Origin: Oleiharenicola lentus
GTDB taxonomy: Bacteria; Verrucomicrobiota; Verrucomicrobiia; Opitutales; Opitutaceae
NCBI RefSeq assembly: GCF_004118375.1
Contig: NZ_SDHX01000001.1
Location: forward strand, 682,001 to 746,000
DNA length: 64,000 nt
Reading direction: 5' to 3'
The position numbers were made by a program, and so were the translations under genes. The notes beneath the pieces are model-generated. The model ran no database searches, was not told the origin of the DNA, and worked only from the letters and a program-made list of their open reading frames with translations. Shown here piece after piece: positions 1 through 64,000 of this stretch (positions within the stretch are counted from its first letter, which is position 1; each line of letters begins with the position of its first letter).

Positions 1-602
1 AGCAGCAGAGTGCGTGAGTCGCGCGAGAGCGTGAACAGGTGTTGCTGGTTCTCCTCGTGCGCGGCGGCGAGGTGGACGCGTTCCCCGGTCGCGGCGGCCT
101 GGGCCAGCAGACGCATGACCTTCTCGTAGCTGGTCCGCCAGTCCGCCCACGTCACTGTGAAGGCCTGCCATTGCTCCGCCTCCACCGGGGTTTTGGGCAG
201 CACGCTGTATTCCCGCCAGGCCTTGTCGGCGCGCTCCCAGGAGCGCTCTTGCCGGCGGATTTCCTCGGCGAGCACTTCACGCCAATCCATCGGCTCGTCC
301 GGGGCCTCGGGATCGGTCCGGGGGCCGAGGGACGCCGGGGAGTCCGGCGCGCGGCCGGCCGCGAGTTCATGCTCAATACGCAGGAGGGTTTGGCCGCGCA
401 TCAGTTCCCGCTTGGACGCATCGAGCGCGGTCTTGGCCTCGAACAATGCGGCCAGGGCCCGGCTGCCGGGCAGGCGCACGGTGCCTACTTCATAGAGGGC
501 GGCGGACAGCTTGCGCGTCTGCCAGTAGCCAATGCCGGCGGCCAGCAGGGTGATTCCGCTCACCACCGCGAAGCCGGCAAGGAGCTTGGTCTGGAGTTTC
601 AT
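1..602 (-). CDS. Partial sensor protein N-terminus (4-helix-bundle chemoreceptor-like)
   Basis: The frame is open from the start codon at 600-602 to the left edge of the window, so only about 200 N-terminal residues are visible. It begins with a short charged segment (MKLQTKLLAGF) and one hydrophobic helix at about residues 8-27, followed by a long, charged, heptad-like helical region rich in Glu, Arg and Ala. This is the usual start of a membrane sensor with a periplasmic four-helix-bundle domain, as in methyl-accepting chemotaxis proteins, and some histidine kinases share it. The signalling part lies outside the window, so chemoreceptor and kinase cannot be separated. A hairpin terminator (661-681) isolates it from the upstream gene on the same strand. 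No clear Shine-Dalgarno sequence precedes the start. Confidence 0.6.
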   Translation of the reverse strand, partial: MKLQTKLLAGFAVVSGITLLAAGIGYWQTRKLSAALYEVGTVRLPGSRALAALFEAKTALDASKRELMRGQTLLRIEHELAAGRAPDSPASLGPRTDPEAPDEPMDWREVLAEEIRRQERSWERADKAWREYSVLPKTPVEAEQWQAFTVTWADWRTSYEKVMRLLAQAAATGERVHLAAAHEENQQHLFTLSRDSRTLL

Positions 603-653
603 GACGCGTGGCCCGTCGTGGGCAGGGTGCGCTGAAGCGGGCAGAGTGCCAAG

Positions 654-681
654 AAGCAAAAGCCCGGGCGGGACCCGGGCT
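654..681 (-). terminator. Rho-independent terminator of the secreted helical protein gene
   Basis: An 8-bp perfect stem, AGCCCGGG / CCCGGGCT, with a 5-nt loop is followed on the minus strand by TTTGCTTCTT. It lies about 100 bp after the stop codon of the minus-strand gene at 782-2350 and before the next gene. The same stem sequence recurs at 2467-2489. Confidence 0.7.
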
Positions 682-781
682 GGAAGGCTCCGACGAAGTG
701 GGGGCACTGCTCGGCTAGCTTAGCCGGCGGAGCAACTTCGAGTGCGCCACGCGGGCGACGAAAATCGCGGTCCGTCGGAGG

Positions 782-2350
782 TCAGTCCGCGGCCTGAAGG
801 CGTGCTTTCTCGAGATCACGCAGGGCCGCGTTGAAGAGCAGCCGTCGTTGCGCGGGCGAGAGGCCGGGTTCGAGCACGGCGGCGCGGTAGTCAGAGAAGC
901 GGCGCCAGGTTTCCTGCTGGGCGTGAAGCCGGGCGAGTTGGGCGGACAGCTTGCCGACCGCGGGCAGATTTTCCCCGGCGTGGTTTTCGCTGTAGCGGAC
1001 GACCGCGTCTCGCGCGGCCTGCATGGCCTCGGTCAGAGTGCGATGGAGTCCCAGCAATTCCTCATTGGCGGATCTCAAGGCGTCGGGTTCGTCTCCGGCC
1101 GCGGTGGGCGGGACGAATTCGAGGATCGGTTGCGGACCGCGCATGACGAGTTTCACCCTGCGGGGTGCCAGCGACCGGTTGAGCGCCTGCACGCGGCGGG
1201 TGCATTCCGTCTGGAACGCGGACTTGCCTGCGACGGCCTCGCCAACCTGCCGGACCAAGTCAGGCGGGAAGCGGGATGGGGCGGGTTCGGCGGGGTCCGG
1301 GCGGTCGGCCAATCCGAGGCGGATTTCCTCGGCGAGCTGATGCAATTCGTCGAATCGCGCGGCCTGCCGGGCGGCCAGGGCGGAGGCCTGCCGGGCGTTT
1401 TTCACCGTCGCACTCGGCCCGAGGACGGCCTGCCGGAGTTCCGTCTCCAGGCTGCGGCGCAGGTCATCAAAGCGCTGCCGTTGTTCGGTCGAAGTGGCAT
1501 CGGCCGGGTCGGGCCGGGAAATCCGGGCGAGCGCCGGAAGAAAGTATCCCGTCTCCCCCGGTTGGTTGGGGTCGAGACCCAACTGAAGCGATGACGCAAC
1601 GGCTTGGAGCAGGTGGCGTTGCTCCAAGGACAAGCCCTCCTGGAACTGCGCGGCGTGGACGGCCTTCAAGTATTCCAGCAATCCGGGGTTCTGCGCCGGA
1701 TTGATTTCCTCGCTGCGCCGCAGCAGGGCGTCGCCGCCGCCGAGCGGGGCGAGTTCGGCGCGGATGGACTCGGCGGTCGTCTCCAGGGCGTGCAGCGCGG
1801 GGCTTTGGCTGGGGGCAAAAGCGGCCAAGGCCGCCCGGCGCTCCGCCGGCGGGAGCGACCGGCTCGCGGCGAGTTGCGCGCGCAGGTCGAAGGTCAGGCG
1901 CTCGCGCTCGGCCACGTAGCGCGCGACGTGTTCCTCGTGGCGGGGTTGCAGCAGCTGGCGAAAACGCAGGCTGCCATAAGCCATGAAAAAGGACTCGCCG
2001 GCGTAGTCGGCCAGGAGCGCGGGATATTCCAGTGCCGCCGGATCCGGCGCGGATTGGAAAAGCGCGGGCGGCAGCGGCGGAAGAAAAACGAGGTCGGGCA
2101 GGTTTCGCCGGGAATCTTCCGCCCAGCGGGTTTTCAGGTCCCGATCCAGCAGTTCGCTTTCCCGCAGCTGCCGCTCGGCGAGATCGCTGGCGGTGTTGCG
2201 GACACGCTCCAGATCCTTGGCGATTTCCGTCGGGGTGGGGCTGGCTTGTGACGGGCTCGACTGGGCTGGCAGGCGGCCGGCCAGCAGGAGCAGCACGAGT
2301 GGGAGAAAGCACCGCGGCAGGCGGCTCGGGGTGGGAGCGGGGTCGGCCAT
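782..2350 (-). CDS. Secreted helical protein of unknown function
   Basis: This 522-residue protein was not assigned to any family. Residues about 13-30 (LPRCFLPLVLLLLAGRLPAQ) form a typical signal peptide with likely cleavage after LPAQ. The rest is almost entirely Ala/Leu/Glu/Arg-rich and helical, with no Cys-rich motif, no recognisable catalytic signature and no further membrane segment. It looks like a periplasmic coiled-coil or helical-bundle protein. It is followed by its own terminator and then by the partial sensor gene on the same strand, so a functional link to that sensor is only suggested by position. The coding call rests on the signal peptide and the length. Long overlapping frames on the opposite strand are explained by the high GC content. 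Confidence 0.65.
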   Translation of the reverse strand: MADPAPTPSRLPRCFLPLVLLLLAGRLPAQSSPSQASPTPTEIAKDLERVRNTASDLAERQLRESELLDRDLKTRWAEDSRRNLPDLVFLPPLPPALFQSAPDPAALEYPALLADYAGESFFMAYGSLRFRQLLQPRHEEHVARYVAERERLTFDLRAQLAASRSLPPAERRAALAAFAPSQSPALHALETTAESIRAELAPLGGGDALLRRSEEINPAQNPGLLEYLKAVHAAQFQEGLSLEQRHLLQAVASSLQLGLDPNQPGETGYFLPALARISRPDPADATSTEQRQRFDDLRRSLETELRQAVLGPSATVKNARQASALAARQAARFDELHQLAEEIRLGLADRPDPAEPAPSRFPPDLVRQVGEAVAGKSAFQTECTRRVQALNRSLAPRRVKLVMRGPQPILEFVPPTAAGDEPDALRSANEELLGLHRTLTEAMQAARDAVVRYSENHAGENLPAVGKLSAQLARLHAQQETWRRFSDYRAAVLEPGLSPAQRRLLFNAALRDLEKARLQAAD

Positions 2351-2458
2351 GGCACGGGAGGCTGGGTTTCGGCCGCCCGTTTGCCCAGCCGCCTGCCAGT
2401 CGCACTATGGCGCACGCCACGTCTGCCGGGGGGTGAACCAACGAGTGAAGCGATTGGG

Positions 2459-2489
2459 CAAAACCAAGCCCGGGCGGCGGGCCCGGGCT
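2459..2489 (-). terminator. Rho-independent terminator of the kdgA-kdgK unit
   Basis: A stem AGCCCGGG (2467-2474) / CCCGGGCT (2482-2489) with a 7-nt loop is followed on the minus strand by TGGTTTTGCCC. It sits about 30 bp downstream of the kdgK stop codon. The stem sequence is identical to that of the terminator at 661-681. Confidence 0.7.
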
Positions 2490-2516
2490 GGGAAACGAAC
2501 CGGCGACGAAGCTAAC

Positions 2517-3614
2517 TCAGCGCACCACGCGGGCGCCGCCGCCGCCGAAGGTCTTCTCGACCTCCTTGCGGGTGGCCATCGAGGTGTCGCCGGGGGTCGT
2601 CGAGGCGAGCGCGCCGTGGGCGGCGCCGTATTCGACGGCTTTCTGGGCATCGTTGAACTGCAGGAAACCGAACTGCAGGCCCGAGGCGAAGGAGTCGCCG
2701 CCGCCGACGCGGTCGAGGATCTCGAGGTCCGGGTATTTGCGGCTCTCGAAGAACTTGCCGTCGTGCCAGAGGATGGCGGACCAGTCGTTGACCGTGGCGC
2801 TCTTCACGACGCGCAGCGTGGTCGCGGCGACCTTGAAGTTTTTGAACTCCTTCACGGCCGTCTCGATCATCTGCTTGAAGGCGTCGGTCTCGATGTGGCT
2901 GATGTTGTGGTCCACGCCCTTGACCTCGAAGCCGAGCGAGGCGGTGAAGTCCTCCTCGTTGCCGATCATGACGTCCACATACTTCGCGATCTCGCGGTTG
3001 ACCTCCTGGGCCTTCTTGAGGCCGCCGATGGTCTTCCAGAGCGAGGGACGGTAGTTGAGGTCGTAGCTGACAATGGTGCCGTGCTTGTTGGCGGCCTTGA
3101 CGGCCTCGACGGTGAGGGCGGCGGTCGTCTCGGAGAGGGCGGCGAAGATGCCGCCGGTGTGGAACCAGCGCACGCCGAGCTTGCCGAAGATGTGCTCCCA
3201 GTCGATGTCGCCGGGCTTGAGCTGCGAGGCGGCGGTGTTGCCGCGGTCGGGGTTGCCGACGGCGCCGCGGATGCCGAAGCCGCGCTCGGTGAAGTTGAGG
3301 CCGTTGCGGACGGTGCGGCCGATGCCGTCGTCCTCGCGCCACTTGATGAAGTCGGTGGCGACGCCGCCCTGCATGATGAAGTCCTCGACGAGGTGGCCGA
3401 CCTCGTTGTCCACGAAGGCGGTGACGACGGCGGTCTTCAGGCCGAAGGCCTTGCGGAGGCCGCGGGAAGTGTTGTATTCGCCGCCGCCCTCCCAGACTTT
3501 GAATTCGCGGGCGGTGCGGATGCGACCCTCACCGGGGTCGAGGCGAAGCATGACTTCACCGAGGGAGATTTGGTCGAACGCGCAGGCGTTGGCGGGTTTG
3601 ATGTTCAGGCTCAT
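2517..3614 (-). CDS. kdgK: 2-keto-3-deoxygluconate kinase (PfkB family)
   Basis: This 365-residue PfkB/ribokinase-fold sugar kinase phosphorylates KDG to KDPG in the cytoplasm, the last ATP-dependent step of hexuronate catabolism. Visible family signatures are the N-terminal glycine-rich stretch (WEGGGEYNTSRGL, about residues 41-53) and the C-terminal PfkB signature DRVGGGDSFASGL, whose Asp is the usual catalytic base and whose glycines form the anion hole. It is downstream of kdgA on the same strand, separated by 68 bp that contain a repeat-like inverted sequence. The context (kdgA, kduI, kduD, uxaC) supports KDG as substrate over other PfkB substrates. Length is slightly above the usual 310-340 residues because of an N-terminal extension. 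A hairpin terminator follows. Confidence 0.9.
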   Translation of the reverse strand: MSLNIKPANACAFDQISLGEVMLRLDPGEGRIRTAREFKVWEGGGEYNTSRGLRKAFGLKTAVVTAFVDNEVGHLVEDFIMQGGVATDFIKWREDDGIGRTVRNGLNFTERGFGIRGAVGNPDRGNTAASQLKPGDIDWEHIFGKLGVRWFHTGGIFAALSETTAALTVEAVKAANKHGTIVSYDLNYRPSLWKTIGGLKKAQEVNREIAKYVDVMIGNEEDFTASLGFEVKGVDHNISHIETDAFKQMIETAVKEFKNFKVAATTLRVVKSATVNDWSAILWHDGKFFESRKYPDLEILDRVGGGDSFASGLQFGFLQFNDAQKAVEYGAAHGALASTTPGDTSMATRKEVEKTFGGGGARVVR

Positions 3615-3622
3615 GGATAAAT

Positions 3623-3689
3623 CAGTTGAAGTTGAGAGTTGAAGTTGAAGAGGGGCGGAAGATCTGGGCTTAAACTTGAAACTTAAACC
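3623..3689. repeat. Imperfect inverted repeat of the TTGAAGTT / CTTAAACTT type
   Basis: The kdgA-kdgK gap holds repeated GTTGAAGTTGA words on the left and CTTAAACTTGAAACTTAAACC on the right, which are roughly complementary and unusually AT-rich for this genome. The right arm overlaps the kdgA stop codon. A cleaner copy with a perfect 15-bp arm lies at 24665-24724 before uxaE. Both sit between genes of the hexuronate pathway. Confidence 0.55.
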
Positions 3690-4318
3690 TTCGCCGCGGC
3701 CTCGACGAATTGCTTGGCCCGGGCGGTGATCGCGGCCCAGTCACCGGACTTCAGCGCGGCGGGTGCGACGAGGGCGGAGCCGGCCGCGGTGGCGAAGGCG
3801 CCGGCCTTGAGGAAGTCGCCGACCGTCTCGGGCGTGACGCCGCCGGTGGGCAGGAACTCGAGCTTCGGGAACGGCGCCTTGAGCGACTTGATGTAGGCGG
3901 GGCCGAAGAACTCGGCGGGGAAGATCTTGATGACGTCGGCGCCGCACTCGTGGGCGGTCCAGGCCTCGGTGGGCGTGAGCGCGCCGGAGAGGATGGGCAC
4001 GCCGGCCTCGTTGCAGACCTTGATGACCTCGGGGCGGACCGCCGGGGTGACGATGAACTTCGCGCCGGCGGCGAGGCCGCGCTTGCAGGTCTCGGCGTCG
4101 AGCACGGTGCCGAGGCCGAGGAGCACATCGGGCAGCTCCTTGGAAACCTTGGCGCACATCTCAATGGCGCCGGGGGTCGTCATGGTGAGCTCGATGGCAC
4201 CGAGGCCACCGGCTTGGAGAGCGCGGGCGCAACCGACGAGGTTGTCGGCGTTGTCGGCGCGGATGAGGGCGATGACTTTCTGGGCCCGGAGGCGATGCAG
4301 GATGTCGGCTTTGGACAT
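3683..4318 (-). CDS. kdgA: 2-keto-3-deoxy-6-phosphogluconate (KDPG) aldolase
   Basis: A 211-residue class I aldolase that splits KDPG into pyruvate and glyceraldehyde 3-phosphate. The start chosen is MSKADILHRL, which matches the family length of about 205-215 residues. An in-frame start 31 codons upstream would add a Pro-rich, non-homologous extension running through the operator region and is rejected. The Schiff-base lysine is Lys131 in VIKIFPAE, and Glu43 in AIELT corresponds to the catalytic glutamate. The TP (91-92) and PTGGV phosphate-binding loops are present. It heads the kdgA-kdgK unit and is preceded by a double palindrome (4387-4419) shared with the TonB receptor promoter. Confidence 0.93.
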   Translation of the reverse strand: MSKADILHRLRAQKVIALIRADNADNLVGCARALQAGGLGAIELTMTTPGAIEMCAKVSKELPDVLLGLGTVLDAETCKRGLAAGAKFIVTPAVRPEVIKVCNEAGVPILSGALTPTEAWTAHECGADVIKIFPAEFFGPAYIKSLKAPFPKLEFLPTGGVTPETVGDFLKAGAFATAAGSALVAPAALKSGDWAAITARAKQFVEAAAKV

Positions 4319-4345
4319 AGGTGGGTGGGGCAGGGGTGGAGGGCT

Positions 4346-4376
4346 ATTATCGACCGATTTATTGACCTTGCGGCAA
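4346..4376 (-). promoter_or_regulatory. Candidate kdgA promoter
   Basis: On the minus strand a TTGCCG (4371-4376) and a GATAAT (4346-4351) are separated by 19 nt, which is longer than the optimal 17. The double-palindrome operator lies 10 bp upstream of the -35-like element. This is inferred from sequence only. Confidence 0.35.
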
Positions 4377-4386
4377 GCCCAGAATA

Positions 4387-4419
4387 ATTCATAAATGAAC
4401 TCCAAGTTCATAAGTGAAC
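4387..4419. promoter_or_regulatory. Candidate double operator between kdgA and the VOC gene
   Basis: Two palindromes of the form TTCA-N4-TGAA lie exactly 19 bp apart: ATTCA-taaa-TGAAC (4387-4400) and GTTCA-taag-TGAAC (4406-4419). The same arrangement and spacing occurs at 5821-5853 in front of the TonB receptor and, with one mismatch, at 23820-23850. It lies between divergent genes and could control both. The IclR-type regulator encoded nearby is the obvious candidate protein, by inference. Confidence 0.6.
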
Positions 4420-4451
4420 ATTAGTCAGAACCCCCTAACCTGATACCTTCC

Positions 4452-4844
4452 ATGCTCTTTGAACACATGGCCTTGAACGTGAACGACGTGAGAACGGTGG
4501 CGGCCTGGTACGTGGCCCAGCTGGGCCTGCAGGTGGTCCGCTCGCGTCCGGACGCCCCATACACCCATTTTCTCGCCGACGACACGGGGCGGGTCTTTCT
4601 GGAGCTCTATTCCAACCCGATCAACCCGGTGCCAGATTACCGCTTGCAGCATCCCTTGCGCCTGCACCTGGCCTTTGCCGTGACCGATGCGCGGGCGGAA
4701 CGCACCCGGTTGGAGCAGGCCGGCGCCACGCTGGCCGTGGAAGAACCGCAGCCGGATGGCAGCCTGTTGATCATGATGCGCGACCCGTGGGGCGTGCCGG
4801 TGCAGCTCTGTCAGCGGACCAAACCGCTGCTGAAGTTGGGCTGA
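4452..4844 (+). CDS. VOC (glyoxalase/dioxygenase superfamily) protein
   Basis: A 130-residue single-domain vicinal-oxygen-chelate protein. It starts with the usual LFEHMALNVNDVRTVAAWYVAQLGLQVV strand-helix pattern, has a FLELYSNP strand in the middle, a second module starting at LHLAFAVTDARAERTRLEQAGA, and ends with MRDPWGVPVQLCQR, the typical C-terminal metal-side motif. Candidate metal ligands are His5, Glu and His residues of the two modules, but substrate cannot be deduced. It is divergent from kdgA across the shared operator, so it is probably co-regulated with uronate catabolism. The sequence TGATACCTTCC directly before its start is nearly repeated (TGATACCTACC) before the TonB receptor. 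Confidence 0.8.
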   Translation: MLFEHMALNVNDVRTVAAWYVAQLGLQVVRSRPDAPYTHFLADDTGRVFLELYSNPINPVPDYRLQHPLRLHLAFAVTDARAERTRLEQAGATLAVEEPQPDGSLLIMMRDPWGVPVQLCQRTKPLLKLG

Positions 4845-4856
4845 ATAGCCGCTTCA

Positions 4857-4940
4857 AAGTAGCTGCTTTGGAGCGAAACGACAAAGTGGTCAGCGGTCGG
4901 CCACGCTTTCGCCCCGCAGGCGCGGGACTCAAGCGCAGCG
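4857..4940. repeat. Dispersed repeat between VOC gene and IclR gene
   Basis: The convergent gap contains, read on the minus strand, GCTGCGCTTGAG (4928-4939) and then CGAAAGCGTGGCCG (4898-4911). The same two blocks in the same order occur at 34780-34813. A hairpin CTTCAAAG / CTTTGGAG (near 4863-4884) lies beside it and may terminate the VOC gene. Confidence 0.5.
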
Positions 4941-4962
4941 ACAAACGCCCGGCCGCATAAAT

Positions 4963-5760
4963 TCAGCGTGTGTGATATCCCATCGAGCGGGACAGCTGGG
5001 CGGCGCAGTCGGTGACAATCGCGCCGATTTCGGGAATGCGCTCGGGCGTGAACCGCACGGTGGCGGCGGTGATGCCGATGGCGGCCACGACGTTGCCGTC
5101 GGAAGAATACACGGGGGCGGCGCAGCAGCGCACGCCGAGGTTGAACTCCTCGTCATCGAGGCTGAAACCGCGCTTGCGCGTGAGGGCGGCCTCGCGCTTC
5201 ACCTCGGCCAGCGTGTCCTGGGTGCGGGGCGTGCGCTTGGTGAGCCGGCTTTTGCCAAAGAGCTCCTCGAGCCGGTGGTAGTGCAGGAAGGCGATGAAGG
5301 ACTTGCCGGTGGAAGAGCAGTGCAGTTCGGTGAGCGATCCCGGGCGCGAGGCGGCCCGCAGGGGGTGGGGGCTGTCCTGCACCGCGACGATCAGCGCATG
5401 GTCGTCGCAAGGAACCGCGAGGTGCGAGGTCTCGTCGGTGCGCGCCGTGAGCTGCTGCAGGATCGGGAGCGCGGCGGTGCGGATTTCGGTGCCGGCGAGC
5501 GAGGCGTTGCCGAGGTGGATGAGCACGGGTCCCAGCTCGAACCGTCCCTCCATCTTGCGCGCGTAACCCTCCAACTGCAGCGTGGCCATGATGCGCAGCG
5601 TGGTCGTGACCGGCAGCTTGAGCGTGCGGGCGATCTCGGCGGCCTTGAGGCCGTCGGGATGCTGCGCGAGCAGCTTCATGATGAGGCAGGCGTTGCGGAG
5701 ATTGGGTATGACGTAGCGTTCCAGCGAAGGGGCTTCGCGAACGGCAGCGGGGCGTTTCAT
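4963..5760 (-). CDS. IclR-family transcriptional regulator
   Basis: This 265-residue regulator has an N-terminal winged helix-turn-helix (about residues 20-80, ACLIMKLLAQHPDGLKAAEIARTLKL then TTLRIMATL) and a C-terminal IclR effector domain containing CSSTGKSFIAFL and CCAAPVYSSDGNVVAAIGITA, both characteristic of the family. The start MKRPAAV was preferred. The longer in-frame start at 5826 would run through the operator-like palindromes and adds a low-complexity segment. It is divergent from the TonB receptor and sits in the middle of the pectin locus, so a KdgR-like role, sensing KDG or a related uronate and controlling kdgA-kdgK and uptake genes, is likely by context. The effector is not proven by sequence. 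Confidence 0.88.
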   Translation of the reverse strand: MKRPAAVREAPSLERYVIPNLRNACLIMKLLAQHPDGLKAAEIARTLKLPVTTTLRIMATLQLEGYARKMEGRFELGPVLIHLGNASLAGTEIRTAALPILQQLTARTDETSHLAVPCDDHALIVAVQDSPHPLRAASRPGSLTELHCSSTGKSFIAFLHYHRLEELFGKSRLTKRTPRTQDTLAEVKREAALTRKRGFSLDDEEFNLGVRCCAAPVYSSDGNVVAAIGITAATVRFTPERIPEIGAIVTDCAAQLSRSMGYHTR

Positions 5761-5820
5761 GGGGCGGGGTGGGTGGGCGGGACGGCCGGAGAAATTTTTG
5801 CTTGCCGCGGACTTTGCGAA

Positions 5821-5853
5821 GTTCAAAACTGAATATCAAGTTCATTAGTGAAA
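5821..5853. promoter_or_regulatory. Candidate double operator between iclR-type gene and TonB receptor
   Basis: Two TTCA-N4-TGAA palindromes, GTTCA-aaac-TGAAT (5821-5834) and GTTCA-ttag-TGAAA (5840-5853), are 19 bp apart, the same geometry as at 4387-4419. A TTGCCA follows 13 bp downstream and TGATACCTACC lies at 5884-5894. The position allows control of the receptor and autoregulation of the regulator. Confidence 0.6.
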
Positions 5854-5913
5854 GTCGCGCCCCTTTTTGCCAGCGACTCTCGCTGATACCTACCACCCCC
5901 AAACCCTGACCCT

Positions 5914-8900
5914 ATGGATGCTACCCTGACCTTGTGGCAGCGCATTGTGCGCGTCCACCCCTCCGCGGCCCAGTCCGCGTGCTCCGGCGGCTTTTCCGCC
6001 GTCCGTTACCTCCTGGCGGCCCTGCTGGCGCTGTGCCTCACCGGCTCGGCCCTGGCGCAAGCTGCGACCGGCACCGTCTATGGACGCGTGCTCAATGTTG
6101 GTAACAACCGCTACCTCGAGAAGGCCATGGTGACCGTCGAGGGCACCAACATCTCGACCCTCACCGACCAGACCGGCGGTTATCGCCTCACGCTCCCGGC
6201 CGGTCCGGCGAAGCTGAATGTCTCCTACACCGGCTTGGATGCCGCCACCATCACGGTGGATGTCATCGCCGGTGAGTTCACGATGCAGGATGTCGAGCTG
6301 ACCAGCGCCGCGCGCTACGGCGAAGACAAGACGCTGGTGCTCGACACCTTCGTGATCGAGAGCCAGCGCGAATACGAGGGCGACGCCCTCGCCACCAACG
6401 AACAGCGCCACGCGCCGAACGTCAAGGTGGTCATGTCCTCCGACTCCTTCGGCACCATCAACGAGGGTAACCCCGGCGAGTTCCTCAAGTATCTCCCCGG
6501 CATCACCGTTGACTATGTCGCCGCCGACGTGCGCACCGTGTCGGTCCGCGGCTTCGCCTCCCAGTTCACCAACGTCTATTGGGACGGCATGCGCATGACC
6601 AGTTCGGCCTCCGGCAACTCCGGCCGCGTGTTCGAGTTCGAGCAGGTCTCGATCAACAACACCTCCCGTTCGGAAGTGTCGAAGGTTCCGACGCCCGACA
6701 TGCCGGCCGACTCCCTCGGCGGCACGATCAACTTTGTCTCGAAGAATGCCTTCGAGCGCAAGGGCGCCCAGCTGAACTACCGTTTCTACATGAACGGCAA
6801 CAACGAGAACCTGGACTTCAAGAAGACCCCCGGCCCCGAGTCCGGTGACAGCTTCAAGATTCTCCCGAACTTCGACTTCGACTACACCCTGCCGCTCAAC
6901 GATCGCTTCGGCATCGTCATCACCGGCCTGTCCTCCAACCAGTATGTGGAACAGCACCGCTGGCAGCCGACCTGGAACTATGCCCAGGCAGGCGCCACGG
7001 CCTCCAATCCCTACCTCCAGCAGTGGCAGCTCCAGGATGGTCCCAAGACCACCAATCGCGCTTCCCTCGGCGTGAAGGCCGACTGGAAGGTGACCGACAA
7101 CCAGGTCCTCTCCGTTGCGTTCCAGAACAACTACTACAAGACGTTCTTCGGCAATCGTAACCTGAACTTCAACATCGGCACGACCGCCACGCCTTCCACC
7201 ACGGGCCGCAACTCCCTCCAGTGGGGCCCCAGCTTCGTGACCTCGGCCTTTGGTCGCGCCTCCGTCACCCAGGGCAGCTCGTTCCGCGACAAGCTCGGCA
7301 ACACCTTCGCCGCCAAGGTCGATCACGAACTGCGCGTCGGCGACTGGAAGGTCGAGTCCGGCCTCTCCTACGCCAAGTCCCGCTCCTGGTATCGCGCCCT
7401 CGGTCGCGGCCACTTCGCCAACGTCGGCACGACCATGCAGAACGTCAGCACGGTCAGCGCCTTCAACATCCAGGACGACAGCCTCGTCTGGGTCGCCCGT
7501 GATACCAACGGTGCCACGCTCAACCCGAATGTTCTCTCCAACTACCGCCTCGGTAATCTCACCGACGACCCGGTGGACGGTTTCGCCACGATGCTCCAGG
7601 GCCGCGTGGACGTCGAGCGCCAGCTCGATGTCGGTTTCCCGCTCAGCGTGAAGGCCGGTGGCAGCATGTGGGAGGAGACCCGGGACAACCGTCGTAGTGG
7701 CAACCAATACACCTTCGTGGGTGCCGACGGCACGGCCAACACGGCCGACGACAGCGCCGCGCCCTTCGTCGACACGGCCTATTTCAACCAGGACCCGTTC
7801 TGGGGTTATCAGCCCATTCAGTGGATCAATCCCTACCTGCTCGCGCAGGCTCGCGAGGACAATCCCGCTTGGTTCCGCTATAACGACGTGACCTCCGAGA
7901 CCAACCGCATCAACGGTTCTGAGCGCATCTCTGAGAAGGTCACCGCCGGCTACATCCAGTTCGAGGGTCAGCTGCTCCAGAACAAGCTCGGTTTCGTCGC
8001 CGGTGTGCGCTACGAAAAGACCGAGGATCAGGGCAAGGGCCTCCTGGTGAATGCTGACAATGTCTGGCAGCGCAATGCGAACGGTTCCTTCGTGGACGGC
8101 GATTTGGTTACGGCCGGGGTTCAGCGCGTGCGTCGCGTGGACGCGGGCGCGGTGGGCTCCTTGCAGGAACTCTATCTCGTCCGTCAGGAGCGCGCCTTCG
8201 AAAGTGACCGCAGTTACGACGGTTTCTACCCGAGCGTGCATCTGACCTATAACATCAGCAATGATTTCCTGATCCGCTTCGCCTATGCGAAGACCTTCGG
8301 TCGTCCTGACTACGCCAACATCATCCCCAACACGACCGTCAACGAGGATGACACGGACCCGATCAACAATCCGGGCACGATTTCCGTCCGCAATACTGCG
8401 CTCCGTCCCTGGACCGGCCAGAACTACGACCTCTCCCTGGAGTATTACTTCAAGGAAGGCGGCCTGATCACCGGCGGCGTCTTCAAGAAGGACCTGTCGG
8501 ACTTCTGGGGTTCCCGCGGTGGCACTGTGGATGCCGCGCTCGCCAACGAGCTCGGCCTTGACAGCCGTTACGTGGGCTGGGGTGTCACCACCACGGTCAA
8601 CGTGGGTGATGCCACGATCGAAGGCGCCGAGTTCAACCTCATCCGCCCGCTGACCTTCCTGCCGGGCTGGGGCAAATTCTTCACGGTGAAGCTCAACGGC
8701 ACCAAGCTCCGCCTCGGCGGACCCAATGCCCCTGACTTCCGCGGCTTCATCGAGGAGACCGGCAACTTCAACATCGGCTTCAACAAGAAGCCCTTCTCCG
8801 CGAACCTCACGTTCAACTACCGCGGCCGCCAAAAGAACGCCCCGCAGACCGGTGCCCAATACGGCGCCACCGCCGGCTTCTACGAATACTATGCCCCCCG

Positions 8901-9090
8901 CACCTTCGTGGACGTCAGCGGCGAGGTGAAGCTCACCAAGAACATGGCGCTCTTCGCCGGCGTGCGCAACCTGTTCAACAAGCAGCAGGTGCTCCAGCGC
9001 TACAATGACGTGAGCCCGACCTACTCGAAGAGCTTCCGTCACGAGGAGTTCGGCATCGCCATGAGCGTCGGCATCAAGGGTTCGTTCTAA
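5914..9090 (+). CDS. TonB-dependent outer-membrane receptor (pectin oligosaccharide uptake candidate)
   Basis: A 1058-residue receptor. A long N-terminal segment precedes the signal-peptide core YLLAALLALCLTGSALAQA (about residues 31-49). Next comes a carboxypeptidase-regulatory-like beta domain (TGTVYGRVLNVGNNRYLEKAMVTVEG, about 52-115), a TonB-box-like segment LDTFVIESQRE, a plug domain (NEGNPGEFLKYLPGITVDYVA, then SVRGFASQFTNVYWDGM) and a long beta-barrel with aromatic strand ends, finishing with GIAMSVGIKGSF. This architecture is typical of Opitutaceae receptors. No SusD-like lipoprotein is adjacent. It is preceded by the double operator and followed by a strong terminator, so it is a monocistronic unit. 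Substrate assignment to pectin oligosaccharides is by neighbourhood. Confidence 0.92.
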   Translation: MDATLTLWQRIVRVHPSAAQSACSGGFSAVRYLLAALLALCLTGSALAQAATGTVYGRVLNVGNNRYLEKAMVTVEGTNISTLTDQTGGYRLTLPAGPAKLNVSYTGLDAATITVDVIAGEFTMQDVELTSAARYGEDKTLVLDTFVIESQREYEGDALATNEQRHAPNVKVVMSSDSFGTINEGNPGEFLKYLPGITVDYVAADVRTVSVRGFASQFTNVYWDGMRMTSSASGNSGRVFEFEQVSINNTSRSEVSKVPTPDMPADSLGGTINFVSKNAFERKGAQLNYRFYMNGNNENLDFKKTPGPESGDSFKILPNFDFDYTLPLNDRFGIVITGLSSNQYVEQHRWQPTWNYAQAGATASNPYLQQWQLQDGPKTTNRASLGVKADWKVTDNQVLSVAFQNNYYKTFFGNRNLNFNIGTTATPSTTGRNSLQWGPSFVTSAFGRASVTQGSSFRDKLGNTFAAKVDHELRVGDWKVESGLSYAKSRSWYRALGRGHFANVGTTMQNVSTVSAFNIQDDSLVWVARDTNGATLNPNVLSNYRLGNLTDDPVDGFATMLQGRVDVERQLDVGFPLSVKAGGSMWEETRDNRRSGNQYTFVGADGTANTADDSAAPFVDTAYFNQDPFWGYQPIQWINPYLLAQAREDNPAWFRYNDVTSETNRINGSERISEKVTAGYIQFEGQLLQNKLGFVAGVRYEKTEDQGKGLLVNADNVWQRNANGSFVDGDLVTAGVQRVRRVDAGAVGSLQELYLVRQERAFESDRSYDGFYPSVHLTYNISNDFLIRFAYAKTFGRPDYANIIPNTTVNEDDTDPINNPGTISVRNTALRPWTGQNYDLSLEYYFKEGGLITGGVFKKDLSDFWGSRGGTVDAALANELGLDSRYVGWGVTTTVNVGDATIEGAEFNLIRPLTFLPGWGKFFTVKLNGTKLRLGGPNAPDFRGFIEETGNFNIGFNKKPFSANLTFNYRGRQKNAPQTGAQYGATAGFYEYYAPRTFVDVSGEVKLTKNMALFAGVRNLFNKQQVLQRYNDVSPTYSKSFRHEEFGIAMSVGIKGSF

Positions 9091-9121
9091 CCCGTCCGCC
9101 GCCAGCCTTCCTTCCGACCAC

Positions 9122-9154
9122 GCTGCCCGGGGCAAATGCCCCGGGCAGCTTTTC
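9122..9154 (+). terminator. Rho-independent terminator of the TonB receptor gene
   Basis: A perfect 12-bp stem GCTGCCCGGGGC / GCCCCGGGCAGC with an AAAT loop is followed directly by TTTTC. It separates the receptor from kduI. Confidence 0.9.
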
Positions 9155-9200
9155 TCCGAAGGGCAACTCAACTGGCATCCCGTCCGCTTCCTTCCGGCCC

Positions 9201-10031
9201 ATGCACATCCATCAAACCAGCAACCCGCGCTCCATCCCGACGCTGCCGACCGAGGAACTCCGCGCCGAGTTTCTCATCAGCGGACTTTTCCAAACCGGCG
9301 AGGTGCGGATGCGATACTGGGAGACCGACCGCACGGTCGTCGGAGGCATTGTGCCCGCCGCCGCGCCCCTGGCCCTGCCCAACGAGCCCGAGCTCCGCAG
9401 CGCCTACTGTCTCGAACGCCGCGAGGCCGGCGTGATCAATCTCGGCGGCCCCGGCACCATCGTCGCCGACGGCACGACCTACGCCATGGCGCCGCTTGAT
9501 GCGCTCTACCTCGGCCGCGGGGTCAAGGCCGTCACCTTCAGCTCGCAGTCGGCCGACCAGCCGGCGCGCTTCTATTTCCTGTCCTACCCGGCGCACACCG
9601 CCTACCCGGTCCGCCACATCCCGGTGAAGGACGCCAAGGCCGACCGTCTCGGCACCCGCGAGGGCGGCAACGAGCGCACGCTCTACAAGCTCATCCACCC
9701 GGCCGCCTTCCCCACCTGCCAGCTCGTCATGGGTTTCACCCGCCTCGAGCCGGGCAGCGTCTGGAACACCATGCCGCCCCACACGCATCTCCGTCGCTCG
9801 GAGGTGTATTGCTATTTCTCCGTCCCGGCCAACGCCGCGGTTTTCCACTTCATGGGTCAGCCGCACTCCACCCGCCATCTGGTGGTGCACGACCTGGAGG
9901 CCGTGCTCTCCCCGCCGTGGTCCATCCACTGTGGTGTCGGCACCGCCGCCTACGGCTTCGTCTGGGGCATGGGCGGCGAGAACCAGGAATTCGCCGACAT
10001 GGACCCCGCACCCGTGGCCCAGCTTCGCTGA
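9201..10031 (+). CDS. kduI: 5-keto-4-deoxyuronate isomerase (4-deoxy-L-threo-5-hexosulose-uronate ketol-isomerase)
   Basis: A 276-residue cupin-fold isomerase that converts 5-keto-4-deoxyuronate, the spontaneous product of unsaturated galacturonate, to 2,5-diketo-3-deoxygluconate. The zinc ligands of the family are all present: His194 and His196 in MPPHTHLRRSE, Glu201, and His243 in SIHCG. The length matches the family. It is followed 6 bp later by kduD, and both feed KDG to KdgK. It is the first gene after the receptor terminator. No promoter was recognised with confidence in the short leader that follows the terminator. Confidence 0.95.
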   Translation: MHIHQTSNPRSIPTLPTEELRAEFLISGLFQTGEVRMRYWETDRTVVGGIVPAAAPLALPNEPELRSAYCLERREAGVINLGGPGTIVADGTTYAMAPLDALYLGRGVKAVTFSSQSADQPARFYFLSYPAHTAYPVRHIPVKDAKADRLGTREGGNERTLYKLIHPAAFPTCQLVMGFTRLEPGSVWNTMPPHTHLRRSEVYCYFSVPANAAVFHFMGQPHSTRHLVVHDLEAVLSPPWSIHCGVGTAAYGFVWGMGGENQEFADMDPAPVAQLR

Positions 10032-10037
10032 TTTCCC

Positions 10038-10805
10038 ATGCCCTCGATTCTCGATTCCTTCCGCCTCGACGGCAAGGTGGCCATCGTCACCGGCGCCTCG
10101 CGCGGTCTGGGCGCCGCCATGGCCCAGGCCCTCGCCGAAGCCGGCGCCGACCTAGTGCTCGTGGCCCGCGGCGACATGGCCGCGCTCCAGCAGACCATCA
10201 CCGCCGCCGGCCGCCGCAGCATCGTGGTGCCGGCCGATGTCGGCTCGCCGGCCGCCGCCACGAAAATCGTGGCCGCCGCCTACGAGGCCTTTGGCCGCGC
10301 CGACATTCTCGTCAACAATGCCGGCATCATCCGGCGTGCGAACCTGCTCGAGTTCTCCGAGACTGACTGGAACGACGTGATCAACATCAACCTCACCGGC
10401 GCCTTCCGTCTCAGCCAGCGCTTCGCCGCTGAGGCCGTGGCGCGCTCCGCCAAGGGCAAGATCATCAACATCGCCTCGATGCTCTCCTTCCAGGGCGGCA
10501 TCAGGGTCGTCTCCTACACCGCCGCCAAGAGCGCCCTCGCCGGCCTCACCCGCGCGATGGCCAACGAGCTCGCCGCCCGCGGCATCAACGTCAACGCCAT
10601 CGCCCCCGGCTACATGGCGACCGACAACACCGCCGCGCTCCAGGCCGACCCCGAGCGCAATGCCGCCATCCTCGCCCGCATTCCCGCCGGCCGCTGGGGC
10701 ACGCCGGCCGATCTCTCCGGCGCCGTCGTCTTCCTGGCCTCCCCGGCCTCCGATTACATGCAAGGCCATCTCCTCGCCGTCGATGGCGGCTGGCTGGTGC
10801 GCTGA
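10038..10805 (+). CDS. kduD: 2-dehydro-3-deoxy-D-gluconate 5-dehydrogenase (SDR)
   Basis: A 255-residue classical short-chain dehydrogenase that reduces 2,5-diketo-3-deoxygluconate to KDG with NAD(P)H. The cofactor motif TGASRGLG (about residues 18-25), the NNAG motif in LVNNAGIIRRANLLEF, the active-site Ser/Tyr/Lys in IASMLSF and YTAAK, and the C-terminal LAVDGGWLVR are all visible. The IIRRA context after NNAG is typical of KduD. It is coupled to kduI with a 6-bp gap. The second SDR of the locus (23846-24634) is less KduD-like and is placed with uxaE and uxaC. Confidence 0.92.
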   Translation: MPSILDSFRLDGKVAIVTGASRGLGAAMAQALAEAGADLVLVARGDMAALQQTITAAGRRSIVVPADVGSPAAATKIVAAAYEAFGRADILVNNAGIIRRANLLEFSETDWNDVININLTGAFRLSQRFAAEAVARSAKGKIINIASMLSFQGGIRVVSYTAAKSALAGLTRAMANELAARGINVNAIAPGYMATDNTAALQADPERNAAILARIPAGRWGTPADLSGAVVFLASPASDYMQGHLLAVDGGWLVR

Positions 10806-10829
10806 GCAACCCCTGTCACCCTCACTCCC

Positions 10830-10917
10830 TGTCATTCAGCGCGCAGCGAAGAATCCAGTCGCCCGCATCCCGCGTCACATTCGAACCGCTGGATCCTTCG
10901 CTTCGCTCAGGATGACA
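10830..10917. repeat. Dispersed inverted repeat, TGTCATYCTGAGCG family, copy 1
   Basis: Left arm TGTCATTC...GCGCAGCGAAGAATCCAG and right arm CTGGATCCTTCGC...CTCAGGATGACA are near-complementary, giving a long imperfect hairpin about 88 nt in span between kduD and the DUF4861 gene. Two more copies lie at 51046-51143 and 52123-52233. Confidence 0.75.
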
Positions 10918-10931
10918 AACCCAGTGTCCCC

Positions 10932-12152
<1,221 letters not shown>

Positions 12153-12167
12153 ACCCGTCTCCTGCCC

Positions 12168-14840
12168 ATGAAGTTGCTCGCCCGCGCCTCTGCGCTCCTT
12201 GCCAGTTTCTTTGCCCTGACCGCCTGCGCCACGCAGGAAGCCAAGACACCCGCGGCCCAGCCGGCATCAGCCGTCGCCGCGGCGCCCGCCCCGTTGCCGA
12301 CGCCTGTCGCGGCGATTGCCGCCAAATTCAACGGCGCCACCCCGCTTGAGTGGTCGCGCCGTCTCGCGGACTCGGAGATGGCCCGCTACGGCGACCGGCT
12401 TTTTCACGGCGGCTCCAACCCGCGCGCGCGCTGGGACTACACCACGTCGCTGCTCGGCCTCTCGCTGGTGAAGCTCGGCGATGCCACCGGCCACAAGGCC
12501 TACACCGAGTGGGGCGCGAAGACCGTCGAGACCTTCGTGGCCGACGACGGCTCCATCCGCACCTACAAGATGGAGGAGTTCAACATCGACATGATCCCGC
12601 CGGGGAAGGTCCTGCTCGCGCGCTGGGAACAGGGCGTGCGCGATGCGCGTTTCAAGACCGCCATCGAGACCCTCCGCGAGCAGATGCGCAAGCACCCGCG
12701 CACCAGCGAGGGCGGCTTCTGGCACAAGCTCCGTTACCCGCACCAGATGTGGCTCGACGGCCTGTTCATGGCCTCGCCCTTCCTCGCGCACTACGGCAAG
12801 ATTTTCGAGGAGCCCGCGATGTTCGACGAGGTGGCCCGGCAGATCAGCCTGATGGACAAGCACGGCTACGATCCCAAGACGGGCCTGCACTATCACGCGT
12901 GGGACGAGAAGCGCGAACAGTCCTGGGCCAACAAGCAAACCGGCCAGTCGCCCAATTTCTGGAGCCGCGCCGTCGGCTGGTATGGCATGTCGCTGGTGGA
13001 CTCGCTCGATTTTTTCTCCCCGACGCATCCCGAGGTGGAGCACATCAACGAAATCCTCCGCCGCGTGGCCGACGGCATTGTGCGCTGGCAGGACCCGAAG
13101 ACCGGCCTCTGGTGGCAGGTCACCGACCAGGGCGCGCGCGAGGGCAACTACCTTGAGGGCACCGCCTCCTCGATGTTCGTTTATATTTTGGCCAAGGGCA
13201 TCAACCGCGGCTACCTGCCGCGCGAGACCTACCTGCCCGCCCTGCTCAAGGGCTACGAGGGCCTTATCCGCGACCTGATCGGCCCCGAGGGTGACACCGG
13301 CCGCATCAGCCTGAAGCAGTGCTGCGCGGTCGCCGGCCTCGGCTACACCAATTCCAAGGGCATGGCCCGCGACGGCTCGTTCGCCTATTACATCAGCGAA
13401 CCCATCATCGACAACGACCTGAAGGGCACCGGACCCTTCATCCTCGCCGGCATTGAGCTCGAGCAACTCCTTTCCGCCAAGGCTGACACCGCCTCCTTCC
13501 AGGCGCGCGGCTGGATCGACTACGATCGCGTGCTCGCCCGCATCAAGGCCCCGACTTTTCCCGCCCGCGATTTCCCGATCACCGACTTCGGCACCAAGGC
13601 CGGGGCCGCCGATAGCAGCGAGGCCATCGCCCAGGCGATCAACGCCGCCCACGCCGCCGGCGGCGGCCGCGTGGTCGTGCCGGCCGGCGAGTGGTTTACG
13701 ATGCCGATCACCCTCAAAAGCAACGTCAACCTCCACGTCGCCAAGGGCGCCACGCTCCGCTTCCTCTTCAATCCCGCCCGCCACCCGGTCGTTTTCACCC
13801 GCTGGGAAGGCGTCGAGTGCATGAACTACTCGCCGCTCATCTATGCCTTTGAGCAGGAGAACATCGCCGTCACCGGCGAGGGCGTGCTCGACGGCCAGGC
13901 CGACTGGGACAACACCTGGTGGTCTTGGAACAACAAGGCCAAGGCCCAGCCCACGCGGCAGATCGCCGCCCGCAACAAGCTCATCGAGCAGGCCGAGGCC
14001 GGCGTGCCGGTCGAACAGCGCGTCTTCGGCGAGGGCAGCTACCTCCGCCCGAACTTCATCCAGCCTTACCGCTCCAAAAACGTCCTCATCGAGGGCGTCA
14101 CCATCAACCGCTCGCCCATGTGGGTGATCAACCCCGTCCTCTGCCACAACGTCACCGTGCGCGGCGTGAAGGTCGTCTCCCACGGCACCAACAACGACGG
14201 CTGCAATCCCGAGTCCTCGCGCGACGTGCTGATCGAGAACTGCCTCTTCGACACCGGCGACGACTGCATCGCGATCAAGTCCGGCCGCAACGCCGACGGC
14301 CGTCGCGTCAACGTGCCTTCCGAGAACATCGTCGTCCGCAACTCGGTCATGAAGGATGGCCACGGCGGCGTGGTGCTCGGCTCGGAATGCTCCGGCCACA
14401 TCCGCAACGTCTTCGTCGAAAACTGCGAGATGGACAGCCCCGAGCTGGATCGCGCGCTCCGTTTCAAGAACAACGCCATCCGCGGCGGCATCCTGGAAAA
14501 CGTCTTCATGCGCAACGTGAAGATCGGCCGGGTGGGGGAGGCCGTCCTCACCATTGACCTGCTCTACGAGGAGGGTGCCAACGGCGCCTTCAAGCCCGTC
14601 GTCCGCAACGTCCAGATGGACAACATCACGAGCACGGCGAGCCCGCGCGTCCTGTTTATCCGCGGCTTCGAGGGGGCCATCGTGGACAACATCCGCATCA
14701 GCAACTCCACCTTCACCGGCGTGACCGACACCGAAGTCGTGACCAATATCGGTTCCATCCGCTTCGACAACGTCACCATTCTCCCGGCCAAGGGCGTGCG
14801 CGGACTCAACTCCGTGCCGCCGCCGACCCCGGCCAAGTGA
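12168..14840 (+). CDS. GH105-GH28 fusion lipoprotein (unsaturated galacturonyl hydrolase plus polygalacturonase)
   Basis: This 890-residue protein joins two pectinases. The N-terminus is a lipoprotein signal ending in LTAC (Cys20). Residues about 60-440 are a GH105 alpha/alpha barrel: MWLDGLFM (Asp197), WSRAVGWYGMSL and EGTASSMFVYILAKGINRGYL are family signatures. Residues about 465-880 are a GH28 right-handed beta-helix with the three catalytic aspartates in NNDGCN (Asp677) and DTGDDC (Asp698, Asp699) and the conserved His732 in GHGG. It would hydrolyse saturated polygalacturonate and remove unsaturated ends at one membrane-anchored site. The gene follows the DUF4861 gene after 15 bp. A stem-loop (14847-14873) separates it from exuT. 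Confidence 0.92.
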   Translation: MKLLARASALLASFFALTACATQEAKTPAAQPASAVAAAPAPLPTPVAAIAAKFNGATPLEWSRRLADSEMARYGDRLFHGGSNPRARWDYTTSLLGLSLVKLGDATGHKAYTEWGAKTVETFVADDGSIRTYKMEEFNIDMIPPGKVLLARWEQGVRDARFKTAIETLREQMRKHPRTSEGGFWHKLRYPHQMWLDGLFMASPFLAHYGKIFEEPAMFDEVARQISLMDKHGYDPKTGLHYHAWDEKREQSWANKQTGQSPNFWSRAVGWYGMSLVDSLDFFSPTHPEVEHINEILRRVADGIVRWQDPKTGLWWQVTDQGAREGNYLEGTASSMFVYILAKGINRGYLPRETYLPALLKGYEGLIRDLIGPEGDTGRISLKQCCAVAGLGYTNSKGMARDGSFAYYISEPIIDNDLKGTGPFILAGIELEQLLSAKADTASFQARGWIDYDRVLARIKAPTFPARDFPITDFGTKAGAADSSEAIAQAINAAHAAGGGRVVVPAGEWFTMPITLKSNVNLHVAKGATLRFLFNPARHPVVFTRWEGVECMNYSPLIYAFEQENIAVTGEGVLDGQADWDNTWWSWNNKAKAQPTRQIAARNKLIEQAEAGVPVEQRVFGEGSYLRPNFIQPYRSKNVLIEGVTINRSPMWVINPVLCHNVTVRGVKVVSHGTNNDGCNPESSRDVLIENCLFDTGDDCIAIKSGRNADGRRVNVPSENIVVRNSVMKDGHGGVVLGSECSGHIRNVFVENCEMDSPELDRALRFKNNAIRGGILENVFMRNVKIGRVGEAVLTIDLLYEEGANGAFKPVVRNVQMDNITSTASPRVLFIRGFEGAIVDNIRISNSTFTGVTDTEVVTNIGSIRFDNVTILPAKGVRGLNSVPPPTPAK

Positions 14841-14846
14841 CCGCCC

Positions 14847-14873
14847 CGGGCTTGCCTCCTGCGCTCAAGCCCG
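14847..14873 (+). other. Intra-operon stem-loop before exuT
   Basis: CGGGCTTG and CAAGCCCG form an 8-bp stem with an 11-nt loop. There is no U-run, so it is more likely an RNA-stability or processing hairpin than a full terminator. Confidence 0.4.
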
Positions 14874-14915
14874 CCCTGCTGATAAACTTCCCCCGTCCCC
14901 GCCTCCCCAACTCCC

Positions 14916-16262
14916 ATGACGAACGCCGCCCCTGCCTCCTCCACCGGTTCCGTGATCGGCCGCTACCGCTGGCGCATCTGCGCCGTGCTGTTCCTCGCCA
15001 CCACGATCAACTACATCGACCGGAACGTCTTCTCGTTCACGATCCTGGACACGACCTTCCGGCACCAGATGCTGGGCATCCCGCTCGACCAGCCGCTGAC
15101 GGAGGATGACTTGGCGCGATTCCGCGTGATCGTCAGCGAGATGGACGCCTGGTTCAAATATGCCTACGCGTTCGGCTTCCTGCTCGCCGGCTGGATGATT
15201 GACCGCATCGGCGTGCGCAAGGGCTATGGCACCGGCATCACCGTGTGGAGCGTGGCCGCTGTTGGCCACGGTCTGGTCAGCTCCGTCCTGGGCATGAAGC
15301 TGGCGCGCGGCCTCCTCGGCGTGGGTGAGGCCTGCAATTTTCCTGCGGCCATCAAGACGGTCTCCGAGTGGTTCCCCAAGAAGGAACGCAGCTTCGCCAC
15401 GGGCATCTTCAACGCGGGCGCCAATGTCGGCATCATTCTCACCGCCATCTTCGTGCCGCTGATCATCTCGCACCTGGGCTGGCGCGCGAGTTTCATCATC
15501 ACCGGCGGCGTCGGTGTGTTCGTCCTCTTCTGGTGGCTGGCCGTCTATCGCAAGCCGCACGAGCACCCCAAGGTCGGTGCCGCCGAGTTGGCCCACATCC
15601 AGCAGGACGGACCGCCCGAGGCTGACAAGCCGGTCAAGTGGCGCGAACTGATCAAATACAAGCCGACCTGGGCCTTCGCCATCTGCAAGTTCATGACCGA
15701 CGCCGTCTGGTGGTTCTACCTCACCTGGCTGCCCACGTTCTTCAACAGCAACCCGGCCTTCGAGACCAAGCTCGACCTCAAGCAGGTCGGCATCCCCTTC
15801 CTCGTCATCTACCTCATCTCCGACTTCGGCAGCATCTTCTTCGGCTGGCTGGCCACGCGCTTCATCGGCCTGGGCTGGACCGTCAACAAGGCGCGCAAGG
15901 TCACCATGCTCATCTGCGCCCTCTGCGTGGTGCCGATCGTGTTCGCCTCCATGACGAGCAGCATCGTCATCGCCATCGCGCTCATCGCGCTGGCCACCGC
16001 GGCCCACCAGGGCTGGAGCGCCAACCTCTTCACCACCGTCTCCGACCAGTTCCCCCGCCGCGCGGTGGGCAGCGTGGTCGGCCTCGGCGGTCTGGCCGGC
16101 GGTCTCGGCGGCGCCCTGCTCGCCGCCAAGGTTGGCTTCATCATCAACACCGGCGGCTATGTGCCGCTCTTCATCATCGCCGCCTCGGCTTACCTGCTCG
16201 CCCTGCTCATCATGCAGGTGCTCACGCCCAAGCTGGCCCCGGTCGAACTGAAGAACGCCTGA
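14916..16262 (+). CDS. exuT: Hexuronate transporter, MFS (ExuT-like)
   Basis: A 448-residue major facilitator with about 12 membrane helices. The N-terminal segment RWRICAVLFLATTINYIDRNVFSF, the loop FGFLLAGWMIDRIGVRKGYGTGITVWSVAA and LARGLLGVGEACNFPAAIKTVSEWFPKKER are hallmarks of the anion:cation symporter branch that includes ExuT and its relatives. It would import galacturonate, glucuronate or small (unsaturated) uronates across the inner membrane. It stands in the middle of the pectinase operon, with only 3 bp between its stop and the GTG start of the pectate lyase gene. The exact substrate (monomer or dimer) is inferred from context. Confidence 0.88.
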   Translation: MTNAAPASSTGSVIGRYRWRICAVLFLATTINYIDRNVFSFTILDTTFRHQMLGIPLDQPLTEDDLARFRVIVSEMDAWFKYAYAFGFLLAGWMIDRIGVRKGYGTGITVWSVAAVGHGLVSSVLGMKLARGLLGVGEACNFPAAIKTVSEWFPKKERSFATGIFNAGANVGIILTAIFVPLIISHLGWRASFIITGGVGVFVLFWWLAVYRKPHEHPKVGAAELAHIQQDGPPEADKPVKWRELIKYKPTWAFAICKFMTDAVWWFYLTWLPTFFNSNPAFETKLDLKQVGIPFLVIYLISDFGSIFFGWLATRFIGLGWTVNKARKVTMLICALCVVPIVFASMTSSIVIAIALIALATAAHQGWSANLFTTVSDQFPRRAVGSVVGLGGLAGGLGGALLAAKVGFIINTGGYVPLFIIAASAYLLALLIMQVLTPKLAPVELKNA

Positions 16263-16265
16263 TCC

Positions 16266-17339
16266 GTGTCGCCCCGGGTTCCGCTCCTGAGTCTCCTCGC
16301 GCTGGTCGTCGGCACCGGCGCACTCTCCGGAGCGGTCCGCTGGGGCCGGGTGCTGGAACAGCCGCCCGAGTGGTATGCCGGCGCGGAGGCCCGCGCCGTC
16401 GCGGCCTCCGTGTTGCTCTACCAGCGCCCCGAGGGTGGCTGGCCGAAGAACGTGGACATGACCGTGCCGCCCTCCGCGGCCTTCCTGGCCGACGCCGGGG
16501 CGCACGCCCCGACCATCGACAACAAGGCGACGACCACCCAACTCACGCTGCTCGCCGAGGTGATCACGGCGGCGGGAGCATCCGCCGCGCCGGAATGGCG
16601 GACGGCCTTTGAGCGGGGTTTCGACTACCTGCTGGCCGCCCAATACGAGAACGGTGGCTGGCCGCAGTTCTTTCCGCTGCGCAAGGGTTACTACACCCAC
16701 ATCACCTACAACGACAACGCCATGGTCAACGTGCTCGCCTTGCTGCGTGACAGCGCGCAGGGCCGGGCCCCCTTCGGCTTTGTGGATGAGTCGCGCCGCA
16801 CCCGCGCCGCCGCGGCGGTGCAGAAAGGCATCGCGTGCATCCTGCGCTCGCAGGTGAAGCAGGACGGCAAGCTCACCGCCTGGTGCGCCCAGCACGACGA
16901 GCACACCCTGGCGCCGGCTCCCGCCCGCAAGTTCGAACCGGCGTCACTTTCCGGCGGCGAAAGCCTCGGGCTCGTGAAATTCCTCATGACGGTGCCCGAG
17001 CCTACCCCGGAAATCATTGCCGCGGTCGAGGGCGCCGTGGCCTGGTTCGAGCAGGTCAAACTGACCGGCGTGCGCGAAGATCATCCGCCCGCGCCCGATT
17101 TGCCGCACAAGCACGACCGCGTGCTCGTGCCCGATCCGGCCGCGCCGCCGCTGTGGGCCCGTTTCTACGAGCTCGGCACCAACCGCCCGATCTACACCGG
17201 CCGCGACGCCATCGTGCGCTACAATCTCTCCGAAATCGAGGCCGAGCGCCGCGGCGGATATTCCTGGCACAGCGACGACCCGCAAAAACTGCTCGAGCGC
17301 GACTATCCCCGCTGGCGCAAAAAACACCACCTGCCATGA
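16266..17339 (+). CDS. pelA: Pectate lyase, PL10 family
   Basis: A 357-residue secreted lyase that cleaves polygalacturonate by beta-elimination, producing unsaturated ends for the GH105 enzymes. The start is GTG, 3 bp after the exuT stop. A signal peptide occupies about residues 1-22 (VPLLSLLALVVGTGALSGA). Family PL10 motifs are plain: RPEGGWPKNVDM, TIDNKATTTQL, YENGGWPQFFP, HITYNDNAM, WCAQHDE, PARKFEPASLSGGES and ARFYELGTNRPIYTGRDAIVRYNL. Its stop codon overlaps the ATG of the pectinesterase gene (ATGA), so the two are translationally coupled. Confidence 0.93.
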   Translation: MSPRVPLLSLLALVVGTGALSGAVRWGRVLEQPPEWYAGAEARAVAASVLLYQRPEGGWPKNVDMTVPPSAAFLADAGAHAPTIDNKATTTQLTLLAEVITAAGASAAPEWRTAFERGFDYLLAAQYENGGWPQFFPLRKGYYTHITYNDNAMVNVLALLRDSAQGRAPFGFVDESRRTRAAAAVQKGIACILRSQVKQDGKLTAWCAQHDEHTLAPAPARKFEPASLSGGESLGLVKFLMTVPEPTPEIIAAVEGAVAWFEQVKLTGVREDHPPAPDLPHKHDRVLVPDPAAPPLWARFYELGTNRPIYTGRDAIVRYNLSEIEAERRGGYSWHSDDPQKLLERDYPRWRKKHHLP

Positions 17340-18367
17340 AGTCTGATGCTGTAGCGGCGGTCTATGACCGCCGGTCATCCCCTTCGGCGGTCATAGTCCG
17401 CCGCAAGTGCATGCTGGTGGTCGCGAGCTTGCTCGCGGCCGTGTTTGCCTTCGCCGCCCCCAAGCCCGACACCGTCGTCGCGGCCGACGGCTCCGGCGAC
17501 TACACCTCCCTGCAGGAGGCGATCAGCAAGGCTCCGATGAAAACCGATCCCGCCACGCCGCGCTGGGTCATCTTCGTCAAGGCCGGCACCTACACCGAGC
17601 GCATCTACGTGCAGCGGGAGCGCGGCAACATCCACGTGATCGGGGAGGACGCCCGGAAGACCGTCGTGGCCTATCATCTCAACGCCAACCTCCTTGGTGA
17701 GGACGGCAAGCCGATCGGCACCTTCCGCACGCCGACCGTGCAGATTGATGGCGACGGCATGCTCTGGGAAAACATCACGCTCGCCAACACCGCCGGTCCG
17801 GTCGGGCAGGCGCTCGCACTGCGCGCCGACGGCGACCGCCTCGAGTTCCGCAAGGTCCGCTTCCTCGGCTGGCAGGACACCATCCTCGTGAACCGCGGCC
17901 GCCACTACTTCGAAGACTGCTACATCGAGGGCCATGTGGATTTCATCTTCGGTGCGGCCACCGCCTTCTTCAACCGCTGCCACATCCACGTTCTCCGCAA
18001 CGGTTACATCACCGCCGCCTCGACGCCCAAGGACACGGCGCATGGCTACGTTTTCGCCGACTGCAAAATCACCGGCGCCGAGGGCGTGCTGGCTTATCTA
18101 GGACGACCATGGCGCGATTTCGCGAAGACCGTGTTTCTCCGCACCGACATGTCCGCCGCCGTCCGGCCCGAGGGCTGGAACAACTGGAACAAGCCGCCCG
18201 CGGAGGCCACGACCTTCTACGCCGAGTTTGGCAGCACCGGCCCCGGGGCCAACGACGCCGCCCGGGTGAAATGGGCCAAGCCGCTCACCGCCGAACAGGC
18301 TGCTGCGCTCACGCCCGCCGCCGTGCTAGGCGGCGAGGACGGCTGGAATCCCGCCGTCCGCCCCTGA
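17336..18367 (+). CDS. Pectinesterase (CE8) with a repeat-derived N-terminal extension
   Basis: A secreted pectin methylesterase that removes methyl groups from homogalacturonan, preparing it for PL10 and GH28. The CE8 catalytic residues are Gln158 (GQAL), Gln180 and Asp181 (GWQDT), Asp202 (DFIFG) and Arg257 (GRPW), counted from the ATG at 17336, which overlaps the pectate lyase stop by 4 bp. An inverted repeat (17354-17404) lies in frame just after this start and encodes residues about 7-23. The apparent signal-peptide core MLVVASLLAAVFAFAAP follows at residue 26, and its Met (17411) could be the functional start. Either the repeat is translated as an unusual arginine-rich extension, or the start has shifted. 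Confidence 0.9.
   Translation: MKSDAVAAVYDRRSSPSAVIVRRKCMLVVASLLAAVFAFAAPKPDTVVAADGSGDYTSLQEAISKAPMKTDPATPRWVIFVKAGTYTERIYVQRERGNIHVIGEDARKTVVAYHLNANLLGEDGKPIGTFRTPTVQIDGDGMLWENITLANTAGPVGQALALRADGDRLEFRKVRFLGWQDTILVNRGRHYFEDCYIEGHVDFIFGAATAFFNRCHIHVLRNGYITAASTPKDTAHGYVFADCKITGAEGVLAYLGRPWRDFAKTVFLRTDMSAAVRPEGWNNWNKPPAEATTFYAEFGSTGPGANDAARVKWAKPLTAEQAAALTPAAVLGGEDGWNPAVRP
17354..17404. repeat. Inverted repeat inside the 5' end of the pectinesterase gene
   Basis: A 19-nt left arm (17354-17372, GCGGCGGTCTATGACCGCC) and a 19-nt right arm (17386-17404) match at 18 of 19 positions around a 13-nt loop. It has the look of a dispersed REP-like element, and it keeps the reading frame open. Confidence 0.75.
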
Positions 18368-18392
18368 GCGGCGCCGCTTTACCCCGATCCCC

Positions 18393-19784
18393 ATGATCCG
18401 CCTCCCGATGATGCCCCGTCTCGCGGTGCTGTGCTCCGCCGCTGTCCTTGTTGCGCCCTTGAACGCCGAAGGACCGTTTCGCAACCGCGACAATCCCGAC
18501 CTGCACGACGAGGCCGAGGGCACCTATCCGGTTCCCTACCATCTGCCGAAGCCGGAGGAGATCACCGCCGTCCTTGAGCGCATCCACGCCAACCTCGACC
18601 GGGCGATGGCGACCAAGGTGGTCAACGCGAAGACCGGCGCGGAGATCACCGACCTTACGACCTTCAATGCCGACGCCGTGGCCTCGCAGGGCGAGCGCAA
18701 CGGCTTCCACGTGATGACCTATGCGACCGGTGTCACCCACGCCGGCATGCTCGCGGCGGCCGACGCCACGGGTGACGCCCGCTACCGCGACTTCGTGGCG
18801 CGGCACGTTGAGTTCCTCGGACGCACCATCCCGTATTTCCGCGCGCAGGCCGAGCAGATCGGCGCGAAGAACAGCAGCTACCGCCGGCTCTTCGATACCA
18901 ACTCGCTCGACGACAGCGGCTCGATGTGCGCCGCCCTGATCAAGGCCCGTTTTGCCGGCATCGGCCCGGATCTGCGGCCCGAGATCAAGCACTGGGCCGA
19001 CTACATCCGGTTCAAGGAGATCCGCATCGCCGACGGCACCGTCGCCCGCCACCGACCGCAGCCCGAGTCGCTCTGGGCCGACGACGCCTACATGTGCATC
19101 CCGGCGCTCGCGCAGATGGGCCGGCTCACCGGCGACCGCGCCTGGTTCGACGAGGCCGCCAAGCAGGCGGTCCAGATCGCCCGCCACCTTTTTAATCCGA
19201 CCGTCGGTCTCTACATGCACGGCCGCCATCTCAACCAGCCGCTCACCGCCGAGTTCCGCTGGGGCCGGGCCAACGGCTGGGTGATCCTCGCCCAGTGCGA
19301 ACTGCTCGATGTGCTGCCGCAGGACCATCCGCTCCGTCCCGAGATCCTCGCCACCTACCGCCGACACGTGCAGGCGCTGGCCGAGCTGCAATCGGGCGCC
19401 GGGCTCTGGCACCAGCTGCTGGACAAGCCCGATTCCTACCTCGAGTCGTCCTGCACCGCGATGTTCGTCTATGCCATCGCCCACGGCATAAACCGCGGCT
19501 GGATCAGCCCGGTCACCTACGGTTCGGTTGCCCAGGCCGGCTGGCTTGGGCTCGCCCAGCAGGTCAATGCGCAGGGCCAGATCGAGGGCTCCTGCGTGGG
19601 CACCACGCTCGCGAGCGACCACGTCTATTACTACAACCGCCCGACCTCCGCCCACCACGGCCACGCCTACGGTCCGGTGCTCATGGCCGGAGCCGAGATG
19701 CTCCGCCTCTATCGGAACCAGGGAAAGCTCTTCGACATCAAGCTCCAGTTTCGCACCTACCACTTCGTGCCCAAAAAATCGTGA
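18393..19784 (+). CDS. Secreted GH105 unsaturated (rhamno)galacturonyl hydrolase
   Basis: A 463-residue alpha/alpha-barrel enzyme with a signal peptide (about residues 8-25, [18 protein letters not shown]). The catalytic Asp230 lies in [19 protein letters not shown], and the family signatures [21 protein letters not shown] and [23 protein letters not shown] are present. It cleaves the unsaturated uronic acid from the non-reducing end of oligosaccharides made by lyases. Sequence alone does not say whether it prefers rhamnogalacturonan or homogalacturonan products. As the locus also has a GH105 domain in the fusion protein, the two may differ in linkage. Its stop codon overlaps the GTG start of the CE12-GH95 gene (GTGA). 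Confidence 0.9.
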
Positions 19785-22705
19785 TTCAACTGACCTTCCG
19801 CCTCGCTCTTGCTCTTTCGCTCCTGCTCCCGCTGGCTGCGCGGGCCGACGCTTCGCCGGTGCACATCGTCCTCGTTGGCGACTCGACCGTCACCGATGAT
19901 TCCGGCTGGGGCCACGGCTTCCGGCAGTTTGTCGGCGAAGGTGCGCGCATCACGAACGTGGCGCGGGGCGGACGCAGCTCAAAGAGCTACCGCGACGAAG
20001 GCCACTGGGACCAGGTGCTCGCGCTCAAGGCCGACTATTACCTGATCCAGTTCGGGCACAACGACCAGCCGGGCAAGGGTCCCGAGCGCGAAACCGACCC
20101 CGACACGACCTACTATGCGAACCTGGCCCGCTACGTGGACGAAGTCCGTGCGCAGGGCGGCCGGCCAGTGCTGATCACGTCGCTTGTAAGACGGACGTTT
20201 TCCAAGGCCGATCCGACCAAGCTGGAATCCGCCCATGTGCCCTACGCTGCGGCGGTCAAGCGGCTCGCTGCCGAGAAGCAGGTGCCGTTGATCGACCTGC
20301 ACGCGAGCAGCCTCGCCTTCTGTGAGCGGATCGGGCCGGCCCGCACCGCCGAGTTCAATTTTCCCGACCCCAAGGGCAAGAATGACACCACCCATCTGCA
20401 GGCCGCCGGCAGCGTGGCGTTCGCGCGCCTCGTGGTGAACGACCTGCGTCGCGCCGTGCCTGCGCTCGCCCCGGTGCTGCTGCCGGAGCCGGTCAGCCCG
20501 CTCTCCCTTTGGTATCGCCAGCCGGCCAAGGTCTGGGTCGAGGCGTTGCCGGTCGGCAACGGCCGCCTCGGTGCCATGGTTTACGGCGGCGCGGCGCAGG
20601 AGCATATCCAGTTCAACGAGGACTCCCTTTGGACCGGCCAGCCGAACGAATACCAGCACGAGGGCGCGGCGAAGTTCCTCCCGGAACTCCGCCGCCTGCT
20701 CGCCGAGGGCAAGCAGAAGGAGGCGCACGAGCTCGGCATGAAGGAGTTCATGAGCATTCCGCTCCGCCAAAAGGCCTACCAGCCCTGCGGCGACCTGCGC
20801 CTCGATTTCCCCGGTCACGAGGCCGCGACCGACTACCTCCGCACGCTCGATCTCGACGCGGCGGTTGCGACCGTGCGCTACCGGGTGGGGGAGGTGACCT
20901 TCACGCGCGAGGTTTTCGCCAGCCACCCGGATCAGGTGATCGTGGTGCGGGTCTCGGCCGACAAGCCGGGGGCGCTCAACTTCACCGCCAAGCTGGCCAC
21001 GCCGCACGAGGGCGCCGTGGTGCAGCCGCTCAGCATCACCGGACAGGTGAAGGACGGAGCGATCAGGTTCGACGCCCGCATGCAGGGATCGACCGAGGGC
21101 GGCAGCGTGCGCATGGAAAACGGGGCCTGGACCGTCGCGGGAGCCGACAGCGCCACGCTCGTGCTCACGGCGGCCACCAATTACGTCAACTTTCAGGATG
21201 TCAGCGCCGATCCGGTGGCACGCAACCAGCCCGTGCTCGCCGCGGCGGCGCAGAAATCCTACACCGGGCTCCGCGCCGCCCACGTGGCCGATCATCAGGC
21301 GCTGTTCCGGCGCGTGTCCTTCGATCTCGGTTACACCCCGGTTAACCGGCCGACCGACGCGCGGCTCCGCGTTGCTGACAAGGCCGCCGATCCCGCGCTC
21401 ATCCCGCTTTATTTCCAGTTCGGCCGCTACCTGCTCATCGCCAGCAGCCGCCCCGGCGACCAGCCGGCCAACCTCCAGGGCGTGTGGAACGACAGTCTCA
21501 AGCCCTCGTGGGACAGCAAATACACCGTGAACATCAACACGGAGATGAACTACTGGCCGTCCGAGGTCGCCAATCTCGCCGAGTGCGCCGAGCCGCTCTT
21601 CGCCATGATCGACGACCTCGTGGTGAGCGGCCGCAAGACGGCGCAGGCCCACTACGGCGCGCGCGGCTGGGTGCTGCATCACAACACCGACCTCTGGCGC
21701 GGCACGGCGCCGATCAACAATTCCAACCACGGCATCTGGCCGACCGGCGGGGCCTGGCTGACGCTCCACCTGTGGGAACGCTACCTCTTCACCGAGGACC
21801 GCGGTTTTCTCGAACACCGCGCCTACCCGGTGATGCGGGAGGCGGCGCAGTTCTTCGTGGACTTCCTCGAGCGCGACCCGAAGACCGGCTGGCTGATCAG
21901 CGGTCCCTCCAACTCGCCCGAGCAGGGCGGCCTCGTCATGGGCCCGGCGATGGACCACCAGATCATCCGCGCGCTCTTTGCCGCGACCGCGCGCGCCGCG
22001 GACGTGCTCGGCACCGACGCCGAATTCGCCGCACAACTGCGGAAGATGCACGCCGAGATCGCGCCCAATCAGGTCGGCCAGCACGGCCAGTTGCAGGAGT
22101 GGCTGGAGGATAAGGACGATCCGAAGAACCAGCACCGCCACGTCTCGCATCTCTGGGCGGTTTTTCCGGGCGACGAAATCCATCCGGGCGACCCCAAGTT
22201 CTTCGAGGCGGCGAAGCAGTCGCTGCGTTTCCGCGGCGACGACGGCACCGGCTGGTCGCTGGCGTGGAAGATCAACTTCTGGGCCCGCTTCCTCGAAGGC
22301 GACCATGCGCACAAGATGATCCTGCGCCAGCTGCTGTTCGTGGACGCCGCCGCTCCGCAGAACTCCTCGCACGGCGGCACCTACGCCAACCTCTTTGATG
22401 CGCACCCGCCGTTCCAGATTGATGGAAACTTCGGCGCGGTGTCCGGCATCGTCGAGATGCTGCTCCAGTCGCACCGTGGCGGGCTCGATTTGCTGCCCGC
22501 GCTGCCCGCCGCCTGGCCGGAAGGCAAAATCGCCGGCCTGCGCGCGCGCGGTGGCTTCGAGGTGGATCTCGAATGGCGCGGCGGAAAACTCGTCACCGCC
22601 AAGATCCGCTCGCTGCTCGGGAATCCCGTGGCGCTGCGCTACGGCTCCGCCACGAAACAGCTGAAGCTGGCCAAGGGCGAAACCTTCACTTGGAGCGGAA
22701 AATGA
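19781..22705 (+). CDS. CE12-GH95 fusion: rhamnogalacturonan acetylesterase plus alpha-L-fucosidase/galactosidase
   Basis: The GTG start overlaps the previous stop by 4 bp and opens directly into a signal peptide ([21 protein letters not shown]), giving 974 residues. Residues about 27-230 are an SGNH/GDSL esterase of the rhamnogalacturonan acetylesterase type: nucleophile Ser35 in VGDSTVTDD, Gly/Asn blocks in [12 protein letters not shown] and [10 protein letters not shown], and Asp202 and His205 in NDTTHLQ. Residues about 240-974 are a complete GH95 enzyme with Asn584 and Asn586 ([10 protein letters not shown]), Glu714 (SNSPEQ) and Asp881 (IDGNFG) at the catalytic positions known for the family. 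It would deacetylate rhamnogalacturonan and remove terminal L-fucose or L-galactose. Confidence 0.92.
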
Positions 22706-22725
22706 CCCTCTCCCCTTCAGTCTTT

Positions 22726-22822
22726 TGTAGGGTCGGGCTTTGGCCCGACCTCGCGCGCGAGGTCGCCGCCCCTCGACAGGCGCGGGGCCCTGAGTTCGTC
22801 GAACGGGCAAGCAGCGACCTTA
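22726..22822. repeat. Composite dispersed repeat with nested hairpins
   Basis: A perfect hairpin GGTCGGGC-tttg-GCCCGACC (22731-22750) is nested in outer arms TGTAGGGTCG / CGACCTTACA, and contains the word GCCCTGAGTTCGTCGAACGGGC-like palindrome near 22788-22809. It fills most of the gap between the CE12-GH95 gene and the esterase gene. Confidence 0.55.
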
Positions 22823-22847
22823 CAGTCAGCTCACTGGGCCTCCTTCC

Positions 22848-23714
22848 ATGAAAGCCCTGCTCACGCTCCTTTGTCTCAGCTTCCTGGTCGCCGTCCGCGC
22901 CACCGAACCGACTTTCCACCGCGACATCGAATACGGCCAGGCCGGTGGGGAAAAACTGCTGCTCGATGTCAGTGTGCCGACAGGGGAGGGCCCCTTTCCG
23001 ATCGCGATTCTCGTTCACGGCGGCGGCTGGGGCAGCGGCGACAAGGCCCTCGTGGACGGTGGCGCGGGCATCGGCATCTGGTTCAACGCCCTCACGGACG
23101 CGAAATACACCTGGTTCTCCATCAACTACCGGCTCGCGCCCAAGCACCGTTGGCCGGCCTGCCTCGAAGACGTGCTCACCGCCATCCGCTGGGTGAAGGC
23201 CAACGCGGCCGCCTACAAAGGCGACCCGAACCGCATCGCGCTCTTCGGCCACTCCGCCGGCGGCCATCTCGTCTGCCTCGCGGCCACCGTGGTGGATGAC
23301 TCCGCGCGCGTGCAGGCCGTCGTCGGCTTCGCGCCGGTCACCAACCACGAGCAGGAGCTGCCCATCCGCGGCGGCGTCAGCACCGCGCTCCAGAATCTGC
23401 TCAACCGCCAGAAGGAAGTGACGCCGGAGTCGCTCGGTCTGCTCCGCGCCATCTCCCCGATCAACCACGTGCGGCCGGGGCTGCCGGCTTTCCTGTTGGT
23501 CCATGGCGACGCCGACAAGACCGTGCCCATCCAGCAGTCCTACGATTTCCAAGCCAAGCTCCAGGCCAACGGCGTGGAGTGCGAACTGCAGGTTCTCCCC
23601 GGCGCGCCGCACCGGTTGTCCGAGTGGGAAAAGGCCGCGCCCGGTTACACCGCCCGCTACATGGCGTGGTTGGATCGCCAGCTGCGACCGGAAGTGCCTG
23701 CCAACCAGCCATGA
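22848..23714 (+). CDS. Secreted alpha/beta-hydrolase esterase
   Basis: A 288-residue protein with a signal peptide (MKALLTLLCLSFLVAVRA). It has the oxyanion motif HGGGW (residues 57-61), the nucleophile elbow GHSAGG (Ser136), Asp223 in HGDADKTVP and His255 in GAPHRLSEW, which together form a complete catalytic triad. This pattern is typical of the BD-FAE/hormone-sensitive-lipase-like carbohydrate esterases often found in polysaccharide loci. It may remove acetyl, feruloyl or methyl esters from pectin side groups. The specific ester is not evident. It is separated from the CE12-GH95 gene by 142 bp filled with a composite repeat, so it may have its own promoter. Confidence 0.85.
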   Translation: MKALLTLLCLSFLVAVRATEPTFHRDIEYGQAGGEKLLLDVSVPTGEGPFPIAILVHGGGWGSGDKALVDGGAGIGIWFNALTDAKYTWFSINYRLAPKHRWPACLEDVLTAIRWVKANAAAYKGDPNRIALFGHSAGGHLVCLAATVVDDSARVQAVVGFAPVTNHEQELPIRGGVSTALQNLLNRQKEVTPESLGLLRAISPINHVRPGLPAFLLVHGDADKTVPIQQSYDFQAKLQANGVECELQVLPGAPHRLSEWEKAAPGYTARYMAWLDRQLRPEVPANQP

Positions 23715-23801
23715 ATGCGACGCGTGCGGCAGGCATCAGACCGCCGGGCAGCCCGACGAATTTCGCTTATGACCGCCCAGTCCCGGCCTCGGGGCTTGCC
23801 G

Positions 23802-23818
23802 CTCCCGGACCCCGGGAG
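23802..23818 (+). other. Stem-loop upstream of the SDR-uxaE-uxaC genes
   Basis: CTCCCGG and CCGGGAG form a 7-bp stem with a 3-nt loop, followed by TTTGATT. It may be a weak terminator for the esterase gene. It directly precedes the operator-like pair at 23820. Confidence 0.4.
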
Positions 23819-23819
23819 T

Positions 23820-23850
23820 TTGATTACTGAACTGCATTTTCACCCATGAA
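23820..23850. promoter_or_regulatory. Candidate third double operator, overlapping the SDR start codon
   Basis: TTGA-ttac-TGAA (23820-23831) and TTCA-ccca-TGAA (23839-23850) are again 19 bp apart, with one mismatch to the form seen at 4387 and 5821. The second palindrome includes the start codon, so the match could be partly fortuitous. Confidence 0.4.
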
Positions 23851-24634
23851 ATCCGAAGAATACCTGAAATCCTATTTTGGCCTGGATGGCAAAGTGGCCG
23901 TCGTCATCGGCGGCACCGGCGAACTCTGCGGCGCGATGGCCGAGGGCCTCGCGGGCGCGGGCGCCGAGGTCGTCATCGTCGGCCGCAGCCTCGAGAAGGC
24001 CGAGGCCCGTCTCGCCAAGATCGCCGCCGCGGGCGGCAAGGCCTGGTTCCACAGCGCCGAGGCCACCAACAAGGCGGAGCTCGAGGGTCTGCGCGACGCC
24101 GTGCTCCAGCGCAGCGGCCGCATCGACATCGTGGTCAACGGCGCGGGCATCAACTCCGCCACGCCGTTTTTCGACATCTCCGAGGAGGAGTTTGACCGCA
24201 TCCTCCGTGTCAATGTGAAGGGCGTTTTCCTCGGCTGCCAGGTCTTCGGCAAATACCTCGTCGAGCGCGGCCAGGGCGGCTCGATCATCAACCTCGGCTC
24301 GATGTCCGCCGTGGTGCCCCTCTCGCGGGTGTTTACCTATTCGGCCTCCAAGGGCGCCGTCCACAACCTCTCGCTCAACCTCGCCCGCGAGTGGGCCCCG
24401 CACCGCGTGCGCGTCAACGTTCTCGTGCCCGGTTTCTTCCCGGCCGAGCAGAACCGCAAGATTCTTTCTCCCGAGCGCGTCGCCTCCATCCTCGGCCACA
24501 CGCCCGCCAAGCGATTCGGCGAGGCCCGCGAGCTCATCGGCTCGACGCTCCTCCTCGCCTCCGACGCCGCCGGCTCCTTCATCACCGGCGAGGAGCTGAT
24601 CGTGGACGGCGGCTACCACGCGATGACGATCTGA
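23846..24634 (+). CDS. SDR oxidoreductase, probable D-mannonate oxidoreductase (fructuronate reductase)
   Basis: A 262-residue short-chain dehydrogenase with cofactor motif GGTGELCG (a variant of TGxxxGxG), NGAG in [14 protein letters not shown], and active-site Ser (LGSMSAV) and Tyr/Lys in TYSASK. The C-terminus [18 protein letters not shown] is SDR-typical. The gene leads a unit with uxaE and uxaC. In that route fructuronate must be reduced to mannonate, which SDR-type UxuB enzymes do in several bacteria. It could also act on another uronate intermediate, as family assignment inside the SDRs is not precise from sequence. A candidate regulon operator overlaps its start. Confidence 0.8.
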
Positions 24635-24664
24635 GCGCCGCGAAGCGGCGCCAGTTTAAGCGGC

Positions 24665-24737
24665 AAGTTTAAGTTGAAGAACCCGAACCTGTCGCCCGTG
24701 CCATTCTCGCTTCAACTTAAACTTAAAACTTAAACTT
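24665..24737. repeat. AT-rich inverted repeat between SDR gene and uxaE
   Basis: AAGTTTAAGTTGAAG (24665-24679) and its exact reverse complement CTTCAACTTAAACTT (24710-24724) flank a 30-nt GC-rich loop. Further AACTTAAACTTT words follow up to the uxaE start. A degenerate relative lies at 3623-3689. Confidence 0.7.
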
Positions 24738-24745
24738 TGTTCGTC

Positions 24746-26566
24746 ATGTCCGCCATCAACGAATTCCTCCTCAAGAACAACCTGCGCATCGCGCAGAATC
24801 CCTGCGTCTCGCCCGACTTCTGCCTCGATTGGCCCGCGCTGCAGGCCGACATCAAGGCCGGCAAGGTCACCGAATACGCCAAGAGCCGCTTCGGCACCAA
24901 GGCCGGCGCATTCACGCTCGTCGAGAACGCCCACGGCGACTGTGCCTGGAAACTCCATGCTGCGGGCACGGCACTGGCCGACGGTGTGGCCCACGCGGGA
25001 GCCACTTATTTTCCGGCCACCTTTGCGAATCTCCTGACGCTGAAGAATCTCATCCAGGAGCACGACGCGTCCTCGACGATCTTCCCGACGGCCGGCGCGA
25101 AGCTCGGCAAGTCCACGCTCGGTGTCGGCGCACGTTTCACCACGCTGCACTGGCCCGCCGTCGAGTGGGCGATGAGCGCCCTCGAGATCGGTCTCACCGC
25201 CAACCAAAACTCCATTCCCCGCGAGCTGGTTTACGATGTGGACGCCATGCTCGGCAACCGCCTCGACACCGTGCCGTTCCCCTTCATCGGCACCAACGTG
25301 CCCGAGGGCCATCAGGGCCAGAGCGTCGAGGGCATGAGCCACGGCTGCGTTCTCTCGAAGCTGAAAACCGGCTTCCACCACCGCAAGATCGCCTGGTCCT
25401 TCAACGCCGACCACCAGCCCATCGGCGGCAAGTTCGACGTTCGCGAGGACGCCCTCGTGAAGGGCTGCCTGCTCGCCAGCTACATCACCTTCGACCTCTC
25501 GCCCGAGCTCGCGCTCAACCAGCCGGCCAAGGTCGCCGACATCCCGGCCGATGTCGTGAGCAAGACCCGCGCGCGCGTGGCCGCCGCCGGCCTGAAGCTT
25601 GATGACGCCGCCTTCAACGCCCTGCTCGCGACCGTCTGGACGCCGATGCAGAAGATGAAGCGCCGTGACGACAAATACGCCGCCGCCCGCCGGGCCGCCT
25701 TCACCACCGACGTGGGTCGCACCTATCTCCGCGAACTCTCGATCGACGAACTTCCCGGCCTCACTACGCCCGAAACGACCGCCATCATGCTCGCCCTCTG
25801 CGAGGTGCTCGGCATGCCGGTCAACTTCGTGGCCCCGGCCTTCGGCTTCCAGAAGAACACGCCGTATCCCGACAACGCCGCGCTCAAGCAGCTCATCGAG
25901 GCGCAGTGGGCCGTTTGCAAACAGTTTGGCGTCTCCATCGGCTTTCACTCCGGCTCCGGCAAGTCCGCCGAGAACTACCAGGTCATGGGCGAGGTCACGG
26001 GCAGCGCGCTCGAGATCAAGACCAGCGGTCGCTACACCTACGAAATGGGCGTGGCCATCTCGCAGTCGAAGAACCTCGCCGACGCCGCCCTCTGGCGCGA
26101 CTGGTATAAGTTCACCGTGGACATGTCCGTCGCCGGCGCCTTCAGCACCGACGCCACGGAACAGAAGATGGCGCGCATCTTCGTCACCACCTCGCTCGCC
26201 GCCCTTGGCAAGCCGGTGGACGTCTTCGCTTCGCCCGCCACCTGCCGCGCCGCCCTCGAGGCGTTGCCGCCCTCGGCCGAGCACATGATCTTCTTCGAAT
26301 ACAACTTCCTCTACGTGCTCGCCGCCGGCGGCCGGCCGGAAAAGGCCGCCCTCGGGGATCACACACCCGCCGGCTACCAGCAGCGCGCCCGTTTCTACGC
26401 CGTCAGCGCCGAGACGCGCCTGCTCTTTTCGAAGCGCATCGCCGCCTACCTGATCTTCCTCGCCGAAAACACCGGCCTGGCCTCCAAGGAGCGCTGCGCC
26501 GCCACGAGCAAGCTGCTGAATTCCTATTCCTCGCTCGAGGCCATGTTGGGCGATATCAGCCGATAA
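24746..26566 (+). CDS. uxaE: Tagaturonate 3-epimerase (UxaE family)
   Basis: A 606-residue protein of the tagaturonate epimerase family, which interconverts D-tagaturonate and D-fructuronate and so merges the galacturonate and glucuronate branches. The ATG of MSAINEF was chosen; an in-frame TTG three codons upstream is less likely. The segments GVGARFTTLHWPAVEWAMS, GMSHGCVLSKLKTGFHHRKIAWSFNADHQPIGGKFD and VSIGFHSGSGKSAENYQVMGEVTG are rich in His, Asp and Gly suited to metal and substrate binding. The placement between an SDR oxidoreductase and uxaC strongly supports the assignment. The classical NAD-dependent tagaturonate reductase (UxaB) and altronate dehydratase (UxaA) are absent here. Confidence 0.88.
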   Translation: MSAINEFLLKNNLRIAQNPCVSPDFCLDWPALQADIKAGKVTEYAKSRFGTKAGAFTLVENAHGDCAWKLHAAGTALADGVAHAGATYFPATFANLLTLKNLIQEHDASSTIFPTAGAKLGKSTLGVGARFTTLHWPAVEWAMSALEIGLTANQNSIPRELVYDVDAMLGNRLDTVPFPFIGTNVPEGHQGQSVEGMSHGCVLSKLKTGFHHRKIAWSFNADHQPIGGKFDVREDALVKGCLLASYITFDLSPELALNQPAKVADIPADVVSKTRARVAAAGLKLDDAAFNALLATVWTPMQKMKRRDDKYAAARRAAFTTDVGRTYLRELSIDELPGLTTPETTAIMLALCEVLGMPVNFVAPAFGFQKNTPYPDNAALKQLIEAQWAVCKQFGVSIGFHSGSGKSAENYQVMGEVTGSALEIKTSGRYTYEMGVAISQSKNLADAALWRDWYKFTVDMSVAGAFSTDATEQKMARIFVTTSLAALGKPVDVFASPATCRAALEALPPSAEHMIFFEYNFLYVLAAGGRPEKAALGDHTPAGYQQRARFYAVSAETRLLFSKRIAAYLIFLAENTGLASKERCAATSKLLNSYSSLEAMLGDISR

Positions 26567-26570
26567 CTCA

Positions 26571-26597
26571 TAGGCCCTATACGCCCTATATGGCCTA
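26571..26597. repeat. Short intergenic repeat before uxaC
   Basis: An inverted pair TAGGCC (26571-26576) / GGCCTA (26592-26597) encloses two direct copies of GCCCTATA nine bases apart. It is AT-richer than the surroundings and resembles the other short intergenic repeats of this genome. Confidence 0.4.
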
Positions 26598-26613
26598 GAA
26601 GCTCCATCCTCCC

Positions 26614-28032
26614 ATGAAGCCCTTCATTCACGACGACTTCCTGCTGCAGACCGACGCGGCCCGCGACCTCTATCACAACTTCGCGAAGAACGAGCCGATC
26701 TACGACTACCACTGCCACCTGCCGCACAAGCAGATCCTCGAGAACAAGTCCTTCGCCGACCTCGCCGAAATCTGGCTTGGCGGCGACCACTACAAGTGGC
26801 GCGCCATGCGCTCCAACGGCGTGGACGAGCGCTTCTGCACCGGCAACGCGTCGCCGCGCGAGAAGTTCGACGCCTGGTGCGCGACCGTGCCGCACACGCT
26901 GCGCAATCCGCTCTACCATTGGTCGCACCTCGAGCTGACCCGCTACTTCGGCATCCCCGACATCATCAATCCGGCCTCGGCGGACAAGATCTGGCAGGAG
27001 GCCAACGCGAAGCTGGCCGGGATGCGCGTGCATGACATCCTCGCGGCCAACAAGGTTGCCGCCATCTGCACGACCGACGATCCGGCCGACCCGCTCGAAT
27101 TCCACGAACAGATCAACCGCTCGGGGATCAAGACGCGGGTCTATCCGACCTTCCGCCCCGACAAGGCCTTCCTCGTGGACAACCCGGCCGCCTACGGCGC
27201 GTGGCTCGAAAAGCTCTCCGGCGTCACCGGCTCGCCGGTGAAGTCCTTCGACGATTTCCTTGACGCCCTCGAAAAGCGCCACGCGGCCTTCCACGCCGTC
27301 GGCGGCCGTCTCTCCGACCACGGCATGGAAAGCTGCTACGCCGACCCCTGCACCGCCGCCGAGGCCAAGGCCATCTTCGACGCCGCCCGCGCCGGTCGCG
27401 CCGCGAATGCCGCGGACTACGCCAAGTTCGCCTCGTTCCTGATGATCCAGCTCGGCCGCTGGGACGCCAAGCGTGGCTGGACCAAGCAGCTCCACCTCGG
27501 AGCGCTGCGCAACAACAACACCCGCCTGCTCACCAAGCTTGGCGCCGACACCGGTTTCGATTCCATCGGCGACTTTCCGCAGGCCCGGGCGCTCAGCACC
27601 TACCTCAACGCGCTCGACACCACCGGCGAGCTGCCGCGCACCGTGCTCTACAACCTCAACCCGGCCGACAACTACGCCTTCGCCACGATGATCGGCAACT
27701 TCCAGGACGGCTCCGTCCCCGGCAAGATGCAGTTCGGCTCCGGCTGGTGGTTCCTCGACCAGAAGGAGGCGATGGAGTGGCAGATCAACGCGCTCTCCAA
27801 CCTCGGCCTGCTCAGCCGCTTCGTCGGCATGCTCACGGATTCGCGCAGCTTCCTCAGCTACCCGCGGCACGAGTATTTCCGCCGCACGCTCTGCAACCTG
27901 CTCGGCCACGACATGGAGCGCGGCGAGATCCCCCACGACCGCGCCCTTGTCGGTGGCATGGTGAAGAACATCTGCTTCGCCAACGCCCGCGACTACTTCC
28001 GCCTCGAGCTCGATCCGAGCTTCGCGAAATAA
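26614..28032 (+). CDS. uxaC: Glucuronate/galacturonate isomerase
   Basis: A 472-residue uronate isomerase of the amidohydrolase-related UxaC family. It converts D-galacturonate to D-tagaturonate and D-glucuronate to D-fructuronate. Characteristic stretches are the N-terminal FIHDDFLLQTDAARDLYH, the metal-site motif YDYHCHLPHKQI, ICTTDDPADPLEFH, HLGALRNNNTRL and the C-terminal GMLTDSRSFLSYPRHEYFRRTLCNLLG. The length equals that of the family. It ends the SDR-uxaE-uxaC unit, followed by a terminator hairpin. With UxaE and the SDR it converts galacturonate to mannonate. The mannonate dehydratase needed next is not encoded in this window. Confidence 0.95.
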   Translation: MKPFIHDDFLLQTDAARDLYHNFAKNEPIYDYHCHLPHKQILENKSFADLAEIWLGGDHYKWRAMRSNGVDERFCTGNASPREKFDAWCATVPHTLRNPLYHWSHLELTRYFGIPDIINPASADKIWQEANAKLAGMRVHDILAANKVAAICTTDDPADPLEFHEQINRSGIKTRVYPTFRPDKAFLVDNPAAYGAWLEKLSGVTGSPVKSFDDFLDALEKRHAAFHAVGGRLSDHGMESCYADPCTAAEAKAIFDAARAGRAANAADYAKFASFLMIQLGRWDAKRGWTKQLHLGALRNNNTRLLTKLGADTGFDSIGDFPQARALSTYLNALDTTGELPRTVLYNLNPADNYAFATMIGNFQDGSVPGKMQFGSGWWFLDQKEAMEWQINALSNLGLLSRFVGMLTDSRSFLSYPRHEYFRRTLCNLLGHDMERGEIPHDRALVGGMVKNICFANARDYFRLELDPSFAK

Positions 28033-28042
28033 GCGCCCGACC

Positions 28043-28073
28043 AAGCCCGCTTTGCCGGCGGGCTTGACTTTTC
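28043..28073 (+). terminator. Rho-independent terminator after uxaC
   Basis: AAGCCCGC (28043-28050) and GCGGGCTT (28058-28065) form an 8-bp stem with a 7-nt loop, followed by GACTTTT. It ends the hexuronate unit and lies just before the ArsR operator. Confidence 0.75.
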
Positions 28074-28078
28074 GTTAC

Positions 28079-28100
28079 TATTTAACCAAGTGGTTAAATA
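28079..28100. promoter_or_regulatory. Perfect palindromic operator of the ArsR gene
   Basis: A 22-bp perfect palindrome made of two TATTTAACCA arms around a 2-nt centre lies 14 bp before the arsR-type start codon. Palindromes of the form TTTAACC-N-GGTTAAA are the expected size and symmetry for an ArsR dimer, so autoregulation is likely. Confidence 0.75.
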
Positions 28101-28114
28101 AAGAAGGACGCATC

Positions 28115-28486
28115 ATGTCTCCCGACCGTCTCAGCAAGGTCTTTGCCGCGCTCGCCGATCCCACCCGGCGCGAGATCCTCGCGCAGCTCTCGCGCGGGGT
28201 GCGTTCCGTGACCGAGCTGGCCGAGCCGCACGACATGAGTCTGCCGGCCATCTCCAAACACCTGCGCGTACTGGAGAACAGCGGTCTGATTGCCCGCGGT
28301 CGTGATGCGCAGTGGCGACCGTGCCGCATCCAGGCGGCACCGCTCAAGGAGGCCGTGGACTGGATCGGCCAGTATAAGCGGCACTGGGAGGAGAGTTTGG
28401 ACCGTCTCGACGACTACCTGCAGGAATTGCAGGCAAAACAGAAAGCATCGCCCGGCGGTAAAAGATCCGCCGCGGCCAATCGTTGA
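28115..28486 (+). CDS. ArsR-family transcriptional repressor
   Basis: A 123-residue winged-helix regulator. The start MSPDRLSKVFAALADPTRREILAQL gives the usual ArsR N-terminus and is preceded by an AAGAAGGA Shine-Dalgarno sequence, one of the few clear ones in the window. The DNA-binding helix is in VTELAEPHDMSLPAISKHLRVLENSGLI. There is no cysteine-based metal site, as in the non-metal ArsR subgroup that accompanies AHSA1-domain proteins. A perfect palindrome lies just upstream. It is followed 3 bp later by an AHSA1 gene, a second AHSA1 gene and a DoxX-like gene, which form one probable operon. Confidence 0.9.
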   Translation: MSPDRLSKVFAALADPTRREILAQLSRGVRSVTELAEPHDMSLPAISKHLRVLENSGLIARGRDAQWRPCRIQAAPLKEAVDWIGQYKRHWEESLDRLDDYLQELQAKQKASPGGKRSAAANR

Positions 28487-28489
28487 ACG

Positions 28490-28942
28490 ATGTCCGCCGA
28501 CGCCCACGCCATCGTTACCTCCCGCATGTTCGCCGCCGCCCGCACCCGCGTGTGGGCGGCCTTCTGTGACCCGGTCGTGTTGGCGGGCTGGTGGGGGCCG
28601 GCGGGTTTCACGAACACCTTCCACGAGTTTGATTTCCGGCCGGGCGGGGTTTGGCGGTTTACGATGCATGGGCCCGACGGAGCGGCTTATCCCATGGACC
28701 ATCGGTTCTCAGAAATTGTCGCGCCGGAACAGTTCGTGGTGCGCCATCTTCAGCCTGGTCACGATTTCACGCTGACGGTGACGCTGGCCGACTGCGCCGG
28801 CGCCACCGGGATCACCTGGCGCATGCTCTTCGACGACCCGGCCGAGGCGGCCCGGGTCCGGCCCTTCGTTGTGCCGGCCAACGAGCAAAATCTCGACCGC
28901 CTCGAAACCCACCTGTCCGGCCAGCCGCCGGCTGTTCGTTGA
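28490..28942 (+). CDS. SRPBCC/AHSA1 domain protein
   Basis: A 150-residue START-like (SRPBCC) fold protein. FAAARTRVWAAFCDPVVLAGWWGPAGFTNTFHEFDFRPGGVWRFTMHGPDGAAYP is the typical AHSA1 signature (domain entry helix, WWGP, FRPGG, MHGPDG). Such proteins bind hydrophobic ligands, and their biochemical role in ArsR operons is unknown. It lies 3 bp after arsR. The C-terminal strand and helix of the domain are intact. The sequence GPAGFTN matches the first domain of the next gene, so the two probably arose by duplication. Confidence 0.85.
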   Translation: MSADAHAIVTSRMFAAARTRVWAAFCDPVVLAGWWGPAGFTNTFHEFDFRPGGVWRFTMHGPDGAAYPMDHRFSEIVAPEQFVVRHLQPGHDFTLTVTLADCAGATGITWRMLFDDPAEAARVRPFVVPANEQNLDRLETHLSGQPPAVR

Positions 28943-28962
28943 ATTACAATCCGCTCCACGCC

Positions 28963-29940
28963 ATGTCCGACCCGCACCTGCCCTCCGACACCGAAATTCT
29001 CTTTTCCCGCATCCTTCACGCCCCGCGTGAACTGGTTTGGGAGGCCTGGACTAACCCCGTGCATGTCGCCCAGTGGTGGGGGCCGCGTGGCTTCACCACG
29101 ACCACCAAGCGACATGAGTTCCGTGTCGGCGGCTACTGGGAGCACACCATGCAAGGGCCCGATGGCACGAACTACCCGAACAAGAGCAAATTCCTTGAGA
29201 TCGTTCCGCAGGAGCGCATCACCTACTTGCTCGGCGGCGGCAGCGACCTGGAGGGTGACGAGCGCCGCGGCACGACCTTCCGGGCCACCTGGACCTTCGA
29301 GGCGGTCGCGTCCGACCGGACGCGCCTGACCGGCCGCATGGTGTTTCCGAGCAAGGAAGCCCGCGACCGCGTCGTGCGTGATTTTGGTGCCGTGGAGGGC
29401 GGCAAGCAAACCCTCGAGCGCGCCGCGGAATACACCGCCGGCTTGCAGACGAAGCCGTTCGTCATCTCGCGCGAATTCGCCGCGCCGCGCGATCTGGTCT
29501 GGCGGGTGTGGACGGAACCGGAGCATTTCAGCCAGTGGTTCGGACCGAAGGGTTTCAAGATCAAGCTCGCGCGGTTCGACCTGCAACCGGGCGGCATGAC
29601 GCACTACAGCATGGTGATGCCGGAAGGGAAGGTGCTCTGGGGCCGGGCCGTTTATCGCGAGATCGCTGCGCCGGCCAAGCTGGTCTGGCTCAATTCATTC
29701 TCGGATGAGGCCGGGGGCATCGCGCCCCATCCGCTTACGAAGGATCCGTGGCCGCTACAGATGCTGACGACGATTGTCTTCACCGAGCAGGCGGGCAAAA
29801 CAACCGTGACGATCCACTGGGTGCCTTTCGACTCGACCGCCGCCGAGCGTGCGACCTTCGAGGCCGGCCGCGGCAGCATGGCCATGGGCTGGACCGGCAC
29901 GCTCGACCAACTTACCGCATACCTCTCCCTCAACCCCTGA
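28963..29940 (+). CDS. Tandem AHSA1/SRPBCC protein (two domains)
   Basis: A 325-residue protein made of two consecutive AHSA1 domains. The first spans about residues 1-160 (ILHAPRELVWEAWTNPVHVAQWWGPRGF, then MQGPDGTNYPNKSKFLEIVPQERI). The second starts near residue 168 (ISREFAAPRDLVWRVWTEPEHFSQWFGPKGF). The start MSDPHLPSDTEILF was chosen as the first Met compatible with the fold. A longer in-frame extension overlaps the previous gene and is not conserved in character. Fusion of two copies in one chain, next to a single-domain copy, gives three AHSA1 domains in a row in this operon. The ligand is unknown. Confidence 0.85.
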   Translation: MSDPHLPSDTEILFSRILHAPRELVWEAWTNPVHVAQWWGPRGFTTTTKRHEFRVGGYWEHTMQGPDGTNYPNKSKFLEIVPQERITYLLGGGSDLEGDERRGTTFRATWTFEAVASDRTRLTGRMVFPSKEARDRVVRDFGAVEGGKQTLERAAEYTAGLQTKPFVISREFAAPRDLVWRVWTEPEHFSQWFGPKGFKIKLARFDLQPGGMTHYSMVMPEGKVLWGRAVYREIAAPAKLVWLNSFSDEAGGIAPHPLTKDPWPLQMLTTIVFTEQAGKTTVTIHWVPFDSTAAERATFEAGRGSMAMGWTGTLDQLTAYLSLNP

Positions 29941-29944
29941 AACC

Positions 29945-30334
29945 ATGTCCTCCACGCCCGCACCCTCCAAGGTTCCGTTCTACGTCAGCATCGTCCTCAG
30001 CATCCCCCCGGTCTTCATGCTGCTCATGAGTGGCGTGATGAAGGTCATGCAGACCGAGCAGGTCCGGCAGGGTTTCGCCGACTGGCCCGCCGGCAGTGCA
30101 GTTGCGATCGGTGCTGTGGAGATTGCCTGCACGCTCATCTACCTCATCCCGCGCACCGCCGTGCTGGGAGCGATCCTGCTGGCCGCGTATCTCGGCGGCG
30201 CGGTTTGCCTGACCGTGAAGATGGGCATGGGTGTCGCCGGCTGGTCGATGCCGGTGGCCTTCGGCGTGCTGCTCTGGGGGGCGCTGTGGCTGCGCGACCC
30301 GCGGATCCGCGCGCTGATTCCGTTGCGGAGCTGA
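29945..30334 (+). CDS. DoxX-like membrane protein
   Basis: A 129-residue protein with four predicted membrane helices (VPFYVSIVLSIPPVFMLLMSGVMKVM, AVAIGAVEIACTLIYLIP, AVLGAILLAAYLGGAVCLTVKMG and MPVAFGVLLWGALWLRD). The SGVMKV and E-I-A pattern is that of DoxX-like proteins, which often close ArsR-AHSA1 operons. It follows the tandem AHSA1 gene after 4 bp. The start MSSTPAPS was chosen because it directly precedes the first helix. A GC-rich hairpin (30338-30357) follows but lacks a U-run. Confidence 0.8.
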   Translation: MSSTPAPSKVPFYVSIVLSIPPVFMLLMSGVMKVMQTEQVRQGFADWPAGSAVAIGAVEIACTLIYLIPRTAVLGAILLAAYLGGAVCLTVKMGMGVAGWSMPVAFGVLLWGALWLRDPRIRALIPLRS

Positions 30335-30337
30335 AGT

Positions 30338-30357
30338 CCGGGGCGACGGTGCCCCGG
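30338..30357 (+). other. Stem-loop after the DoxX-like gene
   Basis: CCGGGGC (30338-30344) and GCCCCGG (30351-30357) form a 7-bp stem with a 6-nt loop, followed by CTCCTTCG. There is only a weak pyrimidine tail, so terminator function is uncertain. Confidence 0.4.
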
Positions 30358-30445
30358 CTCCTTCGAGGCACTTGTTAGAATGCGGCCCACCGTTGCCTTT
30401 CGTGCGAGGCTGGCAATGGTTTCCCGCTCAACCCCATCCCTCCGC

Positions 30446-31216
30446 ATGAAGCTCCTCCGTATCCTCGTTCTCGCTGCCGTCAGTCTGGCCGCGGGTCTCG
30501 CTGCCCAAGCCGAGCAGTTCAAAGCCCTACTCTTCACCAAGACCGCCGGCTGGCACCACGACTCCATCAACGCCGGCGTCGATGCCATCCAGGCCCTCGG
30601 CAAGCTGCATGACTTCGACGTGTTCTGGACCGCTGACGCCAACCGCGTCTTCAACGACAAGGAACTCGCGAAATACAAGGTGGTGATCTTCCTCTGCACG
30701 ACGGGCGACGCGCTCAACGACGATCAGCAGGCCGCCTTCGAACGCTACATCAAGGCTGGCGGCGGCTTCGTGGGCATCCACAGCGCCTCCGACACGGAAT
30801 ACGACTGGCCGTGGTATCGGAAGATGGTTGGTTACATGTTCCACATCCACCCGGCGGTGCAAACGGGCGTGCTCAAGGTGCTCGACCCGAATTTTCCCGG
30901 CATGGACCGCTTCGCCAAGCGCTTCCTCTTTACCGAGGAATGGTATGAATTCGGCGCGCCCGAGGGCAGCAAGCTGAACTTCCTCCTGGCGGTGGACGAG
31001 AAGACCTACAAGCCCTACGCCAAATGGGGCCCGAAGGAAGGCAAGGGCATGGGCGACCTGCACCCGATCAGCTGGTATCACGAATACGACGGCGGCCGCG
31101 CCTTCTACACCGCGCTCGGTCATCTGCCTGGGACCTACAGCGACGCCAACTTCATGCACCACGTTTACGGCGGCATCTACTGGGCCGCGACCGGCAACGG
31201 GTTCAAGGCCGAGTAA
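30446..31216 (+). CDS. Secreted ThuA-domain protein
   Basis: A 256-residue protein with a signal peptide (MKLLRILVLAAVSLAAGLAAQA). The mature part is a class-I-glutamine-amidotransferase-like ThuA fold: KALLFTKTAGWHHDSINAGVDAIQAL, ADANRVFNDKELAKYKVVIFLCTTGD, GGGFVGIHSASDTEYDWPWY and the C-terminal FYTALGHLPGTYSDANFMHHVYGGIYWA. ThuA-domain proteins are frequent in Verrucomicrobiota and Planctomycetota and are linked to sugar oxidation or utilisation, but activity is not established. The upstream in-frame extension lacks signal-peptide character. A strong inverted repeat with a U-run terminates it. Confidence 0.88.
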   Translation: MKLLRILVLAAVSLAAGLAAQAEQFKALLFTKTAGWHHDSINAGVDAIQALGKLHDFDVFWTADANRVFNDKELAKYKVVIFLCTTGDALNDDQQAAFERYIKAGGGFVGIHSASDTEYDWPWYRKMVGYMFHIHPAVQTGVLKVLDPNFPGMDRFAKRFLFTEEWYEFGAPEGSKLNFLLAVDEKTYKPYAKWGPKEGKGMGDLHPISWYHEYDGGRAFYTALGHLPGTYSDANFMHHVYGGIYWAATGNGFKAE

Positions 31217-31227
31217 ACTCGGCAAAT

Positions 31228-31305
31228 CCCAAACGCCAAAGGCCCAAATGCCAAACGTGGCCGGACGCTTTGGCGTTTGTTTTTTTGGATTTGGCCTTTG
31301 CCGGG
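31228..31305 (+). terminator. Terminator-like inverted repeat after the ThuA gene
   Basis: AAACGCCAAAG (31231-31241) and CTTTGGCGTTT (31268-31278) form an 11-bp stem, followed by GTTTTTTT. The flanks GGCAAATCC and GGATTTGGCC extend the symmetry imperfectly. The repeated AAATCCCAAA/GCCCAAATGCC words suggest a dispersed repeat used as terminator. Confidence 0.65.
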
Positions 31306-31316
31306 TGAGCAGACGC

Positions 31317-32303
31317 TCAGCTGGCTGGCATTTCCTCCGGGCGCATCGGAAACACGATGCGCTCGGTGTGACGGAGGACGGTCACATTGACCGGCCGGTC
31401 GATCAGATCGGCGGTCAGGACCTGGTGCAGGTCGGTCACCGTGCGCACGGGGTGGGTGGCGAGGGCGACGATGATGTCGCCCTCGCGCAATCCTGCCATT
31501 GCGGCCGGGTTGCCGGCGGCGAGTTGCGCCACCATCACGCCGGTGGCTTGATCGAGATGGTAAGTGCGGCTGACGGCACGCAACAACGGCACAGTCTGTC
31601 CGCCGATGCCGAGGTAACTGCGACGGATTCGGCCGTCCTTGATGAGCCAGCCGGCCACCCAGCGGGCGAGGTTGCTGGCGATGGCGAAACAGATGCCCTG
31701 TGCCGGACGGATGATCGCGGTGTTCACGCCGATGACCTCGCCGCGGGTGTTGAGCAGCGGGCCGCCGGAGTTGCCGGGATTTAGCGCCGCGTCGGTCTGG
31801 ATGATATTGTCGATCATGCGCCCCGACTGTGCGCGCAAGGATCGTCCGAGCCCGCTGACGATGCCCGCCGTCACCGTTTGCTGGAAACCCATCGGGCTGC
31901 CCAGCGCGAGGGCGATCTGACCCGGGCGCACACGGTCGGAGTCGGCCAGCGGCAGGCAGGGCAGGGGCTCGCTGCTGACGCGGACAACGGCGAGGTCGGT
32001 ATGCGGATCCTCGCCCACGAAGTCGGCGCGCAGGCGCCGTCCGTCGGCGAGATGGGCGACAAACTCCGTGCCGCCGTGCACGACGTGGCTGTTGGTCAGC
32101 GCGTAGCCGTCAGGGGAGAGGAAGAAGCCCGAGCCGCTGCCGCCCGACTCTTCGGCGGTGCGGCCGCGGCGGGAGCGGACTTCGAGGTGAATGACGGCGG
32201 CCCCGGCGCGGTCCACGACGGAACTGACCGCGGTGGAATAGGCGTCGAGCAGTTCCGCATCATCTTCGCGCCGGGTGATGGAATCGGAAACAGGAGTCAG
32301 CAT
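31317..32303 (-). CDS. HtrA/DegP-like serine protease with one PDZ domain
   Basis: A 328-residue trypsin-fold protease. The catalytic triad is His73 (TNSHVV), Asp103 (HTDLAV) and Ser179 (NPGNSGGP). The segment GSGFFLSPDGYALTNSHV is the standard HtrA start. A single PDZ domain follows (about residues 235-325, GVMVAQLAAGNPAAMAGLREGDIIVAL). No signal peptide or membrane helix is visible at the N-terminus (MLTPVSDSITRREDD), which is odd for an HtrA protein. It may be cytoplasmic, as in some short HtrA-like proteins, or start elsewhere. It converges with the ThuA gene and is divergent from the phosphatase gene. Confidence 0.9.
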   Translation of the reverse strand: MLTPVSDSITRREDDAELLDAYSTAVSSVVDRAGAAVIHLEVRSRRGRTAEESGGSGSGFFLSPDGYALTNSHVVHGGTEFVAHLADGRRLRADFVGEDPHTDLAVVRVSSEPLPCLPLADSDRVRPGQIALALGSPMGFQQTVTAGIVSGLGRSLRAQSGRMIDNIIQTDAALNPGNSGGPLLNTRGEVIGVNTAIIRPAQGICFAIASNLARWVAGWLIKDGRIRRSYLGIGGQTVPLLRAVSRTYHLDQATGVMVAQLAAGNPAAMAGLREGDIIVALATHPVRTVTDLHQVLTADLIDRPVNVTVLRHTERIVFPMRPEEMPAS

Positions 32304-32418
32304 GCGCGCAGTTTCGCCAACTTCCCCGGTTTCGCAAATGGGCCGCCCGCGGGTGACATTTTCGTGTCGGCCGGGAACCGGACCTTGCGGTGCGGGGCGG
32401 CCCGGTTAGCGTGACGGG

Positions 32419-34074
32419 ATGTCTTTGCTCGCCCGTTTGTTTTTCGTGGTCGTCCTGTTGGTGGGCGCCGCTCGTGCGGCCGAAACGCCGCCGCGGCTGG
32501 CGGTGGTGATCGTGGTGGACCAGATGCGCGCCGACTACCTCGTGAAGTTCCGGCCGTATTTCGGCGAAGGGGGCTTCAAGCGGCTGCTCGAGGGCGGTGC
32601 CGATTACCAGGATTGCCACTACCGTTACGCCATTACCAAGACCGCCGCCGGCCACGCCACCATCCTGAGCGGGATGCATCCCGACGTGCATGGCATCATC
32701 GCCAACGATTGGGCTGATCGCACGACCTATGTCACGGGCAACGCGGTGGAGGACTCGAATTCCCCGCTGGTTGGATTGCCACCGCGCGCCGGCCGCTATG
32801 CCAACGCGACTTTTGCCGCCAAGGCCGGGCGTTCGCCGCGCAACTTCCTCGGCACGACGGTGGGCGACCGGTTGAAGGCACGCTACGGCGCCGCGGCCAG
32901 GGTCTTCGGCGTGGCGGACAAGGATCGCTCCGCCATTTTGCCCGCCGGACCCAAGGCCGACGGCGTTTATTGGACCGAGGAAGGCATCTTCGTCACTTCC
33001 ACTTACTACCGGGCCGAATTGCCGGACTGGGTGAAGGACTTCAACGACCGGCAGGGTGCCGCGCAGCACTTTGGCCAGACCTGGGATCGCCTGCGCGATA
33101 AAGAACTCTACGACCGCGTGCAGGGTCCCGACGCCGCACCCGGTGAGGAAACCACGGCCGGCTTGCCCGCGACCCTCCCCAAGAAAGTGGGCACCGGGAG
33201 TGCCCCGACCAACGCCTTCTACGGCGCCTTTGACCGCACCCCTTGGAACAACGAGATGGTTGCCGCCATGGCGCTGCGTGCGCAGGAGGTCGGGCAACTG
33301 GGTTTGGATGAGGTGCCTGACCTGCTGACGATCGGTTTTTCCCAACCGGACGCCACCGGCCACGCCTATGGTCCGGACAGCCACGAGGTCATGGACACCT
33401 ACTTGCGGCTGGATCGCACCCTCGCGGAGTTGTTCGCCGCCTTGGACACTCGCGTGGGTCTGGGGAAATGGGTGGTCGTGCTCACGGCCGATCATGGCGT
33501 TCCGCCGTTGCCGGAACGCGTGCAGGCGGAAAAGGGCGAGAACGCCGCCGGCCGCATCAGCGGCGGCCAACTTGACCGGCATGTGATTTCGGCGCTGGAG
33601 CAGGCCTTTGGCACCTTGGAAGCGCCGCTTTTCTGGGTGCTGCGCGACAACAGCGGCTACCACATCAACCCCAAGGCCCTGGCCGCGAAAAACCTCCCGT
33701 TCGAGCGCGTGGCCGAGGTGGTGGCCACCGCGTTGCGCACCCATCCGCAACTGGCCGCCGTTTACACCCGGCGGCAGTTGCTCTCCCGTGAGCCGCTCGA
33801 CGCTTGGGGCGAGATGATGCGCCGCAGCTTCCATCCGGCCCGCAGTCCGGACGTGTTCTTCATCGAGAAACCCTTTTTCCAGATCCGCGCCCAAGGCACG
33901 ACGCACGGCACGCCGCACGACTACGACACGCATGTGCCGCAGCTCTGGTATGGCGCCGGGGTGAAGCCCGGCGTGCATGGGGAGCGCGTGGGTGTGGATG
34001 ATCTCGCCCCGACCCTGGCCGGGCTGCTGGGTGTCGAGCTGCCGCCGGAGGCGAAGGGGCGCAGGCTGTTCTGA
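32419..34074 (+). CDS. Secreted alkaline phosphatase-superfamily protein (PafA-like)
   Basis: A 551-residue protein with a signal peptide (LLARLFFVVVLLVGAARAA). The fold matches the alkaline phosphatase superfamily: VVIVVDQMRADYL (metal-binding Asp34), the nucleophile region YRYAITKTAAGHATILSGMHP with Thr as likely nucleophile, GIIANDWADR, FSQPDATGHAYGPDSHEVMDTYLRLD and LTADHGVPPLPER with the second metal site. This order is that of calcium-activated, PafA-type phosphate monoesterases, which act in the periplasm on phosphate esters. It has its own promoter region shared with the protease gene. It could also be a phosphodiesterase of the same superfamily. Confidence 0.87.
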   Translation: MSLLARLFFVVVLLVGAARAAETPPRLAVVIVVDQMRADYLVKFRPYFGEGGFKRLLEGGADYQDCHYRYAITKTAAGHATILSGMHPDVHGIIANDWADRTTYVTGNAVEDSNSPLVGLPPRAGRYANATFAAKAGRSPRNFLGTTVGDRLKARYGAAARVFGVADKDRSAILPAGPKADGVYWTEEGIFVTSTYYRAELPDWVKDFNDRQGAAQHFGQTWDRLRDKELYDRVQGPDAAPGEETTAGLPATLPKKVGTGSAPTNAFYGAFDRTPWNNEMVAAMALRAQEVGQLGLDEVPDLLTIGFSQPDATGHAYGPDSHEVMDTYLRLDRTLAELFAALDTRVGLGKWVVVLTADHGVPPLPERVQAEKGENAAGRISGGQLDRHVISALEQAFGTLEAPLFWVLRDNSGYHINPKALAAKNLPFERVAEVVATALRTHPQLAAVYTRRQLLSREPLDAWGEMMRRSFHPARSPDVFFIEKPFFQIRAQGTTHGTPHDYDTHVPQLWYGAGVKPGVHGERVGVDDLAPTLAGLLGVELPPEAKGRRLF

Positions 34075-34156
34075 AACCGCCTGCGCACATTTTGCCGTTT
34101 GCGATGATGACAGGGGATGTTTTGCGTTTTGGCGCGTGACGGCGCAACTTCCGCCC

Positions 34157-34765
34157 ATGTTCCTCGACTTCGAGACCCTTTCCCCCCGCGACACCTACAG
34201 TTGGATGATCAACACGATCACCCCGCGCCCCATCGCGTGGGTCTCGACGATCTCCGCCACGGGCCACACCAACCTCGCACCCTTCTCCTATTTTCAGGCC
34301 GTGTGCTCGAAGCCGCCGACGCTGATGTTCAGCGGTGCGGTGAACCGGCATGGCGTGAGCAAGGACAGTGTGATCAACGTCGGCCAGGTGCCGGAGTTTG
34401 TCGTGAACCTCGTGCCCTTCGCGCTCGCGGAGTCGATGAACCTCACGGCCACGCCGCTGCCGCACGGCGAAAGCGAGTTCGAGAAGTTCGGCATCGCCGG
34501 CGCGCCGTCGTCGCGGGTGCGCCCGCCGCGGGTGGCGGCCGCCCCGGTGGCCTTCGAGTGCAAACTGGATCGCATCCTCAATTTCGGCGAAGGCCCCTCG
34601 AGTTCGAACGTCGTGTTTGGCACCATCGTCTGCGCGCACATCAGCGACACCGTGCTCGGCCCCGACGGCCAGATTGATCCGGCGAAGCTCGACACCATCG
34701 GCCGCATGGGCGGCGACAATTACGTGCGCACGCGGGACCTGTTTACCGTGGCGCGGCCGCGTTAG
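34157..34765 (+). CDS. Flavin reductase-like FMN-binding protein
   Basis: A 202-residue protein of the flavin reductase / FMN-binding split-barrel family. Typical parts are YSWMINTITPRPIAWVSTISATGHTNLAPFSYFQAVCSKPPTLMFS (FMN-binding strand and loop), KDSVINVGQVPEFVVNLV and VVFGTIVCAHI near the C-terminus. The start MFLDFETLSPRD was chosen; the frame is open further upstream only by overlap with the phosphatase end. It probably works with an unidentified oxidase or monooxygenase, or in flavin reduction. No partner gene is adjacent. Confidence 0.85.
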   Translation: MFLDFETLSPRDTYSWMINTITPRPIAWVSTISATGHTNLAPFSYFQAVCSKPPTLMFSGAVNRHGVSKDSVINVGQVPEFVVNLVPFALAESMNLTATPLPHGESEFEKFGIAGAPSSRVRPPRVAAAPVAFECKLDRILNFGEGPSSSNVVFGTIVCAHISDTVLGPDGQIDPAKLDTIGRMGGDNYVRTRDLFTVARPR

Positions 34766-34779
34766 GCGGGGCCTGGTTA

Positions 34780-34835
34780 GCTGCGCTTGAGCCGGCTGCC
34801 GAAAGCGTGGCCGCGTTGTCGCTGCGCGACAACGC
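34780..34835. repeat. Dispersed repeat between flavin reductase and response regulator genes
   Basis: GCTGCGCTTGAG (34780-34791) and CGAAAGCGTGGCCG (34800-34813) repeat blocks seen at 4898-4939. They are followed by a perfect 10-bp hairpin, GCGTTGTCGC (34813-34822) / GCGACAACGC (34826-34835), with a TGC loop. It lies between convergent genes and could terminate both. Confidence 0.6.
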
Positions 34836-34891
34836 AACTACAGGCCAATGCGATCGGAGCGCACGCAAGCGCCCTGCCCACCAGCTTCCCA

Positions 34892-35811
34892 TCATTCCGG
34901 CATCCGTCGCAGCTGCTCGTTGGCCAGGGCGGCGGCGGCGACGCGGTTCTCCACGCCGAGGCGTTCGAAGAGCTGTTCCACGTGTTTCTCAATCGTGCGC
35001 GGGCTGGTGCCGAGAATGATGGCGATTTCGGCGTTGGTCTTGCTCTGGGCGACCCAGTAAAGCACCTCCGCTTGGCGGGGCGTGACGCCCAGCTTGGTCA
35101 GCTCGACCGGTCCCGGCGGCGCGTGTTCCTCGATGAGGTAGAGCACGGTGAGGGAGTCGTTGCCCTGCTCGGTGAAGCGGTGGAGCAGGAGGGTGCCGGC
35201 CGTGCTCCGGTAGCGTTCGCCGGTGTTCAGTTCCGGCGGCAGAAAGCCGGGCTGGTGATGGGCGAGGTGCTTGAACAGCAGGTGCGTGGCACGAAGCGTT
35301 TGGAAAATCAGGCGGCCGTCGCGGTCGGCGATCAGCAGGGCGCGGTCGAGCGACTGGGCGAGCTGGGCCTCGGCGTCGAGCCGCAGCGCGATCTCGGCCT
35401 CGAGGCGGTCATTTTTCTGCTGCAGGGCGAGGCGCGCCGCGCGCAAGTCGAGGTGGGTGCGCACGCGGGCCAGCACCTCGGGCGGATGCACGGGCTTGCT
35501 GATGTAATCCACGGCTCCGGATTCGAGCGCCCGGACCTTCTGGGCGGGAACATCCACGGACGTGAGAAAAATGAGCGGCAGCTCACGCCACGCAGGATTC
35601 TGCTGGATGCGCTGGCAGACGGCCAGACCGTCCATTCCCGGCATGATCATGTCGAGCAGGACGAGATCCACCGGTTGCTGCGTGAGCAGCTCCAGGGCGC
35701 GCGGGCCGTTCTCGGCCACCAGCACGCGCAGGCCGGCCCCGCCCAGGGTTTCCAGCACGAGGCCGAGATTGGCCGGGGTGTCATCGACGACGAGGACGGT
35801 GGGAGGCTGGG

Positions 35812-35815
<4 letters not shown>
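34892..35815 (-). CDS. Response regulator with LuxR-type HTH
   Basis: A 307-residue regulator. Residues 1-125 are a receiver domain: acidic pair Asp11-Asp12 (VVDDTPAN), phosphoacceptor Asp55 ([11 protein letters not shown]), Thr near 85 (FLTSVD) and Lys107 (YISKPV). A coiled segment and a PAS-like region follow (about 130-230), then a C-terminal LuxR/FixJ helix-turn-helix (about 240-305, [47 protein letters not shown]). Its start overlaps the stop of the hybrid kinase upstream by 4 bp (ATGA), so kinase and regulator are co-translated and form a pair. Target genes are unknown. Confidence 0.9.
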
Positions 35816-39621
<3,806 letters not shown>

Positions 39622-39692
39622 CGCAGATTTTTATGAAGCGCGGGGGACGTCGGTCAAATCCTCATCGGCGTCCCGCCGCCTCGGCCTCCGTC

Positions 39693-41693
39693 TTATTTTG
39701 ATGCTTCGGCCTTGGGCAGCAGGCGGGCGACCACCACGAGCAGCACGACGACGACCAGCGAGAGCGCGCCCCAAAACAGGTATCCGCCCTTGAGGTGCCG
39801 CAGGGCACCGCGGGCGAATCCCGCGGGCGCGGCTTCCTCGGCGCCGAGGCGGGCGGAGTGCCGGTCGGCGGTGAGCAGCTGCGGGGCGACCAGGCTCAGG
39901 TCGTAGCGGGGGGCCGCGGTGTGGTCGTTGCCGTAGAGGAGTTCGTAGCCGTCGGTCTCGGCCGTCTTGAACACGAGCCGCACGACGGCGTGCTCGGCCT
40001 TCACGCCGGCGAGTTCGACGGGCGGGTTGTCGCCGTTGTCCGTTTCCAGGAAGAGAGTGTCGGTCTGGAGCCGATTGCTGAGCTCGAACACCCGGGTCCG
40101 CGGCGAGCCCGCCTCGGGCGTGCGACTCCACTCGCCGCTGGCGAGCGTGTGCTCATAGGAGCGGCCGTCGCCGGCAGTGACTTTTTCGTAGAGCCGGAAC
40201 TGGCGCTGAAAAAGGGGGGTGTCGGAGGTGAGCGCGAGACGGAGGAGCGGCAAGCCCGCGTGCGGAAGCTTGAGGCGCCAGGTGCTGACGGAAGGACGCC
40301 GGGTGTCCGGTGCCGTCTCGGGCGCAAGCGTGAGCGAGCGGGCGAGTTTGGTGCGTTCGAGGAGGTAGGGAATCTGGTTCTCCGCGCGCACGAGGCGGAG
40401 GTCGGCGAAGTCGTGACGGGCACCGGCCAGCGTCGCGGCATCGAGCTCGAGTTCCTGCACGCCCGCGGCGGCGAGTTGCACGGGCTTGCGGCGGGTCCAG
40501 CCGTCGGGATCCAGCGGTGCCCCGGTAAGCGGCACGTCGGGCAGCGGAGGCTCGGCCAGCGAAGCGCGGGGTTGGTAATTAGTGGTGTCCTGCAGCGGAC
40601 CCGGCGCAACGATTGTGGCCGTGGCCGCCTGCAGGTCGCCGACGAGCGCGGCCAGATCATAGCGCGGGGCCTTGGCCTGCGGGTTGCCCGCCAACAACGT
40701 GTAGCTCCCGGCACTCGGAGCGAGAAAGCGCAGGCCGGCGGGTTCGCGCTTCACGCGCAGCCCATTCACCGCCAAGGGCGGCGAGTCACCGTTGTGGATA
40801 TGCACGAGAAGCTCACGGGAGAGCGGTTGATGAGAGAAATTCAGCTCCAGCTGCGCCCGGGGTTTCGCTCCGTCCAGGGCGACGCGATAGAGCGTGCCAC
40901 TGCCGACGATGCGTTCGCCGGGCACCAGGTCGCGCACATCACGGACCGCCACGGTGACACGCCGCATAAAAAGGGGCTCGGGCGTGTCCAGTTCCAGCGC
41001 GGTGAGCGGTGCATGCTTTCCGTCCAGGGTGACCGTCAGCACCGTTTCTCCGGCAAACTCCTGGCGCCCCGTGATGCGGGCTCCCACCGGCAGCGCTGAG
41101 ACCGGCTCAGCCGCCGCGAAATGGAGCGATGCTCCGGTGAACGGCACCGTGACACCCTGCACGGTAATCCGGATCCAGGCGGCCGGCCGATGGTTCAGCG
41201 TGATGGCCAGGCGCTCGGCGCCCCACTGGCGGAACAGCGGCACGCCTTCATCCACGCTGGTCCAGCTATCCCGGTCGGAAGAAATTTCGATTTTGGCGGC
41301 ACGCAGGAAGTGCGGGTGCGGCGTCTCGAGTGTTATCGCGGCCAGGCCGATGTTTTCCGTGCCAGTGCCAAGCAGCAGCACGGTGTTGCCGTTTTCCAGC
41401 CGCGCCTCGAAGGAGGCCGGGCGCGTGGTGTGGGCCGGCGGCGTGGAGGGAGTGTCAACCAGCAGGGCGATTTCACGTCCATCCGGATCCAGCAGGCGGA
41501 GGTCGGCCAGGTCGGGTCGGGCCGCGTCGAAGGTAGCGTCGGGCAGTTCCACGCGGATGACCCCGGGCGTGGAGACATTGATTTCCTGCCGGTGTCGCCA
41601 CTCGGTGGGCACGATCGCGGCGAAGGCGGAGACCGCGCGGGTGAGCGTGCCCAGCACGATGGCATTACGAAGCGGGCGGAGAAGTTTTTTCAT
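39693..41693 (-). CDS. DUF3999-like membrane-anchored exported protein
   Basis: A 666-residue protein with an N-terminal signal peptide (MKKLLRPLRNAIVLGTLTRAVSAFAA), a long beta-rich extracytoplasmic part (EINVSTPGVIRVELPDATFDAARPDLADLRLLDPDGREI and related repeated strands) and one C-terminal membrane helix (GYLFWGALSLVVVVLLVVVARLL). The start was set at MKKLLRPL; the frame is open upstream only as an overlap with the next gene. It overlaps the DUF2339 gene by 29 bp. DUF3999 and DUF2339 genes are commonly paired, which supports the assignment. The function is unknown. Confidence 0.8.
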   Translation of the reverse strand: MKKLLRPLRNAIVLGTLTRAVSAFAAIVPTEWRHRQEINVSTPGVIRVELPDATFDAARPDLADLRLLDPDGREIALLVDTPSTPPAHTTRPASFEARLENGNTVLLLGTGTENIGLAAITLETPHPHFLRAAKIEISSDRDSWTSVDEGVPLFRQWGAERLAITLNHRPAAWIRITVQGVTVPFTGASLHFAAAEPVSALPVGARITGRQEFAGETVLTVTLDGKHAPLTALELDTPEPLFMRRVTVAVRDVRDLVPGERIVGSGTLYRVALDGAKPRAQLELNFSHQPLSRELLVHIHNGDSPPLAVNGLRVKREPAGLRFLAPSAGSYTLLAGNPQAKAPRYDLAALVGDLQAATATIVAPGPLQDTTNYQPRASLAEPPLPDVPLTGAPLDPDGWTRRKPVQLAAAGVQELELDAATLAGARHDFADLRLVRAENQIPYLLERTKLARSLTLAPETAPDTRRPSVSTWRLKLPHAGLPLLRLALTSDTPLFQRQFRLYEKVTAGDGRSYEHTLASGEWSRTPEAGSPRTRVFELSNRLQTDTLFLETDNGDNPPVELAGVKAEHAVVRLVFKTAETDGYELLYGNDHTAAPRYDLSLVAPQLLTADRHSARLGAEEAAPAGFARGALRHLKGGYLFWGALSLVVVVLLVVVARLLPKAEASK

Positions 41694-44600
41694 GGGCAGG
41701 GAGGAACCGCTGGTAGGCGAAGGAGGCGAGGATCGCGATGATGGCCACCCCCATGAGCGCTCCGACGCGGTAGAGGGCTTGGAGGCGGGCGAGGTCGTGG
41801 AGGAAGAGCTTGGCCAGGGCGACGCCGAGCAGCGCGATGGCGGCGTAGCGGGCGGCCTTCTGCGCCTTCCAAATGCCGGCGCCGAGCAGACCGAGGGCAA
41901 ACAGCGCCCACGCGATGGTGTAGGTCATGTCGCGGGCGAAGCTGCCGCGGAACTTGAAGGTGAGGGTGGTCGCGCCCGGGGCCGTGAAGAAGTCGGCGAT
42001 CTGGATGTTAAGCAGCAGAAACGCGAGGATGACACCGAGCGTGTTGAGCAGGGGAGGCGAGTTGATTCCCAACGTGCGCTCGCGGGGCGGGGCGAGGAGC
42101 TTGGCGCCGATGAACAGCGCGGCAATGACCACGCCGTAGGCGTAGAGATACCAGTTGAGAATCGGGATATCGCCGCGCACGTGGTAGGAGAAGACCGCGC
42201 TGTTGCCTGTCAGGCGCACGAAGGCGACGACCAGCAGCATGACGCCCGTGGCGCGCAGGCCCGGATGCGGCACGCGGTGGAAGAGCCAGAGCAACGCCGC
42301 GCCTTCCAGCGCCCAGCCAATGGTAAGTTTTTCATGACCGAACTGGAGCGGGAAGATGAGCGTGATAAAGAACAGGGCGGCGCCGCCGAACCAGGCGAGC
42401 TGGTTGAGGCGCGTCGGCTCGCTCGCGGGCACGGTTTTCAGGATGCCGACGAGGCTCAGCAGCGGCGGCACCGCGAACAGCGCCGGGAGCAGGCCCATGA
42501 ACTCGTTGGGTGACGCCGCTGCGATCAACCGGTGGACAAGTGGGAAATGCAAGATGCCTGCCAAGGCGGCCGTGGCCCAAGGGCCGGTGCGATCGGCGAA
42601 CGTTTTCTGGAAGGCAAACGGGTAGGCGGCGAAGATCGCGTAAAAACCGAAATACCAGAACAGCGGCAGCGCCGGCGCCTCGGTGCTGAAGTGGCGTGTG
42701 TGCCAAGCGAATTCCAGCCCGACCACGCCAGCCAGCGCGCACAAAGGCAGCCAGTCCACGCGCAGCAGTTTCGCAAGGCCGAGCGTCAGCACCACGAGCA
42801 GCAGCGCCAGGCCGAAGATCATCGACGGGTCGGGCACCGCCAGTCGGGCGGTGGCCATGATCAGCAGCAGGAAGGGCAGCAAGGAGGAGAAGGCCGGCAG
42901 TTGCGCCCGGACATCGCCGAAGAGCCCGTTGGTTTCCCCGGCCGGCAGCCGGTCGCCGAGTTTGCGCACCAGCCAGAAACCCGCGGCAAAGAAGAACACG
43001 GAGAAACCGCCGATGGCCAGCAGCAGCGGGAACGGCAGGCCGAGATCGGCCGGCACCCGGAACAGGCAGAACCCGGTGGCGATGAGCGTGAGCACCAGCA
43101 CCGCGACGACCGAAGCCAGCGAAGCCGTGGCCACCGCCAGGCCGATGGCAATCAGGTCCACGAGGAGGATGGCGGGCCAGATCAGGAATGACACCTCGTC
43201 GAGTTTCCAGATGGGCAACAACAGCAGCAGCAGGGTGAGCGGGGCGAACAGCTGGCTCCACCACGAGGCCCCGGCCGCGGGGCGCGCACGCTCCAGCCAG
43301 AGCGGGAACACCGTGTGCAGCCCCGCGAAGACCAGATAAAACGCCAGCGCCCACGGCAGATTAGCGTCTGTCAGATGCACCCCCGTCCACGCGCTGAGCA
43401 GTACGAACGCCGTCAGGCCGGCAAGAATGTGGATGCGTGGGAGTAATTCGTGGCGCCAGGCCAGCGCCAGCAGCGCTGCGTCGAGCATCAACACATATAC
43501 CAGGTAACGCGGTGCTGCACTGGCCAGTGATCCGTAGGGAAGAAAGACAAAGGCGAAGCCGAAACCCACGAAGGGCAGAGCTGCGGCGGTGAGCGAGAAG
43601 GCCCGGGAGGAGAGCTCGCGTCGCCGGGCCCATGCAGCGGCGGCGAGGTAGAGCGCGCTGAAGCTAAGACACACCACCATGGCGACGGGCACCTTGCCGG
43701 CGTTGAGAAACTTGGCCGCCCAGCCGATCATCATGAGCACGGTGCCGCCCGCGCTGAGCGGCACGAGGTGGCGCCAGCCGGTGCGCAGGGCCACGGCCAC
43801 CAGGCCGAGGTCGAGCAGCGCGAGGTAGCCGAAGAGCCCGCCGGGGTTGTCCACGCCGGTCGAGAGCAGGATCGGGGTGAGGAAGCCGCCGAGCAGGCCG
43901 AGGATGGCCACCACCTGTGCTGGCAGCCTCACGGCCAGCACGAAGGCCGTGGCGGTGATCAGCACCATCAGCAGGAAGGTCGGAACCGTGCCGAAGAACG
44001 CGAACTTGTAGACGGAGTTGCACGCGAAGGTCACCGCGTAGAGCGAGACGACACCTGCAGCGACCATGCTCTGGGCCGGGGCGGTGTAGCCTTTGCGGAC
44101 GAGCCTGATTCCGCCGACGATCAGGCCTGTTCCGGTGAGAAAGCCCATCGACACGCGAACTTCTGCGGGCACGAGCCCCGTCTCGAAGGAGTATTTGACG
44201 AAGAAAGCGACGCCGAGAAAAAGCGCCAGACCGCCTAGCCAGGCGAAGAGTTTTGCGCCCATGAACAATTCCCAGTTGAAGGCGGGCTTTTCGTAGGCGG
44301 ACTCGGGGGCAGTTTGCGTGTAGCCAGAATCGCTGACCTTGGGACCGGCCTCCGTGAGGCCGGCTACAACCGGCGGCAGCGGTGGCGGCTCGGCCACGGG
44401 TGCAGGCGATGCTGCGGGACTGGGCGTGACTGAAGTGATGACCGGGGGTGAGACCGGCTCGATTGGGGCCGGCGGCGGAGTCGGCATGCTCGGCGGGGTC
44501 ACGACCACGGGTGGCGGAGTAACGACCACGGGTTGGACCACCGATGCAGGCGGCGTGGCAGGCTTCGCGCTCACTCCTTGACGCTGCTTGATCTGCAGCT

Positions 44601-44748
44601 CCTTGAGCTCGGCATCGAGGTAACTGAGCCTTTGGCGAAGGCTCTCGATCTCTGTGTTGCTTCCTCCAATCTTGATGATCGCCCAGATGGGAAATATGAT
44701 CAGGGCGACGGCGAGATAAAGCAGGAGGAGGATGAGCAGGGCTTCCAT
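41665..44748 (-). CDS. DUF2339 multi-spanning membrane protein
   Basis: A 1027-residue protein. Residue 1-25 is a membrane helix, followed by a coiled coil (about 28-55) and a Pro/Val-rich low-complexity linker (about 60-130). From about residue 150 to the end there are some 25-28 hydrophobic helices, with the conserved entry NWELFMGAKLFAWLGGLALFLGVAFFVKYSFE that is typical of DUF2339. The protein is coupled to the DUF3999 gene by a 29-bp overlap. It has no known activity, and a role in transport or envelope building is only a guess. A terminator for the next gene upstream lies at 44941-44960. Confidence 0.85.
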   Translation of the reverse strand: MEALLILLLLYLAVALIIFPIWAIIKIGGSNTEIESLRQRLSYLDAELKELQIKQRQGVSAKPATPPASVVQPVVVTPPPVVVTPPSMPTPPPAPIEPVSPPVITSVTPSPAASPAPVAEPPPLPPVVAGLTEAGPKVSDSGYTQTAPESAYEKPAFNWELFMGAKLFAWLGGLALFLGVAFFVKYSFETGLVPAEVRVSMGFLTGTGLIVGGIRLVRKGYTAPAQSMVAAGVVSLYAVTFACNSVYKFAFFGTVPTFLLMVLITATAFVLAVRLPAQVVAILGLLGGFLTPILLSTGVDNPGGLFGYLALLDLGLVAVALRTGWRHLVPLSAGGTVLMMIGWAAKFLNAGKVPVAMVVCLSFSALYLAAAAWARRRELSSRAFSLTAAALPFVGFGFAFVFLPYGSLASAAPRYLVYVLMLDAALLALAWRHELLPRIHILAGLTAFVLLSAWTGVHLTDANLPWALAFYLVFAGLHTVFPLWLERARPAAGASWWSQLFAPLTLLLLLLPIWKLDEVSFLIWPAILLVDLIAIGLAVATASLASVVAVLVLTLIATGFCLFRVPADLGLPFPLLLAIGGFSVFFFAAGFWLVRKLGDRLPAGETNGLFGDVRAQLPAFSSLLPFLLLIMATARLAVPDPSMIFGLALLLVVLTLGLAKLLRVDWLPLCALAGVVGLEFAWHTRHFSTEAPALPLFWYFGFYAIFAAYPFAFQKTFADRTGPWATAALAGILHFPLVHRLIAAASPNEFMGLLPALFAVPPLLSLVGILKTVPASEPTRLNQLAWFGGAALFFITLIFPLQFGHEKLTIGWALEGAALLWLFHRVPHPGLRATGVMLLVVAFVRLTGNSAVFSYHVRGDIPILNWYLYAYGVVIAALFIGAKLLAPPRERTLGINSPPLLNTLGVILAFLLLNIQIADFFTAPGATTLTFKFRGSFARDMTYTIAWALFALGLLGAGIWKAQKAARYAAIALLGVALAKLFLHDLARLQALYRVGALMGVAIIAILASFAYQRFLPAHEKTSPPAS

Positions 44749-44933
44749 GGGAAAGGGGCGTAGAATAACCGAAGCATTCCCGGCCGGGTTAATTGAATAA
44801 TCCGATGCGGGCCATTGGCCGGCACGATGGCTGGCGCGGTGCGAGACGCGAAATCATGCGTTCATCAGAATTGGCCCGTTCCTTGGCATCCAATCGCAGC
44901 GGTCCCGCGCTGGCAAGCGCGGGGTGGGGGCGC

Positions 44934-44960
44934 AAAAAAAGCGGGGCTGGCTGGCCCCGC
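44934..44960 (-). terminator. Rho-independent terminator of the PVC dehydrogenase gene
   Basis: GCGGGGC (44941-44947) and GCCCCGC (44954-44960) form a 7-bp stem with a 6-nt loop, followed on the minus strand by TTTTTTTGCGC. The gap 44749-44981 otherwise holds only the upstream region of the DUF2339 gene. Confidence 0.9.
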
Positions 44961-44981
44961 CTGCAGATTGACGCAGCACAA

Positions 44982-47900
44982 TCAGTTGTCGCCCGCCTTG
45001 CGCAGGGCCCGCAGCGGGAGCTGCTCGCGTGACTTCACCGGCTGGGTGAGGGTGGCGAGATAGGCCACGACGTCACGGATTTCGGACTTCGTGAGCACGT
45101 AGGCCACGACTTCGGGCATGCCGGAGGGGGCCGACTCGACGGACTTAACCTCGGCAGCCGGAAGGGTGACGGTGTCGTTGTCGCCGACCTTGAGCTTCAG
45201 GCCGGAGGCGTCGCGCGAGAGCAGCGTGCCGACAACACTTTCGCCATTCGTCCTGGTGACGGAAACAATCTCGAATCCTGCGGCGATCTTCGCGCTCGGC
45301 TTGATCAGGGACTCGAGAAGGTATTCGCGGGAAACGCGGGCGCCGATGCCGGCGAGGTGCGGGCCGGCGTCACCGCCGCCGCCTTCATCCACGCGGTGGC
45401 AGCGGATGCACTGGACCACCGGATTGCCGCGGACGATGCGGATGGCTTTGCGGGCGTCCCCGCCCTCAAGCGCCACGCGGTAGGGCGCGAGCGGGTCGGG
45501 GTCCTGGGCGAGCGCGGCCTCGCGGTCGGCGAGAGCCTGCTTGATGCGCGCGTCCTCGCGTTGCGCGGCCGCGTCGAGCAGGTCGAGCTGCGCCGCGGGC
45601 GCGATCTGGCCGGCCTTCAGCCGGTCGAGCTGCGCGAAGAGGATGTCATCGGCCTTCGGGTCCTTTACTTCGGCGAGCGCGCGGAAGGCGGTCTGCTGTT
45701 CGAGGGCGGTGCCACTTTCGATGAGCGCGCCCAGTCGGGTGACGGCGGAGTCGGGGTGCAGGCGGGTGACGATGGGCAGGGCGGCGAGGCGCAGCTCGGG
45801 CAGGTCGCTGGTCGCGGCCGATTCGGCGCTGGCGGCCACAAAGTCGGGGGCGAGGCTGTCGAGGCTCTTGAGCGCGGCGACGCGCACGGTGGCGGACTGG
45901 GCGCGGTCGGCGACGACGTTGGCGAGCACCTCGGCCGCGTTCTTCAGGCCGAGAGTCTTGATGGCGTCGATGGTGGCGAGTTGCACGTTGTCGGGCGTGC
46001 TGGCGCCGAAGAGCCCCGGCAGGATCGGGGTGAGTGCGGCGACGGCGACCTCGGTCGGGCGGGTCTTGTCGGCGGTCGGGCGGAAGACACCGACGACGCG
46101 GTCGCGGGCGGGCGGTTTGGGCCACAGGGCGAGCAGTTCGAGGGCTTCCTCGCGCAGGCTCGCGGCCGCACCGCTCGCGGCGAAGGAAGCTAGGGCGGCG
46201 GCGTTTTCGGGCGTGCCGAGGCGAAAGTGGGCGTTGAGGGCGCGCAGGCCGACCACTTCCTCGCGGGTCTGGCCAAGACGGGCGGCCAGCGCCGGATAAG
46301 CGGCGGCGATGGGCGCGTCGTTGATGGCGAGGGCGGCTTCCTTGGCGACATAGGCGTCTTGGTCGGCGAGGAAGGCGGTGATGGCGGGGCTCTGCTGGCG
46401 GCGCAGCGCCAGCACGGCGGCGAGACGGACGGCGGCGGAGTCGTCGGTGGCGAGGGCGGCGAGCTGCTCGGACGTGGCGCAGCCGGCGAGACCCATCACG
46501 TAGGCGTGGCGCAGGTAGGCGTCGGCGTCGTCGTTGGCGCGGACGGCGGCGAGGAGCGCGGAAACGGCTGCCGCGTGCTTCAGCTTGGCGAGCGCTTCGG
46601 CGGAATGGAAACGCACGCGGGGGGCGTCGGCGGCAAGGGCGGCGACAAGGGCGTCGGCCGACGCGGCATCGTGTAGATCACCCAGTGTTTTGGCGGCTTG
46701 GGCGCGGACTTCGGCGTCGGCATGAGTGAGCAGCGGTCGGAGAGCGGCGAGGGCGGCAGGGTCATTCCGCGCGATCTGGCCGAGGCCCCACACCGCGTGG
46801 CGGCGGGCGAGGTCGCTGGAGCCGGTGGCGGCCTGGTTGAAAAGGGCCAGTGCGGCCGTGCCGCGTTCGGCGAGCGAATACTGGGCCTCAAGGCGCACGC
46901 GCCAGTCGGGGTGGGCGAGGAGGGTGGCGAGTTCTTCGTTGGTCTTCTTCGTGAAGTTGGAGGCGATGAGCATCTTCACGGCCTTCAGCTCGGGCGAGTC
47001 AGCAAGCTTGGGATCGAAGATTGAGTAGATGCGGCCGCGCTTGGACTTGGGCCAGCCTTCGGCCCAGTCGGAGTAGTAGAGTTTACCGTCGGGACCGAAA
47101 CGGACGTCGGTCGGAAGCGCGCCAAGCAGGAAGGGCGCGGCGGCCTCGACGGCGTAGCTGGCGCCGGAGGGCTTCATTTTGTAGGTGAAGATGCCGGAGT
47201 TGCTGATGGCGCCCTTGAAATGGGTGATGAAGAGCTGGCCGGCGTAGTCGGGCGTCAGGCCGGTGCCGGGATGGTAGGCGATGCCGGAGGGGCCGTCCTC
47301 AATGTTGACGAGCGGCGGGAGGAGGTAGGCGGGCTGGCCGGCGTGGCGCGGGTGCCAGAGTTTTTCGCTGTTCCAGGGGCCGGCATTGCCGCGCGGATTG
47401 AACTGGTAGCCGACGCGCCAGCCGCTGTCGCCACCCTCGACGACATGCACGAGCCGCTCTTCGTCGCCCTGGTCGGAGTCGTTGTCGCCGGTGAAAAGGT
47501 CGCCGTATTCGTTGAAAGCGAGGGACTGCGGATTGCGCAGACCGGTGGCGAACACCTCGAAGCCCGAACCGTCGGGCCAGCAGCGGAACACCGCGCCGGT
47601 GTCGGGCACATGGACGTAGGCGCCCTCCTTGTTGGTCACGGCGGTGCCGCGGTCACCGATCGAAAAGTAGATGCGGCCGTCGGGCCCAAGGGTCAGGCCG
47701 TGCAGGTCGTGGCCGGTGTAGTTGAAGCGCACGCCGAAGCCGCGCAGGACTTCCTCGCGCTTCTCGGCCTTGTCCTTGCCCGTGAGTTTCCACAGCGAGG
47801 GGATGTTGGTGAACCAGACTTCGCCGCGGTAGGGCAGCACGCCGGAGGCCACGCCGTCGAGCGGACCGCGGAAGTCCTCGGCATAGACGGAGGACTTGTC

Positions 47901-48386
47901 GGCCGTGCCGTCGCCGTCGGTGTCCTCGATGAGGCGCACGCGTTCAGACTCCTTGGAAAGTTCTGCGAGACCCGCCTTGCCGAAGTTGCGTTCGATGGAG
48001 GCGAGCCAGTCCTTTTGGTCGCGGTTGGCGAGGTCGTCCTCTAGCATCCACATGTAGCCGCGGATATCGAGCGTGCTGGACCCATAGCGGTAGGTCTCGG
48101 ACACGAAGACGCGGCCCTGTTCGTCGAGCGCAAAGGCCACGGGGTTGGCCAGTATGGGCTCGGCGGCCCAGAGGTGGGCGGTGAGGCCGGCGGGCAGCTT
48201 CATCCGGCCGAGGGCGGCGCGGCCTTCGTCGGAGGCCGGATCGATGACCGCGGTGGTCAGGCGTTCGTCGTCGCTCAGTTTGCCGCGGGCGACGGCGGGG
48301 CCGGTGTTTTCGGCGGCGGCGAGGTTCAGGGAGAAGGTAAGGGCAGCGAGGAGGCTGACCGCGGGGCGGGAATAGCGGAGCAACAT
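44982..48386 (-). CDS. PVC-type membrane-bound dehydrogenase with HEAT repeats and heme-binding domain
   Basis: A 1134-residue exported protein with a signal peptide (about residues 1-25). Residues about 55-480 form a glucose/sorbosone dehydrogenase-like beta-propeller (HLWAAEPILANPVAFALDEQGRVFVSETYRYG, GLTLGPDGRIYFSIGDRG, GDLFTGDNDSDQGDEERL). Residues about 490-960 are HEAT-type helical repeats. The C-terminal part carries a single CIRCH heme c motif (residues 993-997), followed by AGPHLAGIGARVSREYLLESLIKPSAKIAAGFE, typical of the Pirellula/Verrucomicrobium heme-binding domain. Such proteins are specific to the PVC superphylum and are thought to oxidise sugars or related substrates in the periplasm. 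The substrate is unknown. Confidence 0.9.
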   Translation of the reverse strand: MLLRYSRPAVSLLAALTFSLNLAAAENTGPAVARGKLSDDERLTTAVIDPASDEGRAALGRMKLPAGLTAHLWAAEPILANPVAFALDEQGRVFVSETYRYGSSTLDIRGYMWMLEDDLANRDQKDWLASIERNFGKAGLAELSKESERVRLIEDTDGDGTADKSSVYAEDFRGPLDGVASGVLPYRGEVWFTNIPSLWKLTGKDKAEKREEVLRGFGVRFNYTGHDLHGLTLGPDGRIYFSIGDRGTAVTNKEGAYVHVPDTGAVFRCWPDGSGFEVFATGLRNPQSLAFNEYGDLFTGDNDSDQGDEERLVHVVEGGDSGWRVGYQFNPRGNAGPWNSEKLWHPRHAGQPAYLLPPLVNIEDGPSGIAYHPGTGLTPDYAGQLFITHFKGAISNSGIFTYKMKPSGASYAVEAAAPFLLGALPTDVRFGPDGKLYYSDWAEGWPKSKRGRIYSIFDPKLADSPELKAVKMLIASNFTKKTNEELATLLAHPDWRVRLEAQYSLAERGTAALALFNQAATGSSDLARRHAVWGLGQIARNDPAALAALRPLLTHADAEVRAQAAKTLGDLHDAASADALVAALAADAPRVRFHSAEALAKLKHAAAVSALLAAVRANDDADAYLRHAYVMGLAGCATSEQLAALATDDSAAVRLAAVLALRRQQSPAITAFLADQDAYVAKEAALAINDAPIAAAYPALAARLGQTREEVVGLRALNAHFRLGTPENAAALASFAASGAAASLREEALELLALWPKPPARDRVVGVFRPTADKTRPTEVAVAALTPILPGLFGASTPDNVQLATIDAIKTLGLKNAAEVLANVVADRAQSATVRVAALKSLDSLAPDFVAASAESAATSDLPELRLAALPIVTRLHPDSAVTRLGALIESGTALEQQTAFRALAEVKDPKADDILFAQLDRLKAGQIAPAAQLDLLDAAAQREDARIKQALADREAALAQDPDPLAPYRVALEGGDARKAIRIVRGNPVVQCIRCHRVDEGGGGDAGPHLAGIGARVSREYLLESLIKPSAKIAAGFEIVSVTRTNGESVVGTLLSRDASGLKLKVGDNDTVTLPAAEVKSVESAPSGMPEVVAYVLTKSEIRDVVAYLATLTQPVKSREQLPLRALRKAGDN

Positions 48387-48490
48387 GCGAAATTCACGGT
48401 AGGCTTCCGGTTGCCGTTGGCAAGGAGGTGCATGGGGTTTTTGTGCAACTTGCGCTTGCCCGGCGGGCGGGGCGCCGCCGGGATGGAGGC

Positions 48491-49468
48491 ATGAGCCTGA
48501 CTGTCTGGACCAACCACGTTTTCCGTCCCGAAGCGCTGCCGGTGTTCGAGTCGCAGCTGCGTGCCGCCGGCCACCGGCTGATCGTGTCGCCCAAGGCCTC
48601 GCCCCTGGTGCTGGCGGCCGGGGCCGACGACCCCACGCTGGCGGAGGCGGATGTGGCTTTCGGCCAGCCGGACGTCGCCCAGGTCATGGCGTGCCCGCGG
48701 CTGAAATTCGTGGAGCTGAGTTCGGCCGGCTACACCCGTTACGACCGCGACGATCTCCGCGCCGCCATGAAAAGCCGCGGCGTGCCCGTGACCAACGCCT
48801 CGCAGGTTTTCGCCGATCCCTGCGCGCAGCACGTGCTCGGGCAGATGCTCGCGCTTGAGCGCAACCTGCTGGTCCAGTTCCGCAATCAGCAGGCCCCGCG
48901 CGAGTGGCGCTACCTGGAGGACCGTTTCACGAACGGCACGCTGACGCGACGCACCGTGCTGCTGCTCGGCTACGGCGCCATCGGCCGCCGCCTTGCGGAA
49001 TTGCTGCAGCCCTTCGGCACCCAGGTCACGGCCTACCGTCGCCGCCCGCGCGGCGACGAAGGCGTGCCGGTGGTGGGCGAGGCCGCGCTGCCCGGCGCGC
49101 TCGCCGCGGCGGACCATGTCGTGAACATCCTGCCGGATTCGCCGGCCACCACCGGTTGGATGGACGCGGCGCGCTTCGCCCAGATGAAATCCGGGGCGCG
49201 TTTCTACAACATCGGGCGCGGCACCACCGTGGACCAACCGGCCCTGATGGCCGCGCTGGCCTCCGGCCACGTCGGCGCCGCCTACCTCGACGTGATGGAC
49301 CCCGAGCCGCTGCCCCCGGCGCATCCGCTGTGGGACGCAAAAAACTGCTTCATCACCTGCCACATCGGCGGTGGTACGCGGGACCAGGATGAAAATCTTG
49401 CGCGGCACTTTCTCGCCAACCTCGAGGCTTTCGGGCGGGGCGGGACGTTGGTGGACAGGATCATGTAG
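48491..49468 (+). CDS. D-2-hydroxyacid dehydrogenase (NAD-dependent)
   Basis: A 325-residue oxidoreductase of the D-isomer-specific 2-hydroxyacid dehydrogenase family. It has the Rossmann motif GYGAIGRRLAELL in the middle, the active-site Arg in NIGRGTTVDQ, Glu in MDPEPLPPAHPLW and His in ITCHIGGGT, which together are the family catalytic set. The start MSLTVWTNHVF was chosen because upstream codons are Arg/Gly-rich non-homologous sequence. The sequence GGAGG lies only 1 nt before the ATG, too close for optimal pairing. Substrate (glyoxylate, hydroxypyruvate or other) cannot be told. Confidence 0.88.
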   Translation: MSLTVWTNHVFRPEALPVFESQLRAAGHRLIVSPKASPLVLAAGADDPTLAEADVAFGQPDVAQVMACPRLKFVELSSAGYTRYDRDDLRAAMKSRGVPVTNASQVFADPCAQHVLGQMLALERNLLVQFRNQQAPREWRYLEDRFTNGTLTRRTVLLLGYGAIGRRLAELLQPFGTQVTAYRRRPRGDEGVPVVGEAALPGALAAADHVVNILPDSPATTGWMDAARFAQMKSGARFYNIGRGTTVDQPALMAALASGHVGAAYLDVMDPEPLPPAHPLWDAKNCFITCHIGGGTRDQDENLARHFLANLEAFGRGGTLVDRIM

Positions 49469-49551
49469 GCGATGGCAGGGCCGCGGCCTTTTTGCGCCCC
49501 CGGGTGCGCACGACACACGCCCGACGAGATTTGGTTGGTTTACGTTATTTT

Positions 49552-49566
49552 CGGGGAATACCCCCG
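49552..49566. promoter_or_regulatory. G/C-tract inverted repeat upstream of the bufferin-like precursor
   Basis: CGGGG-AATA-CCCC(C)G lies about 100 bp upstream of the precursor start. Its upstream flank (ATTTGGTTGGTTTACGTTATTTT) is AT-rich, as expected for a promoter. G-tract pseudo-palindromes are used by some copper-responsive regulators, but no such regulator is encoded here, so the role is inferred. Confidence 0.35.
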
Positions 49567-49663
49567 CACCTTCCGCACTCCCATAGGTCCATTCCCTTCT
49601 TGCCGCCCGCTGGCATGGTGCCGTCGCGGTGGCCTTGAAACCCAAACCCAATCCATGATCCCC

Positions 49664-50011
49664 ATGAACAAGTCCACGCGACTCATCATCACCGCGGCCG
49701 CCATCGCCGGCCTCTATGCCGGTTCCCTCGCCGTCAAAGCCAACGCCGCCGAGTCCGGCAGCGCCGCCCCCGCCGGCGAAAAAGCCAAGGATGCCTGCAA
49801 AGGCAAAGACGGCTGCAAGGCCAAGGAAGGCAAAGACGCCTGCAAGGGGAAGGACGGTTGCAAGGCCAAGGAGGGCAAGGAGGGGTGCAAGGCGAAGGAC
49901 GGCTGCAAGGGCAAGGACACCTGCAAATCCGCCGACGGCAAGGACACCTGCAAGGCCAAGGAGGCCTGCAAGAGCAAGGACGGCTGCAAGGCCGCCGACA
50001 AGAAGGGCTGA
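49664..50011 (+). CDS. Secreted Cys/Lys-repeat precursor peptide, bufferin-like RiPP
   Basis: A 115-residue protein. Residues 1-28 are a Sec signal peptide (MNKSTRLIITAAAIAGLY..., cleavage after KANA). After a short SGSAAPAGE spacer, residues 40-115 are a low-complexity repeat of K-[DE]-x and C-K-x triplets: 10 Cys, 25 Lys, 14 Asp/Glu. The cysteines are at 45, 51, 60, 66, 75, 81, 87, 96, 102 and 108, all multiples of three. The gene stands before a DUF692 enzyme and a DUF2063 protein, the partners of bufferins (periplasmic copper-binding RiPPs whose cysteines are oxidised by the DUF692 enzyme). The usual EGKCG motif is replaced by K[DE]GCK. An alternative ATG lies 9 bp upstream. A terminator follows. 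Confidence 0.88.
   Translation: MNKSTRLIITAAAIAGLYAGSLAVKANAAESGSAAPAGEKAKDACKGKDGCKAKEGKDACKGKDGCKAKEGKEGCKAKDGCKGKDTCKSADGKDTCKAKEACKSKDGCKAADKKG
49787..50002 (+). repeat. In-frame 9-bp-phased tandem repeat encoding the core region
   Basis: Units of nine bases such as AAGGACGGC and TGCAAGGCC alternate with slight codon variation, so the DNA repeats with 9-, 18- and 27-bp periods. This is the coding basis of the three-residue phase of the cysteines and a likely source of copy-number variation. Confidence 0.8.
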
Positions 50012-50041
50012 GCGCCCGGCGCGGTCCCCTTTGATTTTTCC

Positions 50042-50078
50042 GGAGGCCGGGCCCCGCGGCCCGGTCTCCGTTTGTTTT
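50042..50078 (+). terminator. Terminator/attenuator between the precursor and DUF692 genes
   Basis: GGAGG-CCGGGCC (from 50042) pairs with GGCCCGG-TCTCC (to 50069) around a CCGC loop, allowing one G-U pair, and is followed by GTTTGTTTT. Partial read-through here would make the precursor more abundant than its modifying enzyme. Confidence 0.85.
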
Positions 50079-50130
50079 CCGCGACTCGCTTCCGTCACCG
50101 TTCCTGCCAAGCTGAACCCGCTCTCCGCCC

Positions 50131-51015
50131 ATGCCCGCCAATCCTCACAACGGTTACACCGACTACGGCATCGGCCTGGGCCTGCGCGTGCCGCACTACG
50201 ACCACATCCTGGCGGAGAAGCCGACGGTGGACTGGTTCGAGATCATCTCGGAGACCTTCATGGTGGACGGCGGTCGTCCGCTGGAGGTGCTCGATCGCAT
50301 CCTCGCGCAATACCGCGTCGTCCAGCACGGCGTGTCGCTCTACTTCGGCTCGGCCGACGATCCCGACCGTGCGCACCTGAAGAAGCTCAAGGCGCTCACG
50401 AAGCGCACGAGGACACCCTGGCTCTCCGACCATCTTTGCTGGGGCAGCGTGGACGGCACCTATTCGCACGACCTGCTGCCGATGCCCTACACCTTTGCCG
50501 CCGCGAAGCGCACGGCGGAGAAAATCCGCATGGTGCGCGACTACCTCGAGCTGCCCATTGCGGTCGAGAACGTCAGCTCCTACACCGAGTTCCATGTCTC
50601 GGAGATGACAGAGTGGGAATTTCTCACCGAGGTCGTCGAGCTGGCCGACTGCGGAATCCTGCTCGACGTGAACAACATCTACGTCTCCTCGAAGAACCAC
50701 AGCTTCGATCCCTACGACTACGTGAACAACGTGCCGCATCACCGCGTCGCGCAGATGCACATCGCCGGGCACACGAAGTTCGAGAAATACATCCTCGATA
50801 CGCATGACCATCCTGTGCTCGACCCGGTGTGGAAACTCTATGCCCACGCCACGAAGCTCTGCGGCGTGACCGCCACGCTGCTGGAGTGGGACGACAAGAT
50901 TCCGTCCTTCCAGGAAGTCCACGACGAGGCCCTCAAGGCCAACCAATTCATCGCCGAGGCGCGCGCGGCAAAGATCCCGGCACCGCAGAGGGTGAGCCGA
51001 GCGAAGGCGAAGTGA
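50131..51015 (+). CDS. DUF692 multinuclear non-heme iron oxidative enzyme (MNIO), BufB-like
   Basis: A 294-residue TIM-barrel enzyme. Family motifs run in order: YGIGLGLRVPHYDHIL, WFEIISETFM, VVQHGVSLYFGS (His66), PWLSDHLCW (His101), AVENVSSYTEF (Glu146), LLDVNNIYVSSKNH (Asp180, Asn181), MHIAGH (His210, His214), DTHDHPVLDPVWKLY (Asp226, His227) and TLLEWDDKIPSF (Glu252). These are the metal-binding positions shared with MbnB and TglH. MNIOs oxidise cysteines of precursor peptides, forming oxazolone/thioamide, thiooxazole or excised groups. Here the Cys-repeat protein is the obvious substrate. It follows the precursor and an attenuator hairpin and precedes a DUF2063 gene. Confidence 0.94.
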   Translation: MPANPHNGYTDYGIGLGLRVPHYDHILAEKPTVDWFEIISETFMVDGGRPLEVLDRILAQYRVVQHGVSLYFGSADDPDRAHLKKLKALTKRTRTPWLSDHLCWGSVDGTYSHDLLPMPYTFAAAKRTAEKIRMVRDYLELPIAVENVSSYTEFHVSEMTEWEFLTEVVELADCGILLDVNNIYVSSKNHSFDPYDYVNNVPHHRVAQMHIAGHTKFEKYILDTHDHPVLDPVWKLYAHATKLCGVTATLLEWDDKIPSFQEVHDEALKANQFIAEARAAKIPAPQRVSRAKAK

Positions 51016-51045
51016 GATGTCCGACTATTGTCATGACCTCCCGGA

Positions 51046-51143
51046 CTGTCTTCCTGCGCGTAGCGAAGGATCCAAGGAAATATGCGGCGATGACATGGTT
51101 GCCGGGCGTCCGCTTGGAATCTTCGCTGCGCTCAGAATGACGG
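51046..51143. repeat. Dispersed inverted repeat, TGTCATYCTGAGCG family, copy 2
   Basis: Left arm CTGTCTTCCTGCGCGTAGCG with AAGGATCC and right arm GGAATCTTCGCTGCGCTCAGAATGAC are largely complementary. It lies between the DUF692 and DUF2063 genes. Confidence 0.7.
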
Positions 51144-51152
51144 ATTTTGCTT

Positions 51153-52097
51153 ATGGCTTCTAAATCGAAAGCGGCGAAGCCCAAGGTCGCGACCGCCCCC
51201 GCGCGCATTGATTCCACGCGGGACCTCGCCGCGCTCCAGCGCGCGATGTGGGGATTGGTGTCGCAGCCGCTCACGGCGGACAACCGCATGAAACCGCGCA
51301 CGCGCGACGGCCGCTCCACCGCCGCGGCCGCGGCGGAGATCGCGAAGCCCAACGACCGGCTCACCTCCTTCGAGCGCCTCGAGATCTACAACCGCATGTA
51401 TTGGTTCCGCGTGCTCGACAGCCTCTACGAGGACTGTCCGGGCCTGCGCGCGGTGCTCGGTGACGCGAAGTTCATGCGGATGGCCGAGGCCTACCTGCAG
51501 AAATACCCGTCGCGTTCCTTCACGTTGCGCAACCTGCCGTCACGCCTGGAGAAATTTCTGCGCGAGGAGCCGAAGTGGTCCAAGCCGCACACCGCACTTT
51601 GCCTCGACCTCGCGCGTTTCGAGTGGGCGCAGGTCGAGGTCTACGACGGCGGCGCGCAACCGCTTTTCCGCGTCGAGGATCTCGCCGGCGTCAATCCGGC
51701 CCGCGTGCGGCTCGCGCTGCAGCCCTACCTCCAGCTCCTTCTGCTCGACCACCCGGTGGACGAGTTCCTGATCGCGATCAAGAAGCGCGAGGCCTTGTTG
51801 CGCGGCGACGCCAGCAACGCCCCGACCCGCGTGCGCACGGCCAAGGTCAGCCGGGTGCCGCTGCCGGAGCGCGAGAAGTGCGCCGTGGCCGTGCATCGCA
51901 TGGACGGGCGGATCTACTTCAAGCGCCTCGAGCCCGCGGCGTGCAAAGTGTTGCTCGCGATCCGCGCGGGCCAGCCACTCGGCCAGGCGCTGGCCGCCGG
52001 GCTGCCCCGTGCAAAGCCGGCGCAGGCCGATTGGGCCGGAAAAGTACAGGTCTGGTTCAGCACCTGGATGCAGCTGGGGTGGTTCTGCCGAAGATAG
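51153..52097 (+). CDS. DUF2063 partner protein (BufC/MbnC-like)
   Basis: A 314-residue protein whose N-terminal part matches DUF2063: ALQRAMWGLVSQPL (about residues 25-38), LTSFERLEIYNRMYWFRVLDSLYEDCPGLRAVLGDAKFMRMAEAYLQKYPSRSFTLRNLPSRLEKFL and the following CLDLARFEWAQVEVYD. Such proteins pair with DUF692 enzymes, and in the methanobactin and bufferin systems the partner binds the precursor and is needed for modification. The C-terminal part (about 225-314) is a winged-helix-like domain. The ATG was chosen over an in-frame TTG 6 bp upstream. A basic, Lys/Ala-rich N-terminal tail (ASKSKAAKPKVATAPAR) precedes the domain. Copies of a dispersed inverted repeat flank the gene on both sides. Confidence 0.88.
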   Translation: MASKSKAAKPKVATAPARIDSTRDLAALQRAMWGLVSQPLTADNRMKPRTRDGRSTAAAAAEIAKPNDRLTSFERLEIYNRMYWFRVLDSLYEDCPGLRAVLGDAKFMRMAEAYLQKYPSRSFTLRNLPSRLEKFLREEPKWSKPHTALCLDLARFEWAQVEVYDGGAQPLFRVEDLAGVNPARVRLALQPYLQLLLLDHPVDEFLIAIKKREALLRGDASNAPTRVRTAKVSRVPLPEREKCAVAVHRMDGRIYFKRLEPAACKVLLAIRAGQPLGQALAAGLPRAKPAQADWAGKVQVWFSTWMQLGWFCRR

Positions 52098-52122
52098 GGC
52101 GATTTTTCGGCGAGCACGAAAC

Positions 52123-52233
52123 TGTCATCCTGAGCGCAGCGAAGGATCCAGTTGCACGCCCGCCGGCGCGCATCGATCTGGATCTGAGCCCTGTCGCCTT
52201 CGGCTCGGTAACTTCGCTGCGCTCAGAATGACA
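52123..52233. repeat. Dispersed inverted repeat, TGTCATYCTGAGCG family, copy 3
   Basis: TGTCATCCTGAGCGCAGCGA (left) and TTCGCTGCGCTCAGAATGACA (right) are near-perfect complements around a loop that contains a secondary inverted word. It lies between the DUF2063 and DoxX genes. Confidence 0.8.
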
Positions 52234-52284
52234 GGTAACGGAGATGGGATGGGAATATTCCGCCAACTGGTCTCTCCCACGCCC

Positions 52285-52746
52285 ATGCAACTCCGCCCCC
52301 TGCTCGCCAAGTTTGATGCGGTCGCCGCTTTCCTGCAGTCTCCGCTGCTGTTGGTCATCCGCCTCTTCTGGGGCTGGCAGTTTGCCCAAACCGGCTGGGG
52401 CAAGCTCATGAACCTCGACCGCACCGCCGGCTTCTTCGCCTCGCTCGACATTCCGTTGCCCAAGCTGAACGCGATCTTGGCCGGTGGCACGGAATGCGTC
52501 GGCGGGATATTGCTCGCGCTCGGTTTGTTCGCGCGGCCGGCGTCGGTGCCGCTGGTTTTCACCATGCTTGTCGCCTACGGGACGGCGGATCGCGACGCGC
52601 TGAGCGCGATTGTGAGCGATCCCGATCAGTTTACCGGTGCCGCGCCCTTTCTGTTCCTGCTCGCGTCGCTCCTCGTGCTGGCCTTCGGACCGGGCAAACT
52701 TTCGCTCGATGCACTGCTGGGCAAAGCGGGCGGCTCCGCGAAATGA
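52285..52746 (+). CDS. DoxX-family membrane protein of the bufferin-like cluster
   Basis: A 153-residue protein with four membrane helices. LLLVIRLFWGWQFAQTGWGKLMNLDRTAGFFASLDIPLPKLNAILAGGTECVGGILLALGLFARPASVPLVFTMLVAY is the DoxX signature (W-Q-F..G-W-G-K, E-x-x-G-G). DoxX proteins often accompany MNIO/bufferin genes, where a role in redox chemistry at the membrane or in cofactor recycling is presumed. The start MQLRPLLAKF in a GCCC-ATG context fits the local pattern. An in-frame ATG at 52249 with GGAG upstream would add 12 residues. It is downstream of the third dispersed repeat, so transcription with the cluster is likely but not certain. Confidence 0.85.
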   Translation: MQLRPLLAKFDAVAAFLQSPLLLVIRLFWGWQFAQTGWGKLMNLDRTAGFFASLDIPLPKLNAILAGGTECVGGILLALGLFARPASVPLVFTMLVAYGTADRDALSAIVSDPDQFTGAAPFLFLLASLLVLAFGPGKLSLDALLGKAGGSAK

Positions 52747-52819
52747 GTTTTCCGCTTGGGATGGAGCAACAAGGGTCGCCGCTTGCGGCGACCCTCCAGG
52801 AGAGAGCCAAGGCCTGCGC

Positions 52820-53548
52820 TCAGGCTTTAACCACCTTGGTGCCGGCGATGAGGTCGTGCAGGCAACGGCGCTCCTGCGAGAAGATGAAACAGGCGTCGGT
52901 GATGTAGAAGGCGAAACCGATCCACGGGACCATCTGGATGATGCCCGGCACCAGGTTGCGCAGCAGCCAGCCATGCACGAAACCGGCCGGGCTGCCTTCC
53001 GGATAACGCACGACGCGGATGCCGAGCATGCGCTTGCCGATGGTCTGGCCGCGGGTGCTCAGCATGACGATCTGGACAATCAGGAGCGTGAGGCCGCCGA
53101 GGGCCAGCACGGCGAATCCGGTCAGCAGGGTGCCGGCCTGGAGGACGCTGAAGTCGGGCTCCTGGCCCCGCATGGCGGACAGGAAAACGCTGAAGAACGC
53201 CGGTCCGAGAATCAGGAAGCCGGGCACGGTCACCAGCACGCTCAGGAGGTAGTCGATCAGAAAGGCGCCGAGGCGCGTGCCGCGCTCCGCCAGCTCCGGT
53301 TCATCGGACCCGGCGGCAACCGGGGCGGGCACCACGGGGGCGGCAGGATCGGATGACCCCATCGGCAGCGGAGGCGGGGTGGCAGCGGGATTAAACTCAA
53401 TGTAGTCGCCGAGCGTCTTCCAGTCGGTCTCGCCGGCGCGGCGGGCCTGCGTTTGCAGGTTGGCGCGGCCGCCGGCGATCCATTCCGCGATCTTGGTGGC
53501 CGTGACCGGCCCGTATTCCTTTCCGTCGGCTCCGAGGATGGTGAACAT
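52820..53548 (-). CDS. GYF/RDD-domain membrane protein
   Basis: A 242-residue protein. Residues 1-55 are a GYF_2-type domain (MFTILGADGKEYGPVTATKIAEWIAGGRANLQTQARRAGETDWKTLGDY). A Pro/Ala-rich linker follows (about 55-88), then an RDD domain with about three membrane helices (AERGTRLGAFLIDYLLSVLVTVPGFLILG, VLALGGLTLLIVQIVMLSTRGQTIGKRMLGIRVV and the C-terminal RCLHDLIAGTKVV). The R-D-D-like Arg, Asp and Asp residues are in place. The start MFTILGADG was chosen; upstream codons cross a large inverted repeat. The function is unknown, and it converges with the DoxX gene. Confidence 0.85.
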   Translation of the reverse strand: MFTILGADGKEYGPVTATKIAEWIAGGRANLQTQARRAGETDWKTLGDYIEFNPAATPPPLPMGSSDPAAPVVPAPVAAGSDEPELAERGTRLGAFLIDYLLSVLVTVPGFLILGPAFFSVFLSAMRGQEPDFSVLQAGTLLTGFAVLALGGLTLLIVQIVMLSTRGQTIGKRMLGIRVVRYPEGSPAGFVHGWLLRNLVPGIIQMVPWIGFAFYITDACFIFSQERRCLHDLIAGTKVVKA

Positions 53549-53592
53549 GAAGGGCAATATGCGACCGCCGGTGTCCGGGTCAATGGCGGCAT

Positions 53593-53652
53593 GGAGGCGG
53601 GGTGCCCTCACCCCCGGGAATCGAGCTTCGCGGGGTGGGGCACCCCGCCTCC
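53593..53652. repeat. Large perfect inverted repeat between rsgA and the RDD gene
   Basis: GGAGGCGGGGTGCCC (53593-53607) and its exact complement GGGCACCCCGCCTCC (53638-53652) flank a 30-nt loop. There is no U-run on either strand, so it is more likely a dispersed element than a terminator. Confidence 0.75.
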
Positions 53653-53670
53653 CGAAACTCAAACTACCGG

Positions 53671-54750
53671 TTACTCTTCGCCCGACTTTTCGTGCACGCG
53701 TTGGCGGAGCTGCTTGGTGATCTTCTTGATGTCCTTCTTTTGCAGCTGGCGGGCCTCGGGATTCACGCGGCGAACCTCGTAGGCGGCGGCGCGCTGCAGG
53801 CGCTGCCAGGCGCTCCAGCGGGCCGGGTCAAGCGAGCCGTCGGCCAGGGCGGCTTGCACGGCGCAGCCGGGCTCGACGCCATGCGCACAGTCGCGGAATT
53901 TGCAGCGGGCGGTGACGGCGGTCACGTCACCGAAAGCGGCGTCGATGCCCGCGCTCGCATCCCAGGGCTGCAGTTCGCGCATGCCGGGCGTGTCGATCAC
54001 GATGACGCCGGACGGCGTCACGATCAGCTCGCGCTGCGTCGTGGTGTGGCGGCCCTTGTTGTCGGCCTCGCGCACTTCCTGGGTGTCCTGCAGGCGTTCG
54101 CCGACGAGCCGGTTGATGAGGGTGGATTTGCCGACGCCGGACGACCCGAGCAGCGCGACGGTGCGGCCGGGCACGAGGTAAGGCGCGAGGGCCTTGAGGC
54201 CGCGGCGAGTCTGCGCGCTGACCACATGCACGGGCACGCCGCGACCGGTGATGCCGAGTTCCGCGATGAGGGCTTGGGTGTCGTCGTTGAGGTCGGCCTT
54301 GTTGAGCAGCACGACGGGTTCCGCACCGCTGGCCCAGGCGGCGGCGAGGTAGCGCTCCATGCGGTGGAGGTTGTAGTTGCCGTCGAGGCCGGCGACGAGG
54401 AACACGGTATCCACGTTGGCGGCCACGACCTGCTCAACCGAGTGTTCACCGGCGGCCTTGCGGGAAAACTTCGTGCGCCGCGGCAGCACGGCGTGGATGA
54501 TGGCGCGGGTGTCGTCGCCCGGCTGCGGGGCGACCGCGACCCAATCGCCGATGGCCGGGTAGTCCGCGGCGGAGCGGTGGTCGCGGGCGAATTTGCCCGA
54601 GCACTCGCCGAGGCGCGCGCCCTCCGCCCCGGTCACTTCGAAAAAACCCTTGAGCTCGAGTGTGACGCGTGCGGGCACGCAGCCGGCGGCGGCGTGCGGG
54701 GCGAAGGCGGCGGCGAAGCGGTCGTTCCAGCCGAGTTGTTCGAGGGTCAC
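53671..54750 (-). CDS. rsgA: Ribosome small-subunit-dependent GTPase A
   Basis: A 359-residue circularly permuted GTPase that acts late in 30S subunit maturation. It has an N-terminal OB-fold (about residues 25-100), then the permuted GTPase motifs NKAD (G4), GSSGVGKSTL (G1) and DTPGMREL (G3). The C-terminal zinc knuckle is CKFRDCAHGVEPGC (Cys-x4-Cys-x-His-x5-Cys). The length and order match RsgA/YjeQ. No neighbouring ribosomal gene is seen. The start MTLEQLGWND matches the common LGWN beginning of the family. Confidence 0.95.
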   Translation of the reverse strand: MTLEQLGWNDRFAAAFAPHAAAGCVPARVTLELKGFFEVTGAEGARLGECSGKFARDHRSAADYPAIGDWVAVAPQPGDDTRAIIHAVLPRRTKFSRKAAGEHSVEQVVAANVDTVFLVAGLDGNYNLHRMERYLAAAWASGAEPVVLLNKADLNDDTQALIAELGITGRGVPVHVVSAQTRRGLKALAPYLVPGRTVALLGSSGVGKSTLINRLVGERLQDTQEVREADNKGRHTTTQRELIVTPSGVIVIDTPGMRELQPWDASAGIDAAFGDVTAVTARCKFRDCAHGVEPGCAVQAALADGSLDPARWSAWQRLQRAAAYEVRRVNPEARQLQKKDIKKITKQLRQRVHEKSGEE

Positions 54751-54881
54751 AAGGGGCAGGCTGGCAGGGCCGGCCGGGTCGGGGCAACGCTGACTTTACG
54801 GCCCCGCCCGGCTCAAGCCGCAAGGTGTGCGGCACTTACCGCAACGGATGCGAAGGCAAAATTGACGTGGTGCCGTATGTT

Positions 54882-55694
54882 ATGGGCATGCCCAAGATGT
54901 CCCACGCCATTGAGGGCTGGCCGCATCAACCCCAGCCCGCCCACCCCATCGAATACCTCGCCGGTCGCCGTCGTGCGATCGCCGACCAACCCGGCCTGTG
55001 GAAATATCAGACCCTCGACCGCTCCCGATGGGTGGTCGCCGGTGCCGTCGGCCTGTCGATCGGGCTGCACCTGATCGCCCTGCTCGGGTTCAACCACCGG
55101 CCGCCGCCCCGCAAGGCCGCCGTGGTGGACGACGGGCCGCTCATCCAGATGGTCATGCCGGACCTGAAGGACGACGAGGAGGAGCCCATCGAGTCGCTCG
55201 ATGACGGTGAGGCCAGCGAGGCCCCGGCCATTGCCGTGCCGATGCTGGCGGATGTGCCGACCATCGTGCCGGTCAACGCCTTCGTGCAGCCCCTCGATTT
55301 CACGCCGGCGATCAACGTCGATCCCAACGCCGTCCGCATGTCGGCCATCCCCGTGAACATCGCGCGCGGCAGCGCCTCGGCCGAGAAGCTCGGCAAGATC
55401 TTCGACGTCTCCCAACTCGACCGCCAGCCGCAGGCCCTCTTCCAGCCCGCCCCGCAGTTTCCCGCGGAGCTGCGCAGCACCTATGTCGAGGCCGATGTCA
55501 CGCTTGAGTTCATCATCAACACGAAGGGTGAGGTGCTCATGCCCCGCGCCATCACCAGCCCGGCCCGGCGTTTCGAAGAAGCGGCGATCACCGGCGTGCT
55601 GAAGTGGAAGTTCAAGCCCGGCCAACGCGGCGGACGCCCCGTCAACACCCGGACGCAGATCACCATCAAGTTCCGGGTGACGGAAGGCGAATAG
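54882..55694 (+). CDS. TonB-like energy-transducer family protein
   Basis: A 270-residue protein with a cytoplasmic N-terminus, one membrane helix at about residues 50-70 (RWVVAGAVGLSIGLHLIALLGF), an acidic linker (KDDEEEPIESLDDGEASEAP) and a C-terminal TonB-type domain (PAPQFPAELRSTYVEADVTLEFIINTKGEVLMPRAITSPARRFEEAAITGVLKWKFKPGQRGGRPVNTRTQITIKFRV). The linker is short and lacks the Pro-Lys repeats of a typical TonB, so it may serve one receptor. Three Met codons (54882, 54888, 54897) can serve as start; the first was used. Its partner receptor is not defined. Confidence 0.85.
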   Translation: MGMPKMSHAIEGWPHQPQPAHPIEYLAGRRRAIADQPGLWKYQTLDRSRWVVAGAVGLSIGLHLIALLGFNHRPPPRKAAVVDDGPLIQMVMPDLKDDEEEPIESLDDGEASEAPAIAVPMLADVPTIVPVNAFVQPLDFTPAINVDPNAVRMSAIPVNIARGSASAEKLGKIFDVSQLDRQPQALFQPAPQFPAELRSTYVEADVTLEFIINTKGEVLMPRAITSPARRFEEAAITGVLKWKFKPGQRGGRPVNTRTQITIKFRVTEGE

Positions 55695-55826
55695 CGGCGC
55701 GTTTCAAAAGCGCCTTGCCGAATCGCGCGCGGTGGCCAGATTTTGGCCTGCCATCGCGCGGCTGCGGATCTCCGGTCCCGGGCCAGCCGTGTGACTGGCT
55801 TTGCCGAAGAATCCTTCCTGCCGGTA

Positions 55827-55894
55827 TGAGCCAACAACCACTCTCCCGCGGAAGCACCGGCCGGGACTTCACCATACACCCGGGGGTGCTGTGA
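55827..55894 (+). CDS. Possible 22-codon leader ORF overlapping the kinase start
   Basis: ATG at 55827 begins a short frame MSQQPLSRGSTGRDFTIHPG... whose TGA stop overlaps the proposed GTG start of the histidine kinase (GTGA). It may act in translational coupling, as the same 4-bp overlap is used by the next two genes. No homology is visible, and it could be chance. Confidence 0.25.
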
Positions 55895-58674
55895 ATCCTG
55901 AACCGCAGAGCAGGGCCGTCACCGCCGGGCTCGGTTCCAAGCTGCTTGGTTTGGGCGCCAGCGGCCTGAGATCGCGGGCCTGGTGGATCGCCCTGGGGTA
56001 TGCGGTGTTCGCCACACTCTGGATATATTTTTCCGACCAGGCTCTCGCACTGCTGGTGCCCGATGCCGACCAACGGATGCGGTGGAGCGTTTACAAGGGC
56101 TCCGCCTTTGTCGTCGTCACCACCATCCTGCTGATGCTGTTCATCCGGCAGGCTTTCGGCGCGATCGAGTCCGGCTACGCGCTGCTGCGGGAGCAGGCCG
56201 CGCGGCGGCGGGCCGGCGAGGAGCATCTGGCGGCGATTATCGGTGCGGCGATGGACGCCATCATCACGGTGGACGCCGGCGGCAAGGTGGTGCTGTTCAA
56301 CACGGCCGCGGGGCGGCTGTTCGGCTGCGCCGAGTCCGCGGTGCTGGGGCGTCCGCTGAGTGAGATTCTCCCGGCGGGACTGGACGGACCAGCCGGCCGC
56401 AACCTGCGGTGCGAGGGCCGGCGGGCCGATGGCAGCCGTTTTCCAGTCGAGGCCACGGTCTCGGCCGAGCACGGTGGCAGTCGCGAGCGCACGATCATCC
56501 TGCGCGACATCAGCCAGCGCGAGGCCCACGAACACGAGATCGAGCGGCTGCGCCGGCTCTATGCCGCGCTGAGCCACATCAACCAGGCGATCGTGTGGTC
56601 GGGCGCCCGCGACGCACTCTTCCAGAAAGTCTGCGACGCCCTGGTCCGGCAGGGCGGATTCCTCCTGGCCTGGACCGGCTGGCACAACGCCGACACGGCT
56701 CGGCTCGACCCGATCGGCGTGGCCGGGGATGAGCTGGGATTTCTGCGGGAAATCCTGGTGTCGGTGCGCGAGGATCTGCCCGAGGGCCACGGCCCCGCCG
56801 GCACGGCGTTCCGCGGGGGCCGCCCCTGCATCTGCAACGACCTTGAGGCCGATCCCGCGGTCGCCCACCTGCGCGGCGCCATCGAGCGTTACAGCCTCCG
56901 GGCCGGGGCCTCGTTTCCGATCCGCGAGCGCAACCAGGTGGTGGCGGTGCTCACCGTCTATGCGGATGAGCCGGGCTTTTTTCAGGACAAGGAAATCGCC
57001 CTGCTGGCCGAGAGCGCGGCCGATCTCTCCTTCGCGCTGGACAATCTGCGGCGCGAGGAAGAGCGCCGCCACGCGGAGCAGACGCTGCGTATGGAGCGGC
57101 TGTTCTCGGACACCATGATCGACAGCATGCCCGGGGTCGTTTATTTCTACGACACGCAGGGTCGTTTCCTGCGGTGGAACCGGAACTTCGAGCGGGTCTC
57201 CGGCTACTCCGGCCGGGAAATCGCGGGTATGCATCCGCTCGATTTTTTCAGTCCGGAGGAGCGGGGGCTGCTTGAGACGCGCATCGGCGAGGTGTTCGCC
57301 CGGGGGGAGGCCTCGGTCGAGGCATCCTTTGTCTCCAAGGACGGCACGGCCACGCCGTATTTCTTCACCGGCCGTCGCGTTGAGTTCGAGGGCCAGACCT
57401 GTTTGGTGGGCGTGGGCATAGACATCGCCGAGCAGCGGCGCGCCGAGGCCGAGCTGCGGGAAATGCAGGAGCGCTTCTCGGCCGTCGTCGAAAACATGGC
57501 GGAGGGCCTGGTGATCGCGGCGAGCGACGGCAGCCTGCTGCACTGGAATCCGGCGGCGCTCCGCATCCTGGGCTTCGCGGATCCCGCCGTCGGCCGCCTG
57601 CGGGCGCAGGATTTTCCGGAACTTTTCGAGCTGGTCACCCCGGAGGGGCAGGTGCTCGCGCCGGAGCAGTGGCCGCTCGCCCGGGCGCGGCGCGGGGAGC
57701 AGTTTGTGAACCGCGAACTGCGCGTGCGGCGCCGTGACACCGATTGGGAACGGATCCTGAGCTACACCGGCGCCCCGGTGCGCTACGCCGGCGGCAAGGC
57801 CCTGGCCTTCGTGATGCTCACGGATGTCACGGAGCGCAATAAGTCGGAGCAGCTCCTGCGCGACGCCAAGGACATCCTGCAGCACGAGGTGGCCGAGCGC
57901 ACGGAGGAGCTCCGCTCCGCCCTCGTCCGCGCCGAGGCGGCCGACCGCATCAAGTCCGCCTTTCTGGCCACGATGTCGCACGAGCTGCGCACGCCGCTCA
58001 ATTCCATCATCGGCTTCACGGGCATCGTGCTCCAGGGCCTGGCCGGCCCGCTCACGCCGGAGCAGACCAAGCAGCTCGGCATGGTCCGCGGCAGCGCCCG
58101 GCACCTGCTGGAACTCATCAACGACGTGCTCGACATCTCCAAGATCGAAGCCGGCCAGCTGGAGGTGCGCTTTGCGCCGGTCCCGCTGCCCGAACTCCTC
58201 GAGCGCGCCGTGGCATCGGTGCGCCCGCTGGCGGAAAGGAAGGCGCTCGCGCTCACCCTGGAAATGCCGCCCGCGCTCGGCGAAATCGTCAGCGACCGGC
58301 GGCGGCTTGAACAGATCATGCTCAACCTGCTGAACAACGCCCTCAAGTTCACCGACCGGGGCGGCGTTACACTCCGGGTCACGCTGACCGGCGATTACCG
58401 CCCCGAGGCCGGCGGCCCGGCGGTGCCGGCCGTGCGCCTTGAGGTCGCCGACACCGGCATCGGCATCCGCCCGGCCGACCTGGCCACGCTGTTCCAACCC
58501 TTCCGCCAGATCGACACCGGGTTGTCCCGCCTGCACGATGGCACGGGCTTGGGACTCGCCATCTGCCGCCGTCTGGCCACGCTGCTCGGTGGCGAGATCA
58601 ACGCCGCGAGCGAGTGGGGCCGCGGCAGCCAGTTCACCGTCATTCTTCCGCTACAACCTCCGGTCCACCCATGA
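55891..58674 (+). CDS. Membrane-bound multi-PAS/GAF sensor histidine kinase
   Basis: A 927-residue kinase from the GTG at 55891 (in-frame alternative TTG at 55801). Two membrane helices (WWIALGYAVFATLWIYF and GSAFVVVTTILLMLFIRQAF) are followed by a PAS domain (about residues 110-230), a GAF domain (about 250-390), two further PAS domains (about 410-660), a HisKA domain with the phosphoacceptor His in [20 protein letters not shown] and an HATPase domain (NNALKFT, DTGIGI, DGTGLGL). There is no receiver in this chain. The next gene, whose ATG overlaps its stop, is a lone receiver, followed by a REC-PAS-kinase-REC protein, so the three form one phosphorelay unit. Confidence 0.88.
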   Translation: MNPEPQSRAVTAGLGSKLLGLGASGLRSRAWWIALGYAVFATLWIYFSDQALALLVPDADQRMRWSVYKGSAFVVVTTILLMLFIRQAFGAIESGYALLREQAARRRAGEEHLAAIIGAAMDAIITVDAGGKVVLFNTAAGRLFGCAESAVLGRPLSEILPAGLDGPAGRNLRCEGRRADGSRFPVEATVSAEHGGSRERTIILRDISQREAHEHEIERLRRLYAALSHINQAIVWSGARDALFQKVCDALVRQGGFLLAWTGWHNADTARLDPIGVAGDELGFLREILVSVREDLPEGHGPAGTAFRGGRPCICNDLEADPAVAHLRGAIERYSLRAGASFPIRERNQVVAVLTVYADEPGFFQDKEIALLAESAADLSFALDNLRREEERRHAEQTLRMERLFSDTMIDSMPGVVYFYDTQGRFLRWNRNFERVSGYSGREIAGMHPLDFFSPEERGLLETRIGEVFARGEASVEASFVSKDGTATPYFFTGRRVEFEGQTCLVGVGIDIAEQRRAEAELREMQERFSAVVENMAEGLVIAASDGSLLHWNPAALRILGFADPAVGRLRAQDFPELFELVTPEGQVLAPEQWPLARARRGEQFVNRELRVRRRDTDWERILSYTGAPVRYAGGKALAFVMLTDVTERNKSEQLLRDAKDILQHEVAERTEELRSALVRAEAADRIKSAFLATMSHELRTPLNSIIGFTGIVLQGLAGPLTPEQTKQLGMVRGSARHLLELINDVLDISKIEAGQLEVRFAPVPLPELLERAVASVRPLAERKALALTLEMPPALGEIVSDRRRLEQIMLNLLNNALKFTDRGGVTLRVTLTGDYRPEAGGPAVPAVRLEVADTGIGIRPADLATLFQPFRQIDTGLSRLHDGTGLGLAICRRLATLLGGEINAASEWGRGSQFTVILPLQPPVHP

Positions 58675-59048
58675 GCTCAGTCGTCCTGCTGATCGAAGAC
58701 AACGAACAGAACCGCTACCTCGCGACCTTCCTGCTCGAGAAGCACGGTCATCGCGTCGTGCCCGCGATGGACGGACCGGCCGGGGTTGAACTTGCGCGCA
58801 CGCTGGCCCCGGACCTCATCCTGCTCGACATCCAACTGCCCGGGATGGATGGTTACGCCGTGGCCCGTGCTTTGCGCGCCCTGCCGGGCCAGCAGGGCAC
58901 GCCGATCGTCGCGGTCACGTCCTACGCCATGGTGGGGGATCGGGAGAAGTGCCTCGAGGCCGGCTGCAACGGCTACATCGAGAAACCCATCAATCCCGAC
59001 ACCTTCGCCGACGAAATCGCCCGTTTTCTGCCCCCTGCCGCCCCATGA
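58671..59048 (+). CDS. Single-domain response regulator
   Basis: A 125-residue stand-alone receiver. The acidic pair is in LIEDNEQN, the phosphoacceptor Asp in LLDIQLPGMDGY, Thr/Ser in AVTSYAM and Lys in YIEKPI. It has no output domain, like the DivK group of phosphotransfer proteins. Both ends overlap neighbours by 4 bp (ATGA), showing tight translational coupling within the phosphorelay operon. Confidence 0.92.
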   Translation: MSSVVLLIEDNEQNRYLATFLLEKHGHRVVPAMDGPAGVELARTLAPDLILLDIQLPGMDGYAVARALRALPGQQGTPIVAVTSYAMVGDREKCLEAGCNGYIEKPINPDTFADEIARFLPPAAP

Positions 59049-61126
59049 CCCGCGCCCTCATCGTCGATGACAAGGAGGAAAACCTCTACTATCTCCAGGC
59101 CCTGCTTGGCAGCAGCGGGTTCGCCGTCGAGACCGCCCGCCACGGGGCCGAGGCGCTGGTGAAAGCCCGCCTGGCGCCGCCCGACATCGTGGTCTCCGAC
59201 CTGCTCATGCCGGTGATGGACGGTTACACGCTGCTGCGCCACTGGAAGGCCGATCCGCGGCTCAGCCGCGTGCCGTTCATCGTCTACACCGCCACGTACA
59301 CGGAGGCCGAGGATGAACGCCTCGCCCTCGATCTCGGGGCCGACGCCTTCATCCTGAAACCGGCCGAGCCCGAGATGTTTCTCGCGCGCCTGCGCGAGGT
59401 GCGGTCCGGCAACACCGCGGCGGTCCCGGTCCGGCCCCGCATGCCGAGCGGCGACGAGAAGGAACTGCTCAAGGTCTACAGCGAGACCCTCATCCGCAAA
59501 CTGGAGGAAAAGACCCTCCAGCTGGAGCACGCCAACCAGACGCTCCAGGAGGACATCGCGCGCCGCACGCTCATCGAGGAACAGCTGCGCGAGAGCGAGG
59601 AGCGCTTGCGCGCGACCTTCGAGCAGGCCGCCGTCGGCATTGCGCATGTCGCCCCGGACGGCCGATTCCTCCGGGTGAACGACAAGCTTTGCGAGATCAC
59701 CGGATATACGCGCGAGGAGCTCACGGCGTTGACCTTCCACCAGCTCACCCTCGTGGAGGACCGGGCGGACGGCGACAGCGCGCGCCTCGCCATGCTCGCG
59801 CGCCAGCAAACGAATTTCACCTCGGAAAAGCGCTACCGTCGGAAGAACGGCGACATCTTCTGGGGCAATCTCGTCACCACGCTGCTGCGCGACGCCGCGG
59901 GCGAGCCCAAGTATTTCATCTCCGTCATCGCCGACATCACCGAGCGCAAGAAGCTGGAGGAGCAGTTCCTCCGCGCGCAGCGCCTCGAGAGCATCGGCAC
60001 GCTGGCCGGCGGCATCGCGCACGATCTGAACAACCTGCTCACCCCGGTGCTCATGGGCGTAGGCCTGCTGAAACTCTCCGCGGTGGACGAGGGCACGGGC
60101 CGCGTGCTCGACACCATCGAGCGCAGTGCCCGCCGCGGCACGGAGCTGCTCAAGCAGGTGCTGTCCTTCGCCCGCGGCGTCGCCGGTGAGCGCGTGCCGA
60201 TCAATCCCGCGCTGGTGATCCGCGAGATCGAGGCGATTGTCCGCAACACCTTCCCGCGCAACCTCACCTTTGAGATCCGCATCGGCAAGGACCTCTGGAC
60301 CGTCACCGGCGATCCGACCCAGCTCAACCAGGTGTTGCTCAACCTCAGCGTGAACGCACGCGACGCCATGCCGGACGGCGGTCTGCTGGCCATCAACGCC
60401 CGGAACACCGAGGTGGATGCGCAGGCGGCCGCCCGGCAGCAGGCCGTGTCACCCGGCCGCTACGTGCTCATTGAGGTAAGCGATACGGGCTGCGGCATCA
60501 GTCGCGAGAACCTCAACCGCATCTTTGATCCCTTCTTCACCACCAAGGAGTCGGGCAAGGGCACCGGACTGGGGCTCTCAACCACCCTCGGAATCGTGCG
60601 CAGTCATGGCGGCTTTCTCTCCGTGCAGAGCGAGCCGGGGCAGGGCAGCACGTTCAGCATTTTCCTGCCCGCGCACAAGGAAGTCGGGCCCGTGGCGACG
60701 CCGGCGGAGCAGGTTCGCGAACTGCCGCGTGGGCGCGGGGAGACGATTCTCGTCGTGGACGACGAGGCCACCGTCATCGGCATCACCCGGCACACGCTGG
60801 AGACCTTCGGCTACCGGGTGCTGACCGCCAGTGATGGCGCGCAGGCCGTGGCGCAGTATGCCGCGCACCGCCAGGAAATTGCCGTGGTGCTCACCGACCT
60901 GATGATGCCGGTGATGGACGGCGTGGCCCTGGCCGCTGCCCTGAAACGAATCGATCCCGGGGTGCAGGTCATCGGCGCGAGCGGTTTGGAATCACCCAAT
61001 GGCACCAGCCGGCCGCCGATTGCCGGCGTGGATCGGTATCTCTCCAAACCCTATGCGCCCGACGCGCTGCTGCGCGCGATCTCCAAGACGCTGGCCGGTC
61101 GGGTCCCGTCGAAGCCTCAGGCCTGA
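59045..61126 (+). CDS. Cytoplasmic hybrid kinase: REC-PAS-HisKA-HATPase-REC
   Basis: A 693-residue soluble protein. Residues 1-120 are a receiver (LIVDDKEENLYY, SDLLMPVMDGY, FILKPA). A coiled coil follows (about 140-190), then a PAS domain with PAC (about 195-315, VGIAHVAPDGRFLRVNDKLCEITGY). The kinase core has the His in GGIAHDLNNLLTPVL, which is the variant found in two-domain NtrB-like hybrids, and HATPase motifs NARDAM, DTGCGI and GTGLGLST. A C-terminal receiver ends the protein (VDDEATVIG, TDLMMPVMDGVAL, YLSKPY). It probably passes phosphate to or from the preceding single receiver. It overlaps the convergent yhbY gene by 10 bp. Confidence 0.9.
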   Translation: MTRALIVDDKEENLYYLQALLGSSGFAVETARHGAEALVKARLAPPDIVVSDLLMPVMDGYTLLRHWKADPRLSRVPFIVYTATYTEAEDERLALDLGADAFILKPAEPEMFLARLREVRSGNTAAVPVRPRMPSGDEKELLKVYSETLIRKLEEKTLQLEHANQTLQEDIARRTLIEEQLRESEERLRATFEQAAVGIAHVAPDGRFLRVNDKLCEITGYTREELTALTFHQLTLVEDRADGDSARLAMLARQQTNFTSEKRYRRKNGDIFWGNLVTTLLRDAAGEPKYFISVIADITERKKLEEQFLRAQRLESIGTLAGGIAHDLNNLLTPVLMGVGLLKLSAVDEGTGRVLDTIERSARRGTELLKQVLSFARGVAGERVPINPALVIREIEAIVRNTFPRNLTFEIRIGKDLWTVTGDPTQLNQVLLNLSVNARDAMPDGGLLAINARNTEVDAQAAARQQAVSPGRYVLIEVSDTGCGISRENLNRIFDPFFTTKESGKGTGLGLSTTLGIVRSHGGFLSVQSEPGQGSTFSIFLPAHKEVGPVATPAEQVRELPRGRGETILVVDDEATVIGITRHTLETFGYRVLTASDGAQAVAQYAAHRQEIAVVLTDLMMPVMDGVALAAALKRIDPGVQVIGASGLESPNGTSRPPIAGVDRYLSKPYAPDALLRAISKTLAGRVPSKPQA

Positions 61127-61416
61127 TCCGGCGCAGCCGGCAGCGGGCGCCAGAAAAGCGCAGTATGGCCGACGGCGCCGACGCAGAGGCAGGATGCGGC
61201 GGCGGCGATCTGGTCGCACAGGTCCGCGCGTTCATGGCGGTCCTGGCCGCCGGTGAAGCGCAGCTTCACCAGGTCGTGCGTGACGAACTGGCGGTTGAGT
61301 TCCGCGAGAAAGGCCGGCGAAACGCCGTCCTTGCCGAGCCACGCGCCGTCGGGCAGCGTCTGGCCGCGGCCGCGGAGCTTGGTCTTTTCGGCACCGGTAA
61401 GAGTGGGAAGCGTCAT
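61117..61416 (-). CDS. yhbY: CRS1/YhbY-type RNA-binding protein
   Basis: A 99-residue KH-like RNA-binding protein. LTGAEKTKLRGRGQTLPDGAWLGKDGVSPAFLAELNRQFVTHDLVKLRFT is the CRS1/YhbY core, with the LGKDGVS loop in place of the usual GxxG. Such proteins bind the ribosomal large-subunit precursor. The start overlaps the stop of the pseudouridine synthase gene by 4 bp, so the two are co-expressed as a small ribosome-maturation pair. Confidence 0.88.
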   Translation of the reverse strand: MTLPTLTGAEKTKLRGRGQTLPDGAWLGKDGVSPAFLAELNRQFVTHDLVKLRFTGGQDRHERADLCDQIAAAASCLCVGAVGHTALFWRPLPAAPDQA

Positions 61417-62108
61417 GAAGCGAAGGTATCCAGCGGCAATTCGCGCCAGTGTCCAGCCGGCAGGTCACCCAGTTCGAGGTGGCCGAAGCGCGCGCGGTGG
61501 AGCGTCAGCACCTCGCAGCCCTGGCTCGCGAACATGCGGCGCACCTGGTGGTATTTGCCCTCGGTCAGCGTCAGCTCCGCTTCGCGCGGCCCGAGCGTGC
61601 GCAGCTCTGCGGGAGCGCAGGGCCCTTCCTCGCCCTTCAGCACCAACGTGCCGGCGGCAAAGAGTTCGGCGAGGCCGGCGGGCAAATTGGAGTCGAGGGT
61701 GGCGCGATAAACCTTGGGCACCTTGTGCTTGGGCGAGGTCAGGCGGTGGACGAGCTCGCTCTGGTCGGTGAGCAGGAGCAGGCCGCTGGTATCCTTGTCG
61801 AGGCGGCCAACGGAGGTGATGACCGGGTTGCGCTGCCGCCAGCGCGGCGGGAGCAGCGAATAGACATTCGGTCCCTCGCGCTCCTCGTGCGAGCAGACCA
61901 GGCCCACCGGCTTGTGGAGCAGGAGCAGCAGGCCGTCGGGATGGTCCGGCGGCTCGCCGTCGATGCGCACTTCGGCGGGGTTTGCCTTGGCCCCGAAGTC
62001 TTTCGTCACTTTGCCGCCCACCGTCACGCGGCCGCCGCGGATCCAGTCGCGGGCCTCGCTGCGGGTGCAGTAGCCGAGGTTGGCGAGGAGTTGGTCGAGG
62101 CGGCGCAT
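61413..62108 (-). CDS. RsuA-family 16S/23S rRNA pseudouridine synthase
   Basis: A 231-residue enzyme. An N-terminal S4 RNA-binding domain (MRRLDQLLANLGYCTRSEARDWIRGGRVTVGGKV) is followed by the pseudouridine synthase core with the catalytic Asp in GRLDKDTSGLLLLT and the KPVGLVCS and EGKYHQVRRMF motifs. It converts a uridine in ribosomal RNA to pseudouridine. RsuA (16S) and RluE/RluF-type targets cannot be separated from sequence. The start abuts a dispersed repeat (62121-62187) shared with the divergent esterase gene. Confidence 0.92.
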   Translation of the reverse strand: MRRLDQLLANLGYCTRSEARDWIRGGRVTVGGKVTKDFGAKANPAEVRIDGEPPDHPDGLLLLLHKPVGLVCSHEEREGPNVYSLLPPRWRQRNPVITSVGRLDKDTSGLLLLTDQSELVHRLTSPKHKVPKVYRATLDSNLPAGLAELFAAGTLVLKGEEGPCAPAELRTLGPREAELTLTEGKYHQVRRMFASQGCEVLTLHRARFGHLELGDLPAGHWRELPLDTFAS

Positions 62109-62120
62109 GGGAAAGGGGCA

Positions 62121-62187
62121 TTAGCCACGAAAAGGCGCGAAAAGCCACGAAAAGAATTTTTGTGCCCATCCGCGCCTCTTTGTGCCC
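62121..62187. repeat. Dispersed low-complexity repeat between the RsuA-type and esterase genes
   Basis: TTAGCCACGAAAAGGCGCGA, repeated AAAAGCCACGAAAAG words and then TTTTTGTGCCCATCCGCGCC, CTTTGTGCCC form an A-rich/T-rich pair of halves that are partly complementary. It is unlike the coding DNA around it. Confidence 0.55.
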
Positions 62188-62211
62188 AGCTCAGGCGTAG
62201 TGATTGAGTCC

Positions 62212-63312
62212 ATGCGCTGGCTGCTCCTCTTCCTCTCGGCACTTGCCCTCCTCGCGGCGTCGCTCCCCTTCGTGCGTCTGCCCGACACGACCTTCTGGTG
62301 GAAGGTGGTGCTCGGCGTGACCGAGTTCGGCCACTGGCTGGTGCTGTTCCCGCTGGGACTGGCGGGCTTGGCGTGGTTTGCCAGCGAGGGCGCGGTGCGC
62401 GGGACGGTGCTCGCGCTCTGTGCGCTCAGCGTGGCCGGCGGATTGTGGCCGGCGTTCAGCGCGGCGCGTTTGACCGGGACGTTCTCCTGGAAGCGGCTCT
62501 GGTTCGCCTCTGCCGGGGAAAAAGTGCCGGTGCGAACGGAAGTCTATGCGCGCCCCGGCGGACAGGAGCTGACACTCGACTTCTATGCGCCGCCGTTCCG
62601 CAAGGACACGACCCGGCGGCCGGGCTGTCTCGTCGTGATCCACGGCGGCGGCTGGGACAGCGGGGACAATTCACAGCTGGTGGAATGGAATCATCGTTGG
62701 GCTGCGCACGGCTGGGCCGTGGCCGCGATCAACTACCGTCTGGCGCCGCAGCACCCGTGGCCGGCGCAGCGTGAGGACGTGCAGGCGGCAATCGCGTGGC
62801 TGAAAACGAACGCGGACCGGTTCGCCCTTGATCCATCCCGCCTGGTGGTTCTCGGACGTTCAGCCGGCGGCCAGATCGCCACCGCCGTGAGCTACGGGGC
62901 GCACGATCCGGCCATCCGCGGGGTCGTGGCGCTCTACGCGCCGCACGACATGAAGTTCGCCTGGGGTGTCTCGCGCGAGGATGACGCGCTGAATTCCGTG
63001 AGACTCATGCGCCAGTATCTCGGCGGACCGCCCGACACGCCGGAGCGCAACGCGCTCTATGAATCCGCGAGCGGGCAGTTGCTCGCCAGGAATGATTCGC
63101 CGCCGACCTTGCTGATCCACGGTTTTCCCGACCGGCTGGTCTGGTATCGCCACAGCCGGCGGCTGGCGGCGCGGTTGGCCGAACTCGGCGTGTCTTGCAC
63201 GCACGTCGAGTTGCCGTGGGCGACGCACGCCTTCGACTACAACGCCGACGGGCCCGGCGGCCAGGTGGCGGACGCGGCGATCGCGGAGTTTCTGAATCGC
63301 GTGGGCCGCTGA
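62212..63312 (+). CDS. Membrane-anchored alpha/beta-hydrolase esterase
   Basis: A 366-residue protein. Three hydrophobic helices fill the first 80 residues (WLLLFLSALALLAASLPF, WLVLFPLGLAGLAWFA and TVLALCALSVAGGLW). The rest is an alpha/beta-hydrolase of the BD-FAE type with the oxyanion motif HGGGWDSGD (about 144-152), NYRLAPQHPWPAQREDV, the nucleophile Ser217 in GRSAGG, and Asp and His in HGFPDRLVWY and WATHAFDY. The start MRWLLLF was chosen; an in-frame GTG upstream lies in the dispersed repeat. Substrate unknown. Confidence 0.85.
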   Translation: MRWLLLFLSALALLAASLPFVRLPDTTFWWKVVLGVTEFGHWLVLFPLGLAGLAWFASEGAVRGTVLALCALSVAGGLWPAFSAARLTGTFSWKRLWFASAGEKVPVRTEVYARPGGQELTLDFYAPPFRKDTTRRPGCLVVIHGGGWDSGDNSQLVEWNHRWAAHGWAVAAINYRLAPQHPWPAQREDVQAAIAWLKTNADRFALDPSRLVVLGRSAGGQIATAVSYGAHDPAIRGVVALYAPHDMKFAWGVSREDDALNSVRLMRQYLGGPPDTPERNALYESASGQLLARNDSPPTLLIHGFPDRLVWYRHSRRLAARLAELGVSCTHVELPWATHAFDYNADGPGGQVADAAIAEFLNRVGR

Positions 63313-63326
63313 CCGCGACCGGAATA

Positions 63327-64000
63327 TCAGCGTGCGGCGCCTTTCGTTTTCGTGCGCACGCGCAGGAGGGCCTCGTCGGCGGTCATGTAGAAAGTCTGGT
63401 GGTCGGCGTCGCCGAAGGCGCAGTTGGCGGTGGCGCGGCCGGTCAGGATCGAGCCGAGGTGCTTGCCCTCGGGGCTTATGATCAGCACGCCGCCGGGGCC
63501 GGTGGTCCAGAGGTTGCCGTGCACGTCCACCTTGAGGCCGTCGAAAGCGCCGCGGCGGCCCTGCTTCAGCAGTGCGCTACCGTCGAAGAAAATGTGGCTG
63601 GAGGCGACGCTGCCGTCCGCGTTGAGTGCGTAGGCCTTGATCCAGGGTTCCTTGCCCTCGCTGCTGGCGACATAGAGCGTCTTTTCATCGGGCGAGAGAG
63701 CGAGGCCGTTGGGCCGGTGCATGTCGCGGGCGATGACGGTGAGCTTGCCGTCGGCGCCGAGGCGGAAAACGCCCTGGAAGGGAATCTCCTGCTTCACGTC
63801 CGAAGGCATGCCGTAGGGCGGGTCAGTGAAGAAGAGATTGCCCGACTTGTCGAAGCACAGGTCGTTGGGGCTGTTGAAACGGCCACCCTCGAACTTATCC
63901 ACCACGGTTTCGAAGCCTTTGCCATCGGCGGCGAGGCGCGCGACGCGTCGGTCGCCGTGTTGGCAGAGGGTGAGACGGCCCTGGGCGTCGAGTGTGAGGC
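63327..64000 (-). CDS. Partial SMP-30/gluconolactonase-like protein
   Basis: The 3' end is at 63327 and the frame runs open to the right edge, so about 224 C-terminal residues are seen. FNSPNDLCFDKSGNLFFTDPPYGM, DMHRPNGLALSPDEKTLYVASS, GAFDGLKVDVHGNLWTTGPGGVLIISPEGKHLGSI and NCAFGDADHQTFYMTADEALLRVR are the six-bladed-propeller motifs of the SMP-30/gluconolactonase family, whose Asn and Asp residues hold a divalent metal. It would hydrolyse a sugar lactone. Start, signal peptide and context lie outside the window. Confidence 0.9.
   Translation of the reverse strand, partial: LTLDAQGRLTLCQHGDRRVARLAADGKGFETVVDKFEGGRFNSPNDLCFDKSGNLFFTDPPYGMPSDVKQEIPFQGVFRLGADGKLTVIARDMHRPNGLALSPDEKTLYVASSEGKEPWIKAYALNADGSVASSHIFFDGSALLKQGRRGAFDGLKVDVHGNLWTTGPGGVLIISPEGKHLGSILTGRATANCAFGDADHQTFYMTADEALLRVRTKTKGAAR

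Follow-up and report, generated by a model that had tools for sequence, protein, structure and literature searches.

The described systems closest to the locus reported here are the bufferins and the captophorins. According to the portion of the bufferin study available to us (PMC12452194), genes for a precursor, an MNIO, a DUF2063 protein and a DoxX protein form the core set of bufferin clusters, and a preliminary statement assigns the signal peptide to the recognition sequence. The accessible part of the captophorin study (PMC13097082) reports that MNIO-DUF2063 pairs install 5-thiooxazoles on cysteine with the loss of four hydrogens per site, and that the products bind copper. We compare with these systems a cysteine-rich protein encoded in a 64,000-nucleotide stretch of DNA from Oleiharenicola lentus, the whole of which we call the window.

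In those same portions of text, Buf2 precursors (BufA2, Buf_6/12Cys; model NF050166; PMC12452194) share with this protein a signal-like leader, Cys-Lys-Gly units spaced by six residues and the gene order precursor-MNIO-DUF2063-DoxX, which is that of the window. Unlike them, the window precursor has ten cysteines, an extra array, a putative hinge of nine rather than seven residues, its last cysteine at +6 instead of +13, and low-complexity Lys/Asp/Glu units. With captophorins of the Cys-Lys class (PMC13097082) it has in common an MNIO plus DUF2063 pair, multiple Cys-Lys motifs and an Asp at the site of FonB Phe250; it departs from them in its hexapeptide array and 6/9 spacing. The Buf_EGKCG/oxazolin precursors (PMC12452194; FonA and HvfA in PMC13097082; MmrA in PMC12538549) are likewise variable in unit number (five to eight Cys in MmrA, by the available text of PMC12538549), with a single enzyme pair modifying many cysteines; their unit is EGKCG, with Lys before Cys, in 17-residue repeats that carry two motifs, whereas the window unit is Cys-Lys and spans six residues. 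The accessible portions of these three papers contain no hexapeptide-expanded Buf2 precursor, and ‘hexa’ has 0 occurrences in that of PMC13097082; the supplementary table announced in PMC12452194, with hundreds of unclassified precursors of 1–18 Cys, may include the type.

We propose that the window gene probably encodes the precursor of a bufferin-like ribosomal metallophore (captophorin, Cys-Lys class) that descends from a Buf2-type ancestor with six cysteines and has grown in blocks, the three-residue phase of its cysteines being a by-product. The operon, the enzyme class, the likeness to six-Cys relatives and the changes in unit number are supported directly. The precursor's own match to BufA2 being weak, its relatives and context are what would place it in this company.

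Table 1. Features of the precursor operon, in window coordinates
Feature	Position	Strand	Basis
Cys-rich precursor gene, 115 aa plus stop	49664..50011	+	ten Cys, context K-[D/E]-x-C-K-x
N-terminal leader, residues 1-28, signal-peptide-like	49664..49747	+	basic start, hydrophobic stretch, ANA
N-terminal array, residues 45-74, Cys 45, 51, 60, 66	49796..49885	+	within 15-residue (45-bp) repeat
C-terminal six-Cys segment, residues 75-108, spacings 6,6,9,6,6	49886..49987	+	read as the 6,6,7,6,6 domain of relatives
Putative hinge C-KSADGKDT-C, 9 residues	49922..49951	+	usual length 7, e.g. C-KSSDNG-C
MNIO (DUF692), BufB type	50131..51015	+	PF05114 345.3 bits; NF050167 MNIO_BufB 333.5 bits, cut-off 310
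Asp254-Asp255 of MNIO, candidate catalytic base and candidate Cys-Lys specificity Asp	50890..50895	+	EWDD motif, alignments
DUF2063 partner	51153..52097	+	PF09836 51 bits; NF050145 HvfC 45.3 bits, below cut-off 142
DoxX-family membrane protein	52285..52746	+	PF07681 76.8 bits; NF050144 HvfX 68 bits, below cut-off 80; presumed start, frame open from 52009

The operon and its enzymes

The window MNIO scores above the cut-off of the BufB model and is likely to be a cysteine-modifying enzyme. Its relatives in the PDB are 3bww, 8hci and 7dz9, the first of which has Asp-Phe at the site of Asp254-Asp255. The available text of PMC13097082 names Asp249/Phe250 in FonB and Asp251 in BufB2, and gives to enzymes of the Cys-Lys class an Asp at the FonB Phe250 position, modelled as touching the substrate lysine. 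The window enzyme has Asp at this position, the site being assigned through alignment with enzymes other than FonB. Across 146 related loci, the motif reads EWDD in 135; the remainder are six EWDA, two EWDN, one EWDS, one ERDE and one that was not read. Three of four BufA2-linked plasmid enzymes (the alphaproteobacterial three) have DD, and the one from Thiothrix has DG; DG, i.e., Gly after the catalytic Asp, is also found in both DUF2282-linked enzymes (n = 2). Asp255 supports, without proving, a Cys-Lys specificity for the window MNIO. On the substrate side the multiple Cys-Lys motifs of the captophorin class are present: all ten window cysteines have Lys next.

To place this operon among its kin, MNIO loci were drawn from the window's own family and from 84,980 species genomes; of 560 loci in the latter the best 80 were kept, a choice that favours near relatives in the counts. 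An open reading frame upstream of an MNIO was taken as a precursor if it had a hydrophobic start and at least two C[KSANHRTQ][GASKM] motifs. A Cys-rich ORF lies directly upstream in 156 of 168 loci (some genomes were fetched twice); of the 12 without a precursor by this rule, seven have fewer than 420 bases upstream, and one (L019) holds a four-Cys ORF to which the rule was blind. In 106/109 loci with enough sequence DUF2063 comes after the MNIO on the same strand, no more than 500 bp away, and in 76/104 DoxX lies within 2500 bp. PF05114 is found in 77 of 252 genomes of the family (76 over the cut-off) and in 13 of 21 of the genus; present in a part of the genomes at each rank, the operon is thus accessory.

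These counts bear on whether the precursor is modified at all. Many regularly spaced cysteines would also suit an unmodified, metallothionein-like metal-binding protein, with the MNIO acting elsewhere. We consider this improbable: the only PF05114 match of the window's genome adjoins the precursor gene, which has no second copy in that genome, and the frequency with which a Cys-rich ORF immediately precedes the MNIO speaks against it as well.

Two further features of the region were recorded. A REP-like element, CTGAGCGCAGCGAAGGATC, forms three inverted pairs at window positions 51054–51135, 52130–52226 and 10837–10910, the first two lying in the MNIO/DUF2063 and DUF2063/DoxX gaps; a search allowing up to 3 mismatches returned 6 matches, with 0.05 expected. 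Upstream of the precursor, on the same strand, lies a D-2-hydroxyacid dehydrogenase gene (48488–49468); of the 71 loci that have at least 2 kb of upstream sequence, 14 hold a relative no more than 1500 bp upstream.

Spacing and repeat structure of the precursor

The start codon of the precursor, ATG at 49664, agrees with homologues that open with MNKSTR. Counted from it, the ten cysteines fall at residues 45, 51, 60, 66, 75, 81, 87, 96, 102 and 108, and our recount bears out the original observation that all are multiples of three; the spacings are 6,9,6,9,6,6,9,6,6. When residues 40–114 were naively shuffled, 4 of 200,000 trials brought the ten cysteines into a common phase, a figure in which the ten events are not independent, since the cysteines sit within a repeat. 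The regularity is broader than first noted: residues 41–112 form 24 triplets, whose first position is small (Ala, Gly, Ser or Thr) in 24/24 (0 of 100,000 shuffles reached that), the second Lys or Cys in 22/24, and the third Asp, Glu or Lys in 24/24. There is no proline in the core, and the EGKCG motif that marks the Buf_EGKCG/oxazolin type is absent from the translation.

At the DNA level, a 9-bp period had been proposed to match this register. Such a period is present; it is not, however, the main one: shifted by 9 bp the sequence has a self-identity of 0.38, while shifts of 18 and 27 bp give 0.59 and 0.58. In Tandem Repeats Finder the highest scores belong to rows of 63 bp × 2.8 and 45 bp × 3.0, and the 9-bp row (2.4 copies, 49863–49884) is among the weakest. 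The 45-bp repeat spans 49782–49917, and its third copy extends through Cys 75 and 81, so that the border between array and six-Cys segment is not sharp.

The PDB returned two weak matches to the precursor, one a LIM-domain protein and one a collagen-domain protein; AlphaFold folded neither the window precursor (pLDDT 49.1, single sequence) nor a six-cysteine relative (pLDDT 55.6, 40 sequences) with confidence. In Pfam the precursor has no match to Buf1 (DUF2282), and at E ≤ 0.01 its sole match is Collagen, below the cut-off. We rejected a collagen relation: PF01391 reaches E 9.7e-4 and 19.3 bits against a cut-off of 27.2, the SclB model 35.6 bits against 325, and the sequence is of low complexity. 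Collagen-like adhesins (Scl, Lcl) do share a small residue at every third place, which yields these weak model matches; unlike them, the window precursor scores far under the cut-offs, lacks proline in its core and lies in a bufferin-type operon.

The BufA2 model (NF050166, cut-off 60 bits) gives the window precursor 13.5 bits (E 0.064), a distance that marks it as a diverged derivative. Nor does its sequence show the BufA2 frame of six cysteines, 6,6,7,6,x, the last six being spaced 6,6,9,6,6; its position, directly before a BufB-type MNIO with a DUF2063 partner, is that of a BufA2 gene. Four six-Cys relatives score 36.1–50.6 bits, again below 60, two relatives with nine cysteines 18.8 (L034) and 22.1 (L008), and L026 has no BufA2 row in the model search. 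Within the family, 46 of 200 genomes have a BufA2 match at E ≤ 0.01 and 0 of 200 a match over the cut-off; the window's genome has no match. Weak BufA2 matches by themselves prove little, given that a control, Lactococcus lactis (1 of 14 genomes), likewise had a match at E ≤ 0.01, below the cut-off. Proteobacterial plasmid precursors beside an MNIO, annotated as ‘hypothetical protein’ in their records, score 88.5–104.4 bits (4/4 scored) and carry a 6,6,7,6,13 domain at 5/5 loci, two of which have identical proteins. Taken with the relatives of the window precursor, these BufA2-passing proteins make the 6,6,7,6 frame common across phyla.

Units, hinge and array growth among the relatives

Merging identical sequences and dropping L145 (30% MNIO identity, a glycine-rich protein) left 125 distinct precursors; L145 is still included in a set of 126 and in the counts of hinge-pattern gaps below, and cysteines before residue 27 were excluded throughout. 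The 717 gaps between cysteines in the 125 comprise 563 of 6 residues, 93 of 7 and 24 of 9, and 33 of the 154 gaps other than 6 are multiples of three. The succession 6,6,7,6,6 is contained in 91 of the 125 precursors, in 67 as the exact spacing. Around 760 cysteines of 113 precursors, the next residue is Lys in 79% and the one after it Gly in 63%. Gap counts and context together identify the unit as a hexapeptide around Cys-Lys, and the common domain as a pair of triads with a 7-residue hinge between them.

A strict three-residue register had been put forward as the organising rule, with homologue spacings that are not multiples of three named in advance as the observation that would tell against it. 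Such spacings, mostly the 7-residue hinge, occur in 107 of the 125 distinct precursors, and the rule falls. Variation in unit number, which had also been expected, is borne out: relatives have 3–14 Cys across the 125, and 6–14 in 13 precursors of the same genus.

The register might nevertheless be selected in itself, the chain being extended in a polyproline-II- or collagen-like manner with its cysteines on one face. The unbroken run of small residues at the triplet starts, the weak collagen-model matches and the 18 of 125 precursors that keep every gap divisible by three (some trivially, having three Cys) can be cited for this. We think it very unlikely: the core has no proline, the precursors that break the register include L131 and L152, of the window's genus, and L046 (6-11-6-11-6), of its clade, and a hinge that grew from 7 to 9 residues would imply an ancestor out of register. 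A bolder form, to which we give still less credence, is that the bufferin domain has become a register-locked polymer of small-x-x triplets, every second or third of them carrying a modified cysteine, so that thiooxazoles along one side would bind a row of copper, with a capacity set by unit number.

Another observation concerns the hinge. In one alignment (A2), window cysteines 75, 81, 87, 96, 102 and 108 pair with the six of the relatives' domain, C-KSADGKDT-C pairs with their hinge, and nothing in the six-Cys relative corresponds to the N-terminal array. The pattern C.[STA][not K]D stands at the start of 81 of the 93 seven-residue gaps and of 1 of the 564 six-residue gaps; it also opens 6 of 25 nine-residue gaps, all of them KSADGKDT in near relatives of the window, 2 of 4 ten-residue gaps and 1 of 5 eleven-residue gaps. 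This pattern was one of three tried, picked with the sequences already in view; the other two open 53 and 61 of the 93 seven-residue gaps and 0 of the 564 six-residue gaps. From these comparisons KSADGKDT may be read, without certainty, as the domain hinge extended from 7 to 9 residues. The reading is weakened by a further alignment with proteobacterial sequences (A4), in which the relatives' hinge faces window residues before Cys 81 and not CKSADGKDTC, by the presence of the signature, in the form KAAD, in gaps of greater length in L009 and L046, which means that it is not exclusive to 7-residue hinges, and by the 45-bp repeat that reaches Cys 81.

Those same points open the way to a different history, in which the whole cysteine array is a new repeat that replaced the six-Cys domain and the window retains no remnant of the hinge. 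Besides the unpaired hinge in A4, the reach of the 45-bp repeat and the barely perceptible BufA2 match, it can draw on the lack of the 7-residue hinge in the eight relatives that stand nearest to the window group. We regard it as possible, if rather unlikely, bearing in mind that KSADGKDT bears a hinge signature found in a single one of the 564 hexapeptide gaps, and that it is flanked by three cysteines on either side (6,6,9,6,6).

The MNIO tree has 67 rows, with enzymes at ≥79.5% identity; an earlier tree was made without L020 and L145. A clade of 21 rows (bootstrap 100, SH-aLRT 93) contains the window. One subclade of 8 rows (100/97) combines an array with the six-Cys domain in 7 of 8 members; in the eighth, L152 (6 Cys), the domain stands alone, although the enzyme hardly differs from that of L131 (11 Cys). 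The other, of 13 rows, unites the five-member window group, which has KSADGKDT, with the eight relatives that lack the 7-residue hinge (98/93), on a branch of modest support (92/70). A second hinge-less group (L008, L027 and L009; 94/96) stands elsewhere; a correct tree would thus imply two or more losses or changes of the hinge.

An array precedes an intact six-Cys domain in L003, L128 and L131; L155, of the same genus and with 14 Cys, has a short array and then two copies of the domain; and arrays without the 7-residue hinge are found in L034, L144 and L132 (9 Cys), L136 (7), L162 (5) and L161 (3). Core span is unequal in 12 of 14 related pairs (picked by eye), and 7 of those 12 differ by a multiple of 6 residues. 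Against the window precursor, L032 shows no indel and L026 one hexapeptide more. As evidence for slippage, codon identity between repeats is mixed: it exceeds the expectation from locus codon usage at p < 0.05 in 6 of 12 precursors (window p 0.038; locus codons were missing for L138), and that from the array's own usage in 0 of 12 (window p 0.81).

Some counts stand apart from the common plan. L034, L144, L132, L136, L162, L161 and L008 have odd numbers of cysteines, 9, 9, 9, 7, 5, 3 and 9, with all gaps 6; the odd counts in these seven Opitutaceae precursors look like paired gain or loss of units (36 bp); since the seven are related to one another, the pattern may be fortuitous. The more distant three-Cys rows L092 and L108 are odd as well. 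Seven precursors from Acidobacteriota (L076, L080, L087, L091, L096, L100 and L107) have four cysteines spaced 6,14,6, and have apparently lost the two that flank the hinge.

Returning to the block-grown Buf2 derivative that we prefer, precursors of this lineage would have gained hexapeptides and 15-residue blocks, and the domain hinge would have grown from 7 residues to 9. Since 6-residue units, 9-residue joints and a 9-residue hinge are all divisible by three, the common phase then arises as a by-product and not as a register that is kept.

Proposed function and value of the natural series

On comparison with the described systems, the window precursor is most likely a repeat-expanded derivative of Buf2-type precursors and would function like BufA2. 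We envisage that the MNIO and its DUF2063 partner convert the cysteine of each K-D/E-x-Cys-Lys hexapeptide to a thiooxazole, that the signal-like leader may help to hold the precursor during modification, and that the modified product would be exported via Sec and bind copper outside the cytoplasm. Cleavage of the leader is predicted after residue 28. Over 400 random pairs from 67 sequences, conservation is 0.71 for residues 1–24 and 0.71 for the Cys core, compared with 0.40 for the linker and 0.39 for the tail; a leader conserved like the core fits the preliminary statement on the signal peptide in the available part of PMC12452194.

The present BufA2 model fails to reach such repeat-expanded derivatives. 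Furthermore, Opitutaceae loci with closely related enzymes carry six-Cys, array-extended, two-domain (L155) and hinge-less array precursors (3–9 Cys, eight rows). This range is a natural series on what the MNIO recognises, a local hexapeptide or a fold, and the same series suits the question whether copper capacity scales with unit number.
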